Source: Ignavibacteria bacterium
Lineage (GTDB): Bacteria > Bacteroidota > Ignavibacteria > Tepidaquicellales > OLB5
Length of the DNA stretch: 32,057 nt
Assembly: GCA_030835085.1 (NCBI GenBank)
Contig: JAUQWQ010000221.1
Coordinates: forward strand, 1-32,057
Reading direction: 5' to 3'
Shown here: positions 1 through 32,057 of the stretch, in pieces
Layout of the letters: each line of letters starts with the position of its first letter
Numbering within the stretch: the stretch's first letter is position 1
The notes under the pieces: model-generated
Told to the model about the DNA's origin: nothing
Databases searched by the model: none
Seen by the model: the letters and a program-made list of their open reading frames with translations, nothing else
Translations under genes and position numbers: made by a program

Positions 1-69
1 GGCGTGTATTTCTACTCGCTTATTACTAATGAGTTTACAGAAACTAAACGTATGGTGTTAATTAAATAA
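1..69 (+). CDS. 3' end of a T9SS cargo gene (partial)
   Basis: Only the last 22 codons and a TAA stop are in the window; the 5' part lies before position 1. The frame reads GVYFYSLI...ETKRMVLIK, which is the final strand pair of a T9SS type A C-terminal sorting domain. The tail is nearly the same as that of the next gene (SGVYFYSLV...ETKRMVLIN), so the two neighbours are likely paralogues or share a recombined tail. The next gene starts 28 bases downstream with no terminator hairpin visible between, so co-transcription is possible. The passenger domain cannot be known from this window. Confidence 0.85.
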   Translation, partial: GVYFYSLITNEFTETKRMVLIK

Positions 70-97
70 AAATTAATTTTTAATTACTAATAACAAT

Positions 98-1510
98 ATG
101 AATAGTTTACATATCTTTATAGCATTGTTTGTTTTAAATATTGCTATTGTAGCTCAAAACAGTTTAAATTCTTCATATGATCCTTTATGTAATTTGTGGT
201 TTGTAACCGGGGGGCGATTACAGACCTCCAGTAGTATGAATCCACCGTTTAACTGGCAATACGTAACTACAGCAGGCAATCATCAAATAACGGATGTTTT
301 TTTTATTGATTCATTACGCGGATGGGTATCACATTCCGGAAACGGCGGATTCAGAACAACAGATAGCGGAATGAACTGGACAGGATTCACTTTCAATGAT
401 ACAAACTTTTCTACAACATACAATGGAACTTATTTCCTGAATCAAAGTACCGGATGGTGTGTTGGCGGATCAAATCAGATAAGAAAAACTACTGATGGAG
501 GGATCAACTGGTTTAAACAATATGGTGTACCGGTAGCGGGTATCGCCAGGTCAGTTTTTTTCTTTGACGCGAATACCGGATGCATTATAGGCAGTAAAAA
601 TTTTCCCTATGTGCCATTTGTGGAAAAAACAACAAACGGCGGAACTAGCTGGTCAGAAATTACTCCTTCAGGTTCCGGTCAGGAATTAAATGATCAATAT
701 TGGTTTGATGCAAATACCGGGTGGATTGCCGGTTATGATGTTCTGCTATATACTTCAAATGGGGGATCAAGTTTTGTTAACTTATTCGCAAATATTCCGC
801 CAACCGGTAACGGACATTCTTCATTGCTTTCAGTTTATTTTATCAATCAGCAAACAGGATGGCTGGGAGTAGCTAATCTTGAAAGAAATAATATTTATAA
901 AACAACAAACGGCGGAGCTAACTGGTTTTTTCAGAATAACCCTGTTTCCCAGGGGGGATGGAACCAGATCAATGATATTAGATTTATTTCTCAGGATACA
1001 GGTTGGGCAGTACATGGTACACCAACCACAGGTGCTATAATGTTTACAAGTAATGGCGGTTTAAACTGGGTTATGGATAATACTCAGAACAACTGGTATG
1101 ACTGCATTGAAATTTACAGCCATTCCAAGATTTGGAGTGGCTCCAGCAACGGAAGGATTTGGTATGCAAATCTCAATGAAATTGTTGGCATTGGGTCAGA
1201 ATCAAATACCTCACCGGAGGAATTTAAACTATATGAAAACTACCCAAACCCATTTAACCCTGTTACAAAAATAAAATTTCAAATTCCCCTACTGGGAGGG
1301 GTGACCGGCGAAGCCGGGCGGGGTGTGTTCACTAAGATAATAATTTACGATCTTCTCGGCCGTGAAGTAACAACCCTTGTAAACGAGCAGCTAAAACCCG
1401 GGGGTTATTCAGTTGATTGGGATGGCTCGGGATTTGCAAGCGGCGTATATTTCTATTCACTTGTAACTGATGGGTTTACAGAAACTAAACGTATGGTATT
1501 GATTAATTAA
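98..1510 (+). CDS. Ycf48-like beta-propeller protein with T9SS sorting domain
   Basis: A 470-residue secreted protein. Residues 1-19 form a signal peptide (MNSLHIFIALFVL..). Residues about 30-360 carry repeated blades with the signature 'TTDGGxNW/TTNGGxxW' followed by 'F.D.NTGW..G', as in Ycf48/BNR-type propellers. Residues about 375-470 are the T9SS sorting tail (ENYPNPFNPVTKIKF, YDLLGREVTTL, SGVYFYSL, ETKRMVLIN). The resemblance to Ycf48 is structural and gives no reason to infer a photosystem role. The tail carries an unusual GC-rich insert encoding LLGGVTGEAGRGV between two conserved strands. No Shine-Dalgarno sequence is visible before the ATG. A strong hairpin follows the stop. Ligand and function are unknown; an adhesin or surface scaffold is the usual guess. 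Confidence 0.85.
   Translation: MNSLHIFIALFVLNIAIVAQNSLNSSYDPLCNLWFVTGGRLQTSSSMNPPFNWQYVTTAGNHQITDVFFIDSLRGWVSHSGNGGFRTTDSGMNWTGFTFNDTNFSTTYNGTYFLNQSTGWCVGGSNQIRKTTDGGINWFKQYGVPVAGIARSVFFFDANTGCIIGSKNFPYVPFVEKTTNGGTSWSEITPSGSGQELNDQYWFDANTGWIAGYDVLLYTSNGGSSFVNLFANIPPTGNGHSSLLSVYFINQQTGWLGVANLERNNIYKTTNGGANWFFQNNPVSQGGWNQINDIRFISQDTGWAVHGTPTTGAIMFTSNGGLNWVMDNTQNNWYDCIEIYSHSKIWSGSSNGRIWYANLNEIVGIGSESNTSPEEFKLYENYPNPFNPVTKIKFQIPLLGGVTGEAGRGVFTKIIIYDLLGREVTTLVNEQLKPGGYSVDWDGSGFASGVYFYSLVTDGFTETKRMVLIN
1285..1325. repeat. GC-rich palindromic insert inside the sorting domain
   Basis: In an AT-rich gene this 41-base stretch is strongly G/C-rich. It folds into two small hairpins: CCCCT (1286-1290) pairs with AGGGG (1297-1301), and CCGGC (1305-1309) pairs with GCCGG (1313-1317). 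It is in frame and adds roughly 13 residues to a loop of the tail that is short in the other tails here. It looks like a small palindromic repeat inserted into coding DNA. No second copy was found in the window. Confidence 0.5.
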
Positions 1511-1512
1511 AT

Positions 1513-1553
1513 ATTCATCCGATGACTTTGGAGTCATCGGATGAATGAATTTT
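1513..1553. terminator. Bidirectional terminator between convergent genes
   Basis: A perfect 15-bp inverted repeat (1513-1527 with 1532-1546) with the 4-base loop TTGG is followed by TTTT on the plus strand. It sits 2 bases after the stop of the propeller gene and 23 bases past the stop of gcvH, which converges from the other side. It probably stops both transcripts. Confidence 0.8.
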
Positions 1554-1569
1554 CGCTTAGGATAATAAA

Positions 1570-1950
1570 CTACCCGCCAATAAGATTTTTATATTCTTCA
1601 GGTGAAAGCAGTGAATCAAGGTCACCCATATTTGAAATATCTATCTTAACCAGCCAGCCTGCGCCGTATGGATCCTGGTTTATACTTGCGGGATTATCAT
1701 TTACCGCAGAATTGAATTCTGTGATTTTACCTGATACAGGCGCGTACATATCGCTTACCGTCTTAACAGCTTCAATAGTGCCGAATGTATCACCCATAGC
1801 TACATCACTGCCGACAGTTGTAACATCAATATAGATTATATCGCCAAGCTCACCCTGTGCATAATCTGTTACACCAACGGTGCCAATGTTGCCTTCAACT
1901 TTTACCCATTCATGTTCTTTTGTGTACTTTAAACCTTCTGGAATATTCAT
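1570..1950 (-). CDS. gcvH: Glycine cleavage system H protein
   Basis: The 126-residue length is typical of the family. GcvH carries the aminomethyl group on a lipoyl arm between the P, T and L proteins of the glycine cleavage complex. The lipoylation site is visible as GTIEAVKTVSDMYAP, with Lys63 as the modified residue, preceded by the usual N-terminal 'GLKYTKEHEWVKVEG' and followed by the 'NDNPASINQDPYGAGWLVKI' stretch. The ATG start fits family ends. No gcvT or gcvP is in the window, so the complex is encoded in several places. The gene lies 53 bases downstream of the phosphatase gene on the same strand and may share its transcript. Confidence 0.95.
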   Translation of the reverse strand: MNIPEGLKYTKEHEWVKVEGNIGTVGVTDYAQGELGDIIYIDVTTVGSDVAMGDTFGTIEAVKTVSDMYAPVSGKITEFNSAVNDNPASINQDPYGAGWLVKIDISNMGDLDSLLSPEEYKNLIGG

Positions 1951-2003
1951 TTTATTAAAATATTAAATTTGTAAATGATTCGTTATTTTATTTATTGTTA
2001 AAG

Positions 2004-3257
2004 CTATTTAACTCTTTTTATCACAACAATTGTTTTATCATCAGAATACTTTCCGCGATTGGAAAACTTCTGAACATCTTCTATTATATGAGCGCAGATC
2101 TCTTTTGCAGTAAAATTCTTACTGTTTAAAATTACTTCCTTCAGCCGGTCCTCTCCATAGAATTCAAATTTAGTGTTGGCCGCCTCTACAATTCCGTCTG
2201 TATAAAGTACAACAACATCATTCTTGCTTAAGTATAAAGAATCAGTATTGTAATCCTGCTCAGGTGCAGGTCCAAGCACGGGACCCGTTGCATCAAGAGT
2301 TTCCATACTATTTGTTTCGTAGTTCAGATGTATCGGCGGATTGTGGCCTGCATTTACATATAAACACAAACCCTTGGTATCTTTATACAGCTCCATATAA
2401 AAGAGCGTTAAAAATCTTTCATCGGGGAAGACCCTGTGTACAAGACTGTTAATTTTTTTCATAACAGCGGTCATTTTCAGCTCATTTTCGGTTCCCATTT
2501 TAAGTGCGCCTGATACATACAGCGCCTGCGCAGCCGCAGAAAATCCTTTTGAAGCGGCATCGCCTATGGCAATTCCAAGCTTGTCTTTTTCATTGCCAAA
2601 GGTCAGGTAATCAAAAAAATCACCGCCTACTATTCTATCAGGTATAGATATACCGAAAATTTCATAATTAGCAAAGCTGTATTCATGTTCAGGCAAAATG
2701 CTTCTCTGAATATCACGTGCTTTGACGAGGTCTTTTTCTATTGCTCTTGCTTTGGTTTCTATTCCCCTGGTACGAAGCATGGAGCTGACTGATGTACTGA
2801 TGATATTCATAGTATTCATCAGGTTTATGTTCATATCCCGGGAATTGAATGCCATAATGTACTGGTATAAATACTGGTCCTTACCTGAAGCGTCCTTGAT
2901 CTTAAATCTATCGCCGATTCCCGTAGCAGAATAAAGATGAATACCCAGGTTACTTAGATATTTATCGGTCTCTTTAGCTAAAACAGAACGGTTCTTCCCG
3001 ACTTCATAAAAGATAGGATAATCAGCAAGCTTTAAAGCGTAACCTTTTCTTATCTTTTCTACCTCACCATGCTGCTCTGCCATGATGTAATTCGTTTTAC
3101 TGTCGTTTAGCTCCCAAAGCCTGCCGCCGGTAATTTCTATATTTTCGTGATTGATAACTTCTTTAAGCACATAGCTCAGCAGCTGTTTATCGCTTTCAAA
3201 ATCAGGGAAGTGCTTAAACGCGCTTTCAAGTGTTTTATATAATTTACGCTGTTCCAA
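2004..3257 (-). CDS. SpoIIE/RsbU-type PP2C serine phosphatase with N-terminal sensor-like region
   Basis: A 417-residue soluble protein. Residues about 170-417 form a PP2C-like SpoIIE domain: ARDIQRSILPE linker, GGDFFDY (211-217, metal-binding Asp213), IGDAASKG (231-238), NAGHNPP (302-308), YTDGIVEA (352-359) and the terminal SDDKT (405-409). Family members dephosphorylate anti-sigma-factor antagonists in partner-switching. Residues 1-165 have no motif I can name and may be a GAF-like sensor. The start is TTG: the codons upstream reach a TAG stop within four codons and the next Met is at residue 59, which would cut the N-terminal region. No anti-sigma factor or STAS partner is in the window, so its target is unknown. 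Confidence 0.88.
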   Translation of the reverse strand: MEQRKLYKTLESAFKHFPDFESDKQLLSYVLKEVINHENIEITGGRLWELNDSKTNYIMAEQHGEVEKIRKGYALKLADYPIFYEVGKNRSVLAKETDKYLSNLGIHLYSATGIGDRFKIKDASGKDQYLYQYIMAFNSRDMNINLMNTMNIISTSVSSMLRTRGIETKARAIEKDLVKARDIQRSILPEHEYSFANYEIFGISIPDRIVGGDFFDYLTFGNEKDKLGIAIGDAASKGFSAAAQALYVSGALKMGTENELKMTAVMKKINSLVHRVFPDERFLTLFYMELYKDTKGLCLYVNAGHNPPIHLNYETNSMETLDATGPVLGPAPEQDYNTDSLYLSKNDVVVLYTDGIVEAANTKFEFYGEDRLKEVILNSKNFTAKEICAHIIEDVQKFSNRGKYSDDKTIVVIKRVK

Positions 3258-3334
3258 TAAATTTATCTATGAATTAAAACCCGTTGGTTCTATGATGGAT
3301 TTTTTTGTTTATTTGCTTAAACCTTTTTACTGTT

Positions 3335-4237
3335 TTAATCTTCCTTTATAAGTTTCTTTTCTTTATAAAGCTGCCCCATTTCAGCACCAATAACAAATGT
3401 AAATGATGAATAGTACAGCCAGAAAATTACTGCTACAATCGCAGCATATGCCCCGTAAACGCGCTGGTAATTGGCAAATGAAACCAGATAAAAAATGAAT
3501 ATGTATTTCAGTGTTTCGTAAAGAATTGCAGCAGTGATGCTTGAAATTAAAGCTACTTTCTGGCTCACAAAACCCTGCGGTACAAGTTTAAATATTAAAT
3601 AGAACATTATAAATGTAAATATGAGTCCAATAAAATGCGTTAACAGGGTACTGGTAAAACCAAGATTCAGAATAGCATCCCCGAAGAAGGATTTATCGAT
3701 TGCCTGGAAAATTGAAAGTATAAAAGTTGATGAAAATGACAGCAAAAATACAATCAGAATCAGAAAAACCATACCAATATCACGCAGTTTGACCCATAAA
3801 TAGAACGTATCACTCCGGGTTTTGTATATCCTGTTCAGTACATCCCGGATTGTACTGAAAAGCCCGCTGGCTGTCCATAAAATACCTATGGAGCCGATTA
3901 TAGCTGTTAAAGTAGAATTATTCGAAAGTTCATCTATTGCGCCGAGTATCAGGTTCATTATTTTAACTTTGAACTCGGGTGTTAAGCCAACAGCTTTGTT
4001 CAGCGCGTCATTTAGATAAACTTCCGCGCCTTCTCTTTGAAGGTAAATACCAAGAATTGATGTAAGTATAAGTGTAATAGGGATTATACAAATTATTATA
4101 TTGAATGCAATACTGGCTGACATGATCCACACATGGTCTTCATCAAATTTATTGTAGAACCCTATGGCATAATACTTCAGCTCTTCATAGATCTTTCTGA
4201 AGTTTATCAGTTTTTTATTGGGGCCGGGTTTTTTCAA
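3335..4237 (-). CDS. YihY/BrkB family integral membrane protein
   Basis: A 300-residue protein with about six hydrophobic segments (near residues 40-60, 108-128, 150-176, 192-216, 230-252 and 262-286), charged ends and the conserved segment 'IGILWTASGLFSTIRDVLNRIY', typical of the YihY/BrkB family, once misnamed ribonuclease BN. Molecular function is unproven for the family. The start codon is TTG, sharing TTGA with the stop of hutH, and AGGA lies about 8 bases upstream. This points to translational coupling with hutH. The next in-frame Met is near residue 39, after the cytosolic N-terminus, so TTG is preferred. Confidence 0.85.
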   Translation of the reverse strand: MKKPGPNKKLINFRKIYEELKYYAIGFYNKFDEDHVWIMSASIAFNIIICIIPITLILTSILGIYLQREGAEVYLNDALNKAVGLTPEFKVKIMNLILGAIDELSNNSTLTAIIGSIGILWTASGLFSTIRDVLNRIYKTRSDTFYLWVKLRDIGMVFLILIVFLLSFSSTFILSIFQAIDKSFFGDAILNLGFTSTLLTHFIGLIFTFIMFYLIFKLVPQGFVSQKVALISSITAAILYETLKYIFIFYLVSFANYQRVYGAYAAIVAVIFWLYYSSFTFVIGAEMGQLYKEKKLIKED

Positions 4238-5763
4238 GAAAGTTTTCCTGCGGATTTTTCTATGTTTTCAATGAATCCTTGGCGGAATATTACATCACAA
4301 ACCGCATTGATTTGCTCACTCATCAGTATATCTTCATCAATATGTTTCACATTCTGTCGGATTGCATTATATGCAGTTCCCGTACCTTTGCCGCATTTGA
4401 GCGGCTTTAAAAAATCAATACCCTGGCATGAACAAAGAATTTCAATTGCTATAATTTTTTCGGTGTTATTCAGTACTTCAAAACATTTTCTTGCGGCAAT
4501 GCTCCCTAGTGAGTTATGGTCTTCCTGGTTTGCGCTTGTGGGAATGGAATCAACTGAAGCGGGATGTGATAAAACCTTATTCTCGGAAACAAGCGAAGCT
4601 GCGGTATATTGCGCTATCATTAAGCCTGAATTTAACCCGCCCTTTGCGGTTAAGAACCGCGGCAAGCCGCTGAGGGAGCCATCCACAAGCCTTGCTGTTC
4701 TGCGCTCACTGATATTGCCAAGTTCACTCAATGCTATTTTCAGGAAATCCATTACCAGAGCAACCGGCTCTCCGTGGAAATTCCCTCCTTCAATATGCTC
4801 ATTAGATTTTGCAAAAATTAACGGATTATCTGTTGCGGAGTTAATTTCAGTTTCAATTACTTTATTTACATACTCAATTGTATCTTTCACCGCGCCGTGT
4901 ACCTGCGGCATGCATCTTAATGAGTATGCATCCTGTACTTTTCCGCAATCAATATGTGATAGCCTTATTTTACTGTTCTTAAGAAGTTTTCTAAGATTAG
5001 CTGCAGTGTTGATCTGTCCGGTGTGTGGTCTTACCCGCTGCAATTTATCACTGAAAGCAGTATCAGTGCCCTTTAATGCTTCTATACTTAATGCTCCTGA
5101 AATATCAGCAAGCTTTGAAAGCCTTTTCGCGCGGTAAAGAACTTCAACACCAAATGCGCTCATCATCTGGGTACCGTTTATTAATGCAAGCCCTTCTTTT
5201 GCGCTAAGCCTGAATGGCCGCAGGCCATGCTCAGCAAGTACATGTTTTGCAGGCAGCAGTTCACTTCCAAAGTATGCGTAGCCTTCACCAATCACAACAC
5301 CTGCAAGATGCGAGAGCGGAGCAAGATCACCTGATGAACCAACAGAACCCTGCGAAGGAATATATGCGGTTATACCGAGATTAAAGATCTTAATGAGCTG
5401 CTCAACTAGCTCAAGCCTTACGCCGCTGTAACCTTTTACAAGTGAGTTTATCCTTAACAGCAGCATAAGTCTTACAATATTCCTCGGCAGGGGTTCACCA
5501 ACTCCGGCTGAGTGCGAAATGATCAGATTATGCTGAAGTTTTTCAATATCATTCTGCGGAATCTTTACATCCTTGAATTCACCAAACCCGGTAGTTACGC
5601 CGTAAATGACCTCATCATTTTTTATCCATTTTTCAATTACATTTCGTGAGTTTTTGATCTTTGTAATGGTGTTGTTTGATATGCCTATTTCCAGGTTCTT
5701 ATCAACTATTTCTCTGGCTTGTGAAATCGTCAGATTTTCGCCGTTTAGCAGTATTTTCTTCAT
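4234..5763 (-). CDS. hutH: Histidine ammonia-lyase (MIO enzyme)
   Basis: A 509-residue enzyme that deaminates L-histidine to trans-urocanate, the first step of histidine use. Tyr54 lies in YGVTTGFG. The selectivity motif is Ser83-His84 in 'IISHSAGVGEPL'; Ser-His at this place is the histidine type, while Phe-Leu or His-Leu marks phenylalanine or tyrosine lyases. The cofactor loop is GSVGSSGDLAPLSH, so the MIO tripeptide is Ser143-Ser144-Gly145 rather than Ala-Ser-Gly. Further family signatures are NGTQMMSAFG, QDAYSLRCMPQVHG and the C-terminal 'SANQEDHNSLG'. No hutU, hutI or hutF is in the window. It overlaps yihY by four bases. A TATATTTG box (plus-strand 5769-5776) lies just 5 bases before the ATG. 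Confidence 0.92.
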   Translation of the reverse strand: MKKILLNGENLTISQAREIVDKNLEIGISNNTITKIKNSRNVIEKWIKNDEVIYGVTTGFGEFKDVKIPQNDIEKLQHNLIISHSAGVGEPLPRNIVRLMLLLRINSLVKGYSGVRLELVEQLIKIFNLGITAYIPSQGSVGSSGDLAPLSHLAGVVIGEGYAYFGSELLPAKHVLAEHGLRPFRLSAKEGLALINGTQMMSAFGVEVLYRAKRLSKLADISGALSIEALKGTDTAFSDKLQRVRPHTGQINTAANLRKLLKNSKIRLSHIDCGKVQDAYSLRCMPQVHGAVKDTIEYVNKVIETEINSATDNPLIFAKSNEHIEGGNFHGEPVALVMDFLKIALSELGNISERRTARLVDGSLSGLPRFLTAKGGLNSGLMIAQYTAASLVSENKVLSHPASVDSIPTSANQEDHNSLGSIAARKCFEVLNNTEKIIAIEILCSCQGIDFLKPLKCGKGTGTAYNAIRQNVKHIDEDILMSEQINAVCDVIFRQGFIENIEKSAGKLS

Positions 5764-5816
5764 ATCTACAAATATAATTTAATATGTTTAAACATTAAAG
5801 ATAATAAGAATTTAGC

Positions 5817-5845
5817 TTGAAATATCAATATTATTTATTTAAGTT
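5817..5845 (+). promoter_or_regulatory. Possible promoter for the SBBP-repeat cargo gene
   Basis: TTGAAA (5817-5822) and TAAGTT (5840-5845) are separated by 17 bases, about 70 bases before the ATG at 5915. The right-hand box also partly fits the Bacteroidota TAnnTTTG element. The region is AT-rich, so chance matches are likely. Confidence 0.3.
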
Positions 5846-5914
5846 TAAGATAAGATAAATCATATTTATCTAGTTAATTAATTAATTTACTTATTAACTT
5901 AAAATACCTTGATC

Positions 5915-7516
5915 ATGAAAATCCTTCTTTTAGTATTATCACTGTTTATCCTGCCAATTGTTAACTCTCAAACCAATTTAGATTGGGCAAAAGATTATAA
6001 ATATTCCAATATTTCAAATGATGCCCCGACAGTTATGAAACTTGACAGGCATGGTTCAATTTATGTTTTAGGTAATTCTAATTTAGAAAATTCCGGTTAT
6101 TTCAGCCTGCTAAAATATAATTCTGCCGGAAACTTGCTCTGGAGCAAAAACTACGGAATGCCTGTAACAGAAGGTTTGGTTTCTGCAACCTCAATGGTCA
6201 TCGATACTGGGGGGAGCATTTATATTGCGGGTGAATATAATTCCAAACTTCTGACTTTGAAATATAACAGCGATGGAATTCTTATTTGGTCAAGATATTA
6301 CAGCGAGCAGGGTAACGACTCTAATCTAACTGGTGGCAGAATAATTATCAGCAGATCTGGTTCACTTATAGTATCATCAACCATAGGATCTGACGGAAAA
6401 ATCATAATTTTGAAATATGATGTATCCGGAAATCTAATATGGGCTAAGAAGTTAAATCAATTTTCCAGAAATTATTACGGTGCTTACAGGCTTGCGGAAG
6501 ATTTAAATAGTAATATTTATGTAGCAGGAAAAACAGCTGCAACCATTAACACTACAGACTATTTATTGATAAAACTTGATTACGAAGGCAACTATCTTTG
6601 GTCAAAACGACAAATATCGGGTGATTATCCGGGACCATCGCCGAAAATGGTTGTTTATAATAATATGATTTATATAGGGGGTAATTATTTAAATGCTTAT
6701 TCCCAGAAATTTTTAAAATTGGTAAAATACAATTCAAATGGTGAAATTGTATGGGAAATCACTGACTCAGGAACAATATTGGATGAAAATGAAACCAAAG
6801 ATATCATTGTTGATGCATCATCTAACGTTTATATAACAGGCATTAACAGAAATAACGGTTCGGGGATTGACTGTGTGACTCTGAAATATAATGAATCAGG
6901 GGATTTGCTTTGGAAAAAAACATACGATTCCGGAATCAATAATTCGGAGTTCGGCGATAAAATTACGTTAGATATTGAAGGAAATGTCTATGTCGGAGGT
7001 TCTTCAATTAATTCTGTCATAAACGGTAACGACTATTTAATTTTAAAATATGATAACAATGGTAATTTTAAATGGAAGCAGATTTACAACGGTTCCGGAA
7101 ATAGTACTGATTATTTAAGAGATATTGCAGTTGATGTTAACGGATCAGTATACATAACAGGTTGGACATCGTCGGGATTCTCCAGCTTTACTACTCTGAA
7201 ATATTCTCAGGTAATTGGCATAGATCCTGTATCTTCTGAAATCCCTTCTCAATTTTCACTTTCTCAAAATTATCCAAATCCTTTCAATCCGGCAACAAAA
7301 ATAAAATTTGCGATTCCCTTTGGCTATTCTTCTCAGACAATACTTTCTGTGTATGATATCCTCGGCCGGGAGGTCGCAGTATTGGTAAATGAGCAGCTAA
7401 GGCCCGGAAAATATGAAGTTGACTGGGATGCATCAGCCTTCCCAAGTGGTGTGTATTTTTATAAACTAGTTTTGTCAGATATAAAGGAAACAAAGAAAAT
7501 GGTATTAGTAAAATAA
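5915..7516 (+). CDS. SBBP-repeat beta-propeller protein with T9SS sorting domain
   Basis: A 533-residue secreted protein. The chosen ATG gives MKILLLVLSLFILPIVNSQ, a clean signal peptide; a TTG two codons earlier is less likely. Residues about 25-430 hold some seven repeats of the type 'LKYNxxGxxxWxKxY' alternating with 'D..GNVYVxGxS', which matches the SBBP (beta-propeller) repeat. Residues about 440-533 are the sorting tail (SQNYPNPFNPATKIKF, YDILGREVAVL, SGVYFYKL, ETKKMVLVK). The gene ends 13 bases before the next cargo gene, with which it shares a 39-base identical stretch in the tail. No Shine-Dalgarno sequence is visible. Cargo function is unknown. Confidence 0.85.
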   Translation: MKILLLVLSLFILPIVNSQTNLDWAKDYKYSNISNDAPTVMKLDRHGSIYVLGNSNLENSGYFSLLKYNSAGNLLWSKNYGMPVTEGLVSATSMVIDTGGSIYIAGEYNSKLLTLKYNSDGILIWSRYYSEQGNDSNLTGGRIIISRSGSLIVSSTIGSDGKIIILKYDVSGNLIWAKKLNQFSRNYYGAYRLAEDLNSNIYVAGKTAATINTTDYLLIKLDYEGNYLWSKRQISGDYPGPSPKMVVYNNMIYIGGNYLNAYSQKFLKLVKYNSNGEIVWEITDSGTILDENETKDIIVDASSNVYITGINRNNGSGIDCVTLKYNESGDLLWKKTYDSGINNSEFGDKITLDIEGNVYVGGSSINSVINGNDYLILKYDNNGNFKWKQIYNGSGNSTDYLRDIAVDVNGSVYITGWTSSGFSSFTTLKYSQVIGIDPVSSEIPSQFSLSQNYPNPFNPATKIKFAIPFGYSSQTILSVYDILGREVAVLVNEQLRPGKYEVDWDASAFPSGVYFYKLVLSDIKETKKMVLVK

Positions 7517-7529
7517 ATTGATATAATTT

Positions 7530-8828
7530 ATGAAAACAATAATCTTTCTTTATCTTTTATTATCACTTCCCGTAAATCATTTATTTTCTCAAAATGGGTG
7601 GGTCCAGGTCAATCCTGGTTTCGGACATTCCTATAACTCTGTCCACTTTTATGATTTGAATTACGGAATGGCATGCGGTAACGGTGGTGCTATTGTATAT
7701 ACTACAAATGGTGGAATAAACTGGTTCAACTCCACGACAGGAACAGTATATACACTTAATGATATCAGAATGTTTTCTTCATCTGTTGCAATTGCAGCGG
7801 GAGATAATCAGTTAATACTTCGCACTACAAACGGCGGAAACAACTGGACCATAGTTAACCAGGGCTCTCCCGTGAATAATAGTATAACTAATTTAAGTAT
7901 ATTCAACGATGGAAGCGCTGCAGCATTTTCCACTTTTTATCAGGCGCCATATGAGTATACATATATTTACAGGTCTTCTAATATGGGATTAACATGGCAA
8001 ATCTCCCAAACATTTGTTGCCAATAGATGGATCCATTTTTTGAATTTGAATACGGGCTGGGCATATGGTTCTACATCTACAGGACCTCCTTTAAATCAAT
8101 ACTACCTGGATGTAAACCAGACAACTAATGGCGGTCAAAATTGGTTTTTAATCAACAGAGGACCCGGGGTAAGTATTAATCCGGGGATGATTTATTTTTT
8201 TGATGCCTCTTTTGGTTTCAAGTATTCTCATATTGGCATTGTATATACTTCCCGGTCTCTTGACGGAGGTAACACCTGGATTTCAACCGGAATACCCAAT
8301 CTTTATAACCTGGTTAGAAGTTTCTATTTTATATCCTCTCTAAAGGGCTGGCTCTCAGGTGATAATTCTATCATTTATCATACCACGAATTCGGGAGTAA
8401 ATTGGATACAGCAGACTTCACCGGTAAGTGCAAATATGAATGAGATATATTTTATTAATGAAAATACTGGTTGGGTAGCAGCCGGTTCACAAGGTTTATT
8501 AAAAACTTCAAATGGTGGTGTTACTAATATAAATATAATCAACACTTCTGTACCTTCTCATTTTCAACTTTCTCAAAATTATCCAAATCCTTTCAATCCG
8601 GCAACTAAGATTAAGTTTGCAATACCAGCTGGATTTGAAGCAGTACAAACATTACTGTCAGTATATGATCTCCTCGGCCGGGAAGTCGCAGTATTGGTAA
8701 ATGAGAAGCTCAGGCCCGGAACTTATGAAGTTGACTGGGATGCATCTGTATATCAAAGCGGAGTGTATTTTTATACCATCACTTCGGCTTCATTTAAAGA
8801 TACCCGGAAAATGGTGTTGCTTAAATAG
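7530..8828 (+). CDS. Ycf48-like beta-propeller protein with T9SS sorting domain
   Basis: A 432-residue secreted protein with signal peptide MKTIIFLYLLLSLPVNHLFSQ. Blades are marked by 'TTNGGINWF', 'TTNGGNNWT', 'SSNMGLTWQ', 'TTNGGQNWF', 'LDGGNTWI' and 'TTNSGVNWI', each paired with 'F.N.NTGW..G'. The sorting tail starts near residue 340 (SQNYPNPFNPATKIKF) and ends ETRKMVLLK-like (DTRKMVLLK). It follows the SBBP cargo gene by 13 bases with no hairpin between, so both are likely on one mRNA. Tail DNA is far more similar to that neighbour than the passenger is. The stop is only 6 bases from the convergent stop of the next gene, and no terminator is obvious there. Confidence 0.85.
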   Translation: MKTIIFLYLLLSLPVNHLFSQNGWVQVNPGFGHSYNSVHFYDLNYGMACGNGGAIVYTTNGGINWFNSTTGTVYTLNDIRMFSSSVAIAAGDNQLILRTTNGGNNWTIVNQGSPVNNSITNLSIFNDGSAAAFSTFYQAPYEYTYIYRSSNMGLTWQISQTFVANRWIHFLNLNTGWAYGSTSTGPPLNQYYLDVNQTTNGGQNWFLINRGPGVSINPGMIYFFDASFGFKYSHIGIVYTSRSLDGGNTWISTGIPNLYNLVRSFYFISSLKGWLSGDNSIIYHTTNSGVNWIQQTSPVSANMNEIYFINENTGWVAAGSQGLLKTSNGGVTNINIINTSVPSHFQLSQNYPNPFNPATKIKFAIPAGFEAVQTLLSVYDLLGREVAVLVNEKLRPGTYEVDWDASVYQSGVYFYTITSASFKDTRKMVLLK

Positions 8829-8834
8829 CTTTAT

Positions 8835-9215
8835 TCAAAAAGTTGTCCTTTTATCCGGTTCTCCGCCAATGTTATTAATATCGTATGCAGTGCTGTCAAT
8901 TGCTTTGCGATTATCCATTTCATAGGTTTCCTTAAGTATTTCATCTTCATCTTTATGATCACCGCGTTCCGGTTTAGGTTTTGTTGTTTCATCATTTATT
9001 ACAGTATCTTTTTCTTCAGACTTTTCATCATTGGCTTTTGTTTCTACTTCCTTAAAATGATTTACTTTATGCTTTTCAAGTTTTCCCGGTTTTATCCTCG
9101 CGTGATATCTTTTTTCTTCGCTGATAAGCTTAACATCCTGTTTACTGATATCTGTTCTGTGTACTGATGGACGAGATATAATTGTTGCACGGTTTGTGTT
9201 ATGTGATTTTGACAT
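8835..9215 (-). CDS. Small charged hypothetical protein
   Basis: I do not recognise this 126-residue protein. It is hydrophilic and rich in Lys, Glu and Asp (for example ETKANDEKSEEKDTVINDET), has no membrane segment, signal peptide or cysteine, and is probably largely disordered. I chose the ATG at 9215-9213 because AAAGGGG lies 5 bases before it; an ATG seven codons upstream has no ribosome site. It is flanked by T9SS cargo genes on both sides but has no sorting tail. Coding status rests on the open frame with a good ribosome-binding site, so it is moderate. Confidence 0.55.
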   Translation of the reverse strand: MSKSHNTNRATIISRPSVHRTDISKQDVKLISEEKRYHARIKPGKLEKHKVNHFKEVETKANDEKSEEKDTVINDETTKPKPERGDHKDEDEILKETYEMDNRKAIDSTAYDINNIGGEPDKRTTF

Positions 9216-9220
9216 AGTTA

Positions 9221-9227
9221 CCCCTTT
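9221..9227 (-). promoter_or_regulatory. Ribosome-binding site that sets the start of the charged hypothetical gene
   Basis: On the minus strand AAAGGGG lies 5 bases before the ATG at 9215. It supports this start over the in-frame ATG at 9236. Confidence 0.55.
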
Positions 9228-9364
9228 TATATTCATTTAAGTTATAAATTTACAATTTGTATGCCAATTCTAATATTTAAAAATTCTCAAATTTTAGAAT
9301 ATTCGAAAAGTTATTTCATGGTAACCGTGTCACAATTGACAAATGCTCAGTAAGCCAAGACAAA

Positions 9365-9389
9365 TAAAATTATACTATATATAATTTTA
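9365..9389. repeat. AT-rich inverted repeat upstream of the PNGase F-like gene
   Basis: TAAAATTATA (9365-9374) and its exact complement (9380-9389) are separated by CTATA, 41 bases before the ATG at 9431. It could be an operator or part of a promoter region. In such AT-rich DNA a chance origin is quite possible. Confidence 0.25.
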
Positions 9390-9430
9390 TATAATTATAT
9401 TACAAAAACAGATACTTAATTCAGAATACA

Positions 9431-10750
9431 ATGAAAAAAATTACTATTGCTGCTGTTTTGCTTCTTGCTTTGAGGGTTGTTATATTGGCTGCGCCCGGTG
9501 ATACAACATGGGTAACTGGTTTTGACCAAAGCTATCACAACTGGGCGACTGTAAATTATAATTCTGTAACTTTCCCGGATACAACTCATCACTACGAGAA
9601 AATATTAATGAAGTATACAATAGGCTGTCCCGCTGCAGGTTGTGACCCGTGGGACAGGCTTGGCTGGATCAAATTATATACCGATACTGCAACCGGACAA
9701 GGGTATGAAATAGCACGGGTTGTAACTCCATACAATATTGTAGGAGGCGGGTATCCGGGCACTTGCACTTTCTGGATCGATGTTACCGATTATATGCCTC
9801 TGCTTCATGATACACAAATTCTTGGAAATTACATCGAAAGCTGGATTGGAGGAACCCGCGGATGGCTGACAACAGTTAAATTCGCTTTTATTGAAGGAGA
9901 AGCGTATTACAAACCGTTTAAAGTTATTAATCTCTGGCAGGATCATTATATAGTATATGGTGATACCGCTGACCCGCACGAAAATTATCTTCAGCCTATG
10001 AGAGTATTTATTGACCCGCAGACAGTGAAAGTAAAAAGCAGAATGATAGCAACCGGACACGGTCAGGGTAATTCGCACAATGCAGCGGAATTCAGCGTGA
10101 AATATCACCAGGTTGTTGTAAATTCAGATTCACTTACTCATAATTTATGGCGCTCAAATTGCGGCCTCAATCCCTGCAGCCCGCAGGGCGGCACATGGCA
10201 GTATGCCCGTGCCGGCTGGTGCCCTGGGGCAGATGTTATTCCATGGGACCTTGATGTAACTACCCTGGTAACAATAGGGGATAGTGCAACAATAGACTAT
10301 AATATAGAGCCTTATGTTAACTTGTGCCGGCCCACAAATCCGAATTGCGTGAATGGTGTAACATGTACTGACTGTAACTACAATTCTACGGGGCATACCG
10401 AGCCAAATTATAATTTTGAAGGTCAGCTGATATTATACAGGCTAAATCCGGCAATTGGTATAATCAATCAGGGTAACATTGCACCTTCATTATTCAGCCT
10501 CGAGCAGAACTATCCCAATCCTTTTAATCCTGTAACTAAAATAAAATTTGCTTTGCAGAAGTATTCCCATGTTACAATAAGGGTTTACGCAAGTGATGGC
10601 ACTGAAGTTGCAGTATTGCTAAATGAAGATATGAAAAACGGCGAATATGAGATTGATTTTGACGGAAAGAATCTTTCAAGTGGTGTATATTTTTACCAGA
10701 TGGAAGCAAAGGATTTTAAAGAAACAAAAAAAATGCTGATCTTAAAATGA
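9431..10750 (+). CDS. PNGase F-like peptide-N-glycosidase with T9SS sorting domain
   Basis: A 439-residue secreted protein with an N-terminal signal peptide (about residues 1-21). Residues about 22-345 match both halves of peptide-N4-(N-acetyl-beta-glucosaminyl)asparagine amidase F, which cuts N-glycans from Asn. Aligned to the Elizabethkingia enzyme from memory, the catalytic residues are kept: Asp75 in CDPWDR (Asp60), Glu136 in YIESWIGG (Glu118) and Glu220 in NAAEF (Glu206). Other shared segments are 'YEIARVVTPY', 'WIDVTDYMPLL', 'ATGHGQGN' and 'YARAGWCPG'. A T9SS tail follows from residue 357 (LEQNYPNPFNPVTKIKF to ETKKMLILK). The classical enzyme has no such long tail, so this one is likely surface-anchored or exported by T9SS. 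Substrate is unproven. Confidence 0.85.
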   Translation: MKKITIAAVLLLALRVVILAAPGDTTWVTGFDQSYHNWATVNYNSVTFPDTTHHYEKILMKYTIGCPAAGCDPWDRLGWIKLYTDTATGQGYEIARVVTPYNIVGGGYPGTCTFWIDVTDYMPLLHDTQILGNYIESWIGGTRGWLTTVKFAFIEGEAYYKPFKVINLWQDHYIVYGDTADPHENYLQPMRVFIDPQTVKVKSRMIATGHGQGNSHNAAEFSVKYHQVVVNSDSLTHNLWRSNCGLNPCSPQGGTWQYARAGWCPGADVIPWDLDVTTLVTIGDSATIDYNIEPYVNLCRPTNPNCVNGVTCTDCNYNSTGHTEPNYNFEGQLILYRLNPAIGIINQGNIAPSLFSLEQNYPNPFNPVTKIKFALQKYSHVTIRVYASDGTEVAVLLNEDMKNGEYEIDFDGKNLSSGVYFYQMEAKDFKETKKMLILK

Positions 10751-10764
10751 CAAAGTCATTTTAA
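10742..10764 (+). terminator. Hairpin overlapping the stop of the PNGase F-like gene
   Basis: A perfect 10-bp stem (10742-10751 with 10755-10764) and AAA loop includes the TGA stop codon. There is no T-tract after it, so it is a weak terminator candidate or an mRNA end-stabilising structure. Confidence 0.35.
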
Positions 10765-10790
10765 ATGATACTCTCTTGGTATGACCAGGA

Positions 10791-11831
10791 TCATATCAGT
10801 GAAGCAGCTTTCGTTAATACCAGTTCAGGTGTCAATTCTTTCATGCATTTAAAATGCCCTTTGGGGCATTTTTCTTTGCCATAATGAGAACATGGGCGGC
10901 ATTTAAGGCTGTTATTTTCAAGAACAACAGCTTTTTCATTCTGCGGGTAGAAACCAAACTCTTTTACACTTGAACCTGCCATCATAATAACCGGGATATT
11001 AAAAGCTTCGGCAATGTGCATCGGTCCTGTATCACCGCAAATAACCGATGAACTTCTCTTAACAAGAGAAATCAGGTCCTCAATTTCAAGTTTGTCGCAA
11101 AGATCGTATACAATCTTACTGCCGGTAAGTGTTCTTATTAACTTAATGTTCGCACTATCTTTACCTCTGCCTGTCAAAAAGAAAACAGCATCATTATCCG
11201 GGTAATTATTAATTATATGCGCGTAATTTTCAGCAGGGTAAGTTTTTGTAAAATGTCCTGATACCGCAGGTATACATACAATTCTGTTAGCTTTTGTAAT
11301 ATTGAGTGAAACCAGCATGTTATCTATAGAACGTTCTGAAACAGGGTCTGTAAAGAGTTCAGGGAAAGTGATATTGAGAAGGTCATCACCTGATGCATAC
11401 CTGTTGATGGTTTCTTTATATCGTTCTGTTATGGGTTTTTCATTTTTAAGCAGATTGATCTTAAAGTTTACTAACAGGAATTTCTTAAATGAATGTTTAT
11501 TGAATACATGCACTTTTGCGTCCTGTATCGATCTTAAATATAAAGTTTTCAGGTTGTTCTGAAGGTCAATTATCAGATTATAATTGCTCATTTTAATCAA
11601 TTGCCTTAAGTCCTTTAAAGCGCTGTAGGTAAGCTCACTTTTTGCTTTTATAACTTTATGTATTTTCGGATTGGATTTGATAAGGTAAGTGAATTTTTCT
11701 TTTGTGCAGAAATCAATTCTTGCCAGCGGAAAAGTTTTGGTCATAAGCTCAATGAGAGGTGTGGTTAAAATTATATCACCCATTGATGAAAGCCTGATAA
11801 TAAGTATCCTGCGAACCTGTTCGTTATTCAT
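10791..11831 (-). CDS. Glycosyltransferase family 9 (heptosyltransferase-like)
   Basis: A 346-residue enzyme of the GT9/heptosyltransferase group, which builds lipopolysaccharide core by transfer from ADP-heptose or a related donor at the inner membrane face. Evidence: N-terminal 'ILIIRLSSMGDIILTTPL' (acceptor side), the C-terminal nucleotide-sugar motif 'VICGDTGPMHIAEAFNIPVI', and the terminal Cys cluster 'CRPCSHYGKEKC...CM' seen in many GT9 proteins. No membrane segment is present. It is the last gene of the operon with thpR, the zinc-ribbon gene and bshC, starting 14 bases after the bshC stop. The exact sugar is not predictable. Confidence 0.85.
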   Translation of the reverse strand: MNNEQVRRILIIRLSSMGDIILTTPLIELMTKTFPLARIDFCTKEKFTYLIKSNPKIHKVIKAKSELTYSALKDLRQLIKMSNYNLIIDLQNNLKTLYLRSIQDAKVHVFNKHSFKKFLLVNFKINLLKNEKPITERYKETINRYASGDDLLNITFPELFTDPVSERSIDNMLVSLNITKANRIVCIPAVSGHFTKTYPAENYAHIINNYPDNDAVFFLTGRGKDSANIKLIRTLTGSKIVYDLCDKLEIEDLISLVKRSSSVICGDTGPMHIAEAFNIPVIMMAGSSVKEFGFYPQNEKAVVLENNSLKCRPCSHYGKEKCPKGHFKCMKELTPELVLTKAASLI

Positions 11832-11845
11832 TTTAAGAGATAGGT

Positions 11846-13513
11846 TTATACTTCAATTACCTGGTGGTTAAAATTCCTTATATCAATTTCATGGAACAGC
11901 TTTTTTATGAAAGATTCATCATATTTGTTCAGGAAATAGATCACACTTATCACCCTTTCCTGAAGGTTGTGATTTGGATATATGTTGTTTGTAACTTTAT
12001 CTATCTGTGTAGTAGTGGTTTCGCTTTTTTTAGCCTGGGCGTTTATTAACTTACTTTTAAAAAGTTCTAAATTCTGTTTGGTTTTTTCTTTCATGTTATC
12101 GACCGTGTTCAAAAGAGTTTGGTCGACTTTCACTGTCATATTGCGCATATCATAAAACACCTTGTTCAGTTCATCAATATATTTAGCGATCTCATCTTCA
12201 ATTTTTACCTCTGAAAGCTTGTCAACAACTTTCGAAACCAGGAAGCTGTGATGAAATATATCTTCAAGCTTAACATCAAAGTTGTTCATGAACTTAGCTA
12301 TCTTACCTTCTATGATACTAACAGATACCCTGGGATAGATAACAGGCATAGTAATATCATAATGCTTATATGCCGGTTTAAACTGCGCGAAGTATGAAAT
12401 TTCACCGGGTCCGCCGATATAAGCTGCCGTTGGCAGCAGGTAATCCTGGCAAATGGGTCTGAGCAGTACATTCGGGCTGAATAATTCAGGGTTTTCCTGT
12501 AGCAGGTTAAGCAATTCATCATTTTCAAACCTGCGTTTGGAATTTTTAAGGGCGAATTTACCGCCATCCCTTGGTTCAATTAATAGGCGGTTATTGTTAT
12601 GCAGAAAGAACATATTTATGACCTTCGGCTTAACCTGCAGGTCGTAGTTCTTTTCAAGCTCGGCACTTTGTGTTATTATTGTTTCGCAAAGCTTAGGAGA
12701 GCTGGTAAGCTCTTTCTCAAATACAGGTACAAGCAATCTTTTAATTTCATGGTCAGATGGGTCAATAAATACCACTCCATATCCTTTAAAGATATCATTC
12801 ATCAGTCCTGCAAACGCGGTTTTATAATCATTTCCTTCCCGGTAATGTTTTGTAACCATGTTCATTATCTTATCCTTAAAATCAGTATCTATCAATGAGC
12901 TTCTAAGCTGTTCGTTGATGCTGTTAATTAGCTCCCCGAATACAATTGAGCCGACCGGAGGGGTGCTGCGTTTTGCGGCGTCATCATCACCGGAATTTGT
13001 ATCTTCAAAACCTACACGGACAAGCTCATTTTGCCTGTCGATCAAGTACGTATGATTTGCCTCGTCTATATCGTGATCTTCTGATTCCAGCCAGAATACA
13101 GGAACAAAATTAAATTGCGGAAATCGTTCTTTAAGATCTTTGGCAAGCTTTACAGCTGAAATCGTTTTTAATATTGTATAAAACGGACCTGTGTATAAAC
13201 TTACCTGCTGTCCCGTAACAACAGTGAAAGTATTATCACCGGAAAGATATTCAATATTTGCCGCAGTATGCTCATCTCCTCCATATGTTACATTTTGCCT
13301 TTTCAGAATATCAATAAGTACGTTCTTATCAAAATACCTGCTGGTATTGTAATTGTGAATTTTTTCATCAACAACTTTAAAGAAATCTTCATTTTCCCTG
13401 AACATCGCGTTGAAAAAAGGCTTCAGCTTTGCGTTTTCCTCTTCAGCTGAAGAAACATAATCAAGGAACAGGTTGTTGAAGTTTGGAAGTTTATTGAATT
13501 CTACTGAGTACAT
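11846..13513 (-). CDS. bshC: Bacillithiol biosynthesis cysteine-adding enzyme BshC
   Basis: A 555-residue protein, close to the family length of about 540. BshC joins cysteine to GlcN-malate in the last step of bacillithiol synthesis. Seen in sequence: 'FTVVTGQQVSLYTGPFY' (residues about 96-112), 'FVPVFWLESEDHDIDEANH' (136-154), 'VVFIDPSDHEIKRL', 'LLRPICQDYLLPTAAYIGGPGEI' and a coiled-coil-like segment near the C-terminus (about 460-515). The ATG start fits the family. It lies 3 bases after the zinc-ribbon gene. No bshA or bshB is in the window. The finding suggests that the organism uses bacillithiol as a low-molecular-weight thiol. Confidence 0.92.
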   Translation of the reverse strand: MYSVEFNKLPNFNNLFLDYVSSAEEENAKLKPFFNAMFRENEDFFKVVDEKIHNYNTSRYFDKNVLIDILKRQNVTYGGDEHTAANIEYLSGDNTFTVVTGQQVSLYTGPFYTILKTISAVKLAKDLKERFPQFNFVPVFWLESEDHDIDEANHTYLIDRQNELVRVGFEDTNSGDDDAAKRSTPPVGSIVFGELINSINEQLRSSLIDTDFKDKIMNMVTKHYREGNDYKTAFAGLMNDIFKGYGVVFIDPSDHEIKRLLVPVFEKELTSSPKLCETIITQSAELEKNYDLQVKPKVINMFFLHNNNRLLIEPRDGGKFALKNSKRRFENDELLNLLQENPELFSPNVLLRPICQDYLLPTAAYIGGPGEISYFAQFKPAYKHYDITMPVIYPRVSVSIIEGKIAKFMNNFDVKLEDIFHHSFLVSKVVDKLSEVKIEDEIAKYIDELNKVFYDMRNMTVKVDQTLLNTVDNMKEKTKQNLELFKSKLINAQAKKSETTTTQIDKVTNNIYPNHNLQERVISVIYFLNKYDESFIKKLFHEIDIRNFNHQVIEV

Positions 13514-13516
13514 TAT

Positions 13517-13846
13517 TTATTTTTTATCTTTCTTTGAACTTGTCTTCTTTTCAGGGGATTTTGTATCCTTAGACGAAGAGGATTCGCTTTTATTCTCTGA
13601 AGCTGTTGAATCTACTGTCTTAGTTACAGAAGTTTTCCCTGACTTACTGCCGCTTTGTGGTTTATTTTTATAATCTGTAAGGTAAAATCCGCTGCCTTTA
13701 AAGATCAGTCCGCCGCCCGTACCGATAAGTTTTTTGAGAGTATTCTTGCCGCATTTGGGGCATTTTATCAGTGGTTCGTCACTCATTTTCTGCAGCTCTT
13801 CGAGTGTGTGGCCGCAATTTGAACATTGGTATTCGTAAAATGGCAT
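13517..13846 (-). CDS. FmdB-family zinc ribbon protein
   Basis: A 109-residue protein with the N-terminal FmdB/CxxC_CxxC_SSSS zinc ribbon: MPFYEYQCSNCGHTLEE, with Cys8, Cys11, Cys29 and Cys32 as the likely Zn ligands, then 'LIGTGGGLIFKGSGFYLTDYKN'. Residues 70-109 are a Ser/Lys-rich disordered tail. FmdB was described as a possible regulator of formamidase, but the family is widespread and its role is unknown. It is packed between thpR (2 bases) and bshC (3 bases), so translation is likely coupled. Confidence 0.88.
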   Translation of the reverse strand: MPFYEYQCSNCGHTLEELQKMSDEPLIKCPKCGKNTLKKLIGTGGGLIFKGSGFYLTDYKNKPQSGSKSGKTSVTKTVDSTASENKSESSSSKDTKSPEKKTSSKKDKK

Positions 13847-13848
13847 AT

Positions 13849-14412
13849 TTATTTCCTGAAATTAAATATATTTATTAATTCATAAACTGAACCGGCAGCC
13901 GTAAGACTGCTTTGCATAAGACAAAATGAATCAAATTCTATAATAAATTTTTTAATTGCTGTGTTTTCCGGTTCATTAATTTTTATCCTTTTGTTTCTGT
14001 TAAATCTGCCTAATGTAATGTGAGGAATGAACTTTTTATCAGGCTTTACCCCGAAATTTAAGATTATCTTATCTATAAAACCAACCAGCAATTCTGTATT
14101 GTTCCCGAATTCATTCAGACCTGCGTAAATAACATTGGGATATTTGTTTGCCGGAAAAAAACCGATCTTATCTGTTTCAAAACTAATGGTTTCAAAATCA
14201 AATTTCAGTCTTTCAAGAGTGCCGGCAAGTGCCGGAATATTTTCCTCGTCTATATCACCTAAAAACCTCAGAGTGAGATGGAATTTATCAGTTTCTCCCC
14301 ACCTGATATTATGAACTGAATATTTTTCCTTTAAATTCTGTTGAATAATCCCTAATTCATTCAGAACATTTTCATCAGGATTTAGCGAAATAAAGAGCCT
14401 TTTTTTTGGCAA
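13849..14412 (-). CDS. thpR: RNA 2',3'-cyclic phosphodiesterase (ThpR/LigT, 2H family)
   Basis: A 187-residue 2H phosphoesterase that opens 2',3'-cyclic phosphates on RNA. Both HxTx motifs are seen: His45-Leu-Thr-Leu in 'FHLTLRFLGD' and His131-Ile-Thr-Leu in 'FIPHITLGRF'. The length matches the family (about 180). The start is TTG at 14412: a TAA codon lies directly before it, and 'PKKRLFISLNPDE' fits the usual 'RLFIAL' family start. It is the first gene of the operon leading to the zinc ribbon gene, bshC and the glycosyltransferase. Confidence 0.9.
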   Translation of the reverse strand: MPKKRLFISLNPDENVLNELGIIQQNLKEKYSVHNIRWGETDKFHLTLRFLGDIDEENIPALAGTLERLKFDFETISFETDKIGFFPANKYPNVIYAGLNEFGNNTELLVGFIDKIILNFGVKPDKKFIPHITLGRFNRNKRIKINEPENTAIKKFIIEFDSFCLMQSSLTAAGSVYELINIFNFRK

Positions 14413-14480
14413 TTATATAGTGATAATCATTAATTTACAAAATTATCAATTTATGTTCACATATTCAAAGATATAAAAAA

Positions 14481-14510
14481 TAAAAAGCCCCTGTATTTAA
14501 CAGGGGCTTA
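14481..14510 (-). terminator. Terminator of the choice-of-anchor J cargo gene
   Basis: Stem AAGCCCCTG (14485-14493) pairs with CAGGGGCTT (14501-14509) around a 7-base loop. On the minus strand it is followed by TTTTTA, and it lies 25 bases past the stop at 14534. On the plus strand A-runs follow, so it works in the minus direction. Confidence 0.8.
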
Positions 14511-14533
14511 AAAAAATCAAAAAATAAGACAGT

Positions 14534-15406
14534 TTATTTCACTAAACTCATCTTGTTTGTCTTTATCTGACCATTTGATTCAAGTCTGTAATAGTAAATA
14601 CCGCTTGAAAGGTTTGAAGCGTCAAAATCAACTGTATACTTACCTGTTTCCAGGTTATCGGATACAAGTGTTGATACTTCAGAGCCTGTTGCGTCATATA
14701 CCTTTAATGTTGTGAAACCTGATTTAGGAACATCAAACTTGATCTTTGTGACCGGGTTGAACGGATTAGGATAATTCTGGTATAGCTCAAATTGTGTTGG
14801 TGTTACATTCGGATCATGTGTAATGCCTGTTGGATCATTTCCGAATACAGCAATGCTGTCAAGAACCATTCCGTGACCATCAGTATCCTTGTGTACGAAA
14901 GAAAGGAAAATACTCTGACCTGCCCACGCTGTAAGCGGGAAACTGAACCTTCTCCAGATTATTTCGGGTGCTCCAACTGGTAAACAATGTACACAAATAC
15001 TTCCGGCATACTGTGTAAAACTTGCCTGATTGGAATCAGTTGTTGAAACTCTGACAAGTAATGAATCATACGGATACGGACCATCGCTGAACTGCTTTAC
15101 CAGCCAGAATACTACTGAATCACCTGCTGTAATACCGTTTATTCTTGAAGTGATAAGCCAGTCTTCACCTATTGGTGCCTGGTATTGTATAAATGCTACT
15201 GCCGTACCGTGCTTTGCAGGAAGTGTACCGAAAGATGCTGTAAGCGGGGCAGTAACTCTGTTCCATACTGTTGTGCCGGATACATTAATTGCTCTCCAAC
15301 CGGCTGGCGGAACTGATGTTTCAAAACTTTCAAACAGTTTGGTAACCTGAGAATAACTCGAAATGGTTATAAAAGCCATAAACAATAAAACAATAAGTTT
15401 TTTCAT
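14534..15406 (-). CDS. Choice-of-anchor J (cleaved adhesin-like) protein with T9SS sorting domain
   Basis: A 290-residue secreted protein. Residues 1-20 are a signal peptide (MKKLIVLLFMAFITISSYSQ). Residues about 24-190 form a jelly-roll of the choice-of-anchor J/cleaved adhesin type: 'LFESFETSVPPAGWRAINVSG', 'EDWLITSRI', 'GDSVVFWL', and 'HGMVLDSIAVFG' at the end. Residues about 200-290 are the sorting tail (YQNYPNPFNPVTKIKF, YDATGSEVSTL, SGIYYYRL, KTNKMSLVK). This tail has the shortest loop between the first two strands and can serve as the reference for the insert-bearing tails in the window. Related domains bind carbohydrate or proteins; the ligand here is unknown. Confidence 0.85.
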   Translation of the reverse strand: MKKLIVLLFMAFITISSYSQVTKLFESFETSVPPAGWRAINVSGTTVWNRVTAPLTASFGTLPAKHGTAVAFIQYQAPIGEDWLITSRINGITAGDSVVFWLVKQFSDGPYPYDSLLVRVSTTDSNQASFTQYAGSICVHCLPVGAPEIIWRRFSFPLTAWAGQSIFLSFVHKDTDGHGMVLDSIAVFGNDPTGITHDPNVTPTQFELYQNYPNPFNPVTKIKFDVPKSGFTTLKVYDATGSEVSTLVSDNLETGKYTVDFDASNLSSGIYYYRLESNGQIKTNKMSLVK

Positions 15407-15535
15407 ATCTCCTCTTTGATTATTTTAAAAACATAAGATAAATCACTAAATATCGATTTGAAAGCCAAAAAAAATGTAAAAAAGTAGTAATTTTTATTAA
15501 CTGTATTTAGGGTATTTTCTGACAACATAATTTTT

Positions 15536-15543
15536 TATATTTG
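15536..15543 (+). promoter_or_regulatory. Possible TAnnTTTG promoter element for the HPPD-homogentisate operon
   Basis: TATATTTG is a perfect match to the -7 element of Bacteroidota housekeeping promoters (TAnnTTTG) and lies 52 bases before the HPPD ATG. An upstream TTTG-type -33 box is not clear. Confidence 0.35.
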
Positions 15544-15595
15544 TCAACTTAAAAATTGCTCGTTTGAAGTAAAAATTTAAAATTATACTATAATA

Positions 15596-16738
15596 ATGGA
15601 TACATTAGCAACCGAAAAAAAAGCTGTAAAAGCAGTTGATTCTGCTGATTTTCTGCCGTTAAAGAATTGGGATCACATTGAATTTTATTGCGGAAATGCA
15701 AAACAATCTGCGTTTTATTACCAGTATGCTATGGGATTTAAACTTACAGCTTATAGCGGACTTGAAACCGGTAACCGCGAAAGAGCTTCATATCTTCTTG
15801 AACAGGGGAAGATCAAATTTGTACTTACCACACCGTACCATCCGGATAATTTTATTTCGGACCATATCAGGCAGCATGGAGATGGTGTAAGAGATATAGC
15901 ACTTGAAGTTGATGATGCTGAAAGCGCATTCAACGAAACAGTAAAACGCGGAGCTGTTCCGGCTATGGAGCCAACCAAGATTGAAGATGAAAATGGATTT
16001 ATAATCCGTTCTGCAATAAAAACATATGGTGATACACTCCATTCTTTCATTCAAAGAAATAATTACAAAGGATTGTTCCTTCCCGGGTTTGTTGATGCTT
16101 CTGCAAAAGCGGTTCAGGGGATAAAAGATGCCGGATTAAGATCAGTAGATCATATGGTTGGCAATGTTGAGCTTGGCAAAATGAATTTCTGGGTGAAGTT
16201 CTACGGAGAAACAATGGGATTCAGCCAGCTTCTTTCATTTGATGATAAGGATATTTCAACTGAATATACTGCATTAATGAGCAAGGTAATGCAAAACGGA
16301 ACCGGTAAGATAAAATTTCCGATAAACGAGCCAGCTGCCGGTAAAAAGAAATCACAGATAGATGAGTATCTTGAATTCTACCATGGCGCAGGATGCCAGC
16401 ATATTGCCATGAATACTACCAATATAGTTGAAACCGTCAGCGAGCTTAAAAGAAGGGGAGTTGAATTCTTACGTGTACCAACAACCTACTACCAGGAGCT
16501 TGAAGCGCGTGTTGGAAAGATAGATGAAGATGTTGATGAGCTTGCAAAACACGGAATACTTGTTGACCGTGATGATGATGGTTACCTTCTGCAGCTTTTC
16601 AGCAAACCTATCGAAGACAGACCTACTGTGTTTTTTGAAATAATCCAGCGTAAGGGTGCAAAGTCATTTGGTAAAGGTAACTTCAAAGCTTTATTCGAAG
16701 CGATTGAACGTGAGCAGGAAGTTCGCGGAACACTTTAA
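15596..16738 (+). CDS. hppD: 4-hydroxyphenylpyruvate dioxygenase
   Basis: A 380-residue non-haem Fe(II) enzyme that turns 4-hydroxyphenylpyruvate into homogentisate in tyrosine breakdown. The two vicinal-oxygen-chelate domains are present. The iron ligands are visible as His186 in '[10 protein letters not shown]', His269 in '[11 protein letters not shown]' and Glu348 in '[13 protein letters not shown]'. The C-terminal 'GFGKGNF'-type loop is read as [15 protein letters not shown], as expected for the substrate lid. It is followed after 43 bases by the next enzyme of the pathway. There is no Shine-Dalgarno sequence, in keeping with Bacteroidota-like initiation. Confidence 0.95.
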
Positions 16739-16781
16739 TTTTTAACAATTAATAATAAAAAGTACAATTAAATTATAATTA

Positions 16782-17960
16782 ATGGCATTTTATCATAAGC
16801 TGGGAAAATTACCCCAGAAAAGACACGTACAGTTCAGGCAGCCGGATGGTTCATTATACCAGGAGCAGGTTATTGGTACAGAAGGATTTTCCGGTATATC
16901 ATCAATCCTGTATCACATTAATCCGCCCACAAAAGTTAAGAAGATATCTACTATTGAAGATATCGGGTATAAAGAATGGAATGAAGGTACCCTAAGGCAT
17001 TTCCATATAAGGACACTAGATGCCAAACCGCTGGGTGACCCGGTTTCAGGCAGAAAAGTTATGCTTTACAATAATGATGTTTCTATGGCAATTTGCAATC
17101 CTGATAAACAAATGGATTACTTCTATAAAAATGGTGAAGGTGATGAAGTTATTTTCGTTCATTACGGTACAGGCACGCTTGAATCACAATACGGCTCACT
17201 CGATTATCATGATGGTGACTATATAGTAGTCCCCCGCGGAGTGATTTACAGAGTAGTTACAAAAAGTGAAAAGACAAAATTCATGGTAATCGAATCCAAA
17301 AGTCCTGTATACACCCCGGCAAGATATAAAAACTCTTATGGTCAGTACCTGGAGCACTCTCCGTTTTGCGAACGCGATTTCAGAGTTCCGGAAACACTGT
17401 TGACTGTAGATGAAAAAGGTGAGTTCTTAGTTAAGATAAAAAAGTTCAATAAGCTGCATCATTATATATTTGACTATCACCCGTTTGATATAGTTGGCTG
17501 GGATGGATATTTCTATCCATGGATATTTAATATCAACGATTTTATGCCTATTACCGGCAAGATACATCAGCCGCCGCCTGTGCATCAAACCTTCGAAGGC
17601 AGGAATTACGTGATATGCTCATTCTGTCCAAGGCTGTTTGATTATCACCCCGATGCAATACCTGCACCATATAACCACAGTAACATTGATAGCGACGAAG
17701 TGTTGTATTACGTTGAAGGTAATTTCATGTCACGCAAGGGCGTAGATGTAGCGTCGTTCACTTTGCATCCGGGGGGTATACCCCACGGTCCGCATCCGGG
17801 AACAATGGAAGCATCGATCGGCAAAAAGGAAACCCTTGAGCTTGCCGTTATGGTAGATACTTTTCACCCGCTGAAGCTGACCGAACATGCAAAGCCGTAT
17901 GACCTTCCCAACTATCCATATACATGGAATGAAGAGGGCCACGAAGCGGAAATAGAGTAA
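16782..17960 (+). CDS. hmgA: Homogentisate 1,2-dioxygenase
   Basis: A 392-residue cupin-type Fe(II) dioxygenase that opens the ring of homogentisate to maleylacetoacetate. By comparison with the human enzyme the iron ligands are His299 (APYNHSNID), Glu306 (SDEVLYYVEGNF) and His335 (GGIPHGPHPGTMEAS). The N-terminal part holds 'GFSGISSILYHINPPT' and a cupin core with 'DGDYIVVPRGVIYRV'. At 392 residues it is shorter than the animal enzyme (about 445), as many bacterial forms are. It forms an operon with the HPPD gene; the maleylacetoacetate isomerase and fumarylacetoacetase genes are not in the window. A terminator follows 37 bases after the stop. Confidence 0.93.
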   Translation: MAFYHKLGKLPQKRHVQFRQPDGSLYQEQVIGTEGFSGISSILYHINPPTKVKKISTIEDIGYKEWNEGTLRHFHIRTLDAKPLGDPVSGRKVMLYNNDVSMAICNPDKQMDYFYKNGEGDEVIFVHYGTGTLESQYGSLDYHDGDYIVVPRGVIYRVVTKSEKTKFMVIESKSPVYTPARYKNSYGQYLEHSPFCERDFRVPETLLTVDEKGEFLVKIKKFNKLHHYIFDYHPFDIVGWDGYFYPWIFNINDFMPITGKIHQPPPVHQTFEGRNYVICSFCPRLFDYHPDAIPAPYNHSNIDSDEVLYYVEGNFMSRKGVDVASFTLHPGGIPHGPHPGTMEASIGKKETLELAVMVDTFHPLKLTEHAKPYDLPNYPYTWNEEGHEAEIE

Positions 17961-17997
17961 TTTAGTTGCAGGTTAAAAGTTAATGGCTTCATGTTCT

Positions 17998-18024
17998 AAG
18001 GCTGTTTTAAAACAGCCTTTTTTT
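17998..18024 (+). terminator. Terminator of the tyrosine-degradation operon
   Basis: AAGGCTGTTTT (17998-18008) is followed directly by its complement (18009-18019), giving a stem of about 9 bp with a TTAA-centred loop, then a T-run to 18024. It belongs to the same hairpin family (AAGGCTG...CAGCCTT) as those after the next three cargo genes. Confidence 0.85.
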
Positions 18025-18064
18025 ATCTTAGTTTTTGCCCTATTTTAGTTTAACTCAATTCCTA

Positions 18065-18071
18065 AAAGGAG
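18065..18071 (+). promoter_or_regulatory. Strong ribosome-binding site
   Basis: AAAGGAG lies 6 bases before the ATG at 18078. This is notable because many other genes in the window lack such a site. Confidence 0.6.
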
Positions 18072-18077
18072 TTAAAT

Positions 18078-19340
18078 ATGAGACATATCAAACTTTTCCT
18101 TGCTATAATTATTCTTCTTCAATCACTAACCTTTTCCCAAAACGGATGGGTTCTGCAAAATAGTGGGATAAACAAATTTATTTGCTCAAGTTACTTTGTT
18201 AATGACTTTATTGGTTATGCAGGCAGCAGCGGAGGTGATATTCTGAAAACAATTAACGGAGGAATTCAATGGTTCTCTGTTTATTCAAATCCGGAATACA
18301 GTATAGACGATGTTTTTTTTATTTATAGTAACATTGGTTGGGCAGTTGGTTTCCGTAATCCGCCTGAAATTAAAAATGTTGTTTTGAAGACTGTTAACGG
18401 CGGTGCTACATGGTCAGAAATTTATGTGGATTCATTGTACTCATTTGGTTCTGAAATCTATTTTTCTGACCTTACAACGGGATATTTAGCATGTGGAAAT
18501 CTAAAGAAAACAACAAATGGTGGAGTAAATTGGTTTACTGTATTTGATAATAGTTCAAGTGGTATTTTTTTTCTTAATACAAATACGGGATGGACAAGCG
18601 GGAGAAACAGAGGTGTAGATAAAACAACAGATGGTGGAAATTCCTGGATTAATCAATACCCATTTTTTTATCACAATTATGATGCAGATATTTATTTTAT
18701 TAATGAACAAAAAGGATTTGCTGTTAACGGCTATTTTGGGAGTTATGGTTACCTATATTACACAACCAACGGGGGATTGAACTGGAATGAAAATCATGAT
18801 TTTCAATATTTAGTTAATTCTATAAAATTTGTAAACACTAATACAGGCTATATGCTTGCATTGGGGTATTACAATGAGATTCAACTTTCAAAGACAACAA
18901 ATGGCGGAGCTAACTGGATATTGCATAATATAAATTCTACAAAAATTCCCGGTCATTTATTTTTTCGTTCTGTAAACACAGGCTGGTTAGTGGGTGATTC
19001 CGGTTTGATAATGAAAACGACCAATGGCGGGGTAACTATCGGCATCCAGCAAATCGGGATAAATGTGCCAGGGGATTTTTCGCTCTTTCAAAACTACCCA
19101 AATCCGTTTAACCCTTCTACAAAAATCAGATTTGATATAAGCGGCACAACGGCAGCACAGACATTCCTGATTGTCTATGATCTTCTGGGTAGGGAAGTTG
19201 CTGTATTGGTAAATGAAAAACTCAGGCCCGGTGAATATGAAGTAGATTTCAATGCTTCTAACTATCCAAGCGGTGTATATTATTATAAGCTATCGGCAGG
19301 TAATTTTTCCGAAACCAGGAAAATGGTAATAGTCAAATGA
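18078..19340 (+). CDS. Ycf48-like beta-propeller protein with T9SS sorting domain (tandem copy 1)
   Basis: A 420-residue secreted protein with signal peptide MRHIKLFLAIIILLQSLTFSQ and mature start 'NGWVLQNSGINKFI'. Blades are marked by 'TINGGIQWF', 'TVNGGATWS', 'TTNGGVNWF', 'TTDGGNSWI', 'TTNGGLNWN', 'TTNGGANWI' and 'TTNGGVTI', with intervening 'NTGW..G'. The sorting tail begins near residue 330 (FQNYPNPFNPSTKIRF) and contains the loop 'DISGTTAAQTF', shared in form with the next two genes. It is the first of three tandem paralogues on the same strand, each with its own terminator, so each may be transcribed alone. Confidence 0.85.
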   Translation: MRHIKLFLAIIILLQSLTFSQNGWVLQNSGINKFICSSYFVNDFIGYAGSSGGDILKTINGGIQWFSVYSNPEYSIDDVFFIYSNIGWAVGFRNPPEIKNVVLKTVNGGATWSEIYVDSLYSFGSEIYFSDLTTGYLACGNLKKTTNGGVNWFTVFDNSSSGIFFLNTNTGWTSGRNRGVDKTTDGGNSWINQYPFFYHNYDADIYFINEQKGFAVNGYFGSYGYLYYTTNGGLNWNENHDFQYLVNSIKFVNTNTGYMLALGYYNEIQLSKTTNGGANWILHNINSTKIPGHLFFRSVNTGWLVGDSGLIMKTTNGGVTIGIQQIGINVPGDFSLFQNYPNPFNPSTKIRFDISGTTAAQTFLIVYDLLGREVAVLVNEKLRPGEYEVDFNASNYPSGVYYYKLSAGNFSETRKMVIVK

Positions 19341-19381
19341 TCGTATATATTAATATTTTCAGTCAGATCCGTGTTATTTTC

Positions 19382-19406
19382 AAAGGCTGTTTTAAAACAG
19401 CCTTTT
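19382..19406 (+). terminator. Terminator of tandem cargo gene 1
   Basis: AAAGGCTGTTTT (19382-19393) is followed by its exact complement (19394-19405), then TTTTATAA. The core is the same as that of the hairpin at 17998. Confidence 0.8.
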
Positions 19407-19452
19407 ATAATTCTACTATAGTGTTTAATTGTATATATGCATATATTTATAC

Positions 19453-20742
19453 ATGAAAAAATTTTCAGTGAATAAAATTTTTAGATTTTACGCGTTTTTA
19501 TTGGTTTTACAGTCATTTTTGTTTGCGCAAAGCGGCTGGGTGCTGCAGCCAACGGGGATAAACAAATCACTCAATACAGGATTTTTTATCAATGATAATA
19601 CCGGTTACGCTGCCGGTAACAGCGGAGTAATATTAAAGACAGTAAATGGCGGCAGCAATTGGATAGTTGTGTATAATCAGCCAATATATGATATTCTTGC
19701 AGTTACATTTCTGGATGCGAATACCGGCTGGGCATTTATGAAAGGAAATGTTAATGACAGCTCCTTTGTAATTAAAACCACCAATTCAGGTACACTGTGG
19801 TCAAAGACTTTCATAGACACGGGCTCTTTCCAGAACAACCTTTCCGGATTACAATTTGCCGGAGCGAATACAGGTTATCTTGCAAATTCGCATGGATTAA
19901 GCAGAACGGTAAACGGAGGTTCAAGCTGGACTCCGCTGAATTCCGGTGTGATTCTTCCAACCTGTTTAAGTTTTCTTAATGTAAGCACTGGCTGGGTTGC
20001 CGGTTACCAGAGCAGCATGTTCAAAACCACTGATAGCGGGCAGAACTGGCTGCAGCAATTCAGCAGTCAGCCAAGTACAAACAGCCGTGCGATCTTATTT
20101 TTGAATGACCTTACAGGTTTTTATGCCACAGACTATGCTGTTTACAGATCAAGTAACGGTGGAAATGACTGGGACGAAAGTTTTAATGTTAGTAATATTT
20201 ATCCCCGCTCGTTTTCCTTCATAAATGCAAATACGGGATGGGTGCTTGCCCTGACAGCTGATACCAGCTTCAGGAACGTTCTTCTAAGAACAGATAACTC
20301 AGGGGCAACATGGGGAATACATGAACTTATTCTGCCTTCAAAGAGATTTAACAAAGTATACTTTACTTCCCAAAATACCGGCTGGCTATTGGGTGACTCA
20401 GGTTATATCTATAAAACTACCAATGGGGGTTTTCCTATTGGTATACAACCTATCAGCACTGAAATACCGAGGAATTTTTCACTTTTGCAAAATTACCCCA
20501 ACCCGTTTAATCCTTCGACAATAATCAGGTTTGATATTAGCGGCACATCCAGAGCGAAAACATCTCTGATAGTGTATGATCTATTAGGCAGAGAAGCAGT
20601 GGTTTTGGTGAATGAGCAGCTTGCTCCCGGGGAGTATAGTGTAAGTTTCAATGCCTCAAACTATCCAAGCGGAATTTATTATTATAAATTATCAACAGGT
20701 GGTGATTTTACTGAAACAAAAAAAATGGTATTGGTAAAATAA
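19453..20742 (+). CDS. Ycf48-like beta-propeller protein with T9SS sorting domain (tandem copy 2)
   Basis: A 429-residue secreted protein. The ATG at 19453 gives 'MKKFSVNKIFRFYAFLLVLQSFLFAQ', a good signal peptide; an upstream in-frame TTG adds only unlikely residues. The mature start 'SGWVLQPTGINKSLNTGFF' parallels copy 1. Blades carry 'TVNGGSNWI', 'TTNSGTLWS', 'TVNGGSSWT', 'TTDSGQNWL', 'SSNGGNDWD', 'TDNSGATWG' and 'TTNGGFPI'. The tail (LQNYPNPFNPSTIIRF, DISGTSRAKTSLIVYDLLGREAVVL, SGIYYYKL, ETKKMVLVK) is closest to copy 3, and the likeness continues past the stop codon. Confidence 0.85.
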   Translation: MKKFSVNKIFRFYAFLLVLQSFLFAQSGWVLQPTGINKSLNTGFFINDNTGYAAGNSGVILKTVNGGSNWIVVYNQPIYDILAVTFLDANTGWAFMKGNVNDSSFVIKTTNSGTLWSKTFIDTGSFQNNLSGLQFAGANTGYLANSHGLSRTVNGGSSWTPLNSGVILPTCLSFLNVSTGWVAGYQSSMFKTTDSGQNWLQQFSSQPSTNSRAILFLNDLTGFYATDYAVYRSSNGGNDWDESFNVSNIYPRSFSFINANTGWVLALTADTSFRNVLLRTDNSGATWGIHELILPSKRFNKVYFTSQNTGWLLGDSGYIYKTTNGGFPIGIQPISTEIPRNFSLLQNYPNPFNPSTIIRFDISGTSRAKTSLIVYDLLGREAVVLVNEQLAPGEYSVSFNASNYPSGIYYYKLSTGGDFTETKKMVLVK

Positions 20743-20780
20743 TACCCGAAAATTTGTTTAAAAAAGACTGAATTCAATAT

Positions 20781-20804
20781 AAAGGCTGATAAAAACAGCC
20801 TTTT
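20781..20804 (+). terminator. Terminator of tandem cargo gene 2
   Basis: AAAGGCTG (20781-20788) pairs with CAGCCTTT (20796-20803) around a 7-base A-rich loop. The T-tract after it is short (TTTTAG). Confidence 0.7.
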
Positions 20805-20893
20805 AGTTTACTTAATGTACTGGCTGCAATAACACGATAATGTATATTGCATATACTTATTTGTATAATTAAGTTTACTTTTACTTAATTAAT

Positions 20894-20899
20894 AAGGAG
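20894..20899 (+). promoter_or_regulatory. Strong ribosome-binding site
   Basis: AAGGAG lies 5 bases before the ATG at 20905 and fixes this start. Confidence 0.6.
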
Positions 20900-20904
20900 A
20901 ATTT

Positions 20905-22128
20905 ATGAAAAGAACTTTATTTATTTTCTTAATTGCCGGTAATTTTCTGCTGATTAATAATTGTTACTCACAATGGGTACAGGTTTCAAATGGGATGGGA
21001 AATATTCTTGCCGGTACTGTAACTATAGATGGTAACAATATGTTTGCCGGTGGTACAAGTGCAGGGGTATATTATACTTCAAATTTTGGTGCCAACTGGG
21101 TCCAGACAACACTCAATAACCAATTGGTCTTCGCTCTTATTAATTCCGGCAGTAATGTTCTCGCCGGGACGTTTAATGCAGGTACATTTCGCTCTTCAAA
21201 TAACGGCGCTTCGTGGAACCAGGTTACAATGGGAGGCAATATGACAGTATGGGCATATTGTTTTTCAGGGAGTAATATTTTTGCCGGAACATTTTGCCCT
21301 ATAGTTGCAAATATGGGTGTTTACAGGTCTACAGATAACGGTGTTTCGTGGAGCCTTGCCGGAGTAAATAACCGGGAAGTACGTTCACTGGCTTCTTTCG
21401 GTAATTACATCTATGCAGGAACAATAGACAGCGGTGTATTTATATCTACAAATAGCGGTGTGAACTGGAGTAAATCTTCTTTGAATAACCGTAATGTTCG
21501 TTCTTTAACTGTAAACGGAAATTTCGTTTTCGCCGGGATCTTGAATGCGCAGGGTGTGTTCAAATCAACTGATTATGGTAATACATGGATACAAAGTTTA
21601 TCAAATAACAACGACTGCAATGCTTTGGATATGATGGGTTCTACTGTAATTGCCGGTACAATTACTAACGGTGTTTATGTATCAAATGATAACGGAGCTA
21701 ACTGGGTACAGAAAAATGAAGGATTGAGTCATTTATCTGTTTTTGCGCTAAAGATATACAATGGTTTTGTTTATGCAGGTACTTCCGGGGGCGGGGTATA
21801 CAAAAGACCTTTAAGTGACCTGATCGGCATTTCCCAGATTTCGGAAATAGTACCGTTAAAATACAGCCTGAAGCAGAACTTTCCAAACCCGTTTAATCCT
21901 TCAACAACAATCAGGTTTGATATTAGCGGCACATCTGCAGCAAAGACATCCCTAATTGTATATGATCTTCTGGGACGCGAAGTTGAAGAACTTGTAAATG
22001 AAAAGCTCAGTCCTGGTGAATATGAAGTAAATTTTAACTCCTCAAACTATCCAAGCGGAATTTATTACTACAAATTATCAATAGGTGGTGATTTCACTGA
22101 AACAAAAAAAATGGTATTGGTAAAATAA
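20905..22128 (+). CDS. BNR/Asp-box-like propeller protein with T9SS sorting domain (tandem copy 3)
   Basis: A 407-residue secreted protein with an N-terminal signal peptide (about residues 1-22). The passenger differs from copies 1 and 2: seven shorter blades alternate 'NNMFAGGTSAGVYYTSNFGANW', that is 'VFAGT..GVF.S.NNGxxW', the Asp-box (S-x-D-x-G-x-T-W) layout seen in sialidase-type and sortilin-type propellers. No sialidase arginine triad is evident, so enzyme activity is not claimed. The tail (KQNFPNPFNPSTTIRF, DISGTSAAKTSLIVYDLLGREVEEL, SGIYYYKL, ETKKMVLVK) is very like copy 2. Note Phe instead of Tyr in NFPNPFNP. Confidence 0.82.
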   Translation: MKRTLFIFLIAGNFLLINNCYSQWVQVSNGMGNILAGTVTIDGNNMFAGGTSAGVYYTSNFGANWVQTTLNNQLVFALINSGSNVLAGTFNAGTFRSSNNGASWNQVTMGGNMTVWAYCFSGSNIFAGTFCPIVANMGVYRSTDNGVSWSLAGVNNREVRSLASFGNYIYAGTIDSGVFISTNSGVNWSKSSLNNRNVRSLTVNGNFVFAGILNAQGVFKSTDYGNTWIQSLSNNNDCNALDMMGSTVIAGTITNGVYVSNDNGANWVQKNEGLSHLSVFALKIYNGFVYAGTSGGGVYKRPLSDLIGISQISEIVPLKYSLKQNFPNPFNPSTTIRFDISGTSAAKTSLIVYDLLGREVEELVNEKLSPGEYEVNFNSSNYPSGIYYYKLSIGGDFTETKKMVLVK

Positions 22129-22167
22129 TACCCGAAAAAATCTGTTTGAAAAAAACTGAATCATTTT

Positions 22168-22196
22168 AAAGGCTGTTATAAAACAGCCTTTTTTGT
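22168..22196 (+). terminator. Terminator of tandem cargo gene 3
   Basis: AAAGGCTGTT (22168-22177) pairs with AACAGCCTTT (22182-22191) around ATAA and is followed by a T-run. It separates the cargo genes from the ligase-radical SAM unit. Confidence 0.85.
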
Positions 22197-22225
22197 TTTG
22201 TTGCAATGGTTTATTTTTGCACTCT

Positions 22226-23938
22226 ATGATACTTTCAGATAAAACTAAGCAAAATATAAACCGGGCGCATTTTGTAAACGGTATTGCTCCTGATAAATAC
22301 CGCGTGAACTACCGCAATATTTTTGAATTGCTGCAATACCAGGCTCAACGGCAGCCTGATGATAATTTTGTTACTTTCTATCCTGATAGCGGCGATAAAA
22401 TTACACTCAGTTATACAAAATTTGCAAATAGAGTATACAAAACAGCGAATCTTCTGAAAGCAAAGGGTATTTCTGCCGGTGACAGAATTACTACAATTTC
22501 ACATAATCATATTAATACGGTTATCCAGTATTTTGCTGCATGGTGTATAGGCGCAACTGTTGTTCCGGTAAATATCAGCGAAGAACCCGACAGAATTGAA
22601 TATATCCTGAAAAGCTCGAAGACAAAACTTGCTTTTATCTACGGTCATTATTTTAATAAATTCAAAGATGTGCTGAGTAAATTATCAATTCTGCCAATTG
22701 TACATTCGTATGAAATATCAAATGCTGAACCGGGAATATGTAATTTTGAAAGTGAACTAGAACTGCAAAATGATTTATTCATACCGGATGATTCAGTAAA
22801 CCAGGAAAATGAATCGCTTATAGTTTACACATCCGGCACAACTGGCCTGCCTAAAGGAGTGGTGCTTACTCAGTACAATTTAATGATAGATGCCGAAGGC
22901 ATCAGTAAATGGCATGGTATAACCAAAGGTACGGTAATGATGTGTGTATTACCGATACATCATGTTAACGGTACCGTGGTCACCATTATGACACCTATGT
23001 ATGCCGGTGGTTCTCTTATTCTTAACCAGAAATTTCACACTGATAGTTTTTTTAAAAGACTTGCAGATGAAAAGGTTAATATCGTAAGTGTAGTGCCGAC
23101 TTTGCTGCAGTTTTTATGCCATGATTATGAATCTGGAAAAAATGAAATTGAACAGATTCCTGCCTTGAAATCTTTTAGGCATATCATATGCGGCGCGGGA
23201 CCGCTGACCTGTGAGCTTGTTTCAAAATTTGAAAATATGTTCGCTCTAAAAATTGTACACGGTTACGGACTCTCGGAAACCACATGCTATTCATGTTTTA
23301 TACCGACTGAACTTAGTGAAACCGAACATAAAAAATGGCTTCTTGATTTTGGTTTTCCCAGCATAGGCATTGCAATTGAACCCAATGAAATGGATATCCA
23401 TAATGAGCATGGTGAATCAATGCCTGAAAATACCAGAGGCGAAATAGTGATCAGGGGTCATAACGTTATGAAGTACTATGATGAAAATTCTGAAGCCAAT
23501 GATAAAACGTTTGAATTCGGATGGTTCCGGAGCGGGGATGAAGGCTTTTTTGTAAATGATGAAAAGGAAAAGAAATATTTTTTCATAACGGGCAGGTTGA
23601 AAGAACTTATTATACGCGGCGGAGTGAATATAGCTCCTCTTGAAATAGATGAAGTTCTTATGAGTATTCCTGAAGTAAAATCAGCAATAGCTGTTGGATT
23701 TGATAATGACTGGTATGGTGAAGAAGTAGGCGCATTGGTTTTGTTAAAAGAAAATATTGCCGGAAGTGATGAAGTGAAAGAACGAATTATTAAGCATTGC
23801 AGGGAGAAGCTCCCTGCCTATAAATCACCTAAGGTAGTAGTATTTTCTGATTCAATTCCGGTTACTTCTACAGGAAAGTACCAGAGAAATAAAGTAAAAC
23901 ATCTTTTTGCTGAGTTCAAAACCGGGCAATATAAATGA
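22226..23938 (+). CDS. Class I adenylate-forming enzyme (acyl-CoA synthetase-like)
   Basis: A 570-residue ANL-superfamily enzyme that activates a carboxylic acid as acyl-AMP and usually passes it to CoA or another thiol. Motifs: YTSGTTGLPKG (P-loop, TSGTTG at residues 202-207), 'HGYGLSETTCYS' (A5), 'RSGDEGFF' (A7), 'ITGRLKELIIRGGVNIAPLEID' (A8 hinge) and the catalytic lysine in STGKYQRNK (Lys551). The ATG at 22226 is chosen because the longer in-frame TTG start falls inside the preceding terminator. The stop overlaps the ATG of the next gene (ATGA), which points to coupled translation and a shared process. The acid substrate cannot be read from sequence; CoA ligase and ligase to a carrier are both open. 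Confidence 0.85.
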   Translation: MILSDKTKQNINRAHFVNGIAPDKYRVNYRNIFELLQYQAQRQPDDNFVTFYPDSGDKITLSYTKFANRVYKTANLLKAKGISAGDRITTISHNHINTVIQYFAAWCIGATVVPVNISEEPDRIEYILKSSKTKLAFIYGHYFNKFKDVLSKLSILPIVHSYEISNAEPGICNFESELELQNDLFIPDDSVNQENESLIVYTSGTTGLPKGVVLTQYNLMIDAEGISKWHGITKGTVMMCVLPIHHVNGTVVTIMTPMYAGGSLILNQKFHTDSFFKRLADEKVNIVSVVPTLLQFLCHDYESGKNEIEQIPALKSFRHIICGAGPLTCELVSKFENMFALKIVHGYGLSETTCYSCFIPTELSETEHKKWLLDFGFPSIGIAIEPNEMDIHNEHGESMPENTRGEIVIRGHNVMKYYDENSEANDKTFEFGWFRSGDEGFFVNDEKEKKYFFITGRLKELIIRGGVNIAPLEIDEVLMSIPEVKSAIAVGFDNDWYGEEVGALVLLKENIAGSDEVKERIIKHCREKLPAYKSPKVVVFSDSIPVTSTGKYQRNKVKHLFAEFKTGQYK

Positions 23939-24858
23939 AAATAATATCATCTACAGGAAAAGAAGACCTTGCTGTTATATATATTGCCCAGGCTGCAGGC
24001 GGTAACTATGTTGAATTTGTTGAATCTCTGCAGCACCCAAAATCCCGGGAAGAAAAGTGGATTCTTACAGTATCTACTTTATATGGCTGCCCTGTTGATT
24101 GCCTGATATGCGATGCGGGACCGTATTACCTTGGCAGAATAAGCAAAGAGGGTATTTTCTGGCAGCTTGATCATATGATTTCGAAAAGGTATCCGGATAG
24201 TATTATACCTGTAAAGCAGCTTAAAGTTCATTTCACCAGGATGGGTGAACCTGCATTCAATTTTGCGGTGCTTGATGTAATGAGAGAGTTTGACCTGTAT
24301 TTCAATGCCCCGGGTTTTATGCCTTCAATTTCATCAATTGCACCTCAAGGAAGTGAAAAATTCTTTGAGGAGTTGTTAGCGCTCAAGAATGAGAAATTTA
24401 ATAAAGGCAATATCCAGCTGCAGTTTTCTATACATACTACTGATGAAGCCAAAAGAAATGAGCTGATACCCGTTAAAAAATGGAGTTTTGAAAAGATAGG
24501 GGAGTACGGCAGAAGGTTTCATACCGGTTTGGACCGAAAAGTAACACTGAGTTTCGCACCTGCATCTGAAAATGAAATAGATCCTGAGAAGATGCTCCGA
24601 TATTTTGATCACGAGCATTTTCTCATTAAGCTAACACCGTTAAACTTAACCAACAGTACGGTTAAAAATAATTTCACTTCCATAATAAATCCATTGGATA
24701 GCAGCGGCATCCAAAAACTCTCCGGTGAATTCAGGCAACTGGGTTATGAAGTTATTATCAGCATTGGTGACTACGAAGAAAATAAGATTGGCTCAACATG
24801 TGGTCAGAATATAGTTACAAATTTTAAAAATTCTGAAGATCCTAATATCAAAGATTAA
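23935..24858 (+). CDS. RlmN/Cfr-like radical SAM protein lacking the N-terminal domain
   Basis: A 307-residue radical SAM protein. The cluster motif is Cys52-x3-Cys56-x2-Cys59 (GCPVDCLIC), followed by 'RMGEPAFN' (102-109), 'LQFSIHTTDEAKRNELIPV' (162-180), 'LTPLNLTNST' (233-242) and 'GSTCGQN' (286-292). This order and spacing follow RlmN (CVSSQVGC, MGMGEP, SLHAP..RSKLMPIN, LIPFNP, AACGQL). Cys289 matches the methyl-carrying Cys355 of E. coli RlmN. The residue matching Cys118, seven before the first cluster Cys, is Thr45. The protein lacks the RlmN N-terminal helix-hairpin domain. It overlaps the ligase gene by four bases. An RNA methylase role is doubtful; the substrate is unknown. Confidence 0.82.
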   Translation: MKIISSTGKEDLAVIYIAQAAGGNYVEFVESLQHPKSREEKWILTVSTLYGCPVDCLICDAGPYYLGRISKEGIFWQLDHMISKRYPDSIIPVKQLKVHFTRMGEPAFNFAVLDVMREFDLYFNAPGFMPSISSIAPQGSEKFFEELLALKNEKFNKGNIQLQFSIHTTDEAKRNELIPVKKWSFEKIGEYGRRFHTGLDRKVTLSFAPASENEIDPEKMLRYFDHEHFLIKLTPLNLTNSTVKNNFTSIINPLDSSGIQKLSGEFRQLGYEVIISIGDYEENKIGSTCGQNIVTNFKNSEDPNIKD

Positions 24859-24883
24859 TTGAACCGGATTTGATGATAATAAA

Positions 24884-24917
24884 AAAGCCATCCTGTTCAA
24901 CAGGATGGCTTTAAATT
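24884..24917. terminator. Bidirectional terminator between convergent units
   Basis: A near-continuous palindrome: 14 bases (24884-24897) pair with 24899-24912 (core AAGCCATCCTGT), with T-runs on both strands. It ends the ligase-radical SAM unit (plus) and the large cargo gene at 24946 (minus). Confidence 0.85.
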
Positions 24918-24945
24918 TTTTACAGCATGTTGCAGTAAAAGAAGA

Positions 24946-26604
24946 TTATTTTACAAGTAACATTTTCTTTGTTTCAGTAAAGTTACCTGATTCTAACCTG
25001 TAGAAATATGCTCCGCTAGAAAGCTCTGAAGCATTGAAGTCTACAACATAGTTTCCTGCCGGTTTAACCTCATTTACAAGTGTTCTTACAACTCTTCCTA
25101 AAATATCAAATAATACAATTTTTACGTTCCCTGAAACTGGAATTGAGAACTTGATATTTGTTACCGGGTTAAACGGATTAGGATAGTTCTGGCTTAGCGA
25201 ATAAACCTGCGGTACCTGGTTGTTTACCGGGTTAATACCAACTAAATTGCCCAGTAAAGATGTAAGTATTACCTGGAATCCGCCTGGACCGGAGAAGTAA
25301 CTCGGGTCGCAGAATAAAGATCTTACTTCGTATGTGGCTGTAAGCCTCATTATTCCTGCAAGTGTATCGTTAACTGTATGGTTGCCGTACCTGTATAAAC
25401 CAAATGAACCATTACTGAATCCGGCACCATCAGGGTAGTAGTTTGAACCGGGTGTTGTGATATTTCGCGTATTTCCGTTATCTATTGCCATACCAACAAT
25501 AGTTCCAGGTGATGGGTATGCATTATCAAGTTTGTATGTGAAACCGCATGTTGTCGCAGAAAATACCGGGTCAATTCCAAGAGAACCGGTTCTGTTATAA
25601 TTATATGCCAGGTCGCCGCCAATTAAAACAAGTGTTTTCCTGTTTCCTGCAGTACCGTTGTTAAGCCATGCAGTCAGGTTGTTTCTTGCTGTTAGGCCAA
25701 GCCATCTTGTCTGTATAGCATCAAAGGCTGTTTCCTGAACGATGATCCTGTTATAACCGGTCAAAGTTGGTAATGTTGAATTTGTATCGAAAGTTACAAG
25801 GTCATAACCGCCAACTATACCGCCAAGATATTTCCTGAGTGTATCCTTGTCCTGTTTTCTTCTTGCAAGTGTTGTTGCAATTGTAGAATCATGCACAAGC
25901 ACAAGTGTTGTGTTTGTGACAGCCGGCCCAAGAAGTCTGATAAAATCAACACCAATAAAGTCACTATTGGTACCTGAGGGACCGCCGCTTGCTACCCTGT
26001 AATTAATTGCAAATCTTCCTGAAGCACCTGCTGATGGAAGTACATGTCTGCTTTCAGTCCAGCCTGCTGTTGATACTTTAAATTTACCAAGTTCAACAAA
26101 ACTGCCTGAGCCCGGAACAGTATCACCGTTTGATGCCCAGTATACTCTGATTGAATCCGGGAAAGTGGAAGCATCGGGTGATCTGGAATAAAATGAAAGT
26201 GTATCACCTGCATTTCCGTTTACAGTTGGTGAAATTAACCAGAGATCAATTGTGTTTGTTCCTGTAACATTATTGTAGTTTGCTGCAACGTAACCTGTTG
26301 CAGGTCCCTCAAATGCATTGAATACAGTTGAATTGCCCTGGAACCAGTTCGGTGAAGTTCCGGCAGGGCCGCTAAGTGGTCCTCTTTTGGGTTTCCAGCC
26401 TCTGTTACGAAGAGCAATTGTATCATTTGCTCCGTTTAAACTGTCAACAAATTTTACAATAGCATCAGTCTGAGCTATTTCAGGATTTCTTGAATCTGTT
26501 GATATGCTGCCTGGTGTTTTTGAATTGAAAGGATCAGAATAGATCAGTCCAAGAAATAAAATACCTACAGCAATTAAGGATAATACCGGGAATGCTTTTT
26601 TCAT
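24946..26604 (-). CDS. Choice-of-anchor J protein with GATase-like middle domain and T9SS sorting domain
   Basis: A 552-residue secreted protein. Residues 1-25 are a signal peptide or signal anchor (MKKAFPVLSLIAVGILFLGL). Residues about 50-225 form a choice-of-anchor J sandwich ('GWKPKRGPLSGPAGTSPNWF', 'DLWLISPTVNG', 'GVDFIRLLGPA'). Residues about 228-455 look like a Rossmann/GATase1-like fold often seen in T9SS cargo ('LVLVHDST', 'YDLVTFDT', 'YNRIIVQETAF', 'LTAWLNNG...KTLVLIGGDLAY'), without a clear catalytic Cys. The tail is SQNYPNPFNPVTNIKF to ETKKMLLVK. The anchor domain is almost the same as that of the gene at 28064, while the rest differs, so the two arose by duplication and domain swap. 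Confidence 0.83.
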   Translation of the reverse strand: MKKAFPVLSLIAVGILFLGLIYSDPFNSKTPGSISTDSRNPEIAQTDAIVKFVDSLNGANDTIALRNRGWKPKRGPLSGPAGTSPNWFQGNSTVFNAFEGPATGYVAANYNNVTGTNTIDLWLISPTVNGNAGDTLSFYSRSPDASTFPDSIRVYWASNGDTVPGSGSFVELGKFKVSTAGWTESRHVLPSAGASGRFAINYRVASGGPSGTNSDFIGVDFIRLLGPAVTNTTLVLVHDSTIATTLARRKQDKDTLRKYLGGIVGGYDLVTFDTNSTLPTLTGYNRIIVQETAFDAIQTRWLGLTARNNLTAWLNNGTAGNRKTLVLIGGDLAYNYNRTGSLGIDPVFSATTCGFTYKLDNAYPSPGTIVGMAIDNGNTRNITTPGSNYYPDGAGFSNGSFGLYRYGNHTVNDTLAGIMRLTATYEVRSLFCDPSYFSGPGGFQVILTSLLGNLVGINPVNNQVPQVYSLSQNYPNPFNPVTNIKFSIPVSGNVKIVLFDILGRVVRTLVNEVKPAGNYVVDFNASELSSGAYFYRLESGNFTETKKMLLVK

Positions 26605-26658
26605 AAAAAATTTGTTTAATGAATGAAATTAGTTAATTAGAGATGAATATCAATTTGA

Positions 26659-26687
26659 AATATGATAAATATCTTGACAAATTTCAA
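26659..26687 (-). promoter_or_regulatory. Likely promoter of the large cargo gene ending at 24946
   Basis: On the minus strand TTGAAA (26687-26682) and CATATT (26664-26659) are 17 bases apart, about 55 bases before the ATG. The paralogue at 28064-29998 has the same layout. Confidence 0.4.
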
Positions 26688-26740
26688 TATTTAAAAAAAT
26701 AAATTGTTATAAGTAATTAAATAACAATAGATTAATATAT

Positions 26741-26773
26741 AAAAAAGGCATCCTTTTTTCAAAGGATGCCTTT
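26741..26773 (-). terminator. Terminator kept after the decayed sorting tail
   Basis: A perfect 13-bp stem (26744-26756 with 26761-26773) with loop TTTC is followed by TTT on the minus strand. It lies 24 bases past the stop of the remnant at 26797. Confidence 0.75.
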
Positions 26774-26796
26774 GGCTGCTTTTTATTTTTACAGAA

Positions 26797-26942
26797 TTAT
26801 TTTACAAGAAGCATCTTTTTGGTTTCAGCAAAACTGCCTGATTCCAGGCGGTAGAAATCAACTAGATAATTACCTGCCGGTTTAACTTCATTTAACAATG
26901 TTGCAACTTCTCTTCCGAGTATATCAAATACAACAAGTCTAT
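26797..26942 (-). pseudogene. Remnant of a T9SS sorting domain
   Basis: On the minus strand the frame reads VVFDILGREVATLLNEVKPA, then GNYLVDF, then YRLESGSFAETKKMLLVK and a stop. It is the end of a sorting tail most like that of the gene at 24946 (VDFNASELSSGAYFYRLESG). The eleven residues between VDF and YRL are missing, an in-frame loss of 33 bases. The 'NYPNPFNP' part and any passenger are absent; the frame runs upstream into unrelated sequence and meets a TGA. The gene is dead or is a transplanted tail fragment. Confidence 0.75.
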
Positions 26943-27193
26943 CAGAAATTAATAGGGAAAGTAAACACTGCAGATGTGAAACATTGCTCAGGTTATAATG
27001 TTTGTACCAGGAATAACCGGACTGAAGAAATTTATCTACAACGCCTACTCACTGAAAATATTTCTTATAAGTGATGATCATAATTAAAAATTACAAAATT
27101 TGTAAACTATTCTATATATTACTTTAGAATGATTATACTTTTAACACGGTACTTTTAAATTAGAAATAGCAATAGATTTCTTGCCCCAAATTA

Positions 27194-27222
27194 TTGACAA
27201 ATCTAAAATATATTTATAACTT
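27194..27222 (+). promoter_or_regulatory. Likely promoter of the Cys-rich cargo gene
   Basis: TTGACA (27194-27199) and TAACTT (27217-27222) are 17 bases apart, about 97 bases before the ATG at 27320. Confidence 0.4.
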
Positions 27223-27319
27223 GTGCAAGATTTGAAAATCAGTTTTGTTACTTCGAAAAAAGAATATTCCAGTTTGTATCATAACTTAATTTTTTTACTT
27301 TAAAAGAAAGGGTATTATC

Positions 27320-27982
27320 ATGACAAAAAAGATCTTATTCAGAATCCTGATTTTTATTTCCTTTGTATTTTCTTTTTCCTTATCACAAAATCTGCTAGGA
27401 CAATGTAAAGTTTTAGCGTGTAACTGTTGTGATGAAAGACAGTATTATTTATTGTTAGACTCTGTCAATACTGTAAAAGGTAGTTTTTTCTTAGATCCAA
27501 ATGATTGCTCCTCACCAATTGGTGGCCTCGCATGGCCTCCGGGGGCAACATACCATTTTGTCCTCGATCCGAAATATTGTCCACAAGATGATCCGATTAC
27601 AGTTTATGTAACTGGATGTGTATGCAGATTGGAGCCTTTAGATACAGTAAGATTACCATGTTGCAACCAATCACTTAGACAGCGACTTGATAAATCAAAT
27701 CAGGATCTAAAAAACTATAAACTATATCAAAACTATCCGAATCCTTTTAATCCATCTACAACCATAAATTTTGATATTCCAGAAGATGCATATGTTACAT
27801 TAACAATTTTCGATGTAACTGGGAAAGTAATTATACGACCAATAAATCATAGCTTTTTGAAAGCAGGTTATCATGATTATATTTGGAATACAAGAGAATC
27901 GGAATTGTCAAGTGGAATTTATTTTTATTCTCTAAAAGCAGGCAACTTTTCCGATGAGAAAAAAATGGTATTAATAAAGTAA
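27320..27982 (+). CDS. Small Cys-rich protein with T9SS sorting domain
   Basis: A 220-residue secreted protein. Residues 1-22 are a signal peptide (MTKKILFRILIFISFVFSFS). The mature passenger is only about 100 residues and holds ten cysteines (29, 34, 36, 37, 63, 87, 100, 102, 114, 115) in the patterns CKVLACNCC, GCVC and PCC. I know no family for it. Disulfide-linked or metal-binding folds are both possible. Residues about 127-220 are the sorting tail (YQNYPNPFNPSTTINF, FDVTGKVII, SGIYFYSL, DEKKMVLIK), somewhat diverged from the others (VTGKV in place of LLGREV). No lipobox precedes Cys29. AAAGAAAGGG before the ATG is a fair ribosome site. Confidence 0.8.
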   Translation: MTKKILFRILIFISFVFSFSLSQNLLGQCKVLACNCCDERQYYLLLDSVNTVKGSFFLDPNDCSSPIGGLAWPPGATYHFVLDPKYCPQDDPITVYVTGCVCRLEPLDTVRLPCCNQSLRQRLDKSNQDLKNYKLYQNYPNPFNPSTTINFDIPEDAYVTLTIFDVTGKVIIRPINHSFLKAGYHDYIWNTRESELSSGIYFYSLKAGNFSDEKKMVLIK

Positions 27983-28009
27983 CTTTACATGATACAAACT
28001 GAGAAAAAC

Positions 28010-28039
28010 AAAAAGCCATCTTTTTTAAGATGGCTTTTT
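28010..28039. terminator. Bidirectional terminator between convergent cargo genes
   Basis: A perfect 13-bp stem (28010-28022 with 28027-28039; core AAGCCATCTT) with a TTTT loop has T-runs on both strands. It ends both the Cys-rich gene and the Kelch cargo gene. Confidence 0.85.
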
Positions 28040-28063
28040 GTTTAAAGTAAATGTTTTAAGTTT

Positions 28064-29998
28064 CTATTTAATTAGTAACATCTTCTTGGTTTGTTTAAAG
28101 TTCTCAGTTTCGAGAGTATAAAAATAAACACCGGTTGCCAGGTTTGAAGCGTTAAAAGATATATTGTGTCTTCCGGCACTTCTTAATTCGTTAACAAGTG
28201 TTTTAACTTCTTTTCCTGTAATATCATACACTTTTAATGATACAAGTGAAGATGTAGGAAGGCTGAAGTTAATTATTGTTGATGGGTTGAACGGATTCGG
28301 ATAGTTCTGTGAAAGCTCAAACTTCTCCGGTGTGTTTGTTGAATTATTGCCAGAGTTTGTAAATACGCCAGCTCTTGTAATATGAAATAGATTAGTTGCG
28401 GCACCGGTTCCAATACCGCCTACTATTCCATAACCTGCGGGACAGAATAAACTCAATGTATCATTGATACATTTTGCAGTTATATGACCCATAATGTTTG
28501 ATCTTGGGAATGGTAATCCGATTATTTGACCGCTCCATGTATTTGAGGTAGCGTTGAACACATAAGTTATATCTGAATAACCAGTTGTTGAACCTCTTTC
28601 ACCGCCTACCAGAAAGAACCAGTTGCCGAATGATGTTGCGCCAGGTCTGCTGAGCCCGCTTTCAGTTGTCGGGATATCCGGCGCAGCCGCCCATGTAATT
28701 GTTGAAGCGTTTGAACCTAATGTCCCAACATATGTACTTTTTAAGAACGCAGTGTTGAATCCGCCGCTGATAATTATCTTATTTCCATTTATTCCCATAG
28801 CAAATGTTCTTCTGCCTTGGCTTGTTGGCAGTGAGGATGCAGTTGTTCCCCAGGTATTACTGCCAATTCTGTAGTAATGATGCGCAAGATTTGTTCCTGA
28901 ACCGGTATATGGTCCACCAACCACAACAATTACGCTATCACCCCAATTTACAGCCTGATGTCCTGAAAGTGCTGCCGGCAATGGTGCCATCGTTGTCCAG
29001 CCTGCTCCGGGTGTGTAGGAGTAAACTGTAGTGCCGCCAGTTGTGATTCCTGTTGCACTGCCGCCAACATAATATAACTTACCGCCTGCCGAAACCATTG
29101 AGCCACCTACTAATGCTCCTGGCATTGGCACGCCTGTAGTCCATGACCCATTATATGTATATCTGTAAATTGTAGTTGAAGCTGCGCCCGCAGATGATGG
29201 AGCATGGAAGTATAATGTATCACCGATCCATGCAGAATTGCCAAAATAAGATGCACTAGGTACGACAGGACGTGTTGTCCATTGATTAGCAACTATGTTA
29301 CAAGTTTGAGGTGGTGCAGCCGGTCCGAGTAATCTTATCAGATCTACGCCAATAAAATCACTGTTTGTGCCTGAAGGTCCGCCATTTGCTACCCTGTAAT
29401 TAATTGCAAACCTTCCTGAAGCTCCTGCTGATGGAAGTAAATATCTGCTTTCTGTCCAGCCTGCAGTAGAAACCTTGAATTTACCAAGCTCTACAAAACT
29501 TCCTGAACCAGGAACCGTATCGCCGTTAGATGCCCAGTATACTCTTATTGAATCAGGGAATGTTGAAGCATCGGGAGAGCGTGAATAAAAAGAAAGTGTA
29601 TCACCAGCTGCGCCGTTAACATTCGGTGAAATTAACCAAAGGTCAATGGTATTTGTTCCGGTAACATTGTTGTAATTCGCAGCAACATATCCGGTTGCCG
29701 GACCTTCAAATGCATTAAATACTGTTGAGTTGCCCTGGAACCAGTTTGGTGATGTACCTGCCGGCCCGCTGAGCGGTCCTCTTTTGGGCTTCCAGCCTCT
29801 TGTCCTCAATGCAATTGTATCGTTAGTGCCGTTCATATCATCAACAAACTTTACGATATTACTTACCGGCGGTGTAATTTGGCTTATCGAATTATCCGGG
29901 GAATTGTTCAATCTGGAACCGTAAGGATCAGAATAGATCAATCCGAAGAAAAGTACAACGATAGCCATAAATCCAAATAACGGAAATAATTTCTTCAT
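28064..29998 (-). CDS. Choice-of-anchor J and Kelch-repeat protein with T9SS sorting domain
   Basis: A 644-residue secreted protein with signal peptide or anchor MKKLFPLFGFMAIVVLFFGL. Residues about 50-230 form the choice-of-anchor J domain, 154 of 160 residues identical to that of the gene at 24946. Residues about 235-545 are Kelch-type propeller repeats ('YRYTYNGSWTTGVPMPGALVGGSM', 'YYVGGSATG', 'YSYTPGAGWTTMAPLPAALSGHQ', 'YVFNATSNTWSG', 'PRSNIMGHI'), a fold for protein or glycan binding. The tail is SQNYPNPFNPSTIINF, YDITGKEVKTL, TGVYFYTL, KQTKKMLLIK. The Kelch part replaces the GATase-like part of its paralogue. Confidence 0.85.
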   Translation of the reverse strand: MKKLFPLFGFMAIVVLFFGLIYSDPYGSRLNNSPDNSISQITPPVSNIVKFVDDMNGTNDTIALRTRGWKPKRGPLSGPAGTSPNWFQGNSTVFNAFEGPATGYVAANYNNVTGTNTIDLWLISPNVNGAAGDTLSFYSRSPDASTFPDSIRVYWASNGDTVPGSGSFVELGKFKVSTAGWTESRYLLPSAGASGRFAINYRVANGGPSGTNSDFIGVDLIRLLGPAAPPQTCNIVANQWTTRPVVPSASYFGNSAWIGDTLYFHAPSSAGAASTTIYRYTYNGSWTTGVPMPGALVGGSMVSAGGKLYYVGGSATGITTGGTTVYSYTPGAGWTTMAPLPAALSGHQAVNWGDSVIVVVGGPYTGSGTNLAHHYYRIGSNTWGTTASSLPTSQGRRTFAMGINGNKIIISGGFNTAFLKSTYVGTLGSNASTITWAAAPDIPTTESGLSRPGATSFGNWFFLVGGERGSTTGYSDITYVFNATSNTWSGQIIGLPFPRSNIMGHITAKCINDTLSLFCPAGYGIVGGIGTGAATNLFHITRAGVFTNSGNNSTNTPEKFELSQNYPNPFNPSTIINFSLPTSSLVSLKVYDITGKEVKTLVNELRSAGRHNISFNASNLATGVYFYTLETENFKQTKKMLLIK

Positions 29999-30046
29999 GA
30001 TTATGTTCCTTTTCTAACTGTTAAAAATACGTTAATTGATATACTA

Positions 30047-30075
30047 AATATGGAGTATTTTTTATAAATTGTCAA
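30047..30075 (-). promoter_or_regulatory. Likely promoter of the Kelch cargo gene
   Basis: On the minus strand TTGACA (30075-30070) and CATATT (30052-30047) are 17 bases apart, about 50 bases before the ATG at 29998. Confidence 0.45.
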
Positions 30076-30287
30076 TATAATCTTGTAGTATTATATACTA
30101 ATTTTGATTCCTACAGATATGGAAATACCTGTAAGAAATCTACCTTTGGTAATAGTTTTACATCACAAATTGCCCTTTTATAATATCTAAAAAAACCCTA
30201 TATTTGAAATCTTTGTGATTTTCATCACTTCCTGTTAAAAAATAATAAATATTTAAATATATATAATTAAAGAGGGGTATTAATCCT

Positions 30288-32057
30288 ATGGCAGAGAAAA
30301 TTGCTGCAGAAAAGAAATCAAAAGGCACTAATGGCGCTGTGAAAGAGACCAATGTTTCAAAACCATCCAATGGTTCAAAAGAGAGTTTACAGTATGATTT
30401 TCATACAGAAACCGTTAAAAACCACGGACTCTCTAATGAAGAAATGATACATGCTTATAAAGCAATGCTTCTTTCCAGGTTTACAGATGACAGAATTGAT
30501 ATGCTCATTAAGCAGGGGAAAGCCACATTCCTAATTTCGGGTTCCGGACATGAAGCAATCCAGGTTGCCTGCGCTATGGCAATGGAAGGCGGCAAGGATT
30601 GGTTCTTCACTTATTACAGGGATAATGCAATTGGAACTGCACTTGGTATTACTCCAATAGAAATTTTCAGGCATATTATGGGCAAGGCTACCGATACTTT
30701 TACAGGCGGCAGGCAAATGCCAATGCATCTGGGTTCAAAAGAGCTCAGAATGCCAACGGCTTCTTCACCAACAGGCTCACAGTATCTTCAGGCAGTTGGA
30801 GCAGCTTTAAGCTGTGTTTACCGCGGAACCGATGAAGTTTCTTATGTTGGCGGCGGTGAAGGCTCAACCAGTGAAGGTGAATTCTTCGAAGCTATCAACT
30901 GGGCTGCAAGAGAAAAACTTCCTACAATTTTCTGTATACAAAATAACCGTTTCGCAATTTCTGTTCCTATTGAACAGCAGACCGCCGGCGGTTCAGTTTA
31001 TAAAGTGGTACAGGGATTTGAAGGTATTCATAAGTTCCACATTGACGGAACAGATTTCCTCGAGAGTTACGCTACAGCCAAAGAAGCTGTCCGCCTTGCA
31101 AGAAACGGTGAGGGACCTTCATTTATTTATGCTGATGTTGTAAGGCTTCGTTCACACTCAGCTTCCGATTCACAGGATAAATACCGTTCAAAAGAAGCAA
31201 TTGAAAAAGATACATTGAAAGACCCTATTGCCAAACTTGAAAAAGAGCTTGTTGCAAGAGGAATAATGACCGAAGAACAGATAGCGGCTACAAGAAAAGA
31301 ATTAAATGATCTTGTAATAAAATCTGCCGAAGAAGCCTATGCTGAACCGCTTCCCGATCCGGCAACTGTAGAAGATAATCTTTTCTGTCCGGATGACGAG
31401 CAGACAAAGATAAATTACGAAGCAAATGTTCCGGATGGTGAACCCATTGTAATGGTTGATGCAATAAATCATGCTTTAACCGAGGAAATGGAAAAGAATC
31501 CTATGATGCTTGTATATGGCGAAGATGTCCAGGATGGTAAAGGCGGTGTGTTCACAGCTACAAAAGGTCTTTCTACAAAATTCGGAGTTAACCGCTGCTT
31601 TAATTCACCGCTTGCTGAAGCTTCAATACTTGGGACAGCAGTTGGTGCGGCTTTAAGCGGCTTAAAACCTGTGGTTGAAATTCAGTTCGCTGATTACATA
31701 TTTCCCGCAATGATGCAGATAAGAGATGAACTTGTAATGTACCGTTACCGTTCAAACGGCGCTTTTGAGTGTCCCGTTACCATTAGAGTCGCAACCGGTG
31801 GTTACATTGGCGGCGGACATTATCACTCACAGAACATTGAAGCTATCTTTGCTAAATGCCCGGGTTTGTATATTGCATATCCATCAAATGCAGCTGATGC
31901 AAAAGGGTTATTAAAGACTGCTTGCCAGCTTAAAGATCCGGTTATGTTCCTTGAACATAAATTTCTCTACAGACAGGGTTATGCTAAATCACCTGAACCG
32001 AACGCAGATTATTATCTCCCGTTTGGCAAGGCTGCTGTGAAGAAAGAAGGTAACGAT
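30288..32057 (+). CDS. Fused E1 alpha/beta 2-oxoacid dehydrogenase (partial, 3' end outside)
   Basis: An open frame of 590 codons runs off the window edge. The protein is the thiamine-diphosphate E1 part of a pyruvate or branched-chain 2-oxoacid dehydrogenase, with alpha and beta chains in one polypeptide. Alpha part (about 40-355): 'GSGHEAIQVA', 'FFTYYRDNAIGTALG', and the TPP motif 'GEGSTSEGEFFEAINWA...QNNRFAIS' (GEG 190-192, Asn219-Asn220; Glu for the usual Asp). Beta part (from about 385): 'LVYGEDVQDGKGGVF' (Glu412), 'NSPLAEASILGTAVGAALSG', 'FADYIFPAMMQIRDEL'. Residues 1-35 are a Lys/Ser/Asn-rich leader. The ATG is preceded by GAGGGG about 11 bases upstream. The E2 partner is outside. Confidence 0.9.
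   Translation, partial: MAEKIAAEKKSKGTNGAVKETNVSKPSNGSKESLQYDFHTETVKNHGLSNEEMIHAYKAMLLSRFTDDRIDMLIKQGKATFLISGSGHEAIQVACAMAMEGGKDWFFTYYRDNAIGTALGITPIEIFRHIMGKATDTFTGGRQMPMHLGSKELRMPTASSPTGSQYLQAVGAALSCVYRGTDEVSYVGGGEGSTSEGEFFEAINWAAREKLPTIFCIQNNRFAISVPIEQQTAGGSVYKVVQGFEGIHKFHIDGTDFLESYATAKEAVRLARNGEGPSFIYADVVRLRSHSASDSQDKYRSKEAIEKDTLKDPIAKLEKELVARGIMTEEQIAATRKELNDLVIKSAEEAYAEPLPDPATVEDNLFCPDDEQTKINYEANVPDGEPIVMVDAINHALTEEMEKNPMMLVYGEDVQDGKGGVFTATKGLSTKFGVNRCFNSPLAEASILGTAVGAALSGLKPVVEIQFADYIFPAMMQIRDELVMYRYRSNGAFECPVTIRVATGGYIGGGHYHSQNIEAIFAKCPGLYIAYPSNAADAKGLLKTACQLKDPVMFLEHKFLYRQGYAKSPEPNADYYLPFGKAAVKKEGND

Follow-up and report, generated by a model that had tools for sequence, protein, structure and literature searches.

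RlmN and Cfr are the two representatives of the class A radical SAM methylases covered in a review of these enzymes (PMC9692996). RlmN methylates C2 of A2503 in 23S rRNA and of A37 in tRNA (TIGR00048), and Cfr methylates C8 of A2503 (TIGR04432). It has been shown that, in RlmN, Glu105 deprotonates Cys355, SAM methylates this cysteine and a second SAM molecule gives rise to a radical, after which the adenine is attacked by the methylene radical, and the C-S bond can break once Cys118 has removed a proton (PMC9692996). The second cysteine is regarded as essential in both enzymes, and the source that reduces the thiyl radical in RlmN is called unidentified (PMC9692996). Here we describe a relative of these proteins that is encoded in an Ignavibacteria genome and belongs to a real, conserved and previously uncharacterised sister class of RlmN/Cfr. 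The open-access literature yielded no report of a class lacking Cys118 or of a link between RlmN-like and isochorismatase-fold proteins.

The radical SAM protein and its locus

The window, i.e., the whole 32,057-nucleotide stretch analysed here, contains an ANL superfamily ligase gene followed by a radical SAM gene (Table 1). The sequence-only reading had described the two as a unit overlapping by ATGA and bounded by terminators. The overlap is confirmed, and terminator-like stems of 10–13 pairs with T runs flank the pair, although the scan by itself is weak (4 found vs 1.9 expected in shuffles). The count of promoter-like sites was not above that in shuffles. An alternative in-frame start of the ligase, TTG at 22193, lies close to the terminator of the preceding gene. 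On both sides of the pair (18078–22128 and 24946–29998) there are several large genes with product ends resembling type IX secretion sorting signals, and the number of such genes around the pair varies among genomes of the genus (e.g., L044).

Table 1. Features of the ligase-radical SAM gene pair and its flanks (window coordinates)
Feature	Position	Strand	Comment
Terminator-like stem	22168..22191	+	belongs to the gene preceding the ligase
ANL superfamily acyl/aryl-CoA ligase, 570 aa	22226..23938	+	ATG start; genus-restricted neighbour of the radical SAM gene
Overlap of ligase stop and radical SAM start, ATGA	23935..23938	+	seen in the sequence
RlmN/Cfr-related radical SAM protein, 307 aa, lacking Cys118 and the N-terminal domain	23935..24858	+	
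Glu27 codon, equivalent to E. coli RlmN Glu105	24013..24015	+	42/42 in the family; role from PMC9692996
Thr45 codon, place of RlmN Cys118 / Cfr Cys105	24067..24069	+	
CxxxCxxC [4Fe-4S]/SAM motif, Cys52/56/59	24088..24111	+	
Arg102 codon	24238..24240	+	Arg in 42/42 family members vs Gly177 in 35/35 RlmN
Cys289 codon, equivalent to the methyl-carrier Cys355 of RlmN, in CGQ	24799..24801	+	42/42
Terminator-like stem closing the ligase-radical SAM pair	24884..24912	pattern matched on both strands	

The radical SAM protein has the RlmN-type core that the earlier reading had recognised, with the CxxxCxxC cluster motif, MGEP (residues 103–106) and CGQ (289–291), where Cys289 corresponds to Cys355. Alignment likewise bears out the placement of Thr45, which matches E. 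coli RlmN Cys118 without a gap, and the lack of the N-terminal domain: only 51 residues precede the first cluster cysteine, compared with 124 in E. coli RlmN, and the predicted structure (pLDDT 87) superposes on RlmN residues 80–375. The protein scores 26 bits against the RlmN model (cut-off 290) and reaches no curated family cut-off; a Pfam search retrieved no model at E 0.001, and a PDB search with the single sequence gave no match. When the PDB was searched with a profile of relatives, Cfr and RlmN were the only significant matches, with Cfr (9p0p, E 5.8e-11) at the top. The predicted fold is closest to 6fz6 (Z 23.9) and RlmN (5hr7, Z 23.7), about ten units above the next fold outside RlmN/Cfr (Z 13.9). 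The host genome carries a separate, true rlmN (C169, 394.6 bits vs the cut-off of 290), as the earlier reading had anticipated, and a distinct RlmN-like protein of ordinary length is also present in 9 of the 11 other carrier genomes checked. The radical SAM gene is subject to purifying selection (dN/dS 0.045–0.057 for three pairs with dS of 1.6–2.2).

A family without the resolving cysteine

The searches recovered relatives of this protein from Ignavibacteria, Zixibacteria, Bacteroidales, an alphaproteobacterial bin and Aminicenantes (a fragment), as well as from 45 of the 103 Thermotogota genomes searched. In Chlorobi bacterium OLB5 (L011:8001-8901), a frameshift following residue 173 divides the gene in two, which may reflect an error in the assembly. 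We aligned 42 members of the family and compared them with 35 RlmN proteins encoded in the genomes that were searched. Glu105, Cys125, Cys129, Cys132, Ser233, His235 and Cys355 (E. coli numbering) are invariant in all 42, and the likeness to RlmN extends to the MGEP motif and to the location of Cys355 in CGQ; equivalents of Glu91 and Cys338 of Cfr are thus retained together with the fold and the cluster motif. The place of Cys118 (Cys105 in Cfr) is occupied by Ile in 35 members, Thr in 6 and Leu in one, and never by Cys, which is present in 35/35 RlmN proteins; Thr45 of the window protein is therefore one case of a family-wide absence of cysteine. All 42 members have 50–51 residues before the cluster, vs 85–218 in the 35 RlmN proteins, and unlike RlmN and Cfr they lack the N-terminal domain (the HhH domain of RlmN). 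The proposal that Thr45 and the missing domain define a clade thus stands for the absence of cysteine and the short N-terminus but fails for threonine itself. These traits exceed chance, being common to 42 relatives from several phyla and maintained under purifying selection.

The family also departs from the known enzymes in the substrate pocket, if the roles seen in the Cfr-RNA structure (PMC13001441) are carried over through sequence alignment. The residues contacting the target nucleotide would be replaced throughout (T116 to V/I, N172 to K, V174 to Q/H, A231 to Q, N307 to K and R344 to Gly or Ser depending on the alignment, never Arg), with G177 to R nearby; the corresponding contacts of Cfr that are replaced include Ser103, Ser151, Ser153, Asn288 and Arg327. 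The pocket gains invariant Lys97, Arg102, Gln161, Gln163 and Lys232. These replacements bear on the possibility that the family still comprises RNA methylases, acting at another RNA site and using a different general base instead of Cys118. The closest homologues of known function are RNA methylases, Glu105 and Cys355 are kept, and the new Lys and Arg residues could bind phosphate; nevertheless, the RNA-binding N-terminal domain is missing in 42/42 members, the nucleotide contacts are replaced, and most members have Ile, which is found in place of Cys118.

In the phylogenetic tree, the cellular family forms a single clade (support 96/95) outside RlmN/Cfr, and the proteins without Cys118 are split from RlmN, Cfr and short Cys118-bearing phage homologues with support of 99/92. 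When the tree was repeated with a sample of a viral clade, the state of Cys118 changed once; the tree being unrooted, the change can be read as loss or gain. In view of this placement, of the clade-defining absence of Cys118 and the N-terminal domain, and of the true rlmN elsewhere in the genome, the suggestion of the earlier reading that the same chemistry is put to a different use is plausible.

Viral and phage relatives

The viral branch corresponds to PHROG 24834, a group annotated as of unknown function, which includes a protein of Bacteroides phage Versailles and those of about 20 further viral contigs, and is matched by the window protein with E 1.2e-33. Its members share with the cellular family Thr at the place of Cys118 (20/20, as in the window protein), Cys355 (20/20), Arg177 (19/20), Lys307, Gln231 and Thr309, and differ in being about 335 aa long, in carrying an insert ahead of the cluster, and in having Asn instead of His235 and CGN instead of CGQ. 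Scanning the viral collection with profile A1 or A5 gave no match; a query with the phage Versailles protein recovered the branch. Viral and prophage proteins of this kind are encoded on IMG/VR contigs (L189-L209) and at L126:7917-8924. No flavoprotein or hydrolase genes of the kind described below were detected near the viral genes in the stretches fetched. The plasmid search produced just RlmN/Cfr-type matches, under 60% identity. In Moorella phage MTATph1 (L127:5836-6798), a homologue lacking Cys118 has Gly at this place and an in-frame stop ahead of the segment with the Cys355 motif.

Other phages encode short RlmN-like proteins of 295–319 aa (L129:4890-5819, L128:5884-6843, L134:2884-3843, L135:3887-4813 and L133:2980-3867) which keep both cysteines and have no N-terminal domain. 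In two Stenotrophomonas phages these genes are located among tRNA genes, an arrangement that counts in favor of the RNA-methylase reading of the family, so the loss of the N-terminal domain alone does not exclude RNA. In Vibrio phage PS17B-2, such a gene adjoins those for nicotinamide phosphoribosyltransferase and PRPP synthase.

Partner genes

Outside the genus to which the window belongs, the radical SAM gene adjoins a gene for a thioredoxin reductase (TrxR)-like flavoprotein and usually also one for an isochorismatase-fold hydrolase, with the genes overlapping or nearly so. In Thermotogota, 30/30 loci have a flavoprotein gene on the same strand at a distance of no more than 2 kb (two of these matches are edge fragments), as do 12 of the 14 other loci; the hydrolase gene is nearby in 20/30 and 11/14, respectively. 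These counts come from flanks of 1.5 kb for most loci and from related genomes, which are not independent. In a thirteenth locus outside Thermotogota (G448), the flavoprotein gene is 1.6 kb away, past the fetched stretch. Neither gene was found near any of 36 rlmN loci. Given that many bacteria encode the radical SAM protein together with a flavin enzyme and a small hydrolase, a related chemistry on a different target is probable. That the gene is kept in an operon with two enzymes of metabolic type, and with no gene for an RNA, further argues against an RNA methylase, and we consider that reading unlikely, although it keeps more weight than any other alternative discussed here.

The flavoprotein resembles low-Mr thioredoxin reductases and TrxR-type ferredoxin-NADP reductases in its fold and in the FAD and NAD(P) glycine motifs, and is nearer to TrxR by both sequence and predicted fold (Z 28.8). 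Unlike TrxR, it lacks CxxC: neither this motif nor a conserved Cys pair is present in the aligned flavoproteins of the cassette, and one member has no cysteines at all. A lone CDDC match (L124) is upstream of the flavoprotein proper, in an unaligned 5' stretch. The TrxR of the window's genus has CATC. Without a dithiol, the cassette flavoprotein cannot be an ordinary disulfide reductase, and electron transfer from it to the radical SAM protein would be the simplest reading. In one genome (G441, L177:5425-7170), the flavoprotein and the radical SAM protein are in a single 581-aa frame. We did not accept this fusion as Rosetta-stone evidence because the junction falls at a poly-A run in which a one-base change would bring back an ATGA overlap, and a sequencing error may be involved.

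The hydrolase has the Asp-Lys-Cys triad (D44/K128/C161, invariant in alignment A3) of isochorismatase-fold cysteine hydrolases such as RutB, YecD and biuret hydrolase, but differs from these families in scoring under every NCBIfam cut-off. Closely related hydrolase genes occur in bins of two different phyla (L072, on contig 302 of G306/G410, and L074, in G298); one of the two is on a 3.1-kb contig, and bin contamination is a possible explanation.

The ligase and the history of the locus

The ligase contains PF00501 (E 4.6e-72) and PF13193 (E 8.2e-14), and its best NCBIfam match is PRK06187 (341 bits, under the cut-off of 476). Like other ANL acyl-CoA ligases, it has the ATP-binding motif, the hinge region and the catalytic lysine, with all motifs intact (YTSGTTGLPKG at residue 201, GYGLSE, GWFRSGD, GRLKELIIRGG and TSTGKYQR at 547). 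The earlier reading had coupled the radical SAM protein to this ligase and suggested as one possibility that it acts on an acyl group which the ligase has activated; in a fuller version, the acid could be acyl or aryl. Within the genus, the radical SAM gene is present in 13/13 genomes and the ligase gene in 11 by search, plus a piece at a contig edge in G418; the two are adjacent, often overlapping, in ten genomes and linked in two more. In one of the latter (G412, L176), the genes for the ligase, hydrolase, flavoprotein and radical SAM protein are consecutive in a single run. In the other (G414), an opposite-strand gene separates the ligase from the radical SAM gene, and a complete hydrolase-flavoprotein-radical SAM set is located elsewhere (L071).

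This association, the intact ligase motifs and the four-gene run of G412 count in favor of such a scheme, but the pairing does not extend beyond the genus. Of the 44 genomes in the order, 31 encode homologues of the ligase (55–73% identity), and most of these have no radical SAM relative; of the four carriers of the radical SAM gene in the sister family f2, three have no close ligase and the fourth has the ligase on another contig; and in Thermotogota, Zixibacteria and Bacteroidales the radical SAM gene has other partners with no ligase beside it. The ligase is thus an older, order-wide gene that is paired with the radical SAM gene in a single genus, and it is the flavoprotein and the hydrolase that are the general partners, so that the reading in which the ligase supplies the substrate is improbable. 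Upstream of the ligase in the window (15596-17960) is a gene for 4-hydroxyphenylpyruvate dioxygenase (468.6 bits, above the cut-off), followed by a homogentisate-dioxygenase-like gene (60 bits, far under the cut-off), an arrangement conserved within the genus; we rejected a functional link to these tyrosine-degradation genes because this association, too, is restricted to the genus.

The ligase-linked radical SAM proteins form one clade (99/96) within the family, next to the protein of L071. The locus is explained most simply if the cassette inserted behind a ligase gene that was already there and subsequently lost its middle genes, which would have happened more than once in the genus if the copies in G412 are inherited; the flavoprotein and hydrolase trees do not resolve whether these were inherited or acquired. 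The flavoprotein gene is not beside the ligase-linked radical SAM gene in 12 of the 13 genomes of the genus, so there is no strict need for it in cis. Neither cassette gene was found in the window's own genome. The strong purifying selection after the presumed loss of the middle genes implies that the radical SAM protein is still functional, presumably drawing its electrons from a different source.

Proposed mechanism

The explanation that we favor, to which we give roughly an even chance, is that this sister class of RlmN/Cfr works independently of Cys118 and applies methylcysteine radical chemistry to a substrate other than RNA, most likely a small anionic compound. The family keeps all the residues that RlmN uses for its chemistry up to the addition step and lacks that for the last step. 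From this pattern and the gene linkage, we infer the following order of reactions. Glu27 would deprotonate Cys289, which would receive the methyl group of a first SAM; a second SAM would be cleaved at the cluster, and the 5'-deoxyadenosyl radical would abstract a hydrogen from S-methyl-Cys289, giving a methylene radical that could attack an unsaturated carbon of the substrate. Residues specific to the class (Lys97, Gln99/His, Arg102, Gln161, Gln163 and Lys232) would hold this substrate in place.

With no Cys118, the enzyme must rely for release on another base, perhaps one of the new polar residues, or on electrons, and the family would fit a substrate with an adduct that collapses by reduction or with such a base. 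In most carriers, the neighbouring TrxR-like flavoprotein might supply electrons for both release and SAM cleavage, and the isochorismatase-fold hydrolase might act on the same compound, earlier or later. An acyl-CoA ligase already present in the genus of the window would have become the neighbour there, and most lineages, including that of the window, no longer have the hydrolase and the flavoprotein.

It could also be argued that release never occurs and that a stable Cys-CH2-substrate adduct is the endpoint, be it self-modification, a target trap or a retired copy, given that RlmN C118A and Cfr C105A halt at a covalent adduct (PMC9692996, PMC13001441). We regard this as very improbable: the catalytic residues are invariant, dN/dS is about 0.05, the protein is kept in every genome of the genus, and a linked redox enzyme would be needless for a one-shot protein. 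The invariant methyl-carrier cysteine and the strong purifying selection speak for an enzyme that turns over. More tentatively, with somewhat less than an even chance, we hypothesize that the preferred scheme applies to a radical SAM class spanning cells and viruses, with an RlmN-type methylcysteine radical, no resolving cysteine, a non-RNA substrate and a dedicated flavoprotein reductase.

Implications

A large sister class in which the methyl-carrier is kept and the second cysteine is never present amounts to a natural test of the purpose of that cysteine. The existence of this class suggests that methylcysteine radicals act on other targets, and the neighbouring flavoprotein is a candidate electron donor. 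If the broader hypothesis of a cellular and viral class is correct, RlmN and Cfr would represent just one branch of methylcysteine radical chemistry.
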